Source: Brevundimonas sp. MYb52 (GTDB lineage: Bacteria; Pseudomonadota; Alphaproteobacteria; Caulobacterales; Caulobacteraceae). From it: DNA of 64,000 nt. The stretch covers positions 186,001 to 250,000 of the forward strand of contig NZ_PCPB01000003.1 in the NCBI RefSeq assembly GCF_002979535.1, given 5' to 3'. The notes beneath the pieces were generated by a model, which worked only from the letters and a program-made list of their open reading frames with translations, did no database searches and was not told the origin of the DNA. The position numbers were made by a program, and so were the translations under genes. Position 1 is the stretch's first letter; every line of letters begins with the position of its first letter. Positions 1-64,000 of this stretch are shown piece by piece.

Positions 1-774
1 CTCATACAGTTCGCCGACGTTCGACATCCCGCCGCCCAGGACAAAGACCTCGGGGTCGGCCAGATTGACCACCATGGCCAGGGCTCGCCCCAGTCGGTCG
101 ATGTAGCGGTCCAGGGCGACGGCGGCTTCCGCGTCGCCTGCGCGCGCAGCCTCGATCACGGCTTGGGCCTTCCACGCGCGGCCGGTCGTCACCTCATGGT
201 CGCGCTGGAAGCCCGTGCCTGAAATCCAGGTCTCCAGGCAGCCGCTGAGGCCGCACCAGCAGGCCGGGCCGGGCGCTTCGTCGGCTGTGGGCCAGGGCAG
301 GGAGATATGACCGATCTCGGCCGCGACGCCGTGCGCGCCCTCGATCAGCTTGCCATCGATCACCAGTCCGCCGCCGCAGCCGGTGCCCAGTATGACGCCG
401 AACAGGCCGCCGACGCCGACGCCGGCCCCGTCCACGGCCTCCGACAGGGCCAGGCAGTTGGCGTCGTTGGCCAGGCGCACAGGGCGCTTCAGCGCGGCCT
501 CGAGGTCATCGCCGAAGGGGCGTCCGTTCAGATAGGTCGAGTTGGCGTTGCGGATCAGGCCGGTGTGCGGCGAAGGCGAGCCCGGAATGGCCACGCCCAC
601 AGATCGCGCTTCACCCGCCCTGGCCTCGACCTGCGCGATCAGGTCCGCGACGAGGGCGAGGGCGGCGTCATAGCTTCCCGGATTGGGTTCGCGGATGCGC
701 GCGGCGAAGGCGCCGTCGTCGGCTATGGCGGCCGCCTCGATCTTGGTGCCGCCGAAATCGACCCCGATCCGCAT
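1..774 (-). CDS. mak: ROK-family fructokinase (Mak type), 3' end cut by window edge
   Basis: Sugar kinase that would phosphorylate fructose (or a related hexose) with ATP in the cytoplasm. About 258 codons are visible and the frame is still open at the left edge, so the C-terminus is missing. The N-terminus has the phosphate-binding DFGGTK motif, then NANSTYLNG and NDANC segments typical of Mak-type fructokinases, GTGCGGG, and the ROK zinc motif CWCGLSGCLE. The last visible residues (LGGGMSNVGELYE) also match the family. The start ATG overlaps the stop of the upstream methionine sulfoxide reductase gene (TGATG), so the two are probably co-transcribed and translationally coupled. Substrate choice between fructose and glucose cannot be settled from the sequence. 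Confidence 0.87.
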   Translation of the reverse strand, partial: MRIGVDFGGTKIEAAAIADDGAFAARIREPNPGSYDAALALVADLIAQVEARAGEARSVGVAIPGSPSPHTGLIRNANSTYLNGRPFGDDLEAALKRPVRLANDANCLALSEAVDGAGVGVGGLFGVILGTGCGGGLVIDGKLIEGAHGVAAEIGHISLPWPTADEAPGPACWCGLSGCLETWISGTGFQRDHEVTTGRAWKAQAVIEAARAGDAEAAVALDRYIDRLGRALAMVVNLADPEVFVLGGGMSNVGELYE

Positions 775-1268
775 CAGGCGGCGAAGACCTTGGCCATCAG
801 TCCTTCCAGTGCGGCGGCGTCCACGGCGTCGAAGGCGGCGATTTCTGTGGCGTCCACGTCCAGCACGGCGATCAACTCGTCCGCCTCATCCAGCACCGGA
901 ACGACGATCTCGCTGGCCGAACGGCTGTCGCAGGCGATGTGACCGGGGAAGGCGTGGACGTCCTCGACCACCTGGGTCTGGCGCGTCTTCGCCGCCGCGC
1001 CGCAGACACCGCGCCCGAAGGGGATGCGCAGGCAGCCCAGCGTCCCCTGATAGGGACCGACCACCAGTTCCTCGGGCTTGGCGTCGTCCACGACGTAGAA
1101 GCCGGTCCAGAAGAAGGCCGGAAAGGCGTCGGCCAGCATGGAGGCGACAGTCGCCATGCGCGCGGTCCGGTTCGGCTCGCCGTCCAGCACCGCCAGAATC
1201 TCGGCCTCGACCTCGGCGTAGCGTTCGGCCTTGTCGGCGGGGCGGTCGTCGCGGGCGACATAGGACAT
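774..1268 (-). CDS. Free methionine-(R)-sulfoxide reductase, GAF domain
   Basis: Reduces free L-methionine-(R)-S-oxide in the cytoplasm and so repairs oxidised methionine. The 164-residue protein is a single GAF domain, the usual size for this family (YebR/fRMsr). The three family cysteines are present at about residues 79 (GTLGC), 89 (GRGVCG) and 113 (GHIACD), followed by SEIVVPV. An upstream in-frame ATG exists at 1316, but the ATG at 1268 (MSYVARDD) is preceded by AAGGAG at good spacing and fits the family length. It overlaps the fructokinase gene downstream by one base. The start lies about 80 bases from a LexA-like box that sits on the other side of the intergenic region. Confidence 0.9.
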   Translation of the reverse strand: MSYVARDDRPADKAERYAEVEAEILAVLDGEPNRTARMATVASMLADAFPAFFWTGFYVVDDAKPEELVVGPYQGTLGCLRIPFGRGVCGAAAKTRQTQVVEDVHAFPGHIACDSRSASEIVVPVLDEADELIAVLDVDATEIAAFDAVDAAALEGLMAKVFAA

Positions 1269-1346
1269 GAGGGTCTCCTTCTCGTTACCGCCATATAGGC
1301 TGTGGCCTTGCTGCACAAAGGGGCGGGCTGCGCGATCTGAGAATTA

Positions 1347-1361
1347 GAACAAAATAAGAAC
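1347..1361. promoter_or_regulatory. Candidate LexA (SOS) box
   Basis: GAAC, seven A/T bases, GAAC: an exact match to the alphaproteobacterial LexA operator (GTTC-N7-GTTC read on the other strand). It lies in an AT-rich stretch directly before a TTGACT at 1364-1369 that could be a -35 element for the small ORF at 1428. No convincing -10 was seen. A match of this degeneracy is expected roughly once by chance in a window of this size, so position is the main support. Confidence 0.5.
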
Positions 1362-1427
1362 AATTGACTTGAAGCTCGGACGAACCACGCGATAGCATCG
1401 CCCTTTAATCAGTAGGGGAGGGCCGAG

Positions 1428-1607
1428 ATGAACAGGGCATCGCAGGCGGATGAAGACTTCGCGCGGCAAATGGCGTGGCTGGATCGCGAACTGGCGCTGA
1501 GGGTCGAAGAGGCCCGCGCCGGCGACCCAGGCAATCGCGCCCTGGCCGTGGGGCTGTTGATCGGTTTGGTCGCGGGCATGACGCGCGGCGGGTCCGCCCC
1601 GTCGTGA
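1428..1607 (+). CDS. Small predicted membrane protein, possibly SOS-induced
   Basis: A 59-codon frame starting at ATG 1428 after GGGGAGGG, a strong ribosome-binding site. The first 35 residues are charged and look helical (MNRASQADEDF, then LDRELALRVEEAR). They are followed by one short hydrophobic segment (ALAVGLLIGLVAGM) that could be a transmembrane helix, and a short basic/polar tail. I do not recognise a family. The LexA-like box 67 bases upstream suggests DNA-damage control. Caulobacter is known to have small SOS-induced inner-membrane division inhibitors (SidA, DidA), but no sequence similarity to them is claimed. The stop TGA overlaps a GTG that opens a second short frame. Confidence 0.55.
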   Translation: MNRASQADEDFARQMAWLDRELALRVEEARAGDPGNRALAVGLLIGLVAGMTRGGSAPS

Positions 1608-1780
1608 GCCGGACGCGGCCGGCATCGACGGACTTGGATCGCCTGCGGCTGGACGAAATCGACTGGTCGCGCTGTTCGGGGCGGGACCTGCATCGCCTGG
1701 CCGAAGGCGCGGCCCAGGCGGCGATGCGAAGGAAATTGGTAGGCCCGGAGGGACTCGAACCCCCAACCAGACCGTTATGA
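1604..1780 (+). CDS. Doubtful small ORF coupled to the previous one, running into the tRNA locus
   Basis: A GTG start overlaps the preceding stop as GTGA, the arrangement of coupled genes. The frame gives 58 residues, with a plausible part (ASTDLDRLRLDEIDWSRC, RDLHRLAEGAAQAAMRRK). Its last dozen or so codons run antisense through the tRNA gene, which is unusual for a real protein. It may be a remnant or chance frame. Confidence 0.25.
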   Translation: MSRTRPASTDLDRLRLDEIDWSRCSGRDLHRLAEGAAQAAMRRKLVGPEGLEPPTRPL

Positions 1781-1812
1781 GCGGTCGGCTCTAACCATTG
1801 AGCTACAGGCCC
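1737..1812 (-). tRNA. tRNA with CAU anticodon (elongator Met or Ile2)
   Basis: A 76-base cloverleaf on the reverse strand with encoded CCA. The acceptor stem GGGCCTG pairs with CGGGCCT (with G-U pairs), the D arm starts TAGCTC, the anticodon stem-loop is GACCG-CTCATAA-CGGTC, and the T arm contains TTCGAGT. The anticodon is CAU. It lacks the run of G-C pairs in the anticodon stem that marks initiator tRNA, so it is elongator Met or the lysidine-modified Ile2 species; I cannot decide which by eye. Confidence 0.93.
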
Positions 1813-1996
1813 CCGAAGCAGGGAGGACGTGCCTAGCAGGGGATGCGTCCGCTGCAAAGACGCCTCGGACCTGTCGTGCTTTTCACGTCGATGAACGGAA
1901 CCTGCACAGGGGGCTTTTGCGTTTGTTCAGCTTGAAACGGCCAAGGTAGGGTCGTGGCTGGCGAACACGCCTGACCGATCGATTTCGACGGAGACT

Positions 1997-2752
1997 ATGA
2001 TGACCCGCACCGCACGCGCCCTGATGCTGGGCACGGCCCTGATGACCCTGGCGGTTCCCGCCGTTGCCTCCGCCCAGGCTACGGGCGCTTCTCCGATGCA
2101 GGTGCACGCCATGGCTCAACAACCCGCCCTCAACCTGTCCGCCTATGGCGAGGTCAAGGTCGCGCCGGATCAGGCGACGATCAACTTCGGCGTCGTCACC
2201 GAGGCCGCTACGGCCCAGGAGGCCATGACCCAGAACGCCCAGCAGATGACCCGCGTCGTCGCCGCCCTGCGTCGCGCGGGCATCGCCGAGCGCGACATCC
2301 AGACCTCGGGCCTGAACCTGTCGGCGCAATACGATTATCAGCAGAACGAACCGCCCAAGCTGCGCGGCTATCAGGCGACGAACCGCGTCACCGTGGTCAT
2401 CAACGACCTGACCAAGGTCGGCGCGACGGCCGACGCCGTGGTCACGGCGGGCGTCAATCAGATCGACGGCATCGCCTTTGGCCTGAAGGACGCCAAGGCG
2501 GCCGAGGATCAGGCGCGCCAGCTGGCCGTGCGCGCCCTGCAGGACAAGGCGCGGCTCTATGCTCAGGCTCTGGGCGTCCAGTTGGGCGGGGTTCGATCCC
2601 TGACCGAGGGCGGCGGCTTCACGCCGGAACCGCCGCGTCCGATGTACGCCCGCGCCATGGCCATGGACGCCGGCGGCGCCTCGACCCCGGTGTCGGCCGG
2701 CGAACTGACGGTTCGCATCGACATCAGCGGAACCTACGACATCGGTCGTTGA
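1997..2752 (+). CDS. SIMPL-domain (DUF541) periplasmic protein
   Basis: A 251-residue exported protein with a clear signal peptide (hydrophobic LMLGTALMTLAVPAV, cleavage near ASAQA). The mature part is one SIMPL/DUF541 domain (LNLSAYGEVKVAPDQATINFGV, AMTQNAQQMTRVVAALR, GIAERDIQTSGLNLSAQY, TNRVTVVINDL, AVRALQDKARLYAQALGV). Family members (for example E. coli YggE) are linked to oxidative-stress tolerance, but their biochemistry is unclear. Two adjacent ATG codons (1997 and 2000) are both possible starts. A strong hairpin terminator follows, so the gene appears to be transcribed alone. Confidence 0.85.
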   Translation: MMTRTARALMLGTALMTLAVPAVASAQATGASPMQVHAMAQQPALNLSAYGEVKVAPDQATINFGVVTEAATAQEAMTQNAQQMTRVVAALRRAGIAERDIQTSGLNLSAQYDYQQNEPPKLRGYQATNRVTVVINDLTKVGATADAVVTAGVNQIDGIAFGLKDAKAAEDQARQLAVRALQDKARLYAQALGVQLGGVRSLTEGGGFTPEPPRPMYARAMAMDAGGASTPVSAGELTVRIDISGTYDIGR

Positions 2753-2776
2753 TCGGCTGAATCGATCAAAAGAGGA

Positions 2777-2804
2777 GGGCCTGCCAGCGATGGCAGGCCC
2801 TTTT
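2777..2804 (+). terminator. Rho-independent terminator after the SIMPL gene
   Basis: Perfect 10-bp stem GGGCCTGCCA / TGGCAGGCCC with a GCGA loop, followed by TTTT. Confidence 0.9.
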
Positions 2805-2901
2805 CGCGTTTCATTACCGCGCCTTCATTTGACGCTTGCCGTGTGCGCCCTATGCTCGCGCCAGGCCGCGCGTGGCCACTGATCGGACGGCCGCCTTTTT
2901 C

Positions 2902-4689
2902 ATGAAACAGTTCTTCCTGACCATGCTTGGCGTCTTCGCCGGGCTCGTGGCCTTCTTCATCGTCCTGCCGATCGTGGCCCTGCTGTTCTTCGCTGCTGCC
3001 GCCGGCGCCTCCAAGCCGGCCACGCCTGCCAATTCTGTGCTGGAGCTGGATTTGCGCGAGGGGCTGACCGATCAGCAGCCGACCAATCCCTTTGCGGCCT
3101 TCAGCGGTTCCGGCCTGTCGGTGATCCACATCGTCGACACCCTGGCCCAGGCCGAGAAGGACGACAGCGTCAAGGTTCTGCTGGTTCGCGCGCCTGAGGG
3201 CGGCATGAACCCCGCCGCCGCCGACGAAGTGCGCCAGGCGATCAACCGCTTCCGCGCTTCGGGCAAGACCGTTATCGCCCACAGCCAGGGCTTCATGCCG
3301 ATCGGAGCTGTGGTCTCCAGCTATATGGTCGCGGCCAGCGCCGACCAGTTGTGGATGCAGAACACCGCCAACTTCCAGGCGGTCGGCCTGTCCAGCGACA
3401 GTCTGTTCCTGGGCCGCGCCTTCCAGAAATACGGCGTCAAACCTGAGTTCGAGCAGCGTTACGAGTACAAGAACGCCGTCAACGAATACACGCAGAGCGA
3501 CTATACCGGCCCGCACCGCGAGGCGATGACGGCCTGGATGACCTCGATCTACGACAGCGCCCTGGCCAATGTCGCCCGCGACCGCAAGACCACGCCCGAG
3601 GCGTTGAAAACGACCATTGAGGCCGGCCCCTATTCCGCCGAACAGGCGCTGTCGCTGAAGCTGGTCGACAAGATCGGTCAGGTCGAGGAAGCCGAAGCCG
3701 CCGCCAAGGCCAAGGCCGGCAAGGACGCCAAGATCATCAAGTTCGGCGACTATGCCTCGCTGCAGGGCGCGCGTAACGGCTCGGGCAAGTCGGCCATCGC
3801 CATTGTTGGCGGCGAGGGCGCCATCACGACCGGGCGCGGCCAGAGCGCCTCGCCCTTCGGCTCGGGCTCGGACATCCGTTCGGATGACACGGCCAAGGCC
3901 ATCTATGACGCCATCGAGGACAAGAGCGTGAAGGCCATCGTCTTCCGCGTCTCGTCGCCGGGCGGCTCGCCGGAGGCGTCCGAGCAAATCCTGGCTGCGG
4001 TGCGCGCGGCCAAGGCGGCGGGCAAGCCAGTGGTGGTGTCCATGGGCGCCTATGCGGCCTCGGGCGGCTACTGGATCAGTTCGGAGGCCGACTGGATCGT
4101 GGCCCAGCCCTCGACCCTGACCGGCTCCATCGGCGTCTTCGGCGGCAAGTTCGTGCTGGCCGACGCCCTGGGCCGCTTTGGCCTGGACATGCGCGGCCTG
4201 TCGGTCGGCGGTGACTACGCCGACGCCTTCTCGCCGGTGCAGGGCTTCGACCAGGGCCAGCGCGCCGCCTTCGCCGCTTCGATGGATCGCGTCTATGAGG
4301 AGTTCGTCGCCCGTGTCTCGACGGGCCGCAAGCTGCCGGTTGAACGCGTGCGCGAAATCGCCAAGGGCCGGGTCTGGACGGGGGCTCAGGCCAAGACCCT
4401 GGGTCTGGTCGATGAACTGGGTGGCCTGAACGAGGCTGTCATCAAGGCGCGCAAGCTGGCCAATATCCCGACCAGCGAGTCGGTGCGGTTCAAGCGCTTC
4501 CCTACGCCGCAGTCGCCGTGGGAGGCTCTGGCCTCGGCCTTTGGCGCTTCCGGCCAGGCGGCTGACGCCATGGTTTCGGTCGGTCGCGTCATGGGCGATC
4601 CGGCGGCCCAGGCCATGCTCAATCAGGTCGAGGCCGAGCGTCTGCGTAGCCGCGGCGCCGTGGTGCTGGCGGACCAGCCGGCATTTTGA
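2902..4689 (+). CDS. sppA: Signal peptide peptidase SppA, long (67K) type
   Basis: Membrane-anchored serine protease that degrades cleaved signal peptides. The 595-residue length matches the long Gram-negative form with two tandem S49 domains. An N-terminal membrane anchor (FFLTMLGVFAGLVAFFIVLP) precedes the first domain. The catalytic lysine is about K190 (YEYKNAVNEYT) in the first domain, and the serine is about S387 (GAYAASGGYW) in the second, the expected Lys/Ser dyad split across domains. Motifs FRVSSPGGS and GSIGVFGGKF support the assignment. An in-frame ATG at 2836 exists, but the ATG at 2902 (MKQFFLT) gives a conventional anchor. Confidence 0.95.
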   Translation: MKQFFLTMLGVFAGLVAFFIVLPIVALLFFAAAAGASKPATPANSVLELDLREGLTDQQPTNPFAAFSGSGLSVIHIVDTLAQAEKDDSVKVLLVRAPEGGMNPAAADEVRQAINRFRASGKTVIAHSQGFMPIGAVVSSYMVAASADQLWMQNTANFQAVGLSSDSLFLGRAFQKYGVKPEFEQRYEYKNAVNEYTQSDYTGPHREAMTAWMTSIYDSALANVARDRKTTPEALKTTIEAGPYSAEQALSLKLVDKIGQVEEAEAAAKAKAGKDAKIIKFGDYASLQGARNGSGKSAIAIVGGEGAITTGRGQSASPFGSGSDIRSDDTAKAIYDAIEDKSVKAIVFRVSSPGGSPEASEQILAAVRAAKAAGKPVVVSMGAYAASGGYWISSEADWIVAQPSTLTGSIGVFGGKFVLADALGRFGLDMRGLSVGGDYADAFSPVQGFDQGQRAAFAASMDRVYEEFVARVSTGRKLPVERVREIAKGRVWTGAQAKTLGLVDELGGLNEAVIKARKLANIPTSESVRFKRFPTPQSPWEALASAFGASGQAADAMVSVGRVMGDPAAQAMLNQVEAERLRSRGAVVLADQPAF

Positions 4690-4801
4690 TGGCGAAAATC
4701 CTGACTGATGCGTGATGTCGCAGTCCATTGACCGTTCAGGTCGATGGACCGACATTGGGTTTCAGGCGTTCCTTGATCGGCGCGCCATGAGAGGCAGTTC
4801 C

Positions 4802-5125
4802 ATGATCCAGTCCGACCCCTTCGCCCAGATCGGCTTCAACGCCCGACGCCGCACCGGCGGCGGCTTGCTGGCGCCCTTCGTCTGGCTCGGCGGTCTGATC
4901 GCCACGGCCTTGGCTGTGACCGTGGGCGCGGTTCTGGCCGTGCTGACCGCCGCCGCCGTGGCGGTGATCGCCCTGATCGCCGGGGTGGTGGTCTTCTTCG
5001 CCGGTTTCGCTTTCCGCGCCCGTCGCGCTCGCGCCGCCACGGCCCGTCGCGACGAGGGCGTGATCGACGCCCAGAAGGTCGGCGACACCTGGGTCGCCTA
5101 CGGCTGGGAACGTGAAGGGCGCTGA
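4802..5125 (+). CDS. Small membrane protein, function unknown
   Basis: A 107-residue protein: short polar start (MIQSDPFAQIGFNARRRTGGG), then about 50 hydrophobic residues (LLAPFVWLGGLIATALAVTV and AVAVIALIAGVVVFFAGFAF) that can form two membrane helices, then a basic RARRARAATARR patch and a polar tail ending GWEREGR. In-frame ATGs at 4712 and 4787 are possible. The ATG at 4802 has GAGAGG at correct spacing. It ends 9 bases before the amidase gene and probably forms an operon with it. No family recognised. Confidence 0.7.
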   Translation: MIQSDPFAQIGFNARRRTGGGLLAPFVWLGGLIATALAVTVGAVLAVLTAAAVAVIALIAGVVVFFAGFAFRARRARAATARRDEGVIDAQKVGDTWVAYGWEREGR

Positions 5126-5134
5126 TCGAGCGCC

Positions 5135-5896
5135 ATGCTGAGCATCACTGACGCCCCGTCGCCCAATTTCAACGCCCGGCGCGGCCCGCCGGACATGCTG
5201 GTGTTGCACTATACCGGGATGGAGACGGCCGAGGCGGCTGTCACGCGTCTGCGCGATCCGGCGGCCGAGGTCTCGGCCCACTATGTCGTCAACGAGAACG
5301 GCGTGATTCTGCGCCTGGTGCCGGAAGAGCGCCGCGCCTGGCACGCCGGTCGGGGCGCCTGGCAGGGCGAGACTGACATCAACGCCGCCTCCATTGGCGT
5401 AGAGATCGTCAATCCGGGCCATGAGTTCGGGTATCGCGCCTTTCCTGAGGCGCAGATCGACGCGGTGATCGACCTGATCGCCGACATCCGCGCGCGCTGG
5501 ACCATCCCCGACGTCCGCATCATCGGCCATTCGGACACGGCGCCGGACCGCAAGCAGGACCCGGGCGAACTGTTCCCGTGGAAGCGTCTGGCCGAGGCCG
5601 GGCATGGCCTGTGGTTCGATCCCGCGCCCGAGCGCGTCGCCGCCCTCGGCGCCGACCTGACGCCGGGTGACGAGGGGCTGGGCGTCATTGTCCTGCGCTC
5701 GGGCCTGCATCGGCTGGGCTATGGTCTGAAGCCGGGCGGCGACTACGACGACGAGACCCGCCTGACGGTCGAGGCCTTCCAGCGCCACTGGCGGCCTGAT
5801 CGCGTGGACGGCGTCGCCGACGGCGAAACCCGCGCTCGCCTCGTCGGCCTGCTGCAACTGGCCAGCGCAGAGAGCGTTACCGGCGTTCTGGACTAG
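5135..5896 (+). CDS. N-acetylmuramoyl-L-alanine amidase, AmiD-like, with peptidoglycan-binding domain
   Basis: Zinc amidase cleaving the bond between N-acetylmuramic acid and the stem peptide in wall recycling. Residues 1-160 form an Amidase_2 (PGRP-like) domain: VLHYTGM (zinc H25), SAHYVVNENG, WHAGRG, NAASIGVEIVNPG, then IIGHSDTAPDRKQDPG (zinc H132, D142). Residues about 175-245 form a PG_binding_1 fold (LRSGLHRLGYGL, TVEAFQRHWRPDRVDGVADGETRARL). The 253-residue size suits AmiD. No signal peptide is evident, so it may act in the cytoplasm or need another route out. A family A repeat begins right after the stop. Confidence 0.9.
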   Translation: MLSITDAPSPNFNARRGPPDMLVLHYTGMETAEAAVTRLRDPAAEVSAHYVVNENGVILRLVPEERRAWHAGRGAWQGETDINAASIGVEIVNPGHEFGYRAFPEAQIDAVIDLIADIRARWTIPDVRIIGHSDTAPDRKQDPGELFPWKRLAEAGHGLWFDPAPERVAALGADLTPGDEGLGVIVLRSGLHRLGYGLKPGGDYDDETRLTVEAFQRHWRPDRVDGVADGETRARLVGLLQLASAESVTGVLD

Positions 5897-5898
5897 AA

Positions 5899-6046
5899 TT
5901 CTCCCTCCCCTTCATGGGGAGGGTGGCTGACGCGAAGCGGCAGACGGGTGGGGACGCTTCGGCGGTTCACGCGCACCCTAATATTTGCCTCGTCCTCCCC
6001 ACCCGGTCGCTGCGCGACCACCCTCCCCATGAAGGGGAGGGAGAAA
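5899..6046. repeat. Family A inverted-repeat element, copy A1
   Basis: Two perfect 26-bp inverted arms (5901-5926 and 6018-6043), each itself a hairpin built on CTCCCTCCCC / GGGGAGGGTGG, enclose about 90 bases of variable sequence. The arms are identical to those of copy A3. The element occupies the gap between the amidase gene and rnpB. Confidence 0.85.
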
Positions 6047-6088
6047 GCAGGCGTTGACCTTGGCTCCGTTCGCGCGCACTTAGCCCCC

Positions 6089-6463
6089 GCCAGACGGCCG
6101 GGCGGTCGCGGCGAGAGCTTGCTCTTGTCGAGGAAAGTCCGGGCTCCACGGTGAAGAGGCGGCGGGTAACTCCCGCCCGGGGTGACCCGAGGGATAGCGC
6201 CACAGAAAGCAAACCGCCTGGGCTCCGGCCCGGGGAAGGGTGAAAGGGTGGGGTAAGAGCCCACCGCGTCGGCGGCAACGTCGGCGGCATGGCAAGCCCC
6301 GCCTGGAGCAAGACCGAATAGGGACGTCGCGCGGTTTCGGCCGCAGGGTTCACCGCCCGAGGCGTCCGGGTAGGTCGCGAGAACCGTCCAGCAATGGGCG
6401 GTCCAGAGGAATGATCGTCGCCGCTTTCGGGCGGAACAGAACCCGGCTTACAGGCCGTCTGGC
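6089..6463 (+). ncRNA. rnpB: RNase P RNA (type A)
   Basis: Catalytic RNA of ribonuclease P, which matures tRNA 5' ends. The conserved cores are visible: GAGGAAAGTCCGGGCTCC near 6129-6146, ACAGAAA near 6202, AGAGGAATGATCGTCGCC near 6405, and ACAGAACCCGGCTTACAGG near 6436. The ends pair as helix P1 (GCCAGACGGCC at 6089 with GGCCGTCTGGC at 6453), which sets the limits to about 375 nt. A T-rich hairpin follows. Confidence 0.95.
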
Positions 6464-6470
6464 ATTTATT

Positions 6471-6513
6471 CTTGGGCCTATCGGCCTTCGGCCTACTTGA
6501 GGCCCGTTTTTTT
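6471..6513 (+). terminator. rnpB terminator built from family C palindrome, copy C1
   Basis: Outer stem GGGCCT / AGGCCC with an inner CGGCCTTCGGCC hairpin, followed by GTTTTTTT. It doubles as a family C repeat: the skeleton CTTGGGCCTATC...CTACTTGAGGCC recurs at 6514 and 39578. Confidence 0.8.
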
Positions 6514-6550
6514 GGGGCCTACCGCGCTTCGCGCTACTTGAGGCCGTTTC
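6514..6550. repeat. Family C palindrome, copy C2
   Basis: GGGGCCTACC, then GCGCTTCGCGC, then TACTTGAGGCC. Tandem to C1 and the same skeleton with a different inner stem. From here to the MraZ boxes (about 230 bases) I see no gene; a TTGACA at 6727 has no good -10 partner. Confidence 0.65.
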
Positions 6551-6784
6551 CCGCTCAACTTCCGCCGTCATCCTCGGGCTTGACCAGCGTTGGGCCGCGC
6601 TCATCATCGCCGCCGTCGCGCGGATGGATGGGCCGAGTGGTCGCCATTAACCCCTGCGTTGAAAACATGGCGGAAAAAGCCGTCCACAGGCTGTGAATAC
6701 TCTTGATGTTGCTTGTATGTTCTCATTTGACACTTACGGAAGCGTTCGGCGAACTGCAAATTTGGTTAAAGGGTGTCAACTAAT

Positions 6785-6819
6785 CCCATTGAGGCCCATC
6801 TGATCCCATGCTATCCCAT
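6785..6819. promoter_or_regulatory. MraZ operator: four CCCAT boxes at 10-bp period
   Basis: CCCAT occurs at 6785, 6795, 6805 and 6815, exactly 10 bp apart (three are preceded by T, one by G). On the other strand these are ATGGG direct repeats with 5-bp spacers, matching the known MraZ target of TGGGN repeats. They lie 87 bases before the mraZ start, so autoregulation of the whole dcw operon is expected. Confidence 0.85.
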
Positions 6820-6905
6820 AGCCTCATGAGTAGGGGCTGTGGCCCGACGCGTGGTGTCATCAACGGATTTCAGGGACGGGCCGCGGGGCTCGATTGGGGC
6901 AGGGC

Positions 6906-7382
6906 GTGTTTCTCTCGACCTACGAGAAGCAGCTGGACGGCAAGCGCCGTCTCCTGATCCCTCAGGAATTCCGCACGGCTGAAAACGGCGCTGAACACGG
7001 CGTCTTCTGCTTTCCCTCCATCGAAGCGGACTGCCTGGAAGCGGGCGGCGACAAGCTGTTCGCCGAATACCGCGCCGTCATCGAAAGTCTGCCCTTCGGC
7101 GATCCCTACCGCTCGGCGCTAGAGGCCTCGATCTTTGGCGAGCAGAAGCCGTTGTCCTATGACTCGGCCGGCCGCATCACCCTGCCGGAGCACCTGTGCG
7201 CCGAGGTCGATCTGTCCGACACAGTCGTCATCTACGGCGTAGGCGAGCGCTTCCAGATCTGGAACAAGGACAAGTGGGCCGCGCACCGCGCCGAGCAACG
7301 CCGCATGGCGCGCGAGGGCCTGAAGCAGTTCGGCGAGATGCGCCGTCAGGCGACAGTGGCGAAAACCGGAGGCGCAGCGTGA
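6906..7382 (+). CDS. mraZ: Transcriptional regulator MraZ
   Basis: DNA-binding regulator at the head of the dcw operon. The 158-residue protein carries the two SpoVT/AbrB-like (MraZ) domains: [22 protein letters not shown] near the start and [15 protein letters not shown] around residues 80-95. I chose GTG 6906, which gives the usual [11 protein letters not shown] start, over an in-frame TTG at 6894. The four-box operator upstream is its likely own binding site. It overlaps rsmH by GTGA. Confidence 0.93.
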
Positions 7383-8341
7383 CCTCTCCGCACGCCCCCG
7401 TTCTTCTGGCCGAAGTCCTTGAGGCTCTGAACCCGCAAGCTGGCGACGTGATCATCGACGCCACCTTCGGTGCGGGCGGCTATACCCGCGCCATCCTGGA
7501 TCGCGGGGCCCAGGTCATCGGTCTGGATCGCGACCCAACGGTCCAGCCGCACGCCGACGCCGTCGCCGCCGCCTATCCGGGCCAGTTCCAGCTGATCCGC
7601 ACGCCCTTCTCGGGCCTGGCCGAGGCCTTCGCCGAGAGCGGCAAGGCCCAGCTGGACGGCGCCGTCTTCGACATCGGCGTCTCGTCCATGCAACTGGATC
7701 AGGCCGAGCGCGGCTTCTCCTTCATGCGCGACGGGCCGCTGGATATGCGGATGGGCGACACGGGGCCGACCGCCGCCGATCTCGTCAACACCTGGGATCA
7801 CGGGCCGCTGGCCCACATTTTCAAGCAGTATGGCGACGAACGTCAGTCGGGCCGGGTCGCCACCGCCATCCTGCGTCGCCGCGTCGAGCAGCCGTTCAGC
7901 CACACCCTGGATCTGGCCGAGGTGATCGAAAAGGCCCTGGGTGGTCGTCGTGGCGCGCCGATCCATCCGGCCACCCGCGTGTTCCAGGCCCTGCGTATCG
8001 CCGTCAACGACGAGCTGGGTCAGTTGGAGCGCGGTCTGGAAGCCGCCGAGGCCACGCTGGCGCCGGGCGGCCGTCTGGTTGTTGTCACCTTCCATTCGCT
8101 GGAAGACCGCATCGTCAAAGCCTTCCTGACCGAGCGCACGGGCAACTCGCCCGGCGGCTCGCGTCATGCCCCGGTCGCGGTGGAAACCCGCAAGCCCAGC
8201 TTCGATCTGATGTTCAAGGGTGCACGCGAGGCGGGCGAGGCCGAGCTGGCTGCCAACCCGCGCGCCCGCTCCGCCCGTCTGCGCGCCGCCGTCCGCACCG
8301 AGGCTCCCGCCTGGGGCGCGATTGGAGGGAAGCGGTCATGA
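7379..8341 (+). CDS. rsmH: 16S rRNA (cytosine1402-N4)-methyltransferase RsmH
   Basis: SAM-dependent enzyme methylating N4 of C1402 in 16S rRNA. 320 residues. It starts [13 protein letters not shown], then the SAM-binding [60 protein letters not shown] and [13 protein letters not shown], all hallmarks of RsmH/MraW. Start GTG 7379 overlaps the mraZ stop. The frame is open upstream, but the family N-terminus begins here. Confidence 0.95.
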
Positions 8342-8727
8342 TCGCCGTTCCTATTCCGGTGAAGCGTCTGTTCGATTGGAAGGTCCGCGGCGTGCGCTGC
8401 GTCGAGATCATCGGCGTGGTCTGCGTCGCCGCCCTGGTCTTCTCGGTCTATATCGCCAAGGCCGCCGCGGCCCGGGAAAGCAGCGAGATCAGCCGTATCG
8501 AGAGCGAGATCCGCGAGAACCGCCAGCGCGTCCGCCTGCTGCGCGCTGAAGCGACCCGGCTGGAGCAGCCAGCGCGGCTGGAGGCCCTGTCGCGCGAGAT
8601 CGGCCTCGGCCCCGTTGATGTGCGTCGCCAGGCGGTCGAGGCGGGCCTGCCCGCCATCGCTCCGCCGCCGGCCGTCGCGCCTTCCGCGCCCGTTACTGCG
8701 CCTGCCGCCGGGGAGACCCTGCATTGA
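8338..8727 (+). CDS. ftsL: Cell division protein FtsL-like
   Basis: 129-residue bitopic protein between rsmH and ftsI, the fixed position of ftsL. A short cytoplasmic N-terminus is followed by one membrane helix ([20 protein letters not shown], residues about 22-41). A leucine- and charge-rich coiled coil follows ([20 protein letters not shown], about 48-80), then a Pro/Ala-rich tail. FtsL joins FtsB and FtsQ in the divisome and helps activate FtsWI. The family is poorly conserved, so the assignment rests on topology and position. ATGA overlap with rsmH. Confidence 0.85.
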
Positions 8728-10529
8728 GCGTTCATGATCATCACGGCATGGACTATCGTCGTCCCGCGCCGGGTCGCGCGCAGCCGCGTCCGCAAGGGCC
8801 GTCGGTGGGCGGCCTGTTCGCCGCCTGGGGGCGCTGGGTCGCCAACTGCGTCTGGTGGCTGGAGCACTCGTTCGAGCGCGCCCGCGCCGACGGCCGCCCG
8901 GAAGAAGACACCCGCGTCCGTATTTTCCTGATCCTGGCGGTGTTTTCGGCCGTCTTCGCCTGTCTGGCTCTGGGCGCCGCCCACGCCGCCCTGTTCGCGC
9001 CGCGCGGCGGTTCGGGCGCGGGCTTCAACGCCAACGCCTTGACCCGCGCCGATCTGGTGGACCGCAACGGTCAGCTGTTGGCCACCAATATCACCCACTA
9101 CGGCCTCTATATCGATCCGCGCGAGATCTGGGACCCCGCCAGCGCCAAGGCCCAACTGCGCCGCGCCCTGCCGCGCGTCTCGGCCAAGCGCCTGGATCGC
9201 GTGTTGGGCGGCGAGCGCCGCCTGCTGGTCCTGAACGGTCTGACCCCGTCCGAGCGCAGCGCGGTCCACGCTCTGGCCCTGGGCGGCGTCTCGTTCGAGC
9301 CCGAGGATCGCCGCGTCTATCCGCTGGGCACCTCTGCGGCGCATCTGATCGGTCGCGCCGATACGGGCGGCGAAGGCGTGTCGGGCACCGAGCTGGCCTT
9401 CAATCAGGAAATCCGCGCGGCGGGCGCTGCGGGCGAGGATTTCCAGCTGTCGATCGACCTGCGTGTCCAGGGCGTGGTCGAGAACGAACTGGCCGCCGCC
9501 GCCGAGCTGGCGAAGGCCAAGGGCGCTGTCGCTGTGGTGGCCGATGTTCAGACGGGCGAGATTCTGGCTATGGCCAGTTGGCCGACCTATGACGCCAACC
9601 GTCGCAACAGCGCCCCGAGCGAAGCGTTGATGAACCGCGTCACCTCGGCCCACTATGAGATGGGCTCGGTGTTCAAGAGCTTCACCGTCGCCGCCGGCAT
9701 CGACACCGGCCGGGCCGACATGAACACCCTGTTCGACGCCTCGCAGGCTCTGCAGATCGGCCGCCGCCGGATTACCGACTTCCACGCCACCAACAAGGTG
9801 CTGACGCTGGAGGAGGTCTATCTGCACTCGTCCAACATCGGCACCTCGCGTCTGGCGGTCGAGATGGGCGGCGATGTGATGCGCGACTACTTCCGACGCC
9901 TGGGTCTTCTGGACGCCGCTCCGATCGAGCTGAAGGAGTCGGCCGCTCCGCCCAAGGTGCGCAAGTGGGACGACACCACCCTGGCCTCTCTGTCCTTCGG
10001 CTATGGCATCATGATCACGCCGATTCAGTATGTCGCCGCCTATGGCGCTCTGGTCAACGGCGGTCGTTATGTGCAGCCGACCCTGCGCAAGGGCGGGCGC
10101 CCCAATGCGCCGACCCATCAGGTCGTCTCGCCCGAGACCTCGGCCACCATGCTGGATCTGATGCGTCGCAACGTGACGCGTGGTTCCGGCCGCTTCGCCG
10201 ATGCGCCGGGCTTGCGGGTCGGCGGCAAGACCGGCTCGGCCAACAAGCTGGTCAACGGTCGCTATAATCCTGCCGTCGCCGTCGGCTCCTTCGCCGGGGT
10301 CTTCCCCGCCGATGGCCCGGTGACAGCCAAGCGCTACACTGTCTTTGTCCTGATGGACGAGCCGGGAACCTTCCCGCGGACCGGCGGCTATGTCGCTGCG
10401 CCGGCCGTGGGCCGTATCGCCGACCGCATCGCCCCCTTCCTGGGCGTCCAGCGCAAGGCCGACCGCTGGTCCACCGCCCTGGGCGAAAAGATTCCTGAGT
10501 TCCAGGACGTCGAGGGCGACGGCCGATGA
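8724..10529 (+). CDS. ftsI: Division-specific peptidoglycan transpeptidase FtsI (PBP3)
   Basis: Class B penicillin-binding protein that cross-links septal peptidoglycan with FtsW. 601 residues: a cytoplasmic N-terminal extension, a membrane helix at about 66-90 (RIFLILAVFSAVFACLALGA), a dimerisation domain (LVDRNGQLLATNI), then the transpeptidase with S315-V-F-K318, S369-S-N371 and K502-T-G504. I kept TTG 8724, which overlaps the ftsL stop and has GGGGAG upstream; ATG 8748 is the alternative. Confidence 0.95.
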   Translation: MSVHDHHGMDYRRPAPGRAQPRPQGPSVGGLFAAWGRWVANCVWWLEHSFERARADGRPEEDTRVRIFLILAVFSAVFACLALGAAHAALFAPRGGSGAGFNANALTRADLVDRNGQLLATNITHYGLYIDPREIWDPASAKAQLRRALPRVSAKRLDRVLGGERRLLVLNGLTPSERSAVHALALGGVSFEPEDRRVYPLGTSAAHLIGRADTGGEGVSGTELAFNQEIRAAGAAGEDFQLSIDLRVQGVVENELAAAAELAKAKGAVAVVADVQTGEILAMASWPTYDANRRNSAPSEALMNRVTSAHYEMGSVFKSFTVAAGIDTGRADMNTLFDASQALQIGRRRITDFHATNKVLTLEEVYLHSSNIGTSRLAVEMGGDVMRDYFRRLGLLDAAPIELKESAAPPKVRKWDDTTLASLSFGYGIMITPIQYVAAYGALVNGGRYVQPTLRKGGRPNAPTHQVVSPETSATMLDLMRRNVTRGSGRFADAPGLRVGGKTGSANKLVNGRYNPAVAVGSFAGVFPADGPVTAKRYTVFVLMDEPGTFPRTGGYVAAPAVGRIADRIAPFLGVQRKADRWSTALGEKIPEFQDVEGDGR

Positions 10530-11986
10530 GCGCGCTTCGCCTGTCCGAAATCCTGCGCCGCGACGTCAGCTCGGACCCCGAGATCACCGCCGTCACCGCC
10601 GACAGCCGCAAGGTCGTTCCCGGCGCCCTGTTCGTGGCCCTGCCGGGCGCGTCCGCTGACGGCCGCGCCTTCATCCCGCAAGCCCTGGCCAAGGGCGCCG
10701 CCGCCATCCTGGCCCCCGCCGACACGCCGGCGGGCGCCGCTCCCCTGCTGGTCGCCTCGGGCGACGTGCACCGCGCCTATGCCTTGGCCGCGCGCAGCTT
10801 CTATGGCGCCCAGCCTAAGACCTGCGTGGCGATCACCGGCACCAACGGCAAGACCTCGGTCGCCAACTTCTGCCGTCAGATCTGGGCGGGCATGGGCCTG
10901 AAGTCGGCCAGCATGGGCACGCTGGGCGTCGTCGGTCAGAAGGGCGAAAAGACCTATGCTCTGACCGGTCCCGGCCTGACCAGCCCCGATGCCGCCGACG
11001 CCGCGCGCCTGCTCGCCGAACTGGCCGCCAAGGAGGTGACGCACCTGGCGCTGGAGGCGTCGTCGCACGGCATCGAGCAGCGCCGTCTGGACGGGGTGGC
11101 CATCCGGGCTGCGGGCTTCACCAACCTGACCCAGGACCACCTCGACTATCACGGCACGATGGAGGCCTATCGCGCCGCCAAGCTGCGCCTGTTCGAGGCC
11201 CTGCTGCCGCGCGGGCGCACCGCCGTGCTGAACGCCGACTCCGACGCCTATTCGGCCTTCGCTTCCGCTTCGATCATGGCCGGTCTGGGCGTCATGGGCG
11301 TGGGCGAGCGCGGGCGCGACCTGTCGCTGATCGCGCGCCGGGCCACGCCGGAAGGCCAGCGCCTGACCATCGACGCGCGCGGTCGCATCCATGATGTCCT
11401 GCTGCCGCTGGCCGGGGCCTTCCAGGCCTCGAACGCCCTGGTGGCGGCGGGCCTGTGCATTGCGGGCGGTGAAGACCCCGACCGCGTCATCCCGGCCATG
11501 GAGTTCATCCAGGGCGCACAGGGCCGCCTGCAGCGCATCCCCGGCGAAGGCTCGCGCGGCGGCGAGGTCTATGTTGACTACGCCCACACCCCCGACGGTC
11601 TGGAGACGGTGCTCAACGCCTTGCGCCCTCACGCCACCGGCCGTCTGATCGTCGTCTTCGGCGCTGGCGGCGACCGCGACCGCGCCAAGCGGCCGATGAT
11701 GGGCGAGATCGCCGGTCGTCTGGCCGACGTGGCCATCGTCACCGACGACAATCCGCGCTCGGAGGACCCCGCCGCCATCCGCGCCCAGGTCCGCGCCGGC
11801 TGCCCCGACGCGCTGGAGATCGGCGACCGCCGCGAGGCCATTCATCACGCCGTATCGCTGATGCGCGAAGGAGATGTGGTGGTGATCGCCGGAAAAGGGC
11901 ATGAACAGGGACAGATCGTCGCCGGGGTCATCCATCCCTTCGACGACGCCACCGAAGCGACCGAAGCCCTGCGCGATCATGCCTGA
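10526..11986 (+). CDS. murE: UDP-MurNAc-tripeptide synthetase MurE (meso-diaminopimelate adding)
   Basis: Cytoplasmic ligase adding the third residue to UDP-MurNAc-L-Ala-D-Glu. 486 residues with the Mur ligase N, central and C domains. The ATP loop GTNGKTS lies at about 105-111, followed by LEASSHGIEQRRLDGV, FTNLTQDHLDYHGTMEAY, VDYAHTPDGLETVL and VFGAGGDRD. D408-N-P-R411 is the signature for meso-diaminopimelate, as expected for a Gram-negative. It overlaps ftsI by ATGA and murF by 8 bases. Confidence 0.96.
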   Translation: MSALRLSEILRRDVSSDPEITAVTADSRKVVPGALFVALPGASADGRAFIPQALAKGAAAILAPADTPAGAAPLLVASGDVHRAYALAARSFYGAQPKTCVAITGTNGKTSVANFCRQIWAGMGLKSASMGTLGVVGQKGEKTYALTGPGLTSPDAADAARLLAELAAKEVTHLALEASSHGIEQRRLDGVAIRAAGFTNLTQDHLDYHGTMEAYRAAKLRLFEALLPRGRTAVLNADSDAYSAFASASIMAGLGVMGVGERGRDLSLIARRATPEGQRLTIDARGRIHDVLLPLAGAFQASNALVAAGLCIAGGEDPDRVIPAMEFIQGAQGRLQRIPGEGSRGGEVYVDYAHTPDGLETVLNALRPHATGRLIVVFGAGGDRDRAKRPMMGEIAGRLADVAIVTDDNPRSEDPAAIRAQVRAGCPDALEIGDRREAIHHAVSLMREGDVVVIAGKGHEQGQIVAGVIHPFDDATEATEALRDHA

Positions 11987-13415
11987 CACCCAAACGCCGC
12001 TCTGGACCGCCGAAGCCATCGCCTCGGCGACCGGCGGGCAGCTCCACGGCCCCGACGCAACTGTCTCGGGCCTTACCTACAACAGCCGTGAAATTCAGCC
12101 GGGCGATCTCTTCCTGGCCCTGCACGGCGCGCGCGACGGGCATGAGTTCGCATCCGCCGCCTTCGCCGACGGCGCAAGCGTCGCTCTGGTCGACCGCCCG
12201 GTCGAGGGCGGGCCCTATGTGCTGGTGCCCGACACCCTGAAGGGACTGGAGGCCATGGGCGTCGCCGCCCGCGACCGCGCCCGCCTGCGCGGCGCCGTCA
12301 CCGGCAGCGTCGGCAAGACCAGCGTGACCCAGGCGATCAAGGCCGGTCTCGACCTGGCCGGGGCCGCCCACGCCTCGATCAAGAGCTACAACAACCATAT
12401 CGGCGTGCCGCTGACCCTGGCGCGGATGCCGCACGGCACCGACCGCGCCGTGTTCGAGATCGGCATGAACCATCCGGGCGAGATCGGCCCGCTGTCGGCC
12501 TTCGTCCGCCCCCACGCCGCCTGCGTCACCACGGTCGGCCCCGTTCACATCGAAGCCTTCGCTGACGGCGAGGCGGGCGTGGCGCGCGAGAAGGCCGCCA
12601 TCTTCCAGGGCCTGATCCCCGGCGGGATCGCCGTGGTCAACGCCGCCGATGTCCACGCCGACATCGTGCGCCAGGGCGCGCTGGACGCCGGGGCCGTGCT
12701 GCGGACCTTCGGCCATGACGCAGGCTGCGATGCCCGTCTGCTGACCTTTACGCCCGACAGCGAAGGCGCGACCGTCACGGCCGAGTTGGACGGCCAGCGC
12801 ATCGAGTATCGCCTGGCCCAGTCGGGCGTGCACTGGGGGCTGAACAGCCTGTGCGTTATCCTGATGCTGCAGGCGCTGGACGTTTCGCTGGACACGGCGC
12901 TTCAGGCTCTGGCCGGCTTCCAGCCTCTGGCCGGGCGCGGGCAGATGAAGACGGTCGCCGTCCCCGGCGGCGCCTTCACCCTGATCGACGAGAGCTACAA
13001 CGCCAATCCCCTGTCGATGAAGGCGGGCTTCGTCAGCCTCGGCGCAAAGCCCGTGGGGCAGGGCGGCCGCCGCGTCGTGGTCCTGACCGACATGCTGGAG
13101 CTTGGCGACCACAGCCGCGCCCTGCACGAAGGCCTGGCTCCGGCCATCGAGGCGGCGGGTCTGGATGTGGTGCACACGGCGGGTCCGCAGATGCGCCTGC
13201 TTTACGACATCCTGCCGCCGTCGCTGCGGGGCCAATGGCGTGAAACCGCCGCCGAACTGGCCGCCGAGGCCGCCGCCCTGGTCCAGCCCGGCGATGTCGT
13301 TATGGTCAAGGGATCGAACGGATCGCGCGCCTCGCTGGTCGCGGCGGCCCTGGCCAAGCTCACACCTGAAGGCGACAACCCCTCAAGCAGCGCCGCGCCG
13401 CGCGCGACGCGATAG
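11979..13415 (+). CDS. murF: UDP-MurNAc-pentapeptide synthetase MurF
   Basis: Adds D-Ala-D-Ala to the UDP-MurNAc-tripeptide. 478 residues. P-loop TGSVGKTS at about 108-115, then [58 protein letters not shown] and LTDMLELG, the standard MurF series. Start ATG 11979 lies inside the end of murE, with a conventional N-terminus ([14 protein letters not shown]). The last 20 residues are Ser/Pro/Arg rich and unconserved in appearance. Confidence 0.95.
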
Positions 13416-13426
13416 GGTCACTTACT

Positions 13427-14536
13427 ATGTTCTACCTGCTCTATCTCTACTACGCGGACATCGCTCAGGAATATCCGCTGCTGCACCTGATCCAGTATCA
13501 GACGGTGCGCGTGGCCCTGGCCATGGCCACGGCCATGATCGTCGCGGTCGCCATGGGCAGCCGCTTCATCAACTGGATTCGCGCCAAGCAGGGCCGGGGC
13601 CAGCCGATCCGCGACGACGGCCCGGTGTCGCACCTGTCCAAGGTCGGCACTCCCACCATGGGCGGGCTGATGATCCTGGCGGGCATCGGCGTGGCCGTCC
13701 TGCTGTGGGGCGACCTAACCAATCCCTATATCTGGATCGTCTCAGGCGTGACGGCGGCCTTCGGCGTCCTGGGCTTCATCGATGACTACGCCAAGGTGAC
13801 CAAGCAGACCTCGGCGGGCCTGACCTCGAAGCAGAAACTGGCGGCCCAGGCGGTCGTGGCCGTGATCGCGGGCGTGCTCACCGTCGTCTGGATGACCTAT
13901 TCCCCGACCTCGCCGGGGCTGGAAACCTCGATCGCCTTCCCCTTCCTGAAGGCTATCCTGCTGAACATTGGCTGGTTCTATGTGGCCTTTGCCGCCTTCA
14001 CCATCATCGGCTTCTCCAACGCCGTGAACCTGACCGATGGTCTGGACGGCCTGGCCATCGTGCCGGTGATGATGGCGGCGGGCGCCTTCGGCATCATCAG
14101 CTATCTGGTCGGCAACTTCCTGTTCGCCGACTATCTGCAGGTCCACCATGTGCCCGGCGCGGGCGAGCTGGCCATCTTCTGCGCCGCCATGATCGGCGGC
14201 GGCATGGGCTTCCTCTGGTACAACGCCCCCCCGGCCAAGATCTTCATGGGCGACACCGGCTCGCTGGCTCTCGGCGGCGCGCTCGGCTCCATCGCCGTGG
14301 CGACCAAGCACGAGCTGGTGCTGGGCATCGTCGGCGGCCTGTTCGTGGTCGAGGCGGCCTCGGTCATGATCCAGGTCGGCTACTTCAAGCTGACCGGCAA
14401 GCGCATCTTCCTGATGGCGCCCATCCACCACCACTTCGAAAAGATGGGCTGGCCGGAATCCACCGTCGTCATCCGTTTCTGGATCGTCGCCGCCATGCTG
14501 GCGCTGCTCGGTCTGGCCACGCTGAAGCTGCGCTGA
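13427..14536 (+). CDS. mraY: Phospho-N-acetylmuramoyl-pentapeptide transferase MraY
   Basis: Integral membrane enzyme that transfers phospho-MurNAc-pentapeptide to undecaprenyl phosphate, giving lipid I. 369 residues, about ten membrane helices. Landmarks: [10 protein letters not shown], the catalytic GFIDDYAKV near residue 118, [12 protein letters not shown] near 200, [10 protein letters not shown] and the magnesium/substrate loop [13 protein letters not shown] near the C-terminus. It follows murF by 11 bases and precedes murD by 4. Confidence 0.97.
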
Positions 14537-14540
14537 TCCC

Positions 14541-16061
14541 ATGATCCCGGTTCCCGGCTTCGAGGGGCGTCGCATCGCGGTCTTCGGCCTGGGCCGTTCC
14601 GGTATTACGGCGGCGCGCGCGCTTCAGGCCGGCGGCGCCGTCCCCGTCCTGTGGGACGACGGCGTCTCGGGCCGGATGCAGGCGGAGGCCGAGGGTTTTG
14701 TCGTCGAGGACCTGACCCGCGCCGACTGGTCGGGCTTCGCCGCCCTGGTCCTGTCGCCGGGCGCGCCCCTGACCCATCCCAAGCCGCACTGGACCGTCGA
14801 GCGCGCCCATCAGGCAGGCGTGCCGGTCATCGGCGACGTCGAGCTGTTCGCCCGCGCTCTGGACGTCCTCCCGCAAGGCCAACGCCCCCGCGTCGTCGCC
14901 ATCACCGGCACCAACGGCAAGTCCACCACCACGGCTCTGATCGGCTGGGTGCTGAAGTCGGCGGGCCTGAGCGTCCACATCGGCGGCAATATCGGCATCG
15001 GCGTCCTGGCCCTGCCGGCCCCGACGCCCGACGCCGTCTATGTCATCGAGGTCTCGTCCTACCAACTGGACCTGACCACGACCTTCGCGCCCGACGTCGC
15101 CATCCTGACCAACATCAGCCCCGACCACCTGGACCGCCACGGCGGCATGGAAGGCTATGTCGCCGCCAAGCGCCGGATATTCCCGGCGCAGGGGGCGGAG
15201 GCGCTGGCCCTGGTCGGCGTGGATGAAGCCTGGGGGCAGAGGATCGCGGCGGACCTGCGCACTCAGGGGTGCCGTGTCGAGACGGTCGCCAGTCTTCCTT
15301 CTCCCCTTGTGGGAGAAGGTGGCAGGCGGAGCCTGACGGATGAGGGGTCTCTCACCCTCTCCGAAAGCACACCTGAACCTTCTGTAGGCGAAACCCCTCA
15401 TCCGAGCCCTTCGGGCCCACCTTCTCCCACAAGGGGAGAAGGGTATGAGGCGACGGCTGGCGTCTTGCTGGCCGACGGCGATGTGCTGGCCGACCTCTCC
15501 GCCGCCCGCTCGCTGCCCGGCCGTCACAACGCCCAGAACGCCGCCTTCACCTATGCCGCCGCCCGCGCGCTCGGCGTATCGCACGAGGCGGCGGTCGAGG
15601 GTTTGCTGACCTTCCCCGGTCTGGCGCACCGGATGGAGGCCGTGGGCCGTCTCGGCGGCGTCCGCTTCATCAACGATTCCAAGGGCACCAACGCCGACGC
15701 CGCGCGTCAGGCCCTGGCTTCCTATCCCTCCGTCTTCTGGATCGCGGGCGGCAAGGCCAAGGAGGGCGGCATCGAAGCTCTGCGCGACCTCTTCCCCCAC
15801 GTCGCCAAGGCCTATCTGATCGGCGAGGCTGCCGACGCCTTCTCCGTCACCCTGGCTGACACCCCCCACGTGGTGGCGCATACGATGGAGCGCGCCGTCG
15901 AGCTGGCCGCCGCCGACGCAGCCGCGGCCGGGGGCGAGCAGGTCGTCCTGCTGTCGCCCGCCTGCGCCAGTTTCGACCAGTTCCCTGATTTCGAGGTGCG
16001 GGGCGAAGCCTTCCGCGCCGCCGTGCTGGCGCTGGGCGCCAAGCCTGAGCCCGCCGCATGA
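14541..16061 (+). CDS. murD: UDP-MurNAc-L-alanine:D-glutamate ligase MurD with an in-frame repeat insertion
   Basis: Adds D-glutamate to UDP-MurNAc-L-Ala. Recognisable by FGLGRSGITAARAL, LVLSPGAPLTHP, the ATP loop GTNGKSTTT at about 123-131, VIEVSSYQLDLT, LTNISPDHLDRHGGM, the PGRHNAQN turn, FINDSKGTNADAARQAL, WIAGGKAKEGG and LLSPACASFDQF. At 506 residues it is about 50 longer than I expect for the family. The excess is a low-complexity stretch (about residues 253-301, SLPSPLVGEGG through SPTRGEGYE) encoded by a complete family B repeat. The frame stays open, and the insert lies between the central domain and the NAQN region, probably in a surface loop. ftsW overlaps by ATGA. Confidence 0.95.
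   Translation: MIPVPGFEGRRIAVFGLGRSGITAARALQAGGAVPVLWDDGVSGRMQAEAEGFVVEDLTRADWSGFAALVLSPGAPLTHPKPHWTVERAHQAGVPVIGDVELFARALDVLPQGQRPRVVAITGTNGKSTTTALIGWVLKSAGLSVHIGGNIGIGVLALPAPTPDAVYVIEVSSYQLDLTTTFAPDVAILTNISPDHLDRHGGMEGYVAAKRRIFPAQGAEALALVGVDEAWGQRIAADLRTQGCRVETVASLPSPLVGEGGRRSLTDEGSLTLSESTPEPSVGETPHPSPSGPPSPTRGEGYEATAGVLLADGDVLADLSAARSLPGRHNAQNAAFTYAAARALGVSHEAAVEGLLTFPGLAHRMEAVGRLGGVRFINDSKGTNADAARQALASYPSVFWIAGGKAKEGGIEALRDLFPHVAKAYLIGEAADAFSVTLADTPHVVAHTMERAVELAAADAAAAGGEQVVLLSPACASFDQFPDFEVRGEAFRAAVLALGAKPEPAA
15297..15442. repeat. Family B inverted-repeat element, copy B1, inside murD
   Basis: Perfect 26-bp inverted arms: 15297-15322 (begins CCTTCTCCCCTTGTGGGAG) and 15417-15442. Each arm is itself a hairpin. 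The interior carries GCAGGCGGAGCCTGACGGAT, which recurs inverted in copy B2. The element is read through as coding sequence without a stop. Confidence 0.9.
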
Positions 16062-17239
16062 GCCAGAGCTACAGCCATCCCTTTTCGCGCAATGATCAGA
16101 GCCTGATCGCGCGCTGGTTCTGGACCGTGGATCGCGGCTTGCTGGGCGCGGCCCTGACGCTGGTGGCGCTGGGCGTATCGCTCAGCTTCGCCTCCAGCCC
16201 CGCGGCCATTCTTGCCGACGAGTCGATCACGGACCCCTTCCACTATTCGTGGCGGATGATCGTCTGGGCCTCGATGGGCACGACCCTGATGCTGACCACC
16301 TCCCTGCTGTCGCCGCGCGGCGTGCGGCGGATCGCGGTCCTGGCCCTGTTCGGGGCCATCGTGGTCATGGCGGCTCTGCCGTTTATCGGCGACACGGTGA
16401 AGGGCGCCGCGCGCTGGGTGAACCTCGGCCCGTTCAGCCTGCAACCGTCCGAGTTCGCCAAGCCCGGCCTGATCGTCTTCGCCGCCTGGATGTTCGCCGA
16501 GGCCCAGAAAGGGCAGGGGGTTCCCGGCGTCAGCATCGCCTTTGGCCTTTGGGCCCTGACGGTCGGCCTGCTGCTGATCCAGCCCGACATCGGTCAGACC
16601 CTGCTGATCACCACCACCTTCATGGCCGTCTTCTTCATGGCCGGGGTGCCGCTGAAATGGGTGGCCGTTATCGCCGCCATGGGCGCGGGCGGGGTGGTGT
16701 CGCTCTACTTCACCTTCAGCCACATGCGGGACCGTCTCAGCCGCTTCCTGTCGCCCGAGACGACCGACACCCACCAGATCGACAAGGCGTCCGAGGCCAT
16801 CCGCGCCGGCGGTCTGGTCGGACGCGGCATCGGCGAGGGGGTGATGAAGCGCTCGGTCCCCGACCTGCACACCGACTTCATCTATTCGGTCGGCGCCGAG
16901 GAGTTCGGCCTGGTCCTGTCGCTGATCCTGATCGGCCTCTACGCTTTCATCGTCATTCGCGGGATGAAGAAGGCGATGAAGCTGAACGACCCGTTCGAGC
17001 AGACCGCGGCGGCGGGCCTGTTCATGCTGATCGGGCTTCAGGCCTGCATCAATGTGGCGGTGAACCTGAACCTGATCCCGACCAAGGGCATGACCCTGCC
17101 CTTCATCAGCTATGGCGGGTCGTCGATGATGGCCATGGGCCTGACCATGGGGTTTGCCCTCGCCCTGACGCGGCGCCGTCCGGGCGCCTATGAGCCGGGC
17201 TCCAACATTTCGCCGCCGCGCCGTCGCCTGCTGCCGTAA
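16058..17239 (+). CDS. ftsW: Septal peptidoglycan polymerase FtsW
   Basis: SEDS-family glycosyltransferase that polymerises lipid II at the septum with FtsI. 393 residues with about ten membrane helices. SEDS features: GAARWVNLGPFSLQPSEFAK, the helix-rich LLLIQPDIGQTLLIT, SEAIRAGGLVGRGIGEGV, LPDLHTDFIY-like PDLHTDFIYSVGAEEFG, and LIPTKGMTLPFISYGGSSM. It overlaps murD (ATGA) and precedes murG by 11 bases. Confidence 0.96.
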   Translation: MSQSYSHPFSRNDQSLIARWFWTVDRGLLGAALTLVALGVSLSFASSPAAILADESITDPFHYSWRMIVWASMGTTLMLTTSLLSPRGVRRIAVLALFGAIVVMAALPFIGDTVKGAARWVNLGPFSLQPSEFAKPGLIVFAAWMFAEAQKGQGVPGVSIAFGLWALTVGLLLIQPDIGQTLLITTTFMAVFFMAGVPLKWVAVIAAMGAGGVVSLYFTFSHMRDRLSRFLSPETTDTHQIDKASEAIRAGGLVGRGIGEGVMKRSVPDLHTDFIYSVGAEEFGLVLSLILIGLYAFIVIRGMKKAMKLNDPFEQTAAAGLFMLIGLQACINVAVNLNLIPTKGMTLPFISYGGSSMMAMGLTMGFALALTRRRPGAYEPGSNISPPRRRLLP

Positions 17240-17250
17240 GAGAGTATCGC

Positions 17251-18333
17251 ATGAACAAGGTCTGCGTCGTCGCCGCCGGGGGCACTGGCGGCCATATGTT
17301 CCCCGCCGAGGCCCTGGCCCGCGAACTGGCCTCGCGCGGCTGGCGCGTGGTTCTGGCCACTGACGCACGCGGCGAGCAGTACGCCCATGCCTTTCCTGCC
17401 GAGGAACGCCTGGCGCTGGACGCCGCCACCGGTCGCGGGCCTATCGGCTTGCTGAAGGCCGGTCTGGCGATTTGGCGCGGCGTCGGACAGGCCAAGTCGG
17501 CCTTTGACCGCACCGGCGCGGACGTGGTGGTCGGCTTTGGCGGCTACCCTTCCGCCCCCGCTCTGGTCGCCGCCATCCTGCAAAAGCGCCCGACTCTGAT
17601 CCATGAACAGAACGCGGTGCTGGGCCGCACCAATCGGATGCTGGCGCCGCGCGTCGGCGCCGTGGCCTCGGCCTTCCCGACCCTCGGCCGCGCGCCGGAG
17701 GCGGTGAAGACCCGCGCCCAGGTGGTCGGCAACCCGGTCCGCCCCGACATCCGCGCCCTGTTCGACCGCACCTATGTCGCGCCCGCTGGCGACGGCCCCA
17801 TCCATGTGCTGGTGACCGGCGGCAGTCAGGGCGCCCGCATCCTGTCCGAGACTGCGCCCCGCGCCCTGGCGGCCCTGCCTGAGGCCATCCGCAGCCGCCT
17901 GCACGTCCAGCAGCAGTCGCGCCCCGAGACGCTGGAAAGCGCCCGCCAGATCTATCTGGAGGCCGGCATCAAGGCCGAGGTCGCCCCCTTCTTCCGCGAT
18001 ATGGCGGATCGCCTGTCCAAGGCGCATCTGGTCATCGGCCGCGCCGGGGCCTCGACCTGTTCGGAGCTGGCGGTTGCGGCCCTTCCGTCCGTGCTGATCC
18101 CGCTGAAGATCGCCATGGACGACCACCAGACCCTGAACGCCCGCGCCCTGTCTGAGGCCGGCGCCGCCCGCGTCATCGCCGAGGACGACGTGACGGTGGA
18201 CAGCCTGACCGCTGTCCTGGCCGAGGTTCTGTCCGACCCGGTCAAGCTGACCGCCATGTCCGCCGCCGCCCGCTCGGTCGCCATCCCCGACGCGGCGCAA
18301 AGGCTGGCCGACCTGGTCGAAGCGGCGATTTAA
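17251..18333 (+). CDS. murG: Lipid II synthase MurG (GlcNAc transferase)
   Basis: GT28 peripheral membrane enzyme adding GlcNAc to lipid I to make lipid II. 360 residues. The N-domain loop AAGGTGGHMFPAEALA, GFGGYPSAPALVAA, LIHEQNAVLGRTNR, VTGGSQGARILSE, VIGRAGASTCSELAVAALPS and the DDHQTLNA loop are all present. It ends the first block of the dcw cluster. In relatives murC usually comes next, but here a family A repeat and mscS follow. Confidence 0.96.
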   Translation: MNKVCVVAAGGTGGHMFPAEALARELASRGWRVVLATDARGEQYAHAFPAEERLALDAATGRGPIGLLKAGLAIWRGVGQAKSAFDRTGADVVVGFGGYPSAPALVAAILQKRPTLIHEQNAVLGRTNRMLAPRVGAVASAFPTLGRAPEAVKTRAQVVGNPVRPDIRALFDRTYVAPAGDGPIHVLVTGGSQGARILSETAPRALAALPEAIRSRLHVQQQSRPETLESARQIYLEAGIKAEVAPFFRDMADRLSKAHLVIGRAGASTCSELAVAALPSVLIPLKIAMDDHQTLNARALSEAGAARVIAEDDVTVDSLTAVLAEVLSDPVKLTAMSAAARSVAIPDAAQRLADLVEAAI

Positions 18334-18334
18334 A

Positions 18335-18510
18335 CCCCTTCCTCCCTGTCGCGCAGCGATGGGGAGGTGGCTCGGTCGCGCAGCGGACGAGACGGAGGGG
18401 GCGTCTCGAAGCCTGACTCCGCGCCGCCCCCTCCACCGCGTAGCCTGTCCTCGGGCTCGCCGAAGGCGAGACCCGGGGGCGGTCCCCCTCCCCACAAATG
18501 GGGAGGAAAG
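18335..18510. repeat. Family A element, copy A2
   Basis: Begins two bases after the murG stop with CCTTCCTCCC and GATGGGGAGGTGGC. It ends with CCCCTCCCC ACAAATGGGGAGGAAAG. The arms are less perfect than in A1 and A3, and the interior includes GACGGAGGGGGCGTCTCGAAG-type sequence shared with A5. Confidence 0.75.
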
Positions 18511-18552
18511 ACGGGCGTGGCCCCGGTCGGCGAAGCTGGCTAGGCTTCGCCC

Positions 18553-19683
18553 ATGCCTCAGTTCGTCGTCAATCTGACCAACAACGTCTTCGCCCTGTGG
18601 AATCAGTTCCACTGGCTGCCCGAATGGGCGGTGATCACCATCATCACCGCCGTCTTCGTCTTCATCGGCTGGGCGGCCAATCAGGTCGTCTTCGCTCTGT
18701 TGAAGCTGGCCGTGCGCAACCGCGACGTCTTCTGGAAGGGCATGCTGGGGCGCGCCCGACTCAAGGTGCGCATCGCGGTGATGATCATCGCCCTGGCCCT
18801 GGCGGTCACGGTCTCGCCGCTGGACCCGGAACCCTCGCTCTTCATCCGGCGCACCCTGTTGTTCGGCTTCATCCTGGTCTGCGGCTGGATGCTGGCGGGC
18901 GCGGTGGACATGGGGGCGGTTGTCCATCTGAAGAAGTTCAACATGGACACGGAGGATAACCTCCTGGCCCGCAAGCACGTCACCCAGACGCGCATCCTGC
19001 AGCGTGTGGCGGCCATCCTGATCGGCCTGATCACGCTCGGCTTGGCGCTGCTGACCATTCCGGGCGTGCGCCAGTGGGGGCTGTCGCTGCTGGCCTCGGC
19101 GGGGGTGGTGGGCATCGTCGCCGGTCTGGCGCTGCAACCCTTCCTGACCAACCTGCTGGCCGGCATCCAGATCGCCACGGCCCAGCCCATCCGACTGGAC
19201 GACGCCGTCATCGTCGAGGGCGAGTGGGGGCGGGTTGAGGAGATCACCTCGACCTATGTCGTGGTCAAGCTTTGGGACTGGCGGCGGATGATCCTGCCCC
19301 TGACCTATTTCATCCAGAAGCCGTTCCAGAACTGGACCCGCGACGACAGCCGCCTGATCGGCGTCGCCTTCCTCTATGTGGACTACGAGGCGCCGATCGA
19401 CCGCCTGCGGGTCAAGTTGGAGTCCATCGCCCACGCCTCGCCCCTGTGGGACGGCGACGTGGTGTCCCTGCAGGTCACCGACATTACCGCCCGCGTGGCC
19501 CAGGTCCGCTGCCTGACCAGCGCCAGGAACGCCTCGGTCGCCTTCGACCTGCGCTGCGAGGTGCGTGAGAAGATGCTGGCCTTCATGCGGGATGAATGCC
19601 CCCAAGCCCTGCCGAGGGACCGGGTGGACCTGGATCGAAACAGTCGCGACATTCTCCCTCCCCTTCATGGGGAGGGTGGGTGA
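18553..19683 (+). CDS. MscS-family mechanosensitive ion channel protein
   Basis: 376-residue membrane protein. Four or five hydrophobic helices (ITIITAVFVFIGWAANQVVF, VRIAVMIIALALAVTV, TLLFGFILVCGWMLAGAV, VAAILIGLITLGLALLTI) precede the pore helix and beta domain typical of MscS: SLLASAGVVGIVAGLALQPF, LLAGIQIATAQPIRLDDAVI, GEWGRVEEITSTYVVVKLWD, RRMILPLTYFIQKPFQNWTR. It probably opens under membrane tension during osmotic downshift. The last residues (ILPPLHGEGG) and the stop codon are encoded by the left arm of repeat A3, so the native C-terminus was probably replaced. Confidence 0.88.
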   Translation: MPQFVVNLTNNVFALWNQFHWLPEWAVITIITAVFVFIGWAANQVVFALLKLAVRNRDVFWKGMLGRARLKVRIAVMIIALALAVTVSPLDPEPSLFIRRTLLFGFILVCGWMLAGAVDMGAVVHLKKFNMDTEDNLLARKHVTQTRILQRVAAILIGLITLGLALLTIPGVRQWGLSLLASAGVVGIVAGLALQPFLTNLLAGIQIATAQPIRLDDAVIVEGEWGRVEEITSTYVVVKLWDWRRMILPLTYFIQKPFQNWTRDDSRLIGVAFLYVDYEAPIDRLRVKLESIAHASPLWDGDVVSLQVTDITARVAQVRCLTSARNASVAFDLRCEVREKMLAFMRDECPQALPRDRVDLDRNSRDILPPLHGEGG

Positions 19684-19801
19684 GGCCGATAGGCCGAAGC
19701 CGGGTGGGGGCGGCGCGGCAAATCAAGCGCCGCACCTGTATTGCCACGCCCTCCCCACCCGGTCGCTTCGCGACCACCCTCCCCATGAAGGGGAGGGAGA
19801 A
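19652..19801. repeat. Family A element, copy A3, overlapping the end of mscS
   Basis: Arms 19654-19679 and 19774-19799 form a perfect 26-bp inverted repeat, identical in sequence to the arms of A1. The left arm contributes coding sequence to the mechanosensitive channel gene. The right arm ends just before the stop of the reverse-strand gene at 19805. Confidence 0.9.
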
Positions 19802-19804
19802 AGA

Positions 19805-20266
19805 TCAGTCCTTCATCCGCGCACGCCCGATCCGCACGGCGTCGCCGGTGCTGACCGCATCCGCCGCGCGCGCCACCGACCCGCAAGCCACGGCGGCCAG
19901 TTCCGCCGCGTCGCCGCCGGGGCTGATGGCATAGGGCGACGACTTCGTCGGCGTGGCCGGCCCCTCGACGCCGTCGGCGCGCAACGAGGCGAAGTCCAGC
20001 CGGTCCGCCGACTGCGCCATGCAGTCGAACCGCCACCAGGACCAGCCCCCGGCATAGGCGACGCCGCTGATGATCATGTCTTCTTCGCTGACCTGAAGTG
20101 ACCGCATCCGCACCCCGTCGCCGTCGGGCGTCAACGAGGCGGCGTCGGCGAAGATGGCGAAACGCCCCACGCCGGTCAGGACCAGGGCGTGGTCCTGCGC
20201 CGCCGCGGGTGTTGTGGCCAGCAGGACGGCAAGACTGGTCGCCGACGCCATGAGGGCTCGCTTCAT
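19805..20266 (-). CDS. Exported protein of unknown function
   Basis: 153-residue protein with a signal peptide (MKRALMASATSLAVLLATTP, cleavage near AAAQD). The mature part has two cysteines (FDCMAQ and AVACGSVA) that could form a disulfide, and an AGGWSWWRFDC segment reminiscent of small surface-adhesin-like exported proteins. I do not recognise a firm family. It diverges from the glycosyltransferase gene at 20337. Confidence 0.7.
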   Translation of the reverse strand: MKRALMASATSLAVLLATTPAAAQDHALVLTGVGRFAIFADAASLTPDGDGVRMRSLQVSEEDMIISGVAYAGGWSWWRFDCMAQSADRLDFASLRADGVEGPATPTKSSPYAISPGGDAAELAAVACGSVARAADAVSTGDAVRIGRARMKD

Positions 20267-20336
20267 CAGGGTGTTCCGTGTTTCGTTAACCGCATCCGAA
20301 AACCACGTGTTGAGACGCCGCGTCTATAGCCAAGCC

Positions 20337-21194
20337 ATGAATCAGGAACCGTTCGGAGTCGATCTCGCCGCCGCCTCGCCCGACCGACGGGCGCGTGAAC
20401 GTCGCCCGTTCCGGCAGAAGCGCCGACCCGAGGAGCGTGTCCGCATCCTGGGCGAAACCGTCGATCTGATGCGTCCCGAAGAGGTGCTTCTGCACGTCGA
20501 GCGCTGCGTCGATGCGGGCGCGCGCAGCATCATCGCCAACCACAACCTGCACAGCCTCTATCTGCTGCCGCGCACGCCGGGCATGCGGCGGCTCTATGAT
20601 CTGGCCGACGTGGTCGAGCTGGATTCCACCCCTCTGATTCACTTCACCCGGCTGCTGGGCCTCCACAGCCGCCCCTTCCACCGCTGCACCTATCTGGACT
20701 GGCGCGATCAGTTCTGGAGCATGGCCAACCGTCAGGGCTGGCGCGTCCTCTATGTCGGCGGCGCCGACGGCGTGGCGACCATGGCGGCCGAACGGCTGAC
20801 CGCACGCTATCCGGGGGCGGTGATCAAGGGCCTGTCCGGCTACTTCGACGCCACGCTGGGTTCGGCGGGCAGCGCCGCCGTCCTCGCCGCCATCACGGAA
20901 TTTCAGCCCAACATCCTGTTCGTCGGCATGGGTATGCCGCGTCAGGAGCTGTGGATCGCCGACAATATCGAGGCTCTGCCGGATGCGGTCATCCTGCCGG
21001 TCGGCGCCGCCTTCGACTATGAGGCGGGCGTGCAGAAGGCGGCGCCCCGCTGGATGGGGCGACTGGGCGTCGAATGGCTGTTCCGCCTGTTCGCCGACCC
21101 GAAACGCCTGTTCACGCGCTACTGCGTCGAGCCCTGGTTCCTGATCGGGCCTGCGTTTGGCGACGTGCGCGCGGCGATGCGGCGCAAGCGCTGA
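20337..21194 (+). CDS. WecG/TagA/CpsF-family glycosyltransferase
   Basis: GT26 enzyme that adds a sugar (typically N-acetylmannosaminuronate or similar) to a lipid-linked intermediate in polysaccharide synthesis. 285 residues from ATG 20337; the open frame extends upstream but lacks family sequence there. Family motifs: IIANHNLHSLYLL, YDLADVVELDSTPL, VLYVGGADGVATMAAERL, GYFDAT, NILFVGMGMPRQELWIADN, ILPVGAAFDYEAGVQKAAPRWM and LGVEWLFRLFADPKRLFTRY. Caulobacter HfsJ in holdfast synthesis belongs to this family, so a holdfast or capsule role is possible but not shown: no other polysaccharide genes are adjacent. Confidence 0.87.
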   Translation: MNQEPFGVDLAAASPDRRARERRPFRQKRRPEERVRILGETVDLMRPEEVLLHVERCVDAGARSIIANHNLHSLYLLPRTPGMRRLYDLADVVELDSTPLIHFTRLLGLHSRPFHRCTYLDWRDQFWSMANRQGWRVLYVGGADGVATMAAERLTARYPGAVIKGLSGYFDATLGSAGSAAVLAAITEFQPNILFVGMGMPRQELWIADNIEALPDAVILPVGAAFDYEAGVQKAAPRWMGRLGVEWLFRLFADPKRLFTRYCVEPWFLIGPAFGDVRAAMRRKR

Positions 21195-21197
21195 CCT

Positions 21198-21354
21198 CTT
21201 TCCTCCCCACTTCGTGGGGGGGGGGGACCGCGTAGCGGTGGAGGGGACGACGGTACGTTTGAAAATCAGAGAATCTAGGCTGACGGCAGCGCCGCCCCCT
21301 CCGTCACGGTCGCTGCGCGCCCGCGCCACCTCCCCATGAAATGGGGAGGAAAGG
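21198..21354. repeat. Family A element, copy A4, with a G11 run
   Basis: Left hairpin CTTTCCTCCCCACTTCGTGG followed by 11 consecutive G (21216-21226). The right arm CCACCTCCCCATGAAATGGG is followed by GAGGAAAGG. It fills the gap between the convergent glycosyltransferase and smc genes and may act as a two-way terminator. Confidence 0.8.
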
Positions 21355-21360
21355 TTGAGC

Positions 21361-24300
21361 TCAGCCCGCCACGATCTGCTCGGCCTGGTTCAGGTTGACG
21401 CTGACCAACTGGCTCATGCCGCGCTCGGGCATGGTGACGCCATAGAGGCGGTCCATCCGGCTCATGGTCACCGGGTTGTGGGTGATGACGATGAAGCGGG
21501 TGTCGGTGCGGCTGCGCATCTCGTGCAGCATCCGGCAGAAGCGGTCGACGTTGGCGTCGTCCAGCGGCGCGTCCACCTCGTCCAGCACGCAGACGGGCGC
21601 CGGGTTGGCCAGAAAGACGCCGAAGATCAGGGCCGCCGCCGTCAAGGCCTGCTCGCCGCCGCTCATCAGGCTCATGACCGACAGGCGCTTGCCGGGCGGG
21701 CAGGCGTAGATTTCCAGACCGGCCTCCAGCGGGTCGTCGCTCTCGACCAGCTTCAGTTCCGCCTGGCCGCCGCCGAACAATGCCTCGAACAGGGCCTTGA
21801 AGTTGGCGTTGATGACGTCGAACGCCGCCACCAGCCGCTCGCGGCCCTCGGCGTTCAGTTCGTCGATCCCGTCGCGCAGCTTGGCGATGGCCTGGGTCAG
21901 GTCGATGCGTTCGGACTTCATGGCGCCCAGACGTTCGCCGTATTCGTTGGCCTCTTCTTCGGCGCGCAGGTTGACCGCACCCAGGGCCTCGCGCTCGCGC
22001 TCCAGCCCGGATAGCAGGTTCTCGGCGCCGGCCGTGTCCGGCGGGCGGGCGATGGCGTCGTCGATCAGCTTCTGACCCAGTTCGTCCGGCGACATCTGCG
22101 CCGTTTCGCGGACATTGGCCTCGGCCTCGACCAGACGCTCAGAGGCGGCCTCGGCGCGGGCGGCCAGACCGGCGCGGGCTTCGCGCGCGGCCGCGGCGGC
22201 GGCCTCGGCGGCGCGGCTGGCGCGATCGCTTTCGCCTGCCGTGCTCTCGGCGAGCGACAGGGCCTCGGCGGCGGCGCTCTTGCGCGTCTCGGCGGCGATC
22301 AGGGCGTCCATCAAGGTCCCTCGCTGCTCGGCGAAGCCCTGCGGCGCGATCTCAGCCTGTTTCAACAGGGCGGCGGTCTTGTCGGCGTCCTTGCCCAGGG
22401 CGGCGACGCGGGCGGCGCTTTCCTTGGACCGTCCGGCCCAGCCCTCGTGGGCGCGGCTCAGGCTGCCCAGACGCTGCTCGCGTCCGGCGCGGTCGCGCGC
22501 CTCCTCGTCGCGGGTCGAGCGGGCGGTCTGGGCCGCTTGACGCGCGGTGTCCGCAGCCACACGAGCGGCGGCCAGTTCGTCGCGCAGGCCGGCGATGGTC
22601 TCGGACGGGGCTTCGACGCTCTGCGCGGCCTCCAACGCCGTCTTGGCCTCGATGACTTCGCCGTCCAGCCGGACGACGGTCTCGTCCAGGGCCTGGGCGC
22701 GGGCCTCGCGCCGGGTCTGGTCGCGCATCAGGCTTTCGACCCGGTCGCGCGCGACGGTCACGGCCTTGTCGGCGGCGAAAGGTTTCAGGCGGGCGGTCTT
22801 CACCGTCTCTTCGGCGGCGCGGAAGGCTTCGGTCGCGCTCTTCTGGGCCGTCTGCGCCGCTTCCAGAGCCGGCTTGCCCGTGTCGATCTCGGCTTCGAGC
22901 TCGGCCAGACGCGTGCGCTGGGCCAGACGCACGGCGGCGGGGCGCGGCGCCTCGGCGCGGCTGACGAAGCCGTCCCAGCGATAGAGGTCGCCTTCCACCG
23001 TCACCAGACGAGCCCCGGTCGGCAGGGTCTTGGCCAGACGCGACGCGTCGGACTGGCTGGCGACAACGCACAGGGCCAGACGCGCCGCCAGTTCGGCAGG
23101 CGCAGTCACATGATCGGCCAGCGGCGTCACGCCCTGCGGCCAGACCGGAGAGGGGGCGTTGGCGCCTGCCCAGTGGGCGGCGGCGCGGGCGTCCAGCGCG
23201 GCGTCCAGATCGTCGCCAAGGGCCGCAGCCAACGCCGCCTCATAGCCCTTGGCCGCCGACACCTTGTCCAGCGCCGGCGGATGGTCGCGCTTGCCGGTGA
23301 CCAGCAGTTGCGCCAGTCCCCGCGCCTCGGTCTGCAAGCGGCCCAGTCGGTCCTCGGCGGCGCGAGCCGCCGTGCGGGCCTCGGCCTCGACGCGGGCCAG
23401 ATCGCCGCGCGCGGCTTCTGCGGCCTCGACGGCTTCGCGCGCCGCCGTCAGTTCGGCCTGCGCTGCTTCCAGCGCCGTGCGGGCGGACGCCAGTTCTGGC
23501 GTCTCGATGGGACCCAGGGCCTCGCGGTCGCGCTTGGCCTGATCGTGCTGGCCGACGACGCGGGCCAGACGGGCCTCGGCGTCGCGTTTGCGCGCGCTCT
23601 CGGCGTTGGCGCGGGCCTCGACGGCGGCCAGGGTGCCGGCCAGACGCTCGACCTCGCCGTCGGCGGCCTTGCGGGCGTCCTCGGCGGCCAGCAGGGCCTT
23701 CTCAAGCTCCGGCCCGCGCTCGGGCGCAGCGGCGATTTCAGCCTTCAGCCTGGTCAGTTCGTGGTCCAGCCGGTCCAGTTCGCGCTGGGCGTCGGCGGCC
23801 ATGCGCTCTTCGCGCTCGGCGTCAGAGGCGATGCGCGCCGCTTCGGCCTTCAGCCGGTCGACCTCGGCGCGCGCGGCCTGTTCGGCCATGTCGAGGCGGT
23901 CGCGCTCCAGCGTGGCGCGGTGCAGCAGGGCGCCGGCCACGGCGTCTTCCTCGCGCGCGGGCTTCATGGCGTCCTGCGCCTTCAGGGCGTCGGCCTCGGC
24001 CCTGGTCGCGGCGGCGCCGGCCTCGGCCACGGCGCGGTCGGCGTCGCGCAGTTCCTGGGCCGCGACTTCAGCCGCCGCCTTGGCGTCGTTCCAGCGGACG
24101 TAGAGCAGGGCGGCCTGCAGGGCGCGGATCTCGGCCGAGATCTTCTTGTACTTCTCGGCCTGACGCGCCTCGCGCTTCAGCCGGTTCAACGCCGTCTCCA
24201 GCTCACGCCCGATATCGTCCAGCCGGTCGAGGTTGGTCTCGGCGGCTTTCAGCCGCAGTTCGGCTTCGTGACGGCGGGTGTGCAGACCCGCCACGCCGCC

Positions 24301-24801
24301 CGCTTCTTCCAGAATGCGGCGACGGTTCTGCGGCTTGGCGGCGATCAGTTCCGAGATCTGGCCCTGACGCACCAGGGCGGGCGAGTTGGCCCCGGTTGAG
24401 GCGTCGGCGAACAGCAGTTGGACGTCGCGGGCGCGGACCTCCTTGCCGTTGATGCGATAGGTCGAGCCCTGACCTCGGTCGATGCGGCGCGACACCTCCA
24501 GAACGGGACTGTCGGTAAAGGGCTGGGGCGCGCGCTTCTGGGCGTTGTCGATGGTCAGGACGACTTCGGCGTGGCTGCGCGGCGGACGGCCCTGGGCGCC
24601 GGCGAAGATGACGTCGTCCATGCCCTGGCCGCGCATGGCCTTGGCCGAGTTGGCGCCCATGACCCAGCGCAGGCTTTCCAGCACATTGGACTTGCCGCAG
24701 CCGTTCGGCCCGACCACCCCGGTCAGGCCGGACTCGATTTGAACTTCCGCCGCGTCGACGAAGGATTTGAAGCCGACGAGCTTCAGTCTCTGGAACTGCA
24801 T
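21361..24801 (-). CDS. smc: Chromosome segregation ATPase SMC
   Basis: Condensin-type ATPase that organises and segregates the nucleoid with ScpA and ScpB. 1146 residues. The N-terminal head has Walker [10 protein letters not shown] at 31-39, followed by two long coiled coils rich in Ala, Glu and Arg that flank a globular hinge at about 490-620. The C-terminal head has the ABC signature LMSGGEQAL near 1045 and Walker [14 protein letters not shown] near 1071. The order is that of classical bacterial SMC rather than MukB. In Caulobacterales smc is commonly next to a DsbA-like gene, as here. Confidence 0.96.
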
Positions 24802-24811
24802 CGGCGGGGGC

Positions 24812-25477
24812 TTAGCGCCCCTTGATCAGCGGGTCTATGGCCGCCGACAGGGTTTCGATCGAATGGTCGGCGGCGCGATGGCCGTTGACGAAGAAGGTGG
24901 GGGTGCCGTTGACGCCCGCCGCGACGGCGGCCTCGATGTCGGCCTGAAGAGTCTGACCGGTGGCGGGGTTGCTCAGGCAGGCGTCGATCTGAGCCTCGGT
25001 GCGGCCGCTGACGCCTATGGCGCTCATGTACCAGTTGCGCGCGTCGCCGCTGGCGAAGGCGGCGGCCTGCCCGGCCATGAGCGAATGGGCCACGTCGAAG
25101 AACTTGCCCGGCGCCGCGCAGCGTCCAATGGCGGCGGCCGTGGCGGCGGCCTGGACCGGTTGGGTCGGCAGGTCGCGGAAGACCAGCCTGACCTTGCCTG
25201 TGTCGATGTAGCGAGCCTTGAACGCCGGCAGGACGTCATTGGTCCAGGCGGCGCAATGGCTGCAGGTGAACGAGGCGTACTCGATCACCGTCACCGGCGC
25301 GTCGGCGCGACCCAGGACGCGGTCGGCGGCCGTCACGGCCGGCACGGCGGCGACGGCCGCAGCCGTCGTCGCTGCCGAAGGGGTGTCGGTCGCGAAGGCG
25401 GCGGGCGCGATGGCCAGAGCGGCCAGAGCCATGGCGGCAGTTGCAAAGGATCTGATCATGTCTGGCCGCGCCCGCAT
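24812..25477 (-). CDS. DsbA-like thiol-disulfide oxidoreductase (thioredoxin fold), first of a pair
   Basis: Exported thioredoxin-fold protein. A signal peptide ([20 protein letters not shown]) is followed by an Ala-rich linker and the domain with active site [10 protein letters not shown] (C72, C75), and later the cis-proline loop [11 protein letters not shown]. It probably oxidises or isomerises disulfides in the periplasm. Start at 25477 has a weak GAAG upstream; ATG 25459 is also possible and gives a cleaner signal peptide. Only 3 bases separate it from its paralogue upstream, so they form one transcription unit. Confidence 0.87.
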
Positions 25478-25480
25478 CGA

Positions 25481-26110
25481 CTACTTCGCCAGTTCCGCGT
25501 CAATGGCTTCCGACAGGCCCGACAGGCTGCTGTCCAGAACCTTGGTGCCGTTGACGATGAAGGTCGGCGTGCCGGTCACGCCGGCGTCGATGCCGGCCTT
25601 GATGCGGTTGCTCATCTCTTCGATGGCGGCCTTGTCGCGGATGCAGGCCTCCGTCTGCTCCTGGCTCAGACCGGCGGCGGCGGCGGCGCGGAACAGGGTG
25701 GTCCGCGGCGGAACGCCCACCATCCATTCTTTTTGGCTGGCCATGATGTCGTGGACGACGTCGAAGTATTTGTCCTCGCCGGCGCAACGCGCGATCAGGA
25801 AACCGGCGACGGCGATGTCCTGCGGCGGGGTAGGGAATTCGCGGAAGACGTAGCGGACCTTCTTGGTGTCCACGTATTTCGTCTTGAACTCGGGCCAGAC
25901 TTCCTCATTCCAGACGGCGCAGTGTCCGCAGGTGACCGAGGCGTATTCGACCACGGTGACCTTGGCGTCAGCGCCGGCGCCGACGGCCATATCGCCCTTG
26001 GCGTCGCCGCCCGACTTGGCGGTGCAACCGGCGACAGCAGCCATGGCGGCCAGGGCGGCTGCGGTCAGGGCCGCGCGGCGGCTCATCGATGCGTAACGGA
26101 ACGTAGCCAT
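25481..26110 (-). CDS. DsbA-like thiol-disulfide oxidoreductase, lipoprotein, second of a pair
   Basis: 209-residue paralogue of the downstream gene. It carries a lipoprotein signal (RRAALTAAALAAMAAVAGC, lipobox cysteine C29) rather than a cleaved signal, then the thioredoxin fold with SVTCGHCAVW (C61, C64) and cis-proline loop VTGTPTFIVNG. The different CXXC dipeptides (GH here, SH in the neighbour) suggest different redox potentials. Start ATG 26110 (MATFRYASM) has AAGGA upstream; the frame is open further upstream without protein-like sequence. Two GANTC sites lie just upstream (26134 and 26152). Confidence 0.88.
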   Translation of the reverse strand: MATFRYASMSRRAALTAAALAAMAAVAGCTAKSGGDAKGDMAVGAGADAKVTVVEYASVTCGHCAVWNEEVWPEFKTKYVDTKKVRYVFREFPTPPQDIAVAGFLIARCAGEDKYFDVVHDIMASQKEWMVGVPPRTTLFRAAAAAGLSQEQTEACIRDKAAIEEMSNRIKAGIDAGVTGTPTFIVNGTKVLDSSLSGLSEAIDAELAK

Positions 26111-26263
26111 GGGGCGTCCTTGAACGAGAGTGTGACTCTGAAGGATGGCGCGATTCCCTAAGGCGCGCGCGATCCGCTTATTTGTCGAGAACAGGTGCGG
26201 CGAAGGTTGGGCCAATCTGCGCTCGACTAAGTGCCCTCGGAATAGGTCGGATTGACCCAAGCG

Positions 26264-26836
26264 TCATCCCGAAATTTGTTCCTCAAGTCTGTGGTCGGGG
26301 GTGACTGAGAAGAACCGCCACTGGTCACGTCGCGCTGACCGCACCTCGGCCCGCTTCGGGCCGAAGTTGCTGATCCACTCAACGCCGTACTGCAGCCGCT
26401 CGGAAAGCTCCTCTGGCGAGGATGTCAGTGAGCCACACCACTTCTCGTTGCCGTCAAAAAACACCACAGTCAGAAGGTGTGAAACACGCCAGTCCTCGGT
26501 CAGCCGCTTTGCTTCTGCGACAGCCAGAGCAAGCTCATTGTCGGCTGGCATTTCATATGTCGGAAGATGTGTTTCCCACATTCCGACGAAGACTGTCAGT
26601 TCATCTTCGCAGGTGTCGATCTGAACAGGTTCGACCGCGCCGTTCTCATCACCCGTGATCGTGAGCACCAAGTAGCCAGGCTGCCACCACTCCCATCTGG
26701 AGGTGAAGTTGCCGGCCCAATCCTTCAGTGCGGCATAGATATCGGCGGACCATTCACTGACCGCCATGGCTTGGCGATCATAGGGAACACCTTTCGGTGT
26801 TGATGCCTCAACGCTGGTCAAGCTGCTGTCGGTCAT
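26264..26836 (-). CDS. Orphan protein of unknown function with lower GC
   Basis: 190 residues, no signal peptide or membrane helix. It is rich in Trp and acidic residues (DWAGNFTSRWEWWQPGYLVL, WCGSLTSSPEEL, YGVEWISNFGPKRAEV), which suggests a compact soluble alpha/beta protein. I recognise no family. GC is visibly lower than in neighbouring genes, and both flanking genes read in the same direction with short gaps. That fits a single-gene acquisition between the dsbA-like pair and dciA. ATG 26836 has no clear ribosome-binding site; ATG 26767 (MAVSEWSADIY) is an alternative start. Confidence 0.65.
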   Translation of the reverse strand: MTDSSLTSVEASTPKGVPYDRQAMAVSEWSADIYAALKDWAGNFTSRWEWWQPGYLVLTITGDENGAVEPVQIDTCEDELTVFVGMWETHLPTYEMPADNELALAVAEAKRLTEDWRVSHLLTVVFFDGNEKWCGSLTSSPEELSERLQYGVEWISNFGPKRAEVRSARRDQWRFFSVTPDHRLEEQISG

Positions 26837-26870
26837 TCGTCAACTGGAACACTCTTGCGGCGAAGGTTTG

Positions 26871-27434
26871 TCAACGGCGCTCGTTTTCGGGGGGCTGTGA
26901 CAGCACGGCGCGGCCCAGCTTTCTCAGCGCGGCTTTCAGGCTGTCGGGGGCGTCCTCCACCGAGGTGGCGAGTTCAGCCTCGACGGACGCGGGCAGGGGC
27001 GGCAGGACGATCTTGCCGCGCGCGCGCGGCTTGGTGCCCGCCACAGGCAGGGGCTTCACGGGGCCCTGGGCGATGCGCAGCCGCTCGACCGATCCAGCCC
27101 CCAGGAACAGGTTCACACGCTGAATGATGTCCTCGGACTGATGCTGCACCAGCAGGGCGGCTGGGCCGGCCACACGCAGCTCCAGCGTGCCGCCGGCGGT
27201 CCCGCGGCCCTTGGTCAGCTTCTGCGGGCGGGTGACGCGGGCCAGCCGCTCGCCGACGATCTCGACCCAGCGCGGCTCCAGCGCGCCGGCGCCGCGTCCG
27301 AACTGGGCGTCCAGCTTCTTGATCAGCGGGGCCAGCGAGCGACCGGCAGGGGGCGGCGGGCGCAACTGCGGGCGCGTCCGGCGTCGGGCCAGGATTTCGC
27401 GGGCTTCGCTTTCGGTGGGCAGAGGACGACGCAT
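26871..27434 (-). CDS. DciA-like (DUF721) protein
   Basis: 187-residue DUF721 protein. The family includes DciA, which helps load the replicative helicase DnaB in bacteria without DnaC. Landmarks: an Arg/Pro-rich N-terminus (MRRPLPTESEAREILARRRT), then LAPLIKKLDAQFGRGAGALE, RWVEIVGERLARVTRPQKL, GTLELRVAGPAALLVQHQSE and IIQRVNLFLG, the DUF721 core, followed by a basic tail. Start ATG 27434 was chosen because the upstream extension is antisense mutY sequence. It diverges from mutY with only 21 bases between the starts, including TATATA, so the two promoters must overlap. Confidence 0.85.
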   Translation of the reverse strand: MRRPLPTESEAREILARRRTRPQLRPPPPAGRSLAPLIKKLDAQFGRGAGALEPRWVEIVGERLARVTRPQKLTKGRGTAGGTLELRVAGPAALLVQHQSEDIIQRVNLFLGAGSVERLRIAQGPVKPLPVAGTKPRARGKIVLPPLPASVEAELATSVEDAPDSLKAALRKLGRAVLSQPPENERR

Positions 27435-27455
27435 TCGTCCTATATACCGCGACCC

Positions 27456-28475
27456 ATGCCCGACGTCTCTTCCCTCCGCGCCGCCCTGCTTGATTGGTAC
27501 GACGCCCATGCGCGGACCCTGCCGTGGCGCGCGCCGCCGGGGTCGGACAGGCGCACCGATCCCTATCGGGTCTGGCTGTCCGAGGTCATGCTGCAGCAGA
27601 CGACGGTGCCGCACGCCGCCCCCTATTTCGAGCGCTTCACGACGCGCTGGCCGACGGTCAGCGATCTGGCTGCGGTTGAAGATTCCGACCTGATGGCCGC
27701 CTGGGCAGGGCTGGGCTACTACGCCCGCGCCCGCAACCTGCTGGCCTGCGCCCGCGCCGTGGCCAGCGAACATGGCGGCGTCTTTCCAGACCATGAGGCG
27801 GGGCTGCTGGCTCTGCCGGGGGTGGGCGCCTATACCGCCGCCGCTGTGGCCGCCATCGCCTTTGACCGGCCCGCCAACGTCGTGGACGGCAATGTCGAAC
27901 GGGTCATGAGCCGGCTGTTCGCGCTGGAGGCGCCTCTGCCCGCCGCTCGGCCCGAGCTGAAGCGGCTGGCTGCCCTGTTTGTCAGCGACGATCGCCCCGG
28001 CGACTGGCCCCAGGCCCTGATGGATCTGGGCTCCGGCGTCTGTCGGCCCAAGTCGCCCTCGTGCGAGGTCTGCCCGCTGGCCTTCGGTTGCGAGGGGCTA
28101 AAGACCGGCGATCCGGCCCGCTATCCGCTGAAGACCAAGAAGGCCGAGCGCCCGCATCGCCACGGCCATGCCTTCGTCCTGCGTGACAGGGAGGGGCGGA
28201 TCGGCCTGGTGCGCCGTCCTGACAAGGGCTTGCTGGGCGGCATGCTTGGTTTGCCGACCTCGGACTGGAACGCGGCGCCCGCCTTTGATCCACCCCCTAT
28301 GGCGGATTGGACCGAGGCAGGGGCGGTCGAGCACGTCTTCACCCACTTCAGCCTGACCCTGACGGTCCATGTCGGCGCGGGCGAGGGCGACTTCCTGTGG
28401 ACCGAGGCGGATCAGGCTCTGGCCGCTTTGCCGACCGTGTTCCGCAAGGCGCTCGAGCGCGGATTGGCGGCCTAG
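27456..28475 (+). CDS. mutY: A/G-specific adenine DNA glycosylase MutY
   Basis: Removes adenine mispaired with 8-oxoguanine. 339 residues. WYDAHARTLPWR, catalytic E43 in LSEVMLQQT, helix-hairpin-helix LPGVGAYTAAA at about 120-130, catalytic D144 (NVVDGNVERV), and the iron-sulfur cluster cysteines C196, C203, C206 and C212 (C-X6-C-X2-C-X5-C). The C-terminal third is the Nudix-like domain that reads 8-oxoG (RDREGRIGLVRRP, GLLGGMLGLPTSDW, HVFTHFSLTLTVHVG). It overlaps the converging debranching-enzyme gene by four bases. Confidence 0.96.
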   Translation: MPDVSSLRAALLDWYDAHARTLPWRAPPGSDRRTDPYRVWLSEVMLQQTTVPHAAPYFERFTTRWPTVSDLAAVEDSDLMAAWAGLGYYARARNLLACARAVASEHGGVFPDHEAGLLALPGVGAYTAAAVAAIAFDRPANVVDGNVERVMSRLFALEAPLPAARPELKRLAALFVSDDRPGDWPQALMDLGSGVCRPKSPSCEVCPLAFGCEGLKTGDPARYPLKTKKAERPHRHGHAFVLRDREGRIGLVRRPDKGLLGGMLGLPTSDWNAAPAFDPPPMADWTEAGAVEHVFTHFSLTLTVHVGAGEGDFLWTEADQALAALPTVFRKALERGLAA

Positions 28476-30619
28476 CCTGTCACTCTCAGACTGACCGTGC
28501 CCCGTCGTTCGCGGGGCATGACGACGACGTGGTTGTTCAGCCGCTGGAAGGTCAGGTCGATGGCGCTGTCGCCGACTTCGAGGTCCAGGATCGACATCTG
28601 GTGCAGCCCTGTGGGCATGGCGGGATTGGACACCTCGACCAGCCCTTCGGCCGCATTGATCGACACGCCCAGCACAGCTTGCAGCATCAGGAAGACCGAT
28701 CCCGCCGCCCAGGCCTGGGGCAGGCAGGCGACCGGATAGGCGATGGGCGGCTCGCCCGTCTCGCGCACGAAGCCGCAGAACAGCTCGGGCAGGCGCAACT
28801 GGAAATGGGCCGCCGCGCCGAAGACCTCGCCCAGCAGCATGGAGACGGCCTGGCGTTCGCCGTAACGAGCCATGCCCGCCGCCGCCATGGCTGTGTCGTG
28901 CGGCCAGACCGAGCCGTTGTGATAACTCATCGGATTGAAGCGGGCCTGACCCTTGGCCAGGGTCCGTAAGCCCCAGCCTGAACGGAACTCCGCCGTCAGC
29001 ATCCGCCGCGTCACCAGTCGGGCACGCTCAGGCGACGGCAGGCCGCTGAACAACAGGTGCCCGGCGTTGGAGCCGATCGCCCGCATCTGACGCCCGTCGC
29101 CGTCGAGAGCCACGGCGTAGAAGTTTTGATCCTCCATCCAGAACCGCTCCTCGACCAGGGTCCGGACGGCCTCGGCCCGCGCCCGCCACTGGGCCGCCTG
29201 ATCGTCGCCCAGCAGGACGCCCATGTCGGCCAGGGCCGTCCACGCGGCGAAGGCGTAGCCCTGGACCTCGAGCAGGGCCACCGGACCCTTGGGGAAGCAG
29301 CCGTCGCGGTCGAAGATGGAGTCCTCTGAGTCCTTCCAGCCCTGGTTGGACAGGCCGGTCTCGGCGGCGCGGGCGTAGTCGATCAGGCCGTCGCCGTTGC
29401 TGTCGCCATAGTCGCTCATCCAGCCCGCCGCAGCGATCAGGTGGGGCCACAGGGCGCGGATGGTCTCCATGTCGTTGGTGCGCCGAGCATAGGCCCCGGC
29501 CAGGGCGATGAACAGGCAGGTGGTGTCGACCCCGCCGTAATAGAGGCCGAAGGGCACCTCGCCCAAGGCGCTCATCTCGCCGCCGCGCGTCTCGTGCATG
29601 ATCTTGCCGGGGGCGGAGTCCATGAAGGCGTTGACCTCGGTCGCCTGTCGCGCGGCCAGATAGGTCAGCACCCCCTTGGCCAGACTGGGGTCGATCCACA
29701 GCATCTGCCAGGCGGTGATGATGCCGTCGCGCCCGAACGGGGTCGAGAACCACGGCACGCCGGCATAGGGATAGGGGCCGGTCGGCAGGTCGGTGGTCAG
29801 CAGGGCCACATCCGTGCGCGACTGCCTCAGCCAGTCATTGACGCGCGGATTGCGGGCCGCCTGGACGCTGGCTCCGCGCCGCATCCGTCGGCGCATGGCC
29901 AGGCGGGCCTGAATGGAATTCCAGCGCCAACGCTCCTGATCGGGGGCGTCGCAGACGTCCAGTCCGCATTCGACATAGAGATCCAGCTTCTTGCCCTTGG
30001 GCAGGCTGAACATGAACTCGGCCCGATTGGGGCTCAGCCGCGCCGGCGGTTCGGAAAAGGCCAGGCAACTGGTCCGCAGCACCTGATCCAGCCCTGTGTA
30101 GCTGAAGCTGACGCGGCGGCCGTCCATGACCGGCGCATGGATCTCGCCGCGCGCCGTCCGCATCGTGCCGCGCACCTGAAAGATGTCGGCGAAGTCGGCG
30201 CCGAACTCGAAGGCCAGCGGCAACAGGATGTCCTCGATGCCGTGGTTGACTATCCGCACCCGCTCGAACAGTCGCTTGTCCCAGAGGAAGCGCCGCCGCT
30301 CCAGATGCAGCACCCCCGCCGGGGCCGAGCGTCCGCCCATCGGCGGCAGGGGGCGGTTGGTCGAATGGCAGGTGAAGAAGACATTGTCCTCGGTGACGCC
30401 CGAACTCAGCCGCGACGGTCGCGCCCGCCCAACCGTCAGGACGAAGTGCGACAGCATCCGCGTGTCCCGGTCGAACAGGCCGTCCGCGCCGCTTTTGACG
30501 TCGCCCCAGTGGTCCGCCACCAGAAAGGTGTCGGCGTCCTTCAGCGCCATCAGGGTCTCGAGGCCGTCCTGATCGCTGTTGTCGGCGGCGGTGGTCTGGA
30601 CCGAATAGGCGTCGTCCAT
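28472..30619 (-). CDS. Amylo-alpha-1,6-glucosidase / glycogen-debranching-type protein
   Basis: 715-residue cytoplasmic protein. The N-terminal GDE_N_bis-type domain (FLVADHWGDVKSGADGLFDR, DTRMLSHFVL) is followed by a six-hairpin (alpha/alpha)6 catalytic-type domain: YPYAGVPWFSTPFGRDGIIT, ALWPHLIAAAGWMSDYGDSN, GLSNQGWKDSEDSIF, PMSYHNGSVWPHDTAMAAAG. The family acts on alpha-1,6 branches or on uncharacterised alpha-glucans. No glycogen synthesis genes are in the window, so the substrate is uncertain. The gene lies 68 bases downstream of a GT4 glycosyltransferase on the same strand, a pairing that suggests joint glucan or glycoside metabolism. Confidence 0.85.
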   Translation of the reverse strand: MDDAYSVQTTAADNSDQDGLETLMALKDADTFLVADHWGDVKSGADGLFDRDTRMLSHFVLTVGRARPSRLSSGVTEDNVFFTCHSTNRPLPPMGGRSAPAGVLHLERRRFLWDKRLFERVRIVNHGIEDILLPLAFEFGADFADIFQVRGTMRTARGEIHAPVMDGRRVSFSYTGLDQVLRTSCLAFSEPPARLSPNRAEFMFSLPKGKKLDLYVECGLDVCDAPDQERWRWNSIQARLAMRRRMRRGASVQAARNPRVNDWLRQSRTDVALLTTDLPTGPYPYAGVPWFSTPFGRDGIITAWQMLWIDPSLAKGVLTYLAARQATEVNAFMDSAPGKIMHETRGGEMSALGEVPFGLYYGGVDTTCLFIALAGAYARRTNDMETIRALWPHLIAAAGWMSDYGDSNGDGLIDYARAAETGLSNQGWKDSEDSIFDRDGCFPKGPVALLEVQGYAFAAWTALADMGVLLGDDQAAQWRARAEAVRTLVEERFWMEDQNFYAVALDGDGRQMRAIGSNAGHLLFSGLPSPERARLVTRRMLTAEFRSGWGLRTLAKGQARFNPMSYHNGSVWPHDTAMAAAGMARYGERQAVSMLLGEVFGAAAHFQLRLPELFCGFVRETGEPPIAYPVACLPQAWAAGSVFLMLQAVLGVSINAAEGLVEVSNPAMPTGLHQMSILDLEVGDSAIDLTFQRLNNHVVVMPRERRGTVSLRVTG

Positions 30620-30687
30620 GGTCTGCCTCGCTTCTGACGAAGATCGCTCAGCCGCCCCTCAGGGAAATGGGTGAACCGCCGAAGGGT

Positions 30688-31803
30688 TCAGCCGATGGCC
30701 GCGAAGCTGCGGTCCTCGCCGGCGATGCGGACCCGGGGGCGCGCCCCGTCCAGCACATGGGCCGCATAGGGCCGTCGAGCCAAAAGGTCGCCGTAGACGT
30801 CGAGGTAGCGGCGGGCCATGGCGGTGGCCGAAAAGCGCAGGTCGAACCGGGCCCGGATCGCCTCGCGGTCCAGTTTGTGCGCCCGCCCAGCGGCGGCAAC
30901 GGCCTGATCCATCGTGTCCACTAGGAAGCCGGTGGCCCCGTCTTCGATGATCTCGGGCGTCGAGCCGCAGCGGAAGGCGACGACCGGCGTGCCGCAGGCC
31001 ATGGCCTCGATCATCACCAGACCGAAGGGCTCGGGCCAGTCGATGGGGAACAACAGGGCCTCGGCCCCGCCCAGGAAGGCCGACTTCTGATCATCACCGA
31101 TCTCGCCGACGAACTCGATCAGCGGATTGCCGTCGATCATCGGCTTGATGACGGTCGCCCAATAGGCCTTGTCCGCCGCGTCCACCTTGGCCGCCATCTT
31201 CAGCGGCTTGCCGAGGCGCGCAGCGATCTCGATGGCCCGGTCGGGGCGTTTCTCGGGCGAGATGCGGCCGAGGAAGGCAAGGTAGCCCTCCGACTTCGGC
31301 GAGAAGCGATAGAGGTCTCCCGGCATTCCGTGATGCACCGTCGCCTTCCAGTTGGCCTGGGGCAGGGGGCGGCGCTGATCGTCGGAGATGGAGACGAGGC
31401 CGAACTCGGGCCAGTGCTGATAGACCTGGGGCAGGTCCTTCAGGTCCAGACGCCCATGCAGGGTGGTGATCGTCTGGTCCGCCAGATCGCGGAAGAAGGG
31501 GAAGTGCACCATGTCGGTGTGGAAATGGATGATGTCGAAGTCGTCGGCGCGGTCCAGCACCTGGGACAGCATGGTCATGTGCGCGGCCAGATCGGACTTC
31601 AGCGGTTCCGGGTCCAGGCGGATGGCCTGATCCCGAACCGGGATCAGCCGCGCCCGCGTCTCGGCCTCGGCGCTGGCGAACAGGGTGACGTCGTGACCCA
31701 GATCGACCAGGGCGTCGGTCAGGTGGGCCACGACCCGCTCCGTGCCGCCGTAAAGCCGTGGCGGCACCGCCTCATAGAGGGGCGTGACCTGGGCGATCTT
31801 CAT
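30688..31803 (-). CDS. GT4-family glycosyltransferase
   Basis: 371-residue retaining glycosyltransferase with two Rossmann domains: MKIAQVTPLYEAVPPRLYGG and ERVVAHLTDALVDLGHDVTL in the first, GYLAFLGRISPEKRPDRAIE as the linker/second-domain start, and the nucleotide-sugar site PIDWPEPFGLVMIEAMACGT (E-X7-E) near 275-295. The acceptor is unknown. Two adjacent ATGs (31806, 31803) follow GGGAG; 31803 has the better spacing. It is followed on the same strand by the debranching-type gene. Confidence 0.87.
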   Translation of the reverse strand: MKIAQVTPLYEAVPPRLYGGTERVVAHLTDALVDLGHDVTLFASAEAETRARLIPVRDQAIRLDPEPLKSDLAAHMTMLSQVLDRADDFDIIHFHTDMVHFPFFRDLADQTITTLHGRLDLKDLPQVYQHWPEFGLVSISDDQRRPLPQANWKATVHHGMPGDLYRFSPKSEGYLAFLGRISPEKRPDRAIEIAARLGKPLKMAAKVDAADKAYWATVIKPMIDGNPLIEFVGEIGDDQKSAFLGGAEALLFPIDWPEPFGLVMIEAMACGTPVVAFRCGSTPEIIEDGATGFLVDTMDQAVAAAGRAHKLDREAIRARFDLRFSATAMARRYLDVYGDLLARRPYAAHVLDGARPRVRIAGEDRSFAAIG

Positions 31804-31883
31804 CATCCGACTCCCGCGCCCCCGCAGACGCTCTGGAGTCGTCAACACGGGTCGGTGAGCCGGGTTCCAGCTTGGCGGGACAT

Positions 31884-31913
31884 CTTTCCTCCCCATGGAA
31901 TGGGGAGGAGAAG
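31884..31913. repeat. Solo hairpin related to family A right arm, after ccrM
   Basis: CTTTCCTCCCCAT, GA, ATGGGGAGGAGAAG: a single hairpin equal to the right-hand part of copies A4 and A5 without the partner arm. It lies six bases past the ccrM stop and could end ccrM transcription or attenuate read-through into the glycosyltransferase gene. Confidence 0.7.
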
Positions 31914-31919
31914 TCTCGC

Positions 31920-33071
<1,152 letters not shown>

Positions 33072-33093
33072 GATCCCGACAAAAGGCGCGTTT

Positions 33094-33240
33094 CCCTCTC
33101 CCCTTGTGGGAGAAGGTGGCCGAGCGGAGCGAGGTCGGATGCGGGGTTGCGCGACGCTAAAAGCAGCCCGTAGCCAGACCTCGGCGAGACCACTCATCCG
33201 TCAGGCTCCGCCTGCCACCTTCTCCCGCAAGGGGAGAAGG
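33094..33240. repeat. Family B element, copy B2, before murC
   Basis: Left arm CCCTCTCCCCTTGTGGGAG-AAGGTGG (from 33094) and right arm CCACCTTCTCCCGCAAGGGG-AGAAGG (to 33240), nearly identical to the B1 arms. The interior carries ATCCGTCAGGCTCCGCCTGC, which is B1 interior sequence in the opposite orientation. Its last bases run into the murC ribosome-binding region. Confidence 0.88.
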
Positions 33241-33250
33241 AAAGAAGGAT

Positions 33251-34732
33251 ATGCAAATCGCGTCCCGTCTGAGCTATGACGCGAAGATGATCGCACGCCT
33301 TCGCCCCGTTCCGTTCGCCCTCGGGCCTGTCCACTTCGTCGGCATCGGCGGCATCGGCATGAGCGGCATCGCCGAGATCATGCTGAAGATCGGCTATCAG
33401 GTGCAGGGCTCCGACGCCAAGGCCAGCGCCAACACTGAGCGGCTCGAGAAGCTGGGCGCTCGCATCTACATCGGCCATGACGCGGCCCATGTAACCGAGG
33501 GCGTCTCGGCGGTGGTCTATTCCACGGCGGTCAAGGCGACGAACCCGGAGTTGGTCGTGGCGCGCGAACGCCGCATTCCTCTGGTGCGCCGCGCCGAGAT
33601 GCTGGCCGAGCTGATGCGTTTGCAATTCTCGGTCGGCGTCGGCGGCACTCATGGCAAGACGACGACGACCTCCATGGTCGCGGCCCTGCTGGACGCCGGT
33701 TCGCTGGACCCGACGGTGGTCAACGGCGGCATCATCAACGCCTATGGCACCAACGCCAAGGTGGGCGAGGGCGACTGGATCGTGGTCGAGGCCGACGAGA
33801 GCGACGGCAGCTTCCTGCGCCTGAAATGCACCGTGGCCATCATCACCAATATCGACCCGGAACACCTGGACCACTACGGCGACTTCGACGCGGTCAAGAA
33901 GGCCTTCTGCGACTTCATCGAGGATATTCCCTTCTACGGCTTCGGCGTGGTCTGCCTGGACCACCCGGAAGTGCAGAAGCTGGCGGCCCAGATCGATAAC
34001 CGTCGCCTGGTCACCTACGGGTTGAATCCCCAGGCCATGGTCCGGGCCGAGAACGTGCAGATGTCGCCCGACGGGTCGCGTTTCGATGTCGTCATTCAGG
34101 GGCAGGGTCTGGCCGCACTGGACGAGCCGACGCGGATCGAGGGCCTCTATCTGCCCATGGCCGGTTGGCACAATGTCTCCAACTCCCTGGCCGCCATCGC
34201 CGTGGCGCGCGAACTGGGCGTGGATGACGACTCCATCCGTCAGGGCCTGGCTGGTTTCGGCGGGGTCAAGCGCCGCTTCACCACCACGGGCGTGGTCGGC
34301 GGCGTGCGCGTCATCGACGACTACGGCCACCACCCGGTTGAGATCGCCGCCGTGCTGAAAGCAGCCCGTCAGGTGGTCCAGTCCGCTGACAATCCCGGCC
34401 GTGTCATCGCCGTGGTCCAGCCGCACCGCTACACCCGCCTGCGCGACCTGATGGAGGACTTCTCCACCTGCTTCGCCGACGCCGACAGCGTTCTGGTCGC
34501 CGACGTCTATCCGGCCGGCGAGCAGCCGATCGAGGGTGTCGACAAGCACGCTCTGGCCGACGGCATCCGCCGCTATGGCCATCGTCAGGTCGTCGCGCTG
34601 GAAAACGCCGCCGTCCTGCCGCGCGTCATCAAGGACGAGGCCAAGCCTGGCGATCTGGTCGTCCTGCTGGGCGCTGGCGACATCACCAGCTGGGCCTACG
34701 CCCTGCCGGCGCAACTGGAGGCCCTAGGCTAG
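33251..34732 (+). CDS. murC: UDP-N-acetylmuramate:L-alanine ligase MurC
   Basis: First Mur ligase, adding L-Ala to UDP-MurNAc. 493 residues: [32 protein letters not shown] loop [78 protein letters not shown] and [11 protein letters not shown]. The start is preceded by GAAGGA, which abuts repeat B2. It is detached from murG by 15 kb but close to murB, so this is a second wall-gene block. The usual promoter region has been overwritten by the repeat. Confidence 0.96.
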
Positions 34733-34735
34733 GAC

Positions 34736-35467
34736 TTAGCCTAGGTAGCGCGCGATCATCGCGCCAAAGAAAAAGCAGAACAGGCTGGTCATGGCGAAGG
34801 CTGTGACAAAGGCGCCCAGCCACTCGACGCGGCCCTGCAGCCGCAGGGTCTCGCTCGGCTCCAGCAGGCCTGAGCGGACCTTCTTCATGTCGCCTTCCAG
34901 CGCCAGCATGACCACGGCCATGCCGCCCAGCAGCGGCAGCCAGGCCGTCAGCAGGGCGGCCAAGGAGCCCGCCGAGGCGCGGCCGGAGCTGAAGCGGGCG
35001 ATGAAGCCCTGTATGACTTCCTGATGGCCCAGCGGTAGATAGACGAAGAGCAGCAGGCCGATCGCCGCCAGATAGAGCAGGGCGTAAAGGGCCCGCTGGC
35101 CCGGGCTGATCGGCACGGCGGGCGGCGGTTCGGTTGGCTCGGAAAAGGCGTCCGGCATGGATGCGCCGCTTAGAAAGTGGCCGGCCTGCCGACGCTTCTC
35201 GATGTGCCAGAACCAGCGATAGGTCCCGGCGTGGGCCAGAGGCAGGAAGAAGCAGGCCATCAACACGGCCAGGACACCGTTGAGCGATTGCTCGAACGTC
35301 AGGTTGCGGCCCAGGCTTTCGGCGGCGAACAGCAGACCGATGCTCAGGGCGCCGATGCTGATGACGCTGGGCGGCGTGATCACGAGGATCAACAGGATGG
35401 AGCGCAGCGGCTCTTGCAGACCGGGGAGGAAGCGCTTCCTCTTGCTTGTCGATGTGGTTCGGGGCAT
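34736..35467 (-). CDS. Membrane protein of unknown function
   Basis: 243-residue protein with four or five hydrophobic helices (SILLILVITPPSVISIGALS, VLAVLMACFFLPLAHAGTYR, ALYALLYLAAIGLLLFVYLP, LAALLTAWLPLLGGMAVVML, WLGAFVTAFAMTSLFCFFFG) and a basic N-terminus (TSTSKRKRFLPG). No enzymatic motif or family recognised. It sits on the opposite strand between murC and murB, so it breaks their operon. Start ATG 35467 was chosen; the frame extends to 35548 over the murB start. Confidence 0.7.
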   Translation of the reverse strand: MPRTTSTSKRKRFLPGLQEPLRSILLILVITPPSVISIGALSIGLLFAAESLGRNLTFEQSLNGVLAVLMACFFLPLAHAGTYRWFWHIEKRRQAGHFLSGASMPDAFSEPTEPPPAVPISPGQRALYALLYLAAIGLLLFVYLPLGHQEVIQGFIARFSSGRASAGSLAALLTAWLPLLGGMAVVMLALEGDMKKVRSGLLEPSETLRLQGRVEWLGAFVTAFAMTSLFCFFFGAMIARYLG

Positions 35468-35507
35468 CGCAGCCTTATCGCACACTGGACGCGCGCAAGA
35501 GATTTGA

Positions 35508-36419
35508 ATGACGACCTGGACTGAAGCCCTTCCTGACGTGCGCGGCAAGCTGCTGCTGAACGAGCCGCTGGGGCCCTACACCTGGTTCCGCGTCGGCGGG
35601 GCGGCGGATGCTCTGTTCATTCCGGCGGACGCCGACGATCTGGCTGACTTCCTGAAGGCCCTGCCGGCGACCGTGCCGGTCACCATCATCGGCGTCGGCT
35701 CCAACCTGATCGTGCGCGACGGCGGGGTCGAGGGTGTGGTCATCCGTCTGGCGGGGCGTGCCTTTGCCGCCATCACGACTGAGGGCGAGATCATTACGGC
35801 CGGCGCGGGCGCGCTGGACTCGATGGTGGCCAAAGCATCCGCGAAAGCGGGCATCGCAGGGCTGGAGTTCTATGCCGGCATTCCCGGCACCATCGGCGGC
35901 GCCCTGACCATGAACGCGGGCTGCTATGGCGCGGAGACCAAGGACGTTCTGGTCTCGGCCTGGGGTCTGACGCGTCAGGGCGAGCGGGTCGAGTTGGCCC
36001 TGGCCGACTTCGGCTACACCTATCGCCATTCCAACGCTCCGGCTGACATCATCTGGATGGAGGCGACCTACCGCGGCGCGCCCGACGCGCCTGAAGCCGT
36101 CCTGGCGCGCATCAACGAGATCACCAGCCGCCGCGAAACGACACAGCCGATCCGCGAAAAGACCGGCGGCTCGACCTTCAAGAACCCCGAGGGTCATTCC
36201 TCGTGGAAGCTGGTCGACGAGGCGGGCTGGCGCGGCAAGCTGCACGCTGAAACCGGCGGTGGCGCCAAGTTCAGCGAGTTGCACTCCAACTTCATGATCA
36301 ACCCCGGCGAAGCCACCGCCGCCGACATCGAGGGCCTTGGCGAGACGGTCCGCGCCGACGTCCTGAAGAAGACCGGCGTTCAACTGGACTGGGAAATCAA
36401 GCGCATCGGCCGGACGTAA
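35508..36419 (+). CDS. murB: UDP-N-acetylenolpyruvoylglucosamine reductase MurB
   Basis: FAD- and NADPH-dependent enzyme completing UDP-MurNAc synthesis. 303 residues: [77 protein letters not shown], and the type I C-terminus with [25 protein letters not shown] and [11 protein letters not shown]. The 3' neighbour is a convergent MFS gene rather than ddl, so the dcw cluster does not continue here. Confidence 0.96.
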
Positions 36420-36444
36420 CCCGCTTCCGGCGGAGCGGAGGCAG

Positions 36445-37677
36445 TCAGGCCGGGCGGTTGCGCCCCGTCAGCCAGGCGACTACCCAGACGGCGAAGCCGC
36501 CCAGCGACAGGGCGACGCCGACCCAGCCAGTCGAGGTCCAGCCCCAGCCCGCCGCCACGGCCATGCCGCCCAGCAAGGGGCCGATGGCGTTGGCGGTGTT
36601 GAAGGCCGAATGGTTCAGGGCGGCGGCCAGGGTCTGGGCGTCGCCGGCCACGTCCATCAGTCGCGTCTGCAGGATGGACCCCAGTCCGCCCCCGCCGCCG
36701 ATCAGGAAGACCACGATCAGCATGGCCCACAGGTGCGGGGCTGCGAAGGGATAGAGGGCCAGGGCCGCGGCGCTCCACAGCAGCAAGCCGCCCGCCGCCG
36801 CCATGCCGAACCGGTCGGCGGCCCAGGCCCCCAGCAGGTTGCCGCTCATCATGCCCAAACCGAACATGGCGAAGACCCAGGGCAGGACGTCCGGCCCCAC
36901 GCCGGTCACGGCGGTCAGGGTCGAGGCCAGATAGGCATAGACCGCGAACATGCCGCCAAAGCCGATGGCCCCGACGCCGAGGGTCAGCCAGACCTGACCG
37001 CGTTTCAGGGCGCCCAGCTCGCGCATGGGGCTGGCGTCGGCGTGGGCAGGATCACGTGGCGCGAACAGGGCGACCAGGGCCATGGTGACGACCGCCAATA
37101 CGCTGACGATGGCGAAGGTCCAGCGCCAGCCGAACTCGTGGCTGACGGCGGTGGCGACCGGCACGCCGATGACGGTGGCGACGGTCAGCCCCAGCAGGAT
37201 GGTGGAGACGGCGCGGGTGCGCAGGCGCAGCGGCACCAACGAGGCCGCCACCAGGGCCGCCACGCCGAAATAGGCCCCATGCGGAATGCCGCTGAGGAAG
37301 CGGAAGGCCAGCATCCACTCATAGGTGGGGGCGAGCGCGCTGAGGCCGTTGCCGACGGCGAACAGGGCCATGAAGCCGATCAGCAGCAACCAGCGCGGCA
37401 GGCGGGCCCCCAGCACCGCCAGTATCGGCGCGCCGACGACGACGCCGGCGGCATAGGCGCTGATGACGTGGCCGGCGGTGGGCTCATCGACGCCGAGACC
37501 CGCCGCGAAATCGGGCAGGACGCTCATGGCGGCGAACTCGGTCACGCCGATGGCGAACCCGCCCATGGCCAGGGCCAGCAGGACCAGGGCCACCTTGCCG
37601 GGGGCGGCGACGGTGTCCAGCGCGGGCGATGCGCACAGATCGTCGTCGATACAGGAGGCGGCGTCGGTGGGGGCCAT
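36445..37677 (-). CDS. MFS transporter, DHA1 (AraJ/YdhP-like)
   Basis: 410-residue transporter with twelve predicted helices. DHA1 features include GVTEFAAMSVLPDFAAGLGV in helix 1-2, ISAYAAGVVVGAPILAVLGA, RFLSGIPHGAYFGVAALVAA and a second half beginning LTLGVGAIGFGGMF. Related proteins are small-molecule exporters (arabinose or drug efflux). The substrate is unknown. An imperfect palindrome directly upstream of the start suggests control by a dedicated repressor. It lies 87 bases downstream of the PEBP gene on the same strand. Confidence 0.87.
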   Translation of the reverse strand: MAPTDAASCIDDDLCASPALDTVAAPGKVALVLLALAMGGFAIGVTEFAAMSVLPDFAAGLGVDEPTAGHVISAYAAGVVVGAPILAVLGARLPRWLLLIGFMALFAVGNGLSALAPTYEWMLAFRFLSGIPHGAYFGVAALVAASLVPLRLRTRAVSTILLGLTVATVIGVPVATAVSHEFGWRWTFAIVSVLAVVTMALVALFAPRDPAHADASPMRELGALKRGQVWLTLGVGAIGFGGMFAVYAYLASTLTAVTGVGPDVLPWVFAMFGLGMMSGNLLGAWAADRFGMAAAGGLLLWSAAALALYPFAAPHLWAMLIVVFLIGGGGGLGSILQTRLMDVAGDAQTLAAALNHSAFNTANAIGPLLGGMAVAAGWGWTSTGWVGVALSLGGFAVWVVAWLTGRNRPA

Positions 37678-37683
37678 GAACTA

Positions 37684-37715
37684 TCGCAATGCAACAAACT
37701 TTACGTTGCGTCGCA
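37684..37715. promoter_or_regulatory. Imperfect palindrome upstream of the MFS gene, candidate operator
   Basis: TCGCAATGCAAC, nine bases, GTTGCGTCGCA. The GCAAC/GTTGC core pairs exactly and the outer arms match partly. It sits 6 to 38 bases upstream of the ATG, so a bound protein would block transcription or initiation. The regulator is not adjacent. Confidence 0.45.
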
Positions 37716-37764
37716 AAATAGGACCTGACCGCCGGGCTTCAACCTCGGGCGGGGCGCAAGTCGA

Positions 37765-38229
37765 TCAACTCTTGTTTTCGTAGGTGGCCGTGATCGAGGC
37801 CTTGGCCAGGGTGTGGAAGTGCAGGTTGAAGCCGAAGACGGCGCCGGAATCGTCCGCTGTCACCGGCAGACGGTCCACGTCCACGGCGAAGACGGTGAAG
37901 ATATAGCGGTGAGGGCCGTGTCCAGCCGGCGGGGCGGCGCCGCCATAGCCGGGCTCGCCGAAGTCGGTGCGCCCCTCGACCGCGCCCGAAGGCAGGGCGG
38001 CGCCCGCGGCCAGGTCGGTCAGGTCGGCGGGAATATTGGCGACCGTCCAGTGCCAGAAGCCCGAGCCGGTCGGGGCGTCGGGGTCGTAGCAGGTGATGGC
38101 GAAGCTCTTGGTTCCTTCGGGGGCGCCCGACCACGACAACTGCGGCGCGATATTGCCTAGGGCATAGACCTGGGCGTCGGGCAGGACGTCGCCGTCTCGG
38201 AAATCGGCGGAGGTCAGGGTGAAGGTCAT
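37765..38229 (-). CDS. YbhB/YbcL-family (PEBP, Raf kinase inhibitor-like) protein
   Basis: 154-residue phosphatidylethanolamine-binding-fold protein. LTSADFRDGDVLP, NIAPQLSWSGAPEGTKSFAI, CYDPDAPTGSGFWHWTVANI (the ligand-site DPDAP...H), YGGAAPPAGHGPHRYIFTVF and FGFNLHFHTLAKASI are family hallmarks. Its bacterial function is unclear, and it appears cytoplasmic. The start at 38229 (MTFTLTS) follows a purine-rich GGGAG. It diverges from the cyclopropane synthase gene. Confidence 0.9.
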   Translation of the reverse strand: MTFTLTSADFRDGDVLPDAQVYALGNIAPQLSWSGAPEGTKSFAITCYDPDAPTGSGFWHWTVANIPADLTDLAAGAALPSGAVEGRTDFGEPGYGGAAPPAGHGPHRYIFTVFAVDVDRLPVTADDSGAVFGFNLHFHTLAKASITATYENKS

Positions 38230-38345
38230 CGGAGGCGCTCCCTTGCAACTGGTTCGCTGACGGAACGGTCCGGCTTCCACACCGTTGCGCTGCGACAGTC
38301 TGTTCCTAGCTAAGCTTGATCGACGTTCAAAGCGCGGAGAGCCGG

Positions 38346-39515
38346 ATGCTGCAATCCCTTCTTGATCGGACGTTTCTGACACGCGCGATCCGCGTGCGTC
38401 TGCCGGATGGCCGCGAGTTGACGGCGGGGCCGGGGACGCCGGAACTGACGGCTGTGATTTCGGATGCGAAGACGGCCTTGGCCATCGCCGCCAATCCCGA
38501 GTTGGCCCTGGGCGAAGCCTTTATGGATGGACGCTTCCGGATCGAGCACGGCGACATCTACGACTTTCTGCAACTGACCACGTCGCAACTGGCGATGCGG
38601 CCGCGTGGAGGACGGCTGAATCTGCTGCAAAGGCTTCGACGGGGCGCCGAGCAGGCCAATGACAGGCTCCATGCGCGCGAGAACGTCCACCATCATTATG
38701 ATCTGACGGTTGATTTCTACCGGCTGTTTCTGGACGAGGATCTCCAGTATTCCTGCGCCTTCTTCGAGACGCCGGACGCGACCCTGGATCAGGCCCAGGT
38801 CGCCAAGAAACGGCGGCTGATCGACAAGCTGGTGCTGTCGCCGGGCCAGACGGCGCTCGACATCGGCTGCGGCTGGGGCGGCCTGGGTCTGTCCATGGCC
38901 GAGCGCGGCGCGCGTGTCACCGGCGTCACCTTGTCCACCGAACAGCACCGCACGGCCAACGCGCGGGCATCGGCGCGCGGCCTGTCCGACCAGGCGGATT
39001 TCCGGCTGCAGGACTATCGCGATCTGAACCAGACCTACGACCGGATCATCTCGGTCGGCATGTTCGAACACGTCGGGGCGCCCAATTATCAGGAGTATTT
39101 CGACACGGTCGCCCGGTTGCTGGATGACGACGGGGTGGCGGTGATCCACGCCATCGGCCGCAAGTCGCCGCCTAGCCGCACCCAGCCCTTCATCCGCAAA
39201 TACATCTTTCCGGGCGGCTATATCCCGGCCCTGTCAGAGGTTCTGCCCGCCATCGAACGCTCCGGCCTATGGGTCACGGACATGGAGGTGCTGCGCCTGC
39301 ACTACGCCGAGACGCTGAAGCACTGGCGTCAGCGCTTCCTGGCGCGTCGCGATGAGGCGCTGACAATGTATGACGAACGCTTCTGCCGCATGTGGGAGTT
39401 CTACCTCGCGGCCAGCGAAGTCGCCTTTCGTGAACTGGGCCACATGGTCTTCCAGTTGCAACTGGCGAAGAAACAGACGGCCGTCCCGCTGAGCCGGGAC
39501 TATCTGTGCGAGTAG
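38346..39515 (+). CDS. Cyclopropane-fatty-acyl-phospholipid synthase family methyltransferase
   Basis: SAM-dependent enzyme that methylenates unsaturated phospholipid acyl chains. 389 residues. N-terminal lipid-interaction region (GEAFMDGRFRIEHGDIYDFL), then NVHHHYDLTVDFYRLFLDED, YSCAFFETPDATLDQAQVAK, SAM motif ALDIGCGWGGLGLSMAERGA, VTGVTLSTEQ, SVGMFEHVG and FPGGYIPALSEVLPAIE, all CFA-synthase signatures. ATG 38346 is preceded by GGAGAG. A strong terminator follows. Close relatives have variant chemistry, so the exact product (cyclopropane or methylated acyl chain) is inferred. Confidence 0.9.
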   Translation: MLQSLLDRTFLTRAIRVRLPDGRELTAGPGTPELTAVISDAKTALAIAANPELALGEAFMDGRFRIEHGDIYDFLQLTTSQLAMRPRGGRLNLLQRLRRGAEQANDRLHARENVHHHYDLTVDFYRLFLDEDLQYSCAFFETPDATLDQAQVAKKRRLIDKLVLSPGQTALDIGCGWGGLGLSMAERGARVTGVTLSTEQHRTANARASARGLSDQADFRLQDYRDLNQTYDRIISVGMFEHVGAPNYQEYFDTVARLLDDDGVAVIHAIGRKSPPSRTQPFIRKYIFPGGYIPALSEVLPAIERSGLWVTDMEVLRLHYAETLKHWRQRFLARRDEALTMYDERFCRMWEFYLAASEVAFRELGHMVFQLQLAKKQTAVPLSRDYLCE

Positions 39516-39537
39516 GGCCTGAGCGCCCTTGAACGGC

Positions 39538-39568
39538 AAAGGCCGCTTCCGTGAAGGAAGCGGCCTTT
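39538..39568. terminator. Terminator after the cyclopropane synthase gene
   Basis: 10-bp stem GGCCGCTTCC / GGAAGCGGCC with GTGAA loop, flanked by AAA and TTT, so it can work in both directions (also for sciP). Confidence 0.88.
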
Positions 39569-39577
39569 ATCCTTATC

Positions 39578-39611
39578 CTTGGGCCTATCGCGCTTTGTGC
39601 GACTTGAAGCC
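39578..39611. repeat. Family C palindrome, copy C3
   Basis: CTTGGGCCTATC, then GCGCTTTGTGCG, then ACTTGAAGCC: the same skeleton as the two copies behind rnpB, here just after the sciP stop. Confidence 0.7.
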
Positions 39612-39613
39612 GG

Positions 39614-39898
39614 TCAGTCCCGGTAGCTCTGGATGCGCGTGGTGCGCAGCCCTTGCATGCCCCATTTGTCGATCGCCTGCTGCCAGGCGATGAATTCCTC
39701 GGCCGTCAGACGATACTTCGTCAGGGCGTCTTCCAGGCTGATCAGACCGCCGCGAACGGCGGCGACCACTTCGGCCTTGCGGCGGATCACCCAGCGGTTC
39801 GTTTCCGCCGGCGGGAGATCCCGCAGGGTCAGCGGCGTGCCCGTCGGGCCGACCACATATTGTTCGCCTCTACTATTTAGGCGTCGCTCTTGCAGCAT
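39614..39898 (-). CDS. sciP: CtrA inhibitor SciP (DUF1153)
   Basis: Small regulator that binds the cell-cycle master regulator CtrA and blocks its activation of transcription in newborn swarmer cells. 94 residues, the family size. DUF1153 features: LTLRDLPPAETNRWVIRRKA, EVVAAVRGGLISLEDALTKY, RLTAEEFIAWQQAIDKWGMQ and GLRTTRIQSYRD, which form the helix-turn-helix-like fold. Location beside flagellar hook genes matches Caulobacter. A CtrA box and a GANTC cluster lie upstream. Confidence 0.95.
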   Translation of the reverse strand: MLQERRLNSRGEQYVVGPTGTPLTLRDLPPAETNRWVIRRKAEVVAAVRGGLISLEDALTKYRLTAEEFIAWQQAIDKWGMQGLRTTRIQSYRD

Positions 39899-39952
39899 GG
39901 GCTTAAGCCTCTTTCACCACCACCATCGACGCGTACCCTAGGCGCGCCCCCG

Positions 39953-39967
39953 CTAAGGGGCGTTTAA
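39953..39967 (-). promoter_or_regulatory. CtrA box in the sciP promoter region
   Basis: Read toward sciP: TTAA-ACGCCCC-TTAG, one mismatch from the CtrA consensus TTAA-N7-TTAA. It lies 55-69 bases before the sciP start, where CtrA-activated promoters carry the box over the -35 region. SciP is known to be made under CtrA control in Caulobacter. Confidence 0.7.
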
Positions 39968-40036
39968 GCGTCGTGGTGAAGGAATGGCTAAGACGCATCC
40001 TCCGTCCCCGGCGCATGGACGGCGCCGGAAACGAAG

Positions 40037-40073
40037 GATTCATCGAGTCTAACGAAGGCTTACTCACGGATTC
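40037..40073. promoter_or_regulatory. Cluster of three GANTC (CcrM) sites upstream of sciP
   Basis: GATTC at 40037, GAGTC at 40045 and GATTC at 40069: three CcrM targets in 37 bases between the end of flgE and the sciP CtrA box. Methylation-dependent regulators such as GcrA could act here. Confidence 0.6.
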
Positions 40074-40084
40074 CCGTTAAGCGA

Positions 40085-41818
40085 TCAGCGCTTGATGCTG
40101 AGCAGTTCGGCCAGCATCTCGTCCGCCGTCGTGATGATCTTGGACGAGGCCGAGTAGGCGCGCTGAGTGGTGATCAGGCTGGTGAACTCGGCCGACAGGT
40201 CGACGGTCGAGGATTCCAGTTGCTGGGCCGCGAGCATGCCCGCGCCGCCCGTGCCGGCCGACTTCAGGTTGAAGGTGCCGCTTTCCAGGCTGACGCGGAA
40301 GGCGTTGCCGGTCACCTGACGCAGGCTGTCGGGGCTGGGGAAGGTGGCGATGGCGACCTGGGCGATCCGGCGCATGACGCCGTTGTCGAAGATGGCGGTG
40401 ACGAAGCCGCTTTCATCAATCTTGATCTCGGACAGGTTGCCGAAGGCCGTGCCGTTGGTGACCGTCGACTGCACGATCGAGGCCGTGTTCAACTGGCTGA
40501 GGCCGCCGGCCGAGGTGTTCAGGTCCAGGGTCAGGCTTTGGTCGGAAATGCCCAGGCCGTCCGCCCACTTGATTTTGTCGGCGTTGCCCGGAAGGCTCAG
40601 GTCGATGTTCGAATCCGAGGCGCCGAAGTCGAGCACGGCGTTGGTCGGGTCGCTGAACAGCGAGTTGGGCATGGTCTGCATCGCCGTGACGTCCAGGCGG
40701 CCCGACGGCGTGAAGGCGATCATGCCGGTCTTGATCTGACCATTGGAATAGGCGCCGCCGGTCTCCACGCTGTCGGCGGGTACGGCGACGATTTCAGCAT
40801 ACCACTGGTTAGCCACATCGCTCTTCAGCAGGCGAATTTCGATGTTCCGCTGGCCGCCCTTGGAGTCCGAGACCGGGATGTTGATCTTGAAGTCCGGCTT
40901 GATGCCCGTGGGGTTGTCGTCGTCGCCATTGTACATGGCCATCGAGTTCAGGCTGGGATCGTACTTGGTCTTGGCGACCGTGGCGGTGTCCATGGCCAGG
41001 TTGGCCAGAGGCACGGTGACGCCGCCGCCCAGGTCGAGCGTCGTCGTCGTCGAGCCTGGGCCGCCGCCGGTGACGCCGGTCAGGCCGGTCAGCGCGCCGG
41101 CGGCGTCATAGGTCGCGACGGCGGTGATCGTCTGATTGCCGGTCTTGATGGTGACGTCATACTGGTTCGGCGTGGCGGTGGGGGCGTAGCGGACCGAGAA
41201 CTCCATCGGGCCCGATGTGGGGGGAACCACGGCGACGCTGGCGTATTTGCTGGGGCTTGCTCCGGCCTGGATGGTCTGACCCGAGAAGAGGTTGGCGTTG
41301 ATCTGGGCGCGGGTGGTCTTTTCAGCGGTGCCGCCGACGGTGCCGATGTTGATCGAGCGCAGCCGCGTCAGGTCGGAGGGGTCCGTGGCGATGTCGCCGT
41401 TGGAATCGACCGGCCAGCCCTGCAGATAGAGGCCTGCGCTGTTCTTCAGATAGCCCAGATCGTCGATGCGGAAGGCGCCTGCGCGGGTGAACAGGCGGCT
41501 GTCGGTGGCGCCGACGCCCTCGGCCTTCTCGGTGGTGACGAAGAAGCCCTGACCGTCGATGGCCAGGTCAGTGCTCTCGGTCGTGCGCTGCAGTTGGCCT
41601 TCCTGGCTGATGAAGTGACGCGCCGCGGCGATGACGCCGCCGGCCGCGTAGCCGCCAGCGCCCTTGCTCTGGCTGTTCACCAGGGTCTGGAACTCGCCCT
41701 GGGTGCGCTTGTAGCCGATGGTGTTCACGTTCGCGATGTTCTGCGAGATCGCGGCCAGGGCGGCGGAGTTGGCGGAAAGACCGGAGACCCCGGCCTGCAT
41801 GGCGCTGTTGATGCTCAT
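40085..41818 (-). CDS. flgE: Flagellar hook protein FlgE
   Basis: Structural subunit of the hook, exported through the flagellar type III apparatus. 577 residues. The N-terminal rod/hook motif (MSINSAMQAGVSGLSANSAA, ISQNIANVNTIGYKRTQ) and the C-terminal ELTSLITTQRAYSASSKIIT-type segment (FTSLITTQRAYSASSKIITT, LLSIKR) are present, with a long variable middle domain. Last gene of the leftward fliK-flgD-flgE unit, 47 bases after flgD. Confidence 0.95.
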   Translation of the reverse strand: MSINSAMQAGVSGLSANSAALAAISQNIANVNTIGYKRTQGEFQTLVNSQSKGAGGYAAGGVIAAARHFISQEGQLQRTTESTDLAIDGQGFFVTTEKAEGVGATDSRLFTRAGAFRIDDLGYLKNSAGLYLQGWPVDSNGDIATDPSDLTRLRSINIGTVGGTAEKTTRAQINANLFSGQTIQAGASPSKYASVAVVPPTSGPMEFSVRYAPTATPNQYDVTIKTGNQTITAVATYDAAGALTGLTGVTGGGPGSTTTTLDLGGGVTVPLANLAMDTATVAKTKYDPSLNSMAMYNGDDDNPTGIKPDFKINIPVSDSKGGQRNIEIRLLKSDVANQWYAEIVAVPADSVETGGAYSNGQIKTGMIAFTPSGRLDVTAMQTMPNSLFSDPTNAVLDFGASDSNIDLSLPGNADKIKWADGLGISDQSLTLDLNTSAGGLSQLNTASIVQSTVTNGTAFGNLSEIKIDESGFVTAIFDNGVMRRIAQVAIATFPSPDSLRQVTGNAFRVSLESGTFNLKSAGTGGAGMLAAQQLESSTVDLSAEFTSLITTQRAYSASSKIITTADEMLAELLSIKR

Positions 41819-41865
41819 TGTGTCGGCTCCTTAGGCGGAAACTGGGGAAAGGAGAGGGACGCCGT

Positions 41866-42576
41866 TCAGGCGTCGGTCTCTGGATCTGTGGGCAGCGGCG
41901 TCGGGGTCGGGTCCGGCGTCGGTGGGTTCACGCTGGCGTTCTTCTCGTCGAGCGCGATGATGCTGGAGAGCGGCATGACCGAGTTGCCGATCGTGACGTA
42001 AGGCTCGTCGGCGTACATCTCGACGCCGGTGATGCGGCCGCGCATCAGGACCTGGGCGTCGATCTTGCCGCCCGAGGCGTCCTTGGCTGTGACCTTCAGC
42101 GTATAGACGCTGCCGTCCTGACCTTCGGTCCAGTTGAAGTCGTGGACGCCGGCGCCGGCGTCCAGGGCGGGACCCTTCCAGACGACCTGACCGGTGGCGT
42201 TCAGGACCTGAAGCTCGACGTCGGTCGCATTCGACGCCAGTTCATAACTCCACGAGGCCTTGCCGTCGGCGGCCTTGGTGGCGTCCCAGACGGCGGTGGC
42301 GTCCTTGCCGATATAGTTCGAGGCCTGGGCCAGACCGTCGCCCTTTTGACCGTTCAGCAGGGCTGTCAGCAGTTGGTTGGACAGCAGTTGCTGCTCCACG
42401 CCGGCCATCTGGGTCAGCTGGGCGGTGAACTGGTTGGAGTCCATCGGCGACAAGGGGTCCTGGTTCTTCAACTGTGCGGTCAGCAGCGAAAGAAAGGTCT
42501 CGAAGTTCGACGCCAGCATGCCGGAGCTGGTGTTGATCTTGTCGGTTGCGGTGTTGGTATTGACGGCGGTGACCAT
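41866..42576 (-). CDS. flgD: Flagellar hook assembly (capping) protein FlgD
   Basis: Scaffold that caps the growing hook and is discarded afterwards. 236 residues: NFETFLSLLTAQLKNQDPLS, PMDSNQFTAQLTQMAGVEQQ (the conserved FlgD N-terminus), then an FlgD Ig/Tudor-like region (ELQVLNATGQVVWKGPALDA, HDFNWTEGQDGSVYTLKVTA) and a Pro/Thr-rich tail. Three bases downstream of fliK. Confidence 0.94.
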   Translation of the reverse strand: MVTAVNTNTATDKINTSSGMLASNFETFLSLLTAQLKNQDPLSPMDSNQFTAQLTQMAGVEQQLLSNQLLTALLNGQKGDGLAQASNYIGKDATAVWDATKAADGKASWSYELASNATDVELQVLNATGQVVWKGPALDAGAGVHDFNWTEGQDGSVYTLKVTAKDASGGKIDAQVLMRGRITGVEMYADEPYVTIGNSVMPLSSIIALDEKNASVNPPTPDPTPTPLPTDPETDA

Positions 42577-42579
42577 CGA

Positions 42580-44625
42580 TCAAACCTTCATATCGACGCG
42601 GTCGGGCGTCATCGAGAGGGACGCCCAGGCGCCGGGAGAGGGCAGGGCGGCGTCGGCCTCGGCAGCGAGGCGGGCTGCGCCAGCGAAGGCGCGGCGATCG
42701 GGGGCGCGGTCAAAAGCGCCGCCGCCGCCGAAGCCAGAGGACGGGTTGCGCTCCGAGAACTCGAGCGAGTCCTGGGTCAGTTGGAAACCGGCGTCCTGAA
42801 GCTGGCGACGCAGTTCATCGGCGCGGGCGCGCATGTCCGTGGCCGCCGCCGGATTATCGAAGGCCAGACGCGCGGCCAGGCGACCGTCGGAATCGATCTC
42901 CAGACTGACGTCGACACGCCCCAGACCTTCGGGCGAAAGGGCCATGTCGAAGCGGGTCGAGCGCCCTTCGAGCTTCTTGAGAATCTGCGCGGCCAGGTGC
43001 GCCGTGGTTTCAACGGTGGCGCGCGCAAGCTGGGACGGGTTTGGATCGCGCGAGGCGGTCGTGGCGGCGGCTTGCGTATCCAGAGTCTGTTGCGACGGAG
43101 CGACTTCAGCCGAGGCGTCCAGCGGAGCGGCGTCTGCAGGCAGAACGGGCGCGACGGCTTCGTTCAGGGCTGCTGGGGCCGGCGTCGAGGCCGACGAGGC
43201 GACTGTCGGAGCAGCGGCGGGGCCGCCCGAGCGAGCCAGGCTGTCGTTTCTGGCGTCGGTCGAGGTGTCTGTCGAGGTGCCCGTCGTTGGGTTCACTGGC
43301 GCGGCGTTGGACCGGCGCTCATCCAGACGGGTCGATCCGTTGCGGGCGGGCGTCGGCGTGGCCGGAGGTGGGGCTTCGGCCTTGGATTCGGCATGGTCGG
43401 CGGTCACAGCTGGCGCAGACTCGAGGTCCTGCTCCGGCGAATCCGACGCCTCGACGGGTTGGGCCGTCTGGCCGCTGGGAGCGGGCTGTGTCGCGACTGC
43501 CGCCGCAGGGCGGGGCGTCAGGGCGATCGAAACCGTGTCGGGGATCGCGGCCTGGAGGGGGACGGGCGCAGCAGTTGCTTTGACCTCAGCGGCGACCTGG
43601 ATCGGCTGGGCCTGGACCGCAGGTTGATCGGGCGTATCTGAGGCGGAGGCGGCAGGCGTGATCGCAACGGGCGCCGGCGCCGTGGGCGTCATGATGAGCG
43701 GCGCATCCGTCTTGGCGGGGGCTGCTGCGGGAGCGGTGGCCGGAGCGGCTGACGCGTGAGAGGCGGGGGCGGGCGTCGCGGCTGTGCGGATGCGCGATGC
43801 GACGCCTGAAACGACCGGGGCGTCAGAGGCCGAGGCCGCAGACACGGGCGCCGCTTCGGCGGGCGCGGAAGCGGCTATCGTCGGGCCGGTCGCGCCTTGA
43901 TTGCTGTGGACGGCGACGGGGGCGGGCTTGACCGGAGCGGGTATGGCAGCGGGTGTGGCTGCGGATGCGGCCGGTTGTGCTCGCGGCGTCGGCGAAGTCG
44001 GCGTCTCAACGACTGGCGAGGTCACCGCAGGGCGAGCTTCAGCCCGTTCGACCTTGGCGGGCGCCATCGCCGGGGCAGGCGCCGTATCGGGCGACGACGT
44101 CATGAGCGCAGGAGCCGCGGGGGCGGGTGCGGCCGGCGTAGCCGTGGACAGCGAAGCGGCGTTGGCTTGGGTTTTCGTGTCTGCCGGGGGGGCGACAACG
44201 GGCGCGGCTTCTTCAGAGGCGGCGCGCATGATCGGGGCCTGCGGGACGACCGGCGTGGGCGAGGCGGCGGCGTTTGAAGCCGAATTCGGGGTGATCGCCT
44301 CGGTCTTTCCCGTTTCGGCGGGTTCAGCATCGGCGCCGGGCGCGGCCGGCGGCGCGACCGGCAGCGGCGACGCAGCAATCAGGGCGACGGGCGGCCAGGC
44401 GGGAACAGCATCCGGCGCGGTCTCCAGTGAAGCCGTGTCAGCGGCGACGTCTGGACGTGTGACATCCACCAGCGCCTCGGCGTCGTCGCTCAAGGCCTTG
44501 GTTGGGGCGGCGGCGGCGACCAGGCTCGCGAACAGGCTGTCGTCCGCACCCGCGTCTGCGGATGTGGCGGTCGTGCCGGCCGAAATGGTCGGGACGAGCA
44601 TGGACATGACGCTGAGCGCGGACAT
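42580..44625 (-). CDS. fliK: Flagellar hook-length control protein FliK
   Basis: Molecular ruler that sets hook length and switches export specificity. 681 residues. A very long Ala/Pro/Thr-rich disordered region (about residues 30-530) is followed by the conserved Flg_hook C-terminal domain (MALSPEGLGRVDVSLEIDSD, GRLAARLAFDNPAAATDMRA, LRRQLQDAGFQLTQ). The low-complexity region explains poor similarity to other FliK proteins. ATG 44625 is used; ATG at 44607 is an alternative. A sigma-54 promoter lies about 70 bases upstream. Confidence 0.9.
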   Translation of the reverse strand: MSALSVMSMLVPTISAGTTATSADAGADDSLFASLVAAAAPTKALSDDAEALVDVTRPDVAADTASLETAPDAVPAWPPVALIAASPLPVAPPAAPGADAEPAETGKTEAITPNSASNAAASPTPVVPQAPIMRAASEEAAPVVAPPADTKTQANAASLSTATPAAPAPAAPALMTSSPDTAPAPAMAPAKVERAEARPAVTSPVVETPTSPTPRAQPAASAATPAAIPAPVKPAPVAVHSNQGATGPTIAASAPAEAAPVSAASASDAPVVSGVASRIRTAATPAPASHASAAPATAPAAAPAKTDAPLIMTPTAPAPVAITPAASASDTPDQPAVQAQPIQVAAEVKATAAPVPLQAAIPDTVSIALTPRPAAAVATQPAPSGQTAQPVEASDSPEQDLESAPAVTADHAESKAEAPPPATPTPARNGSTRLDERRSNAAPVNPTTGTSTDTSTDARNDSLARSGGPAAAPTVASSASTPAPAALNEAVAPVLPADAAPLDASAEVAPSQQTLDTQAAATTASRDPNPSQLARATVETTAHLAAQILKKLEGRSTRFDMALSPEGLGRVDVSLEIDSDGRLAARLAFDNPAAATDMRARADELRRQLQDAGFQLTQDSLEFSERNPSSGFGGGGAFDRAPDRRAFAGAARLAAEADAALPSPGAWASLSMTPDRVDMKV

Positions 44626-44692
44626 GAGCGGCGAGAGGGCTTTCGCTGGGTGGGCGGCGCCTACTGCGCTCGGGCTATTCGAGGGACGCCAC

Positions 44693-44707
44693 GCAAGGTC
44701 TGAGCCA
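44693..44707 (-). promoter_or_regulatory. Sigma-54 promoter for fliK-flgD-flgE
   Basis: Reverse strand TGGCTC-AGACC-TTGC, matching TGGCAC-N5-TTGC with the essential GG and GC at correct spacing. It predicts a start near 44681, about 56 bases before fliK. Class III flagellar genes in Caulobacter use sigma-54. Confidence 0.8.
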
Positions 44708-44786
44708 AGTCGATATTACGAATTATCATATTGAAATATAACGATATTTATTGAAATTTATTGGCGAAGCGGATCAGTCTCGCCCG

Positions 44787-44821
44787 GCGCTTCTTGCCGC
44801 GCCGCTACGCTTTTTGCCGGG
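44787..44821. promoter_or_regulatory. Pair of FlbD enhancer (ftr)-like sites
   Basis: Reverse strand CGGCAAGAAGCGC (44787-44799) and CCCGGCAAAAAGCG (44808-44821). Both closely resemble the Caulobacter ftr element as I recall it (CCCGGCARAANNCGC). They lie between the two sigma-54 promoters, where one bound FlbD could serve both. The AT-rich block at 44709-44763 beside them would suit DNA bending by IHF. Confidence 0.55.
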
Positions 44822-44842
44822 CGGACCGGGCGCCTGACGACG

Positions 44843-44857
44843 TGGCCTGCGAATTGC
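44843..44857 (+). promoter_or_regulatory. Sigma-54 promoter for the flgK-flgL unit
   Basis: TGGCCT-GCGAA-TTGC on the forward strand, with GG and GC at the required spacing. It predicts a start near 44869, just ahead of the small ORF at 44894 and flgK at 45007. Confidence 0.78.
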
Positions 44858-44893
44858 GCCGCATCGGGGGAACGCACAGGGGCTGAAAAGCCG

Positions 44894-45007
44894 ATGTTTA
44901 ATAAATTCAAGGAGTTGGCTAGAATGGCTAACCAGCAAGCCGGGCAAGATTTGCGCGCAGGCCAGCAAGGCTTGCCGGGCGCGGCCCTGTATGGAGCGCG
45001 CTTCTGA
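44894..45007 (+). CDS. Small ORF directly upstream of and overlapping flgK
   Basis: 37 codons from ATG 44894, or 27 from ATG 44924, which has AAGGAG nine bases upstream. Peptide begins MFNKFKELARMANQQAGQDL and is Gln/Gly-rich after that. Its TGA overlaps the flgK ATG (TGATG), so translation of flgK could depend on it. No family recognised. It could be a leader peptide or a small flagellar protein. Confidence 0.45.
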   Translation: MFNKFKELARMANQQAGQDLRAGQQGLPGAALYGARF

Positions 45008-47121
45008 TGTCCCTGAACTCCATCATGAACATCGCCACCTCGGGCATGAACACCGCGCAGCAGCAACTGCGGGTGATTTCCGACAACGTCTCGAACGTCA
45101 ACACGCCCGGCTATATCCGCAAGATCGCCGACCAGCAGTCCTGGGCCAGCCAGGGCGTTGGCGCGGGCGTGGAGGTGGCGCGCATTCGTCTGGCCACTGA
45201 TCGTTTCCTTCAGGCCGCCAGCCTGAACGCCGGCGCCGACGCCGGCCGTCAGGCCGTCCGTTATGAGTTGTTCGATCATATCCAGTCGCTGTTCGGCGAT
45301 CCGGGCGCGGACACGGGCTTCTTCTCGCAGATCGACAAGATCTTCTCGGCCTTCTCGACCTCGGCCGAGAACGCCACCTCGGGGCCGCTGCGTCAGGATG
45401 CGATCTGGAAGACCCAGGCCATGTTCGACGAGGCCGCCCGCGTCGCCAAGGAAATCCAGGCGACGCGGGAAGAAGCAGACGGCCGCCTGGCCAGCGCTGT
45501 GGATCGCGTCAATGATCTGGTCGAACAGATCGAGAAGCTGAACGTCGACATCGCCAAGGCCAATGTCGTGGGCACGGACTCTACTGGCGCCCAGACCATC
45601 CAGGCCAGCCTGATCAATGAGCTGTCCGAACTGATGGACGTGCGGATCACCACCCGGTCGGTCGGCGGGGTCGAGGTGCGGACCGGGGCGGGCATTCTTC
45701 TGGCCGGGCAGGGTGCGTCGAAGCTGGAGTATAATCGGGCTGGGGCCGTTTCCTCGGAATCCGTCTTCAACCAGATCATGATCACGGAGCCGAACGGCCA
45801 GCGCCGTCCGCTGACCGAAGGTCTGGCCTCGGGCGAGATCAAGGGCCTGCTGGAGTTGCGCGACGTGGATGCGCCGGCGGCGGCGGATCGTCTGGGCGAA
45901 CTGATGACGCGCCTGGCCGATGAGTTGAACCGCGCGCATAACGCCTCGTCAGCCGTTCCGGCGCCGTCGGTCCTGAACGGCCGCAATGTCGGCCAGACGC
46001 TGGAAACGGCTCTGTCGGGCTTTACCGGCACGACCACCATCACCACGGTCAACGACCAGGGCGTCATCCAGAACTCGGCCGAGATCGTCTTCTCGGGCGG
46101 GACGATGACGATTAATGGCGTGGCCGCGACGCCCGCGACCTTCCTGGCCACCCTCAACGGCCAACTGGGCGGAGCGACCGCCAGCTTTGTCGATGGTCGC
46201 CTGAGCATTCAGGCGCCGGCGGGGCAGGGCGTCGCCATCGCCGATGACGCGACCAATCCCAGCAACAAGGCGGGACGCGGTTTCTCGCATTATTTCGGCC
46301 TGAATGATCTGGTCTCGACCGATCGGCCGGCGCTCTACGACACGGGGCTGACGGCGGCCTCGCAGCACGGCTTTACGCCGGGCGAGACGATCAAGTTCCG
46401 CTTCACCGACGCCTCGGGTTCGCGCATCCGCGACATTTCCGTGGCCGTGCCGGCGGGCGCCGGGACCATGGCTGAGATGCTGACGGCGCTGAACGACCCC
46501 ACGACGGGCGTCGGCCAGCATGGCCGGTTCAGCCTCAATGGCGCTGGCGAACTGATCTTCACGGGCCACGGCGCGCCGCCATCCACCATGTCCGTGGTCG
46601 AGGATGGCACCCGCCAGGTCCCGTCCGGCGTGTCGATGAGTGACCTGTTCGGCCTGAGCGGCGCCCGCGCCTCGCGCAGCGGCGGCTTTTCGGTGCGCTC
46701 CGACATCGTCAAGGACCCGTCCAAACTGGCGCTGGCCCAGTTGAACCTGGGCGTGGCGGCGGGCACGCCGGCGCTGAGCAAGAACGACGGCAGCGGCGGA
46801 CGCCTCTTGGCCAACGCCGATCAGAACGCGACCTCGTTTTCGGCTGCCGGCGGCGCCGGCGGGGTCAACATGTCCCTGTCGCGTTATGCGGCCGAGTTCT
46901 CGGGCGAGATCGGCGGCAAGGCGACGATGGCCAAGAACCGCTCGACCAGCGCGAGCGCCCTCTATCAGGAGGCCTCGGCGCGGCGCAGCTCGGTCGAAGG
47001 CGTCAATATGGACGAGGAACTGGTGCTGATGACCACCTATCAGCAAGCCTTTAACGCTTCGGCGCGCCTGATCCAGGCGGCGTCGGAAATGTACGACACC
47101 CTGATCGGGATGATGCGATGA
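45007..47121 (+). CDS. flgK: Flagellar hook-associated protein FlgK (HAP1)
   Basis: Junction protein between hook and filament. 704 residues. N-terminal LNSIMNIATSGMNTAQQQLR and VISDNVSNVNTPGYIRKIAD, a coiled region around 90-180, a long variable middle, and C-terminal EELVLMTTYQQAFNASARLI with YDTLIGMMR, as in all FlgK. There is no strong ribosome-binding site of its own; it may be coupled to the small ORF upstream. It overlaps flgL by ATGA. Confidence 0.95.
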   Translation: MSLNSIMNIATSGMNTAQQQLRVISDNVSNVNTPGYIRKIADQQSWASQGVGAGVEVARIRLATDRFLQAASLNAGADAGRQAVRYELFDHIQSLFGDPGADTGFFSQIDKIFSAFSTSAENATSGPLRQDAIWKTQAMFDEAARVAKEIQATREEADGRLASAVDRVNDLVEQIEKLNVDIAKANVVGTDSTGAQTIQASLINELSELMDVRITTRSVGGVEVRTGAGILLAGQGASKLEYNRAGAVSSESVFNQIMITEPNGQRRPLTEGLASGEIKGLLELRDVDAPAAADRLGELMTRLADELNRAHNASSAVPAPSVLNGRNVGQTLETALSGFTGTTTITTVNDQGVIQNSAEIVFSGGTMTINGVAATPATFLATLNGQLGGATASFVDGRLSIQAPAGQGVAIADDATNPSNKAGRGFSHYFGLNDLVSTDRPALYDTGLTAASQHGFTPGETIKFRFTDASGSRIRDISVAVPAGAGTMAEMLTALNDPTTGVGQHGRFSLNGAGELIFTGHGAPPSTMSVVEDGTRQVPSGVSMSDLFGLSGARASRSGGFSVRSDIVKDPSKLALAQLNLGVAAGTPALSKNDGSGGRLLANADQNATSFSAAGGAGGVNMSLSRYAAEFSGEIGGKATMAKNRSTSASALYQEASARRSSVEGVNMDEELVLMTTYQQAFNASARLIQAASEMYDTLIGMMR

Positions 47122-48059
47122 CCCGCGTTTCGACGTTTGGAAACTATCAGACCGCCCTGCTGCATCTGATGAACGCACAGGCGCGCGGCGAAGAAGCGCA
47201 GAACAAGGTCAACACCAAGAAAAACGCCACCGATCTGGTCGGCTTTGGTCGGCAGTCGGAAACCGTCATCGCGCTGAAGTCCAGCCAGACGCGGATTCAG
47301 GGCTTCATCGACACCAACAAGACGGTGGCCGACCGGCTGACCATGCAGGACCTGGGCCTGGGGCGGGTCGGCGACGCCGCAACCGCCGGGCGTCAGGCCA
47401 TCGCCAACGCCATCGCAGCCGGACGGATGGAAGGGCTGATGTCCGAGATGGAGACCATCTTCAAGATGGCTCAGGACGGCCTGAACATGAAGCATCAGGG
47501 CAAGTACCTGTTCGCTGGCGGCGACGTGGATCAGCAGGCCGTAGTCCTGCCCTCCACGCCTGTCGGAGCGACGGATCTCGAGAAACTGGCGACCATGCCC
47601 GCCACAGCGGACGCCTTCAGGAACGACCAGCTCAAGCAGACGTCCGTGTTGGACGAGACCGTGACCATGGACACGGGCTTCCTCGCCAGCGATGTGGGGC
47701 AGGCCCTGTTCGACGTCTTCCGCGACATCCAGATCTTGCATCAGGCCACGCCGCTGAACGGTCAGATGGACGATGCTCAGAAGACCGCCCTGACTGCGTT
47801 GATGACGCGGTTCGAAACGGCGGCCAAGGGCGTGGTCGACATCCAGGCCAAGAACGGCTCGATGCAGGCGCGCGTGGATACGCTGCTGGAATCCCAGGAA
47901 TCGCGAAAGATCTCGGTCGACACCATGCTGTCGGGCAAGACCGACGCCAACATGGCTGAGGCGGTGACTGAACTGGAAATGGCCCAGATCGCGCTTCAGG
48001 CCTCGGCCCAGGTGATCAGCCAACTGCGCCAGGTGTCGTTGCTCGACTATCTGCGCTGA
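47118..48059 (+). CDS. flgL: Flagellar hook-associated protein FlgL (HAP3)
   Basis: Second junction protein, structurally related to flagellin. 313 residues with the flagellin-type N-terminal helix (RVSTFGNYQTALLHLMNAQA), NKVNTKKNATDLVGFGRQSE and the C-terminal helix (VDTMLSGKTDANMAEAVTEL, EMAQIALQASAQVISQL, LLDYLR). Translation is probably coupled to flgK. Confidence 0.92.
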   Translation: MTRVSTFGNYQTALLHLMNAQARGEEAQNKVNTKKNATDLVGFGRQSETVIALKSSQTRIQGFIDTNKTVADRLTMQDLGLGRVGDAATAGRQAIANAIAAGRMEGLMSEMETIFKMAQDGLNMKHQGKYLFAGGDVDQQAVVLPSTPVGATDLEKLATMPATADAFRNDQLKQTSVLDETVTMDTGFLASDVGQALFDVFRDIQILHQATPLNGQMDDAQKTALTALMTRFETAAKGVVDIQAKNGSMQARVDTLLESQESRKISVDTMLSGKTDANMAEAVTELEMAQIALQASAQVISQLRQVSLLDYLR

Positions 48060-48172
48060 CGCTTTCGGCGCCATTCGGCGCTGAACGAAACGTCGCGACC
48101 GACGTTGATAAAGCTGCGCCGTATCCAGGGAGGGCGAGCTTGCAGGGCAGGGCTAAGGAAAGTCATCGGACG

Positions 48173-48201
48173 TTGACAGCCGCGATGCGGCTCGGTCTAA
48201 G
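48173..48201 (+). promoter_or_regulatory. Candidate housekeeping promoter for the mla operon
   Basis: TTGACA (48173-48178), 17 bases, TCTAAG (48196-48201, four of six to the -10 consensus). Start predicted near 48208, 36 bases before the permease ATG. Confidence 0.5.
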
Positions 48202-48243
48202 CCTTGCCATGCGCCTTCTTTCGCCAGTGTCGAAGACTGATCA

Positions 48244-49365
48244 ATGAGCCGAACGGCGCAGTATCAAATTCAGGACGGAGAAGGACAGGCGGCGGTTCTG
48301 CGTCTGTCCGGCGACTGGTCCACGACCGGCATCGGCCGTCAGGGCGATCGACTGGAGGTCGAACTCGCCGGACGCGCCGTTGGGACGCTGGATCTGACCG
48401 AACTGGGGCGCTTCGACACGGCTGGGGCTCTGGCCGTGGCTCAGGCCACGTCGCAGCCGATTCCCGAGGCGGCCTGGGCCGAGCGGCCCGAGGCCGGCCG
48501 CATCTACGCCATGGTCGAGAAGCTCGACCGGGAGTCCTGCGCGCCGCCGCGTCGCGCCCACGCCTTTACCCGCACCTTCGCCAAGATCGGCCTGGGGGTT
48601 TACGACTTCCTGGCCGAGGCCATGCTGTCGCTGGCCTTCCTGGGGCGGCTGATCGTCGCTGTGGGGTCGGCTTTCCGGCATCCCGGCGCCATTCGTTGGC
48701 CCGCCTGGTTCAGTCAGGCGGAACGGTCGGGGCTGGACGCCATCCCCATCATCGCCGTGACCAACTTCTTCATCGGCGCGGTCATTGCCTTCCTGGGGGC
48801 CAACCTGCTGACCCAGTTCGGCGCCGGGGTTTTCACCGTGCAACTGGTCGCGGTGTCGGTGCTGCGCGAGTTCGCCGTGGTCATCACCTCGGTCCTGCTG
48901 GCGGGCCGTTCGGCCTCGTCCTTCGCCGCCGAGATCGGCTCGATGCGCATGAACCAGGAGGTCGACGCCATGCAGGTCATGGGCGTGAACCCCTTTCAGG
49001 CGCTGGTGATCCCGCGCCTGGCGGCCATGGTGCTGATGCTGCCCCTGCTGACCTTCGTCGGCATGATCGCGGGCCTGTTCGGCGGCATGCTGGTGACGTG
49101 GAGCGAGCTGGCCTATGGCCCGGCCTTCTTCATCCAGCGCATTACCGAAGACCCGATGATGGACACCCATCTGATGGTCGGTCTGGTCAAGGCGCCGGTC
49201 TTCGCCGTCGTCGTGGCCGCCATCGGCTGTCGTCAGGGCATGTCGGTGGCCGGAGATGTAGAAAGCCTCGGGCGCCGGGTCACGGCGGCGGTGGTGCAGG
49301 CCATCTTCGCCATCATCTTCCTCGACGCCGTCTTCGCGATGATCTTCCTGGAGCTAAACCTGTGA
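48244..49365 (+). CDS. mlaE: MlaE-family ABC permease with N-terminal STAS-like domain
   Basis: Inner-membrane permease of an MCE (Mla-type) phospholipid transporter that maintains outer-membrane asymmetry. 373 residues. The first ~100 form a STAS-like (MlaB-like) domain (AVLRLSGDWSTTGIGRQGDR, LDLTELGRFDTAGALAVAQA). The rest is the MlaE permease (SGLDAIPIIAVTNFFIGAVI, QLVAVSVLREFAVVITSVLL, AGRSASSFAAEIGSMRMNQE, EVDAMQVMGVNPFQALVIPR). The STAS domain may replace a separate MlaB subunit. Start at 48244 has only a weak GAAGA. It overlaps the ATPase gene by GTGA. Confidence 0.92.
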   Translation: MSRTAQYQIQDGEGQAAVLRLSGDWSTTGIGRQGDRLEVELAGRAVGTLDLTELGRFDTAGALAVAQATSQPIPEAAWAERPEAGRIYAMVEKLDRESCAPPRRAHAFTRTFAKIGLGVYDFLAEAMLSLAFLGRLIVAVGSAFRHPGAIRWPAWFSQAERSGLDAIPIIAVTNFFIGAVIAFLGANLLTQFGAGVFTVQLVAVSVLREFAVVITSVLLAGRSASSFAAEIGSMRMNQEVDAMQVMGVNPFQALVIPRLAAMVLMLPLLTFVGMIAGLFGGMLVTWSELAYGPAFFIQRITEDPMMDTHLMVGLVKAPVFAVVVAAIGCRQGMSVAGDVESLGRRVTAAVVQAIFAIIFLDAVFAMIFLELNL

Positions 49366-50153
49366 CGGCCCGCGAGGAAAAGCCCAAGCGCGAGAACCTC
49401 ATTGAGGTGAGCGGCCTGCTGAGCCAGTTCGGGGACCGGGTGATCCATCAGGACCTCGATCTGAACGTGCGGCGCGGTGAAGTCCTCGGCGTCGTCGGGG
49501 GCTCAGGCACCGGCAAGACCGTGCTGCTCAACTCCATCATTGGGCTCAAGCAACCCGAAGGCGGCTCGATCAAGCTGTTCGGCTATGAGCGCGACGAGAT
49601 GACCAAGGCCGAGGCGGCCGAGGTTGAACGGCGCACCGGCGTCCTGTTCCAGCAGGGGGCGCTGTTTTCGTCGCTGACGGTGCTGGACAATGTGGCCTCG
49701 CCCCTGGTCGAGCACACGAACCTGCCGCGCAATACGATCCGCGAACTGGCCGAGATGAAGATCGCCATGGTCGGTTTGAAGCCTGAAGCCCTCTATCTGA
49801 AACCAGCAGAGTTGTCGGGCGGCATGAGAAAGCGGGTCGGTCTGGCCCGCGCCCTGGCGCTGGACCCGGAGCTGATCTTTCTGGACGAACCGACGGCGGG
49901 GCTGGACCCCATCGGGGCCGCCGCCTTCGACCAGTTGATCCGCGACCTGTCGGACGACCTGGACCTGACGGTCTTCATGATCACCCACGACCTCGACAGC
50001 CTTTACGCCATCTGTGACGAGGTGGCGGTTCTGGCCGATAAGCACGTCGTCGAGAAAGCCACGGTTCAGGAGCTGGAGCGTTCCGAGCATCCGTGGATCA
50101 AGGAATACTTCCTGGGGCCGCGCGGACGCGCCGCTCACCAGAGCGCCGCCTGA
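49362..50153 (+). CDS. mlaF: ABC transporter ATP-binding protein MlaF
   Basis: ATPase of the lipid transporter. 263 residues from GTG 49362: Walker A GGSGTGKT at 46-53, Q-loop GVLFQQGALFSSLTVLDNVA, signature ELSGGMRKRVGLARAL near 148, Walker B LIFLDEPTAGLDPI, switch His MITHDLDSL. FQQGALFSSLTV is typical of MlaF. The frame is open upstream, but that region codes for MlaE in another frame. Confidence 0.94.
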   Translation: MTAREEKPKRENLIEVSGLLSQFGDRVIHQDLDLNVRRGEVLGVVGGSGTGKTVLLNSIIGLKQPEGGSIKLFGYERDEMTKAEAAEVERRTGVLFQQGALFSSLTVLDNVASPLVEHTNLPRNTIRELAEMKIAMVGLKPEALYLKPAELSGGMRKRVGLARALALDPELIFLDEPTAGLDPIGAAAFDQLIRDLSDDLDLTVFMITHDLDSLYAICDEVAVLADKHVVEKATVQELERSEHPWIKEYFLGPRGRAAHQSAA

Positions 50154-50168
50154 GGAGAGCGGGACGAG

Positions 50169-51107
50169 ATGGAAAGAGACGCCCACTACGCTGCCGTCGG
50201 CATCGCCACAGTCGCCCTTTTGCTGGCGCTGGCCGTGTTCACGATCTGGCTGGCCCGCCTGCAGTTCAACAACGACTACGATGTCTATGACATCGTCTTC
50301 TATGGCCCCGTGCGCGGCCTGTCCGAAGGCGGCGAGGTCCACTTTAACGGCATCCGCGTCGGTGAGGTCACGGCCCTGAACCTGGACCCCAAGAAGGGGG
50401 ATCAGGTCATTGCGCGCGTCCGCCTGAACGGCACCACGCCGGTGCGAGTCACCTCGCGCGCCCAACTGGAACCGCAGGGCATCACAGGCCTGAACTACAT
50501 CCAGATCACGGCGGGCGAGGCGAGCAGCGCCCTGTTGAAGGATCAGTATCCCGACAACGTCGTGCCGGTGATTCAGAGCCAGCCCAGTCCGATTGCAGAA
50601 CTGCTGAGCGGATCGGGCACGGTCCTGGCCCAGACGGTGGATGCTCTGAACCGGATCAACCGGGTCATGTCGGACGACAACATCCGCAGCTTCTCGTCCA
50701 GCGTGAAGAACGTGGAGGCTCTGACCGCCGAGTTGGAAGCCCGCAAGGGCATGTTCCAGCAGCTTGAGGAAACCATCACCAAGGCCAACGCCGCCGTCGG
50801 CGAGTATCAGGCTCTGGGCGTCAGTGCGCGTCAGATGATCGACGGCGACGGCAAGCAGGCCATCGCCAACATCAACGCCGCCACGCGCGAGGCCCAGGCG
50901 GCCATCGCCTCGATCAACCGCTCGGCCACCGGCCTGGAAGGTTCGCTGGGCGACTTCGGCACCCAGACCGTGCCGCAGTTGAACGACACCATCCGTCAAC
51001 TGGATCAGGCCACGCGCTCGTTGCAGTCCCTGGTCGACAATGTGCGTGAAAGCCCGCGTGACTTCATCGCCAAGGCCCCGTCCAAGGAAATCGAGGTGCA
51101 GCCGTGA
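50169..51107 (+). CDS. mlaD: MCE-family lipid-binding protein MlaD
   Basis: Periplasmic subunit anchored in the inner membrane that ferries lipids to or from the permease. 312 residues: one N-terminal helix (YAAVGIATVALLLALAVFTI, about 6-25), then the MCE domain (YDIVFYGPVRGLSEGGEVHF, NGIRVGEVTALNLDP, ARVRLNGTTPVRVTSRAQLE, GITGLNYIQITAG), and a long helical C-terminal part (about 150-300) longer than E. coli MlaD, as in PqiB/Mce-like relatives. Overlaps the next gene by GTGA. Confidence 0.92.
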   Translation: MERDAHYAAVGIATVALLLALAVFTIWLARLQFNNDYDVYDIVFYGPVRGLSEGGEVHFNGIRVGEVTALNLDPKKGDQVIARVRLNGTTPVRVTSRAQLEPQGITGLNYIQITAGEASSALLKDQYPDNVVPVIQSQPSPIAELLSGSGTVLAQTVDALNRINRVMSDDNIRSFSSSVKNVEALTAELEARKGMFQQLEETITKANAAVGEYQALGVSARQMIDGDGKQAIANINAATREAQAAIASINRSATGLEGSLGDFGTQTVPQLNDTIRQLDQATRSLQSLVDNVRESPRDFIAKAPSKEIEVQP

Positions 51108-51736
51108 TCCGTTCTTCTCTTCTGATCGCCGCCGCGTCCATTGCGGTTTCCGGCGCCCTGTCCGGCTGCGCCTTGCTGGCGTCGCCTGATCCAGTCCAGC
51201 TCTATCGTTTCGGCGGGGCTTCGGCCTATGCCGGGACGGGGGCGACCTCGGCCTGTCCTGACGTCCATGTTGCGATGCGCCGGGTGGATTTCCCCGAAGC
51301 CGCGCGTGGAGACCGTATCCTGGCTGTGACCGGCGCCGAGGCCGCCTATATCAAGGGCGCGCGCTGGGTGTCGCCGGCCGAGACCCTGTTCGAGGAAGCC
51401 TTGCGCAACGCCTTCGCCGATGGCGGCACCTGCACGGTCCTCAGCGGCGGTCCCCTGACGCGCGACGGTCTGCTCCTGAGCGTGGACGTGCGTCGGTTCG
51501 AAGCGGCCTACGCTGCGCCGGGCGCCGTGCCGGAGGCCAATATCGTGGTCCTGCTGCGCCTGATCCGGCCCGGTGACCGAACCATCGTGGCGGAGGACCG
51601 CATCACGGTCAGCGAGAACGCCGGCGAGAACCGCCAGTCGGCCATCGTCGCCGCTTTCGATCGCGCCACCGCCGAGGCCAGCCGTCAGATCGTCCTGTGG
51701 ACCGACCAGCAGGGGTTCCAGGCCACGCGGGACTAG
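51104..51736 (+). CDS. ABC-type transport auxiliary lipoprotein (PqiC/LetC-like)
   Basis: 210-residue lipoprotein; signal peptide MIRSSLLIAAASIAVSGALS with lipobox LSGC at C22. Mature segment YRFGGASAY, VHVAMRRVDFPEAARGDRIL, GAEAAYIKGARWVSPAETLF, FEEALRNAF and VDVRRFEAAY matches the ABC_trans_aux family that sits with MCE transporters, probably linking MlaD to the outer membrane. Last gene of the operon, followed by a terminator. Confidence 0.88.
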   Translation: MIRSSLLIAAASIAVSGALSGCALLASPDPVQLYRFGGASAYAGTGATSACPDVHVAMRRVDFPEAARGDRILAVTGAEAAYIKGARWVSPAETLFEEALRNAFADGGTCTVLSGGPLTRDGLLLSVDVRRFEAAYAAPGAVPEANIVVLLRLIRPGDRTIVAEDRITVSENAGENRQSAIVAAFDRATAEASRQIVLWTDQQGFQATRD

Positions 51737-51756
51737 GGTTCATTCAGACCAAGAAA

Positions 51757-51788
51757 AACCCCGGCGGCCTCGCGGTCGCCGGGGTTTC
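51757..51788. terminator. Terminator of the mla operon and converging scoB
   Basis: Stem AACCCCGGCG / CGCCGGGGTT with a short loop, preceded by an A run and followed by T-rich sequence, so it can serve both converging units. Confidence 0.9.
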
Positions 51789-51811
51789 TGTTTTCAGCGG
51801 AGCAGGGCGGT

Positions 51812-52462
51812 TCAGCCCAGGTTCGCCGCCACCGTGTAATCGGCCTCGGTCTTGGCCGCGACCTCGTCCAGGGTCACGCCCTCGGCCAGTTCGATCAGTT
51901 CCAGACCCGAACCGTCCGGTTTGACGTCGAAGACGGCCAGGTCGGTGATGATGCGGCTGACCACGCCCGTGCCGGTCAGCGGCAGGGTGCAGGCCTTCAG
52001 GACCTTGGACTGGCCGTGCTTGTTGGCGTGATCCATGACCACGACCACGCGCTTGACGCCCGCGACCAGGTCCATGGCGCCGCCCATGCCCTTCACCAGC
52101 TTGCCCGGGATCATCCAGTTGGCGATGTCGCCGTTCTGGGCCACTTCCATCGCGCCCAGGATCGACAGGTTGATGTGGCCGCCGCGGATCATGGCGAAGC
52201 TGTCGGCGCTGCTAAAGTAGCTGCTCTCGGGGATCTCGGTGATCGTCTGCTTGCCGGCGTTGATCAGGTCGGGATCTTCCTCGCCCTCATAGGGGAAGGG
52301 GCCCATGCCCAGCATGCCGTTCTCCGACTGCAGGGTCACTTCCATACCCTGAGGGATGTAGTTGGCGACCAGGGTCGGGATGCCGATGCCGAGGTTCACA
52401 TAGAAGCCGTCCTGCAGTTCCTTGGCGGCGCGCTCGGCCAGTTGTTCGCGAGTACGAGCCAT
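51812..52462 (-). CDS. scoB: 3-oxoacid (succinyl-CoA:acetoacetate) CoA-transferase subunit B
   Basis: Beta subunit of a class I CoA-transferase moving CoA from succinyl-CoA to acetoacetate, used in ketone and polyhydroxybutyrate breakdown. 216 residues: [20 protein letters not shown], catalytic glutamate E47 in [52 protein letters not shown]. Its start overlaps the scoA stop (TAATG), as expected for a two-subunit enzyme. Confidence 0.95.
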
Positions 52463-53166
52463 TATGCGGTCTCCCGGCTGCGGACGGTGCGCTGTTCGAT
52501 GCGCTTCTCGGACACGGTCTGGATCAGGCGGTCGACATAGACGCCCGGCGTGTGGATGTGGTCCGGGTCCAGCGAGCCGACGGGGACGATCTCCTCCACC
52601 TCAACCAGCGTGACCTTGCCAGCGGTGGCCATCATCGGGTTGAAGTTGCGGGCGGTCTTGCGGAACACCAGATTGCCGCGCTCGTCGGCCTTCCAGGCCT
52701 TGATGATGGCCAGGTCGGCGACCAGGCCGGTTTCCATCACATAGTCGCGGCCGTTGAAGTTGCGCACTTCCTTGCCCTCGGCGACCAGGGTGCCGACGCC
52801 GGTGGCGGTGAAGAAGGCGGGGATACCCGCGCCGCCCGCGCGGATGCGTTCGGCCAGGGTGCCCTGCGGGTTGAACTCCAACTGCAGTTCACCGGCCAGA
52901 TACTGGCGCTCGAACTCCTTGTTCTCGCCGACGTAGGACGAGATCATCTTGGCGATCTGCTTGGTCTCCAGCAGTTGGCCCAGGCCGAAGCCGTCCACGC
53001 CTGCGTTGTTGGAGATGACGGTCAGTCCCTTGACGCCCGAGGCCTTCAGCCCCGCGATCAGATTTTCAGGAATGCCGCACAGGCCGAAACCACCGGACAT
53101 GACGGTCATCCCGTCAAAGGTCAGGCCCTCCAGCGCGGACGTGACGTCAGCGTAGATCTTGCGCAT
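52462..53166 (-). CDS. scoA: 3-oxoacid CoA-transferase subunit A
   Basis: Alpha subunit partner of scoB. 234 residues from ATG 53166: [98 protein letters not shown] and [20 protein letters not shown] are family motifs. The frame is open upstream to 53310 without family sequence. Diverges from the S9 peptidase gene. Confidence 0.95.
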
Positions 53167-53333
53167 CGCTCTCCCTTTTTCACCGTCTGATGAATATTGC
53201 GGTCTTATCCGTCCATAAAGCGGGCGAGGGCGGCGGGCAAGCGTCGTCGGCGACCTTGGCGGTTGACCCTGCCCATAATCTTTCGTCAAACCGGAGAAAG
53301 CCGCGTTCAAGGCGAAGTTTCGGGGAAGAAACC

Positions 53334-55799
53334 ATGCGCAACACGATCCTGAGAGCCGCCCTGCCGGCGCTTGTCATTCTGGCCGCCGTGCCGGCCTTGG
53401 CGCAACCCGCCGCGGCTCAGGCTGTCGGCGCAGCGCCCACCTATCAGCAGCCGCCGCAGCCGATCGCGCAGATTCTGGACTCCAAGCCCAACCCACTCGC
53501 AAGCCTGAGTCCGGACCGTCGGACCCTTTTGCTGCAGGACCGTTCCAGTCTGCCGCGCATCGCCGAACTGGCCGAGCCCATGCTGCGTCTGGCCGGGTAC
53601 CGCTTCAATCCCCAGAACAACGGCCCGGCCAACAGCCGCGTGACCTGGCTGACCGGCCTCAGCTTCCAGACCGTCGAGGGCGCTGCCGCCCGTCCCGTCG
53701 CCGGTCTGCCTGCAAACGCCCGCCTGACCAGCGTCAGCTGGGCGCCGAATGGCAAGGCGGTGGCCTTCCTGCTGAACACCCCGACCGGTCTGGAGCTGTG
53801 GACCGCCGACGTGGCTTCGGCCCAGGCGCGCCGTCTGACGGGACCGAGCGTCAACGCCGTCGCCGGATCGGGTTACAGCTGGCTGCCCGACGCCTCGGGT
53901 CTGCTGGTGCAGGCCGTGCCCGCCGGTCGTCGCGCCGCCCCCGACGTGACCCGTCCGCCTGTGGGTCCGACCGTGGAAGAAACTGGCGGCCGTGCGGCCC
54001 CGGTGCGCACCTATCAGGACCTGCTGTCCGACGCGGGCGACGAGGCTCTGTTCGAGCACTATTTCACCAGTCAGTTGACCGTGGTGCCCCTGAACGGCCG
54101 CGCACGCACTATCGGCCAGCCGGGGGTCTTCCTGAACGCCTCGGTGTCGCCGGACGGTCGCTACATCCTGCAGACGCGGGTCAAGAAGCCCTATTCCTAT
54201 GTCGTGCCCGCCAGCCTGTTCCCGGCGGATGTCATCATCACCGACCTGAACGGGCGTGAGGCGCACCGCGTGGCCGACCTGCCGCTGCGCGACAACGTGC
54301 CGACGCCGTTCGACGCCGTGGCCCCCGGCCCGCGCTCGGCCCAGTGGCGGGCCGACGCCGACGCCACCCTGGTCTGGGTCGAGGCCCAGGACGGCGGCGA
54401 TCCGCGCAACGCCGCCGAGGTGCGCGACCGCGTCTTCATACTGCCGGCGCCGTTCAACGACCGTCCGCGCACCCTGGTGGACCTGAAGGAGCGCTATGCC
54501 GGCGTGCAGTGGGGCCGCGACGACACCGCCATCGTCAACAGCCGCTGGTTCAACACTCGCCACGAGACCCGCACCCTGGTCGATCCGTCGAACCCCGGCG
54601 TGGGCCGCGTCCTGGTCGATCGCAACTATCAGGACCGCTACAATGATCCGGGCTCGGTGGTTCTTGAGCCCAATGCGCGCGGTCGTTCGACCATCCGCTT
54701 CACCGCCGACGGGTCCAAGGTCTTCGTCGAGGGCGACGGCGCGACGCGTCAGGGCGAATATCCCTTCCTCGACACCCTCGACCTGAAGACCGGCGCGACG
54801 GAACGTGTCTGGCGCTCGGCTCAGGGCGAGTATGAAACCGTCGTCGGCATTCTGGACGACGCGGGCCGCAAGCTGATCACCTATCGCGAGAGCCGCACCG
54901 ATCCGGCCAACCTGCGCCTGCGCGATCTGGACGGCGGCGTGACCCAGCTGACCCAGTTCCCCGACCCGGCCCCGCAACTGGCTGACGTGAAGAGCCAGCT
55001 GATCACCTATACTCGCGATGATGGGGTCCAACTGTCGGGCACCCTCTATCTGCCCGCCGGTTACGACAAGGACCGCGACGGCCCTCTGCCTCTGGTGATG
55101 TGGGCCTATCCGGCCGAGTTCACCGACGCCGCCGTGGCCGGTCAGGTGGTCGATACCGAGAACCGCTTCGTGCGTCCGACCGGCATCAGCCATCTGTTCC
55201 TGCTGACCCAGGGCTATGCCGTGCTGGACGACCCGACCATGCCCATCATCGGCAAGGACGGGGCCGAGCCGAACGACACCTACATCGAGCAGTTGTCGGC
55301 CAGCGCCAAGGCGGCGGTCGATGCGGTGGTGGCCCTGGGCGTCGCGGACCGCGACCGGATCGCCGTGGGCGGCCACTCCTACGGCGCCTTCATGACGGCC
55401 AACCTGCTGGCCCACACCGACCTGTTCAAGACGGGCATCGCGCGGTCGGGGGCCTACAACCGCACCCTGACGCCGTTCGGTTTCCAGGCTGAACAGCGCT
55501 CCTACTGGGAGGCGACCGAGACCTATACGGAGATGTCGCCCTTCACCTACGCCAACAAGGTCAATGAGCCGATCCTGCTGATCCATGGCGGCGCCGATGA
55601 CAACTCGGGCACCTTCCCTGTGCAGTCCGAGCGCTTCTATGCCGCGCTGAAGGGCAATGGCGCGACGGTGCGTTACGTCGTTCTGCCGCTGGAAGCCCAC
55701 GGCTACCGCGCCCGTGAATCGGTCGGTCACACCCAGTGGGAAATGGTGACCTGGCTGGATCGCTACCTGAAGCCGAAGGCGACAGCGGCGGCGCAGTAA
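53334..55799 (+). CDS. Secreted S9-family serine peptidase
   Basis: 821-residue peptidase of the prolyl oligopeptidase family. A signal peptide ([20 protein letters not shown], cleavage after ALAQ) is followed by a beta-propeller-type region (about 50-560; [40 protein letters not shown]), then an alpha/beta hydrolase with catalytic S682 in [11 protein letters not shown]755 in GGADDNSG and H789 in [11 protein letters not shown]. The sequence around the serine resembles the glutamyl-endopeptidase (S9D) subgroup. The start at 53334 has GGGGAAG upstream and gives the signal peptide. A family A repeat begins a few bases past the stop. Confidence 0.88.
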
Positions 55800-55805
55800 G
55801 GCGCT

Positions 55806-55940
55806 TCTTTCCTCCCCACTCTGTGGGGAGGGGGACCACGAAGTGGTGGAGGGGGCGGCACAGTCTTCAACTGTCGAGACGCCCCCTCCGTCACGTCGCT
55901 ATCGCGACGCGCCACCTCCCCATGGAATGGGGAGGAAAGA
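55806..55940. repeat. Family A element, copy A5
   Basis: Left hairpin TTTCCTCCCCACTCTGTGGG with ACCACGAAGTGGTGG beside it. Right part GCCACCTCCCCATGGAATGG followed by GGAGGAAAG. It fills the space between the convergent peptidase and LysR genes. The right hairpin equals the solo copy behind ccrM. Confidence 0.85.
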
Positions 55941-55945
55941 GATGG

Positions 55946-56836
55946 CTACCTGTCCCATACTGGCAGGCCGCCATAGAGGCTGGAGAGGAAGTCGACAAAG
56001 GCCCGTACCCGGTTTTCAGCCCGCGCCCGCCCGGCGATCAGGGCGAAGATCGCCACGTCCGAAGCCCCGGCATACTGCGGCAAGACCCGCAGCAGCCGCC
56101 CGTCGCGCAACTCATCCCCCACATCCCAGGTCGAGCGCAGGGCGATCCCGGCCCCCGCCAGCACCAGTTCACGCGCCACCTCTGACGAATTGGTCCGCAC
56201 CCGGCTGCGGGCGCGGAAGGTGACGGGGCCGTCGGGGCCTTCGAGGCACCAGGCGGACTGGTTCTCGGCCGCCAGCTGGGCGTGGGCGCGCAGGTCATCT
56301 AGCGTCTGTGGCGCGCCGTGCTCGGCCAGATAGGCGGGCGCGGCGCACAGAACGCGCCGGTTGGGGGCCAGACGGTGCATGGCCGGGTCGCCCGCCTCAT
56401 AGCTGCCGATGCGGACGGCCACATCTACATCCTCGGCCATCAGGTCGACGAAGGCGTCGGTCAGGTTCAACTCCAACGTCAGTCGCGGATGGGCGTCGAG
56501 GAAGGGCGCCAGCAGCGGGGCCAGCCTTCGTCGTCCGAACGAGGTCGGGGCCGAGACGCGCAACAGGCCGCGCGCCTGGGTGGTGCGGCGTGACACCAGG
56601 GCCTCCAGGTCCTCGACCCCGTCCAGCAGCTGCATCGCCCGGTCATAGACCAGCCGCCCGGCTTCCGTGGGGGCCAGCCGTCGCGAGGTGCGCTCGATCA
56701 GCCGGACCCCCAGCCGGTCCTCCAACCGCGCCAGCCTGCGCGAGGCTACGGCGGGTGACAGGTCCAGCCGGCGCGCGGCGGCGGACAGGCTGCCTTCCTC
56801 CAGCGCCCGGACAAGGATCTCATACTCGGCCAGCAT
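55946..56836 (-). CDS. LysR-family transcriptional regulator
   Basis: 296-residue LysR-type regulator. Winged helix-turn-helix at about 15-60 ([60 protein letters not shown]) and a substrate-binding domain starting [20 protein letters not shown], with [20 protein letters not shown]. It is transcribed away from malate synthase G with a 103-base gap, so it may regulate that gene. The effector is unknown. Confidence 0.9.
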
Positions 56837-56939
56837 GGTGCAGACTCATCATTGCAGTATTGGCAAAGATAACCGTCGATCTTCGCCGTGGCTAGGCGGC
56901 GGGCGGGCCGCTAGGATTCAGGCTCAAGGAGAGCCCACC

Positions 56940-59108
56940 ATGAACACCGCCTATGTCCGCCACGGAAGCCTGAGCGTCGCCGCCGAACTGGACGCCTTCG
57001 TCCGCGACGAGGCCGCGCCGGGCACAGGTGTGACGCCCGACGCCTTCTGGGCCGGGGTCGAGGGGTTGCTGGCGGACCATGCGCCGAAGAACCGCGCCCT
57101 GCTGGCGCGGCGTGACGAACTGCAGGCCAAGTTGGATGACTGGCACCGCGCCCACCCGGGGCAGCCGGACCCCGACGCCTATCAGGCCTTCCTGCGCGAG
57201 ATCGGCTACATCGAGCCCGAGCGGGCCGACATCCGCGCCGAAACCGCCAATGTCGATCCCGAGATCGCAAGCATGGCGGGGCCGCAACTGGTCGTGCCCC
57301 TGACCAACGCCCGCTATCTGCTGAACGCCGCCAATGCGCGCTGGGGCAGCCTGTATGATGCGCTCTACGGCACGGACGCCCTGGGCGAGGCGCCCAAGGG
57401 GGATGGCTATGACGCTGAGCGCGGGGCCAGGGTCATCGCCCGTGCCCGCGCCCTGCTGGATCAGGCGGCGCCGCTGACCGAAGGCAGTCACGCCGAGGCG
57501 GTGGAATACCGTGTCGAGGCCGGGCGGCTGGTCGTCGCCCTGTCTGGCGGGCGGACGACGGGCTTGGCCGATCCGGCGGTCTTCGTCGGCTATGCGGGCG
57601 AGGCGGCGGCGCCCTCGGGCGTTCTGCTGCGCCACAACGGCCTGCATCTGGAGGTCGTCATCGACCGCGCCCATGCGATTGGCCGCACAGACCCGGCGGG
57701 CGTCGCCGACGTGGCGGTCGAGGCGGCCCTGTCGGTCATCGCCGACGCCGAGGACAGCGTCGCGGCGGTGGATGCCGAGGACAAGCGGCTGGTCTATTCC
57801 AACTGGCTGGGTCTGATGCGCGGCGACCTGTCGGCGGGCTTCGTCAAGGACGGTCAGACGATGCAGCGGCGCATGAACGGCGACCGGGCCTACACGGCGC
57901 CGGACGGAACGGCTTTCGCCCTGAAGGGGCGCAGCCTGCTGATGGTCCGCAATGTCGGCCTGCACCTGACGACCGACGCGGTTCTGGACGGGGAGGGGCG
58001 CGAGGTCCCTGAGAGCCTGCTGGACATCGCCATGACCGGCCTGATCGGTCTGCACGACCTGAACCGCCCGGCGGATCAGCGCAACAGCCCGGCGGGTTCC
58101 ATCTATGTGGTGCGACCCAAGATGCATGGCTCGGAAGAGGTGGCCTTCGCAGACGCGGTCTTCGGCGCGGTTGAGGCCATGCTTGGCCTGCCGCCGCTGA
58201 CGCTGAAGATGGGCATCATGGACGAGGAGCGCCGCTCCAGCGTCAACCTGGCCAACTGCATCGCGGCAGCCAAGGGACGGGTGGCCTTCATCAACACCGG
58301 CTTCCTGGATCGCACCGGCGACGAGATCCATTCGGTGATGGAGGGCGGGCCAGTGGTCCGCAAGGAGGCTGTCCGCAACACCGGTTGGATCAAGGCCTAT
58401 GAGGACCGCAACGTCGATATCGGGCTGAAGGCGGGCCTGTCGGGCAGGGCGCAGATCGGCAAGGGGATGTGGGCCGCGCCGGACCGCATGGGCGAGATGC
58501 TGGCGACCAAGGCGGGCCATCCGCGCGCCGGGGCCTCGACCGCCTGGGTCCCGTCGCCGACGGCGGCGACCCTGCACGCCCTGCATTATCATGAGGTCGA
58601 CGTCTGGAGCCGTCAGGCCGAGATCGCCGAACGTCCCGCCACGGGGCTGACGCCGCTGCTGACCCCGCCGTTTGCGACGCAGGCGCCTTCCGCCGATGAG
58701 ATCCGGCAGGAGCTGGACAACAACGCCCAGGGCATCCTGGGCTATGTCGTGCGCTGGATCGATCAGGGCGTCGGCTGCTCCAAGGTGCCGGACATCCACG
58801 ACGTCGGCCTGATGGAGGACCGGGCCACCCTGCGCATCTCCAGCCAGCACCTGGCCAACTGGCTGCGCCACGGCGTGGTCACCGAAGCCGAGGTGAGGGC
58901 GGCGCTGGAGCGGATGGCTGTGGTGGTCGATCGTCAGAACGCAGGCGACGCCGCCTATCGTCCACTGGCGCCGGACTTCGACGGCCCGGCGTGGAGCGCC
59001 GCCCGCGAACTGGTGTTCAAGGGGCGCGAGCAGGCCAACGGCTATACCGAACACCTGCTGACTGCCTGGCGGCGCAAGGCCAAGGTCGAGCAGAAGCGGG
59101 GACAGTAG
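56940..59108 (+). CDS. glcB: Malate synthase G
   Basis: Condenses glyoxylate with acetyl-CoA to malate. 722 residues, the usual length of isoform G. ATG 56940 has AAGGAG upstream. Features: [35 protein letters not shown]-like [100 protein letters not shown], and the [20 protein letters not shown] catalytic region. Isocitrate lyase is not in the window, so glyoxylate could come from it elsewhere or from glycolate. Confidence 0.96.
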
Positions 59109-59127
59109 GCTAGGCCGGCCCAAGAAA

Positions 59128-59157
59128 AAGGGGCGCGACCGGCAGGTCGCGCCCCTT
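59128..59157. terminator. Bidirectional terminator between glcB and the MFS gene
   Basis: 13-bp stem AAGGGGCGCGACC / GGTCGCGCCCCTT with GGCA loop, preceded by AAAA. Confidence 0.92.
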
Positions 59158-59180
59158 CGCCATATCCAGCGGCGAGAGCC

Positions 59181-60524
59181 TCAGGTCTTGGCGCCGGCGC
59201 GGCCGCGGCCCAACTCGCGGTTCAGCCACAGGGCCAGCAGGGTGCAGACGGCGCCCGACAGCAGGTAGCCGCCGCCTGCCACCAGGCCGAACTTGCCCGA
59301 CAGGGCCAGGGCCGCCAGAGGGGCGAAGCCGGCGCCGAACAGCCAGGCCAGGTCCGAGGTCAGGGCCGAGGCGGTATAGCGGTTGCCCAGGCTGAAGCTG
59401 GAAGCGATCGACCCCGAAGCCTGACCGAAGGATAGGCCCAGCAGGACGAAGCCCAGGATCATGTAGGCCAACTCGCCGACAGGCCCGCCGTCCAGCATCT
59501 GGGGCGCAAAGCCCGAGAAGGCGGCGATGCCGGCGGCGGTGACGGCCAGCAAGGCGCGGCGGCCATAGCGGTCGGCCAGCCAGCCCGAGGCCAGGATGGC
59601 GATAAGGCCGAAGACCGCGCCGACCAGCTCGATCATCAGGAAGCGGCTGGGCGATTCCTCCGTGTAGAGGAAGACCCAGGACAGCGGGAAGACGGTCACC
59701 ATGTGGAACATGGCGAAGCTGGCCAGAGGAGCGAAGGCGCCGATGACGATGCCGCCGCCTTCTTCGCGCACGGCCTTGGTGACCGGGGCGGGGTGAAGCT
59801 CCAGCGTCTCGAACGCGGCCTGGAAGGCGGGCGTCACCACGATGCGCAGGCGGGCGAACAGGGCCACGACGTTGATGGCGAAGGCCACGAAGAAGGGATA
59901 GCGCCAGCCCCAGTCGAGGAAGTCGGCGGCCGACAGCTTGCTGAGGAAGTAGGCGAACAGGGCGCTGGCCACGATCAGGCCGAAGGGCGCGCCCAGTTGC
60001 GGCACCATGGCGTACCAGCCGCGGCGGTTCTCAGGCGCGCTGACGGCCAGCAGGGAGGCCATGCCGTCCCAGGCGCCGCCCAGGGCCACGCCCTGACCGA
60101 TGCGCAGCACGATCAGCATGACCGCCGCCCAATGCCCGACTTGGGCATAGCTGGGCAGGAAGCCGAGGCAGACAGTCGAAATGCCCATCAGGAAGAGGGC
60201 GATGGTCAGCTTGGTCCCCCGTCCGAAGCGCCGGTCGATCTCGATGAACAGGGCCGTGCCGAGGGGCCGGGCGATGAAGGCCACGGCGAAGACGGCGAAG
60301 GACAGCAGGGTCCCGCCCAGCGGTCCCGCATAGGGAAAGACCAACTGCGGGAAGACCACGACCGAGGCGATCGCATAGACGAAAAAGTCGAAGAATTCCG
60401 ACGTGCGACCGATGATCACGCCGATCGCGATTTCTCCGGCGTCGATTTTGCCGTGTCGCGCGTTGATCTGGCTGGCGTCCCGCTCGAGGGACTCTGAAGA
60501 AGGCGCGCCGCTGGTGGCGTTCAT
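59181..60524 (-). CDS. MFS transporter, metabolite:H+ symporter (MHS)-like
   Basis: 447-residue transporter with twelve helices and a hydrophilic N-terminus. MHS-type features: IGVIIGRTSEFFDFFVYAIA, FIARPLGTALFIEIDRRFGR, RGTKLTIALFLMGISTVCLG, RIGQGVALGGAWDGMASLLA and SGWLADRYGRRALLAVTAAG. Relatives import carboxylates, shikimate or osmolytes. Proximity to malate synthase hints at an organic acid, but they converge and are not co-transcribed. Confidence 0.87.
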   Translation of the reverse strand: MNATSGAPSSESLERDASQINARHGKIDAGEIAIGVIIGRTSEFFDFFVYAIASVVVFPQLVFPYAGPLGGTLLSFAVFAVAFIARPLGTALFIEIDRRFGRGTKLTIALFLMGISTVCLGFLPSYAQVGHWAAVMLIVLRIGQGVALGGAWDGMASLLAVSAPENRRGWYAMVPQLGAPFGLIVASALFAYFLSKLSAADFLDWGWRYPFFVAFAINVVALFARLRIVVTPAFQAAFETLELHPAPVTKAVREEGGGIVIGAFAPLASFAMFHMVTVFPLSWVFLYTEESPSRFLMIELVGAVFGLIAILASGWLADRYGRRALLAVTAAGIAAFSGFAPQMLDGGPVGELAYMILGFVLLGLSFGQASGSIASSFSLGNRYTASALTSDLAWLFGAGFAPLAALALSGKFGLVAGGGYLLSGAVCTLLALWLNRELGRGRAGAKT

Positions 60525-60675
60525 GACCGATGACGTTCCCTGAACCCGAGCGCGACACGCGCGTCTCTATGGTAAGAATGACGAAAGCCGCCATTTGCTC
60601 CCGATCGTCGTCGGGGGGGATAGGACGGATTGTCCAATGTCCCCCCTCGGCGGGCGGCGCTACGGGCCGCGCACA

Positions 60676-61944
60676 ATGATCGTGCCAGAGCCCTCTTCCC
60701 GGACAGGAACCGCCGTGCGCCGCCTGCGACCCCTATTGCTGTTGCCCCTCCTGGCCTTGATGTCAGGCTGTGAAGCCGTTGTTCTGTCGCCTGCGGGCGA
60801 CATCGCGGCGCAGCAGCGCGACCTGCTGGTCTGGTCGGTGGTGCTGATGCTGATCATCGTCATCCCGGTGATGGCCATGATCGTCTTCTTCGCCTGGAAG
60901 TACCGGGAGTCGAACAAGGAAGCCCGCTACGAGCCGGACTGGGATCACTCGACCCATCTGGAGTTGGTGATCTGGACGGCCCCGCTGCTGATCATCATCT
61001 GCCTGGGCGCCATCACCTGGTCGGGCACCCACCTGCTGGACCCCTATCGGTCGCTGGATCGGGTCAACAAGGGACAGGCGGTCGCCGCCGGGGTTGAGCC
61101 GCTTCAGGTCAATGTCGTCGCCATGGATTGGAAGTGGCTGTTCATCTACCCGGAATACGGCATCGCCACGGTCAATGAGCTGGCGGCGCCGGTGGACCGG
61201 CCGATCCGCTTCCACATCACCTCGACCGGGGTGATGAACTCCTTCTACATCCCGGCGCTGGCCGGTCAGATCTACGCCATGCCGGGCATGGAGACGAAGC
61301 TGCACGCCGTCATCAACCACCCCGGCGAATACGTCGGCTTCTCGGCCAACTATTCCGGCGACGGCTTCTCCAACATGCGTTTCGCCTTCCACGGCCTGGA
61401 TCAGGCGGGCTTTGACCAGTGGGTCGCCGGCGTGCGCGCCGACAGCAAGAGCCTGGACCGCGAGACCTATCTGGAACTGGAGAAACCCAGCGAGAAGGTG
61501 CCGGTCCTGCACTACGCCTCGGTCGATGAAGGCCTGTTCGACGCCGTGCTGAACATGTGCGTCGAGCCGGGCAAGATGTGCATGGGCGAGATGATGGCCA
61601 TCGACAAGAAGGGCGGTCTGGGTCTGACCGCCGTCCACGCCACCTGGCCTCTGGTCCATGACAAGTATGCCCGTCGCGGGCAGGCTGTCCTGGGCTCGGG
61701 CGAATCCTACGTCATGGCCGTCTGCACCCCGCTGGAGGCCGAGAAGGCCGCCGTGGACGCTGCGCGCCGTCGTCAGGAACTGGCCGCCCAGATCACTCGC
61801 TCGGCCCCGACCGAACAGATCATGGGCATGGGTCTGGCCCGCCCCGGCCAGGCAGTCCGCACCGAAGTCGCGGCCGCCGGCTGGCCCTTCGCCCCCCGTA
61901 TTCCTGCGCCGACCGCGGCCGACGCATCCGCGTCGCAATCCTGA
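60676..61944 (+). CDS. cyoA: Cytochrome o ubiquinol oxidase subunit II
   Basis: Subunit II of the bo-type quinol oxidase. 422 residues from ATG 60676: a lipoprotein-type signal ([13 protein letters not shown]), two membrane helices ([40 protein letters not shown]), then the cupredoxin domain ([80 protein letters not shown]). CuA ligands are absent, as in quinol oxidases. The C-terminal extension (about 300-422) is longer than in E. coli. Confidence 0.95.
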
Positions 61945-61957
61945 GCGCCTGACCGAC

Positions 61958-63967
61958 ATGTCTATTGAGCAAATCGCATCCATGATCTTCGGCCGGCTGG
62001 ATTGGAACGCCCTGCCGTTCCACGAGCCGATCCTGGTCGCCACCTTCACCGTCGTCGTGCTCGGCGGTCTGGCGACCCTGGGCCTGATCACCCGTTACAA
62101 GCTGTGGGGCTATCTCTGGACCGAGTGGTTCACGACGGTGGACCACAAGAAGATCGGCATCATGTACATGATCCTGGGGATCGTGATGCTGCTGCGCGGC
62201 TTCGCCGATGCGGTCATGATGCGCCTGCAACAGGCCATGGCCTTTGGCGGGGCCGAGGGCTACCTCAACGCCCACCACTATGACCAGATCTTCACCGCCC
62301 ACGGCGTGATCATGATCTTCTTCGTGGCCATGCCCCTGATCACCGGCCTGATGAACTATCTGGTGCCGTTGCAGATCGGGGCGCGCGACGTCTCCTTCCC
62401 CTTCCTGAACAATTTCAGCTTCTGGATGACGACGGCGGGCGCGGTGCTGGTCATGGCTTCGCTGTTCATCGGCGAGTTCGCGCGCACCGGCTGGCTGGCC
62501 TATCCGCCGCTGTCGGGCATTGGCTACAGTCCGGGCGTCGGCGTCGACTATTACATCTGGGCCCTGCAGATCGCTGGGGTGGGGACCACCCTGTCCGGCA
62601 TCAACCTGATTGCGACCATCGTGAAGATGCGCGCGCCGGGCATGGGCCTGATGAAGATGCCGGTCTTCACCTGGACGTCGCTGTGCGCCAACGTCCTGAT
62701 CGTGGCCTCCTTCCCGGTGCTGACCGCTGTTCTGGCCCTGCTGACGGCTGACCGCTACATCGGCACCAACTTCTTCACGAACGACTTCGGCGGCAATCCG
62801 ATGATGTACGTGAACCTGATCTGGATCTGGGGTCACCCCGAGGTCTACATCCTGGTGCTGCCGCTGTTCGGCGTCTTCTCGGAAGTCACCTCGACCTTCT
62901 CGAGCAAGAAGCTCTTTGGCTATACGTCCATGGTCTATGCCACGGTGGTCATCACCATCCTGTCCTACCTGGTGTGGCTGCACCACTTCTTCACCATGGG
63001 CTCGGGCGCATCCGTGAACTCCTTCTTCGGGATCACGACGATGATCATCTCGATCCCGACCGGGGCCAAGCTGTTCAACTGGCTGTTCACCATGTATCGC
63101 GGCCGCATCCGGTTCGAGCTGCCGATGATGTGGACGGTCGCCTTCATGCTGACCTTCGTGGTCGGCGGCATGACAGGCGTCATGCTGGCGGTGCCGCCGG
63201 CTGACTTTGTGCTGCACAACTCGCTGTTCCTGATCGCCCACTTCCACAACGTCATCATCGCCGGCGTGCTGTTCGGCCTGTTCGCGGCCATCAACTTCTG
63301 GTGGCCCAAGGCCTTCGGCTTCAAGCTGGACAAGACCTGGGGTCTGGTCAGCTTCTGGTGCTGGGTGATCGGTTTCTGGGTCGCCTTCGCCCCGCTCTAC
63401 GTCCTGGGCTTCATGGGCGTGACGCGGCGGATGCGGGTCTTTGACGATCCGTCCTACCAGATCTGGTTCATCATCGCGGCGGTCGGCGTCGGCATCATCG
63501 CCGTCGGCATCCTGGCCATGCTGATCCAGTTCGCCGTCTCGATCCTCAACCGCGACAAGCTGCGCGACGAGACGGGCGACCCCTGGCACGGCCGCACCCT
63601 GGAGTGGGCCACGTCGTCGCCGCCGCCGGACTACAACTTCGCCAAGACGCCGATCATCCATGACTCGGACGCCTGGTGGGACATGAAGACGCGCGGCTAT
63701 GAGCGTCCGACCGACGGCTACAAGCCCATCCACATGCCGTCCAATACGGGCGCGGGGGTGATCCTGGCCGGCCTGTCGACGGTCATGGGCTTCGCCTTGA
63801 TCTGGTACATGTGGTGGCTGGCGGCGCTGAGCTTCTTCGCCCTGATCGCCTACGCCATCTTCCACACCTTCAACTACAAGCGCGACTACTACATCCCGGC
63901 CGAGACGGTGCAGGCGACCGAGGACGCGCACACCAAGGCCCTGGCGGCCGCAGCGGCGAAGGGTTGA
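61958..63967 (+). CDS. cyoB: Cytochrome o ubiquinol oxidase subunit I
   Basis: Catalytic haem-copper subunit reducing oxygen to water and pumping protons. 669 residues, about fifteen helices. Haem and copper ligands lie in [40 protein letters not shown] (with the cross-linked His-Tyr pair), [20 protein letters not shown] and [40 protein letters not shown] is also conserved. It starts at ATG 61958, 13 bases after cyoA. Confidence 0.97.
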
Positions 63968-63971
63968 TCTG

Positions 63972-64000
63972 ATGAGTCACGCAGCTTCCCTGAACCCTGA
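63972..64000 (+). CDS. cyoC: Start of cytochrome o ubiquinol oxidase subunit III, cut by window edge
   Basis: Only nine full codons are visible (MSHAASLNP), starting four bases after the cyoB stop. Identity is inferred from the fixed cyoABCD order, not from the residues. Confidence 0.6.

Follow-up and report, generated by a model that had tools for sequence, protein, structure and literature searches.

Most known palindromic repeats that encode part of a protein come from Rickettsia and Wolbachia, and are there easily explained by genome reduction and weak selection. According to passages of PMC10969869 and PMC2229807, the Rickettsia palindromic elements (RPE) are 105-150 bp long, belong to several families, and are dispersed both between genes and in frame within protein genes; Wolbachia palindromic elements figure there in the title of a cited work. 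A passage of PMC2229807 states that a Rickettsia guanylate kinase with such an insert is still active, with changed affinity, a case that provides a precedent for tolerance of an in-frame insert. Passages of PMC10969869 and PMC2229807 also describe the CIR elements of Caulobacter as palindromic, GANTC-bearing and strictly intergenic, part of PMC2229807 describes the MITEs ERIC/RU-1, RU-2 and RU-3 as non-autonomous inverted-repeat elements able to fuse with host open reading frames, and the title of PMC3733652 names the GTAG or CGTC tags of REPs.

Brevundimonas sp. MYb52, a member of the Caulobacterales, carries a palindromic element, here designated family A, in frame within the essential gene murD (Table 1). 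The genus, which we take not to be obligately intracellular, belongs to a different order from Rickettsia, and the likeness of family A to RPE rests on anatomy and placement, not on sequence. Among the papers listed by literature searches, no report of coding palindromes in Brevundimonas was seen.

Table 1. The murD gene and the parts of its family A element, numbered by position in the window (the whole stretch of DNA analysed, 64,000 nucleotides).
Feature	Position	Strand	Evidence
murD, UDP-N-acetylmuramoylalanine--D-glutamate ligase, 506 aa	14541..16061	+	Open reading frame; Pfam Mur_ligase_M and Mur_ligase_C; PDB MurD matches
Family A palindromic element, REP-doublet-like, codons 253-301	15297..15442	+	Inverted arms; 33 places in genome; fold z -9
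Left 26-nt arm; first 23 nt form their own hairpin, CCTTCTCCC-N5-GGGAGAAGG	15297..15322	+	Inverted arms; copy sequences
Left inner hairpin, stem CAGGC/GCCTG, varies among copies	15323..15335	+	Fold; copy comparison
Conserved CGGATGAGGGGT box, pairs with 15393-15404	15337..15348	+	Copy sequences; fold
Variable middle of element	15349..15392	+	Copy sequences
Conserved ACCCCTCATCCG box, inverse of 15337-15348	15393..15404	+	Copy sequences; fold
Right inner hairpin, GCCC-TTC-GGGC	15406..15416	+	Fold; copy comparison
Right 26-nt arm; last 23 nt form a hairpin	15417..15442	+	Inverted arms

The terminal inverted repeats of the murD copy are exact reverse complements at 26 of 26 positions, spaced 94 nt apart, just as the preliminary description of a 146-bp element with perfect 26-bp arms had it. 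The longest exact inverted arm within 300 bp measures 28 nt in the real window and 17 nt in 20 first-order Markov simulations, so that arms of this kind lie beyond chance. Between the left and the right outer hairpin, the latter being downstream, the offset is 123 nt (41 codons); in direct orientation the two agree at 18 of 23 bases, the difference being confined to the 5-nt loop. As RNA, the whole 146 nt is predicted to fold into a single long branched hairpin at -94 kcal/mol, against -54.7 +/- 4.4 in 200 shuffles (z = -9). A known RNA family was considered and rejected: the sole Rfam match between 14500 and 16100 at E <= 1 is a sub-threshold one to lin-4, at 15971-16048, outside the element.

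A BLAST search with the element against its own genome gave 77 matches on both strands, which merge by eye into 33 distinct places. Copies of at least 100 bp (lengths 122-169 bp) occupy 22 of these places, and three exact 23-bp solo hairpins occur in the genome. In being dispersed palindromes, with 22 copies of such length and a fold of this strength, family A resembles RPE. Matches at E <= 0.001 are present in 119 of 121 genomes of the genus, and this dispersal supports the palindromic repeat element of the preliminary description. Family A also has matches in 70 of 200 genomes of the order; splitting these 200 by hand from the match table assigns 15 of the 70 to the same genus (one same-genus genome has no match) and gives 55 of 184 genomes for the other genera, partial matches included. 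The dispersed copies share the arms of the murD copy, and all 22 long copies, that of murD included, have an outer-hairpin end and a CGGATGAGGGGT box at both ends. Of their 44 inner segments, 31 form, within the limits of the script, a stem without mismatch that is 4 bp or longer, and 13 different stems are found; pairing thus appears to be kept though the sequence changes. A further family, B, has matches in 109 of 121 genus genomes; its interior is partly conserved genus-wide, and listed copies at other loci are up to 85% identical over the whole element. Family C was recognised by eye through its B-like ends.

Other palindromes lie in the window. The one at 33091-33243 belongs to family A, and those at 5899-6045, 21198-21353 and 55806-55940 apparently belong to other families. 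A palindrome at 19652-19801, with 28-nt perfect arms, overlaps the 3' end of an open reading frame (18553-19683) whose product terminates in PPLHGEGG, encoded by the left arm. Elsewhere, four species (L230-L233) apparently carry one orthologous A element at another locus, with arms kept and a slightly different middle.

In anatomy, family A is like REPINs or REP doublets: two inverted hairpin modules surround a variable middle, copies are many, and solo modules exist. REPs, however, are extragenic by name, whereas the murD copy is intragenic, and no GTAG or CGTC tag was seen by eye at the outer ends of the copies in the genome. A search of the 35-contig assembly with the profile PF01797 for a RAYT (Y1 transposase) gave no match, and a control search with this profile found matches in 5 of 14 genomes, Caulobacter vibrioides included. 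A RAYT-driven REPIN was therefore set aside for this genome, RAYT being unsupported as the current mobiliser. The CIR of Caulobacter and relatives (about 110 bp) is a palindromic repeat like family A, but the murD copy is intragenic and GANTC occurs in 0 of the 22 long copies, on which ground CcrM/CIR identity was rejected. Like the MITEs, family A is presumably non-autonomous, has 26-nt terminal inverted repeats and stands in frame with a host open reading frame. No clear target-site duplication was seen when occupied, solo and empty alleles of murD and of the Lhr-type helicase gene described below were compared by eye, the empty ones being too divergent or perhaps eroded hairpins.

The murD open reading frame runs without a stop across the whole element, which makes up residues 253-301. 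In a Pfam scan of MurD the Mur_ligase_M match stops shortly upstream of the insert and the Mur_ligase_C match lies downstream; in phmmer, E. coli MurD aligns with residues 6-231 and 323-500, flanking the insert, which falls by sequence within an unaligned stretch (query 231-323 against E. coli 217-262). The MurD motifs on both sides thus stand in one frame, as first reported. The estimate in the preliminary description of about 49 added residues agrees with the coordinates but not with the net gain, which is 41 residues when measured against L157, a relative whose murD holds a solo hairpin there. MurD is about 465 aa long in L157 and about 492 aa in L006, which carries a family-B variant.

All but one of the 121 genus genomes gave a MurD match, and in 118 the sequence bounded by the GGMEGY and GRHN motifs was read (within L001-L030 and L140-L229; L167, L200 and L209 from tblastn output only), two being left out, L161 for a contig end and L189 for a frameshift at the site on a draft contig. 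By classes assigned by eye, the occupants are an A doublet in 15 genomes, an A solo 23-bp hairpin in 12 (nine of them exact matches to the hairpin pattern), an eroded A-like sequence in seven (of which L222, with a single mismatch, could be counted as solo), family B in 17, family C in two and none of these in 65. The longest exact inverted arms measure 9-29 nt in the A doublets (at least 13 nt in 14 of 15), 13-34 nt in B, 8 nt in C and at most 11 nt in the 62 measured element-free rows. Named records of B. diminuta, B. naejangsanensis, B. bullata, B. aurantiaca, B. lenta and others fall into the same classes; they partly duplicate the 118 genomes and were kept out of the count. The comparison of near relatives that had been suggested therefore finds differing occupancy, with a stretch between the flanking motifs of 72-137 aa across the genus, and the element-free class (72-124 aa, about MurD residues 230-322) is hypervariable too. 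Arm-less relatives with a similar sequence of the same length had been named as counter-evidence to an insertion; arm-less versions of like length do exist in other species (113-117 aa, for example L024, L026 and L029), which bears out this counter-evidence in part, but their sequence is dissimilar by eye.

Throughout the genus, the murD site is thus a hot spot at which several families are found, a feature unseen in the preliminary description, as were the solo-hairpin alleles. In this the case differs from RPE: from species to species the same codon position of an essential gene holds one or another of several families, and a solo-hairpin state exists. One arm-less version, NRAALDFSRQPLNGFISGFGF, recurs: L204 and L219 both have it, and L200, which sits on another branch, has a similar one. 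This recurrence suggests allele exchange or diversifying pressure. In L189, the genome with murD frameshifted at the variable site, a family-B-like peptide is encoded between mraY and murD, possibly through an assembly fault.

On a FastTree phylogeny of MraY, FtsW and MurD minus residues 215-322, with four states distinguished (A doublet, B, C and all others), the occupant changes at least 28 times; such changes belong to a gene tree and are not equated with insertions. Tree neighbours with different occupants include L007 (B) and L008 (C), L017 (B) and L156 (A), and L011 (A) and L016 (B), and L001 (A) is placed near L006 (B) and L010 (C); outside the site, neighbours remain 80-99% identical in 100-nt bins. 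Between doublet and solo alleles the length difference is exactly 123 nt in the pairs L001/L157, L002/L159, L002/L160 and L013/L177, which represent three different doublets. This equals the spacing of the outer hairpins and fits an in-frame deletion between them. The direction from doublet to solo is the one we infer, though the change could also have run in reverse.

Across the order, MurD is found at threshold in 223 of 249 genomes, 22 of them same-genus by hand count. Among the matches listed, 11 run through the insert, all from the same genus, and no listed match from another genus (201 genomes) does so; nearly all of the other-genus matches listed consist of two separate pieces, and those of G184, G186 and G331 of one piece only. 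At eight other-genus loci (L263 and L265-L271; L264 is same-genus) the region is uniform, about 92 aa long and element-free. Although family A has matches in 55 of 184 genomes of other genera, no occupied site was thus seen there among the matches listed and the loci read; the presence of the family alone is not sufficient for occupation, and the loop became free to vary within the genus.

Within the MYb52 genome, nine of the 21 other long copies have spanning stop-to-stop frames of at least 277 aa and were scanned with Pfam (the longest frames of the remaining 12 are 195 aa or less). None of the nine has domains on both sides, and one has a beta-lactamase domain, downstream only. Insertion into genes therefore looks rare per copy, the murD copy being the only one, of ten frames scanned in this genome, with Pfam domains on both sides. 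In relatives, the loci collected were top matches or long open frames (A peptide in 41 genomes, B peptide in 41), a non-random sample, in which 22 frames have at least 50 aa on each side of the element. Twenty of these were scanned with Pfam (L231:2970-3500 and L288:1260-2063 were left out), yielding four Lhr-type helicases (L234, L272, L281, L283), one RsmB-type methyltransferase (L276), one frame with a dipeptidyl-peptidase domain on one side only (L231) and 14 frames without a Pfam match. In L234 and L281 the A element is in frame with the DEAD domain before it and Helicase_C after it, L272 and L283 being cut on one side, and in L276 it is in frame between the ferredoxin-like and methyltransferase domains. 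As with RPE, family A thus occurs in frame inside conserved genes with domains intact on both sides (murD, the Lhr-type helicase, the RsmB-type methyltransferase). The two additional genes found by checking related genomes strengthen the likeness to the Rickettsia elements first drawn from murD, in that family A works alike.

The Lhr-type helicase is present in 114 of 121 genus genomes and, by hand count of the listing, aligns in one piece across the site in at least 44. The best 30 loci, a set biased toward occupied sites, hold by eye family A in 17, other low-complexity inserts in 12 (about three kinds, some with 15-30 nt arms) and an ambiguous sequence in one. Twenty further genomes, hand-picked and nearly all for splitting at the site, have a solo hairpin in two (L325, L329), a doublet in one (L327) and a short linker in 17; in L327 the sequence preceding the A element is tandemly duplicated (DDP..IADWLSP twice). 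The helicase match of the window genome splits at the site. RsmB, likewise present in 114 of 121 genus genomes, has an A doublet in seven of the best 20 loci (one eroded) and a plain linker in 13; the RsmB locus of the window genome (L355) has no A element.

The preliminary description suggested, as one possibility, that selection keeps at least one frame of such elements free of stops, and this part of it fails. Of the 132 frames in the 22 long copies 40 are open, against 59 +/- 4.6 in dinucleotide shuffles, with at least 40 in 300 of 300 shuffles; real copies having fewer open frames than shuffles, selection for open frames was rejected. Copies with at least one open frame number 21 of 22 (shuffled mean 21.4), and copy lengths modulo 3 are unremarkable (6, 10 and 6 for 0, 1 and 2). 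Unlike RPE, then, family A shows no excess of open frames, and a better explanation for in-frame survival is that selection acts on the host gene once an element has inserted. In murD the element encodes PSPLxGEGG...PSPxRGEG, and by eye most of the Lhr copies do so too; the right arm in RsmB is read in another frame.

We consider it quite probable that these sequences are non-autonomous mobile palindromes tolerated in a permissive MurD loop, RPE-like in their working and REP-doublet-like in their anatomy. Family A consists of two inverted REP-like modules, in each of which a CGGATGAGGGGT box accompanies an outer hairpin and a second, variable one further in, and one copy would have integrated, presumably by transposition, into a permissive loop in the later part of the MurD central domain. 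In an essential gene, only insertions that keep the frame and lack stops would be expected to survive. Turnover is probably mixed, combining repeated insertion, deletion between look-alike outer hairpins, which would leave a 23-bp in-frame scar, and interspecies allele exchange by recombination, and what the element encodes is most likely an unstructured passenger peptide, tolerated and with no function of its own. Counting against this explanation are the lack of a PF01797 match in the genome, the failure of the alleles compared to show a target-site duplication, the apparent rarity of insertion into genes per copy, and the arms of the C copies, only 8 nt exact. Many occupants may also have been inherited or exchanged and not inserted independently, to judge from like interiors (L016/L017, L006/L007/L012). 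It is possible, though we lean somewhat against it, that the murD loop received each family in one or a few insertions only, and that the patchwork arose by short-tract exchange among Brevundimonas species. Recognisably like interiors on different branches (L011/L156 and L008/L010 in addition to those just named) make recombination likely, but they are no proof of shared descent, the interior of family B being partly conserved genus-wide (up to 85% identity). Across 19 pairs, 100-nt bins outside the region are 80-99% identical, once or twice 100% (L156 is nearly without left flank in this comparison), and identity drops at the site and the adjoining 75-105 nt. That the dip lies for the most part within the site and its surrounding 75-100 nt or so favours exchange of short tracts; a dip alone, however, is no recombination tract, since the two solo alleles L175 and L177 diverge alike (76-79%), about as much as is seen around different families, which indicates that this patch of murD evolves fast.

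Retention of the element for a function, whether of the hairpin in murD mRNA or DNA or of the peptide, as in tuning of murD/ftsW expression or as an interaction surface, appears distinctly unlikely. The predicted RNA hairpin is very strong, the inner stems in the MYb52 genome vary yet are paired in 31 of 44, and the arms in 18 like-insert pairs are 91-100% identical (29 of 36 arms at least 96%), above both the interiors (51-96%) and the adjoining murD sequence (58-94%), all of which would suit a function; in L027 and L142, for example, the arms agree at 66/66 positions, the interior at 48/68 and the flanks at 98/152 and 62/89. Dispersed copies keep the same arms, however, so that arm conservation looks like a property of the family, whether it stems from selection acting on the element itself, from gene conversion among its copies or from a recent arrival; moreover, the site is without any such element in 65 of 118 genus genomes, and the eight other-genus loci are uniform and element-free. 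That the mature protein lacks the encoded segment, because translation bypasses the hairpin, the RNA is processed or the peptide is excised, is very improbable: a strong in-frame hairpin could in principle cause stalling or be skipped, and L189 is frameshifted at the site, though on a draft contig, but the reading frame is open through the site in all 118 rows used. We give scarcely any credence to the idea that nothing was inserted and that a low-complexity host linker expanded locally until it resembled repeats. The region is indeed hypervariable even without palindromes (72-124 aa), but 22 of 22 long copies, that of murD included, have the outer-hairpin end and box at both ends, and family B at the murD site matches dispersed copies elsewhere.

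Mobile palindromes in a tolerant loop could also be more selective about where they land. The central-domain loop of MurD, the linker that follows the DEAD domain of the helicase and the RsmB linker might be shared, targeted landing pads, entered preferentially and in frame by unrelated families, a reading we think unlikely. Integration machinery would then perhaps recognise a resident hairpin or scar, and elements would replace one another at a fixed codon; if this were true, the sites would be targeted, beyond mere tolerance.

MurD in Brevundimonas has an unusually tolerant loop in which palindromic DNA repeatedly ends up. In-frame palindromes occur here in an essential gene of a genus taken not to be obligately intracellular, with several families at one site. 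The natural occupied, solo and empty alleles of relatives make insertion, tolerance, deletion to a scar and the effect on the enzyme directly comparable in culturable bacteria.
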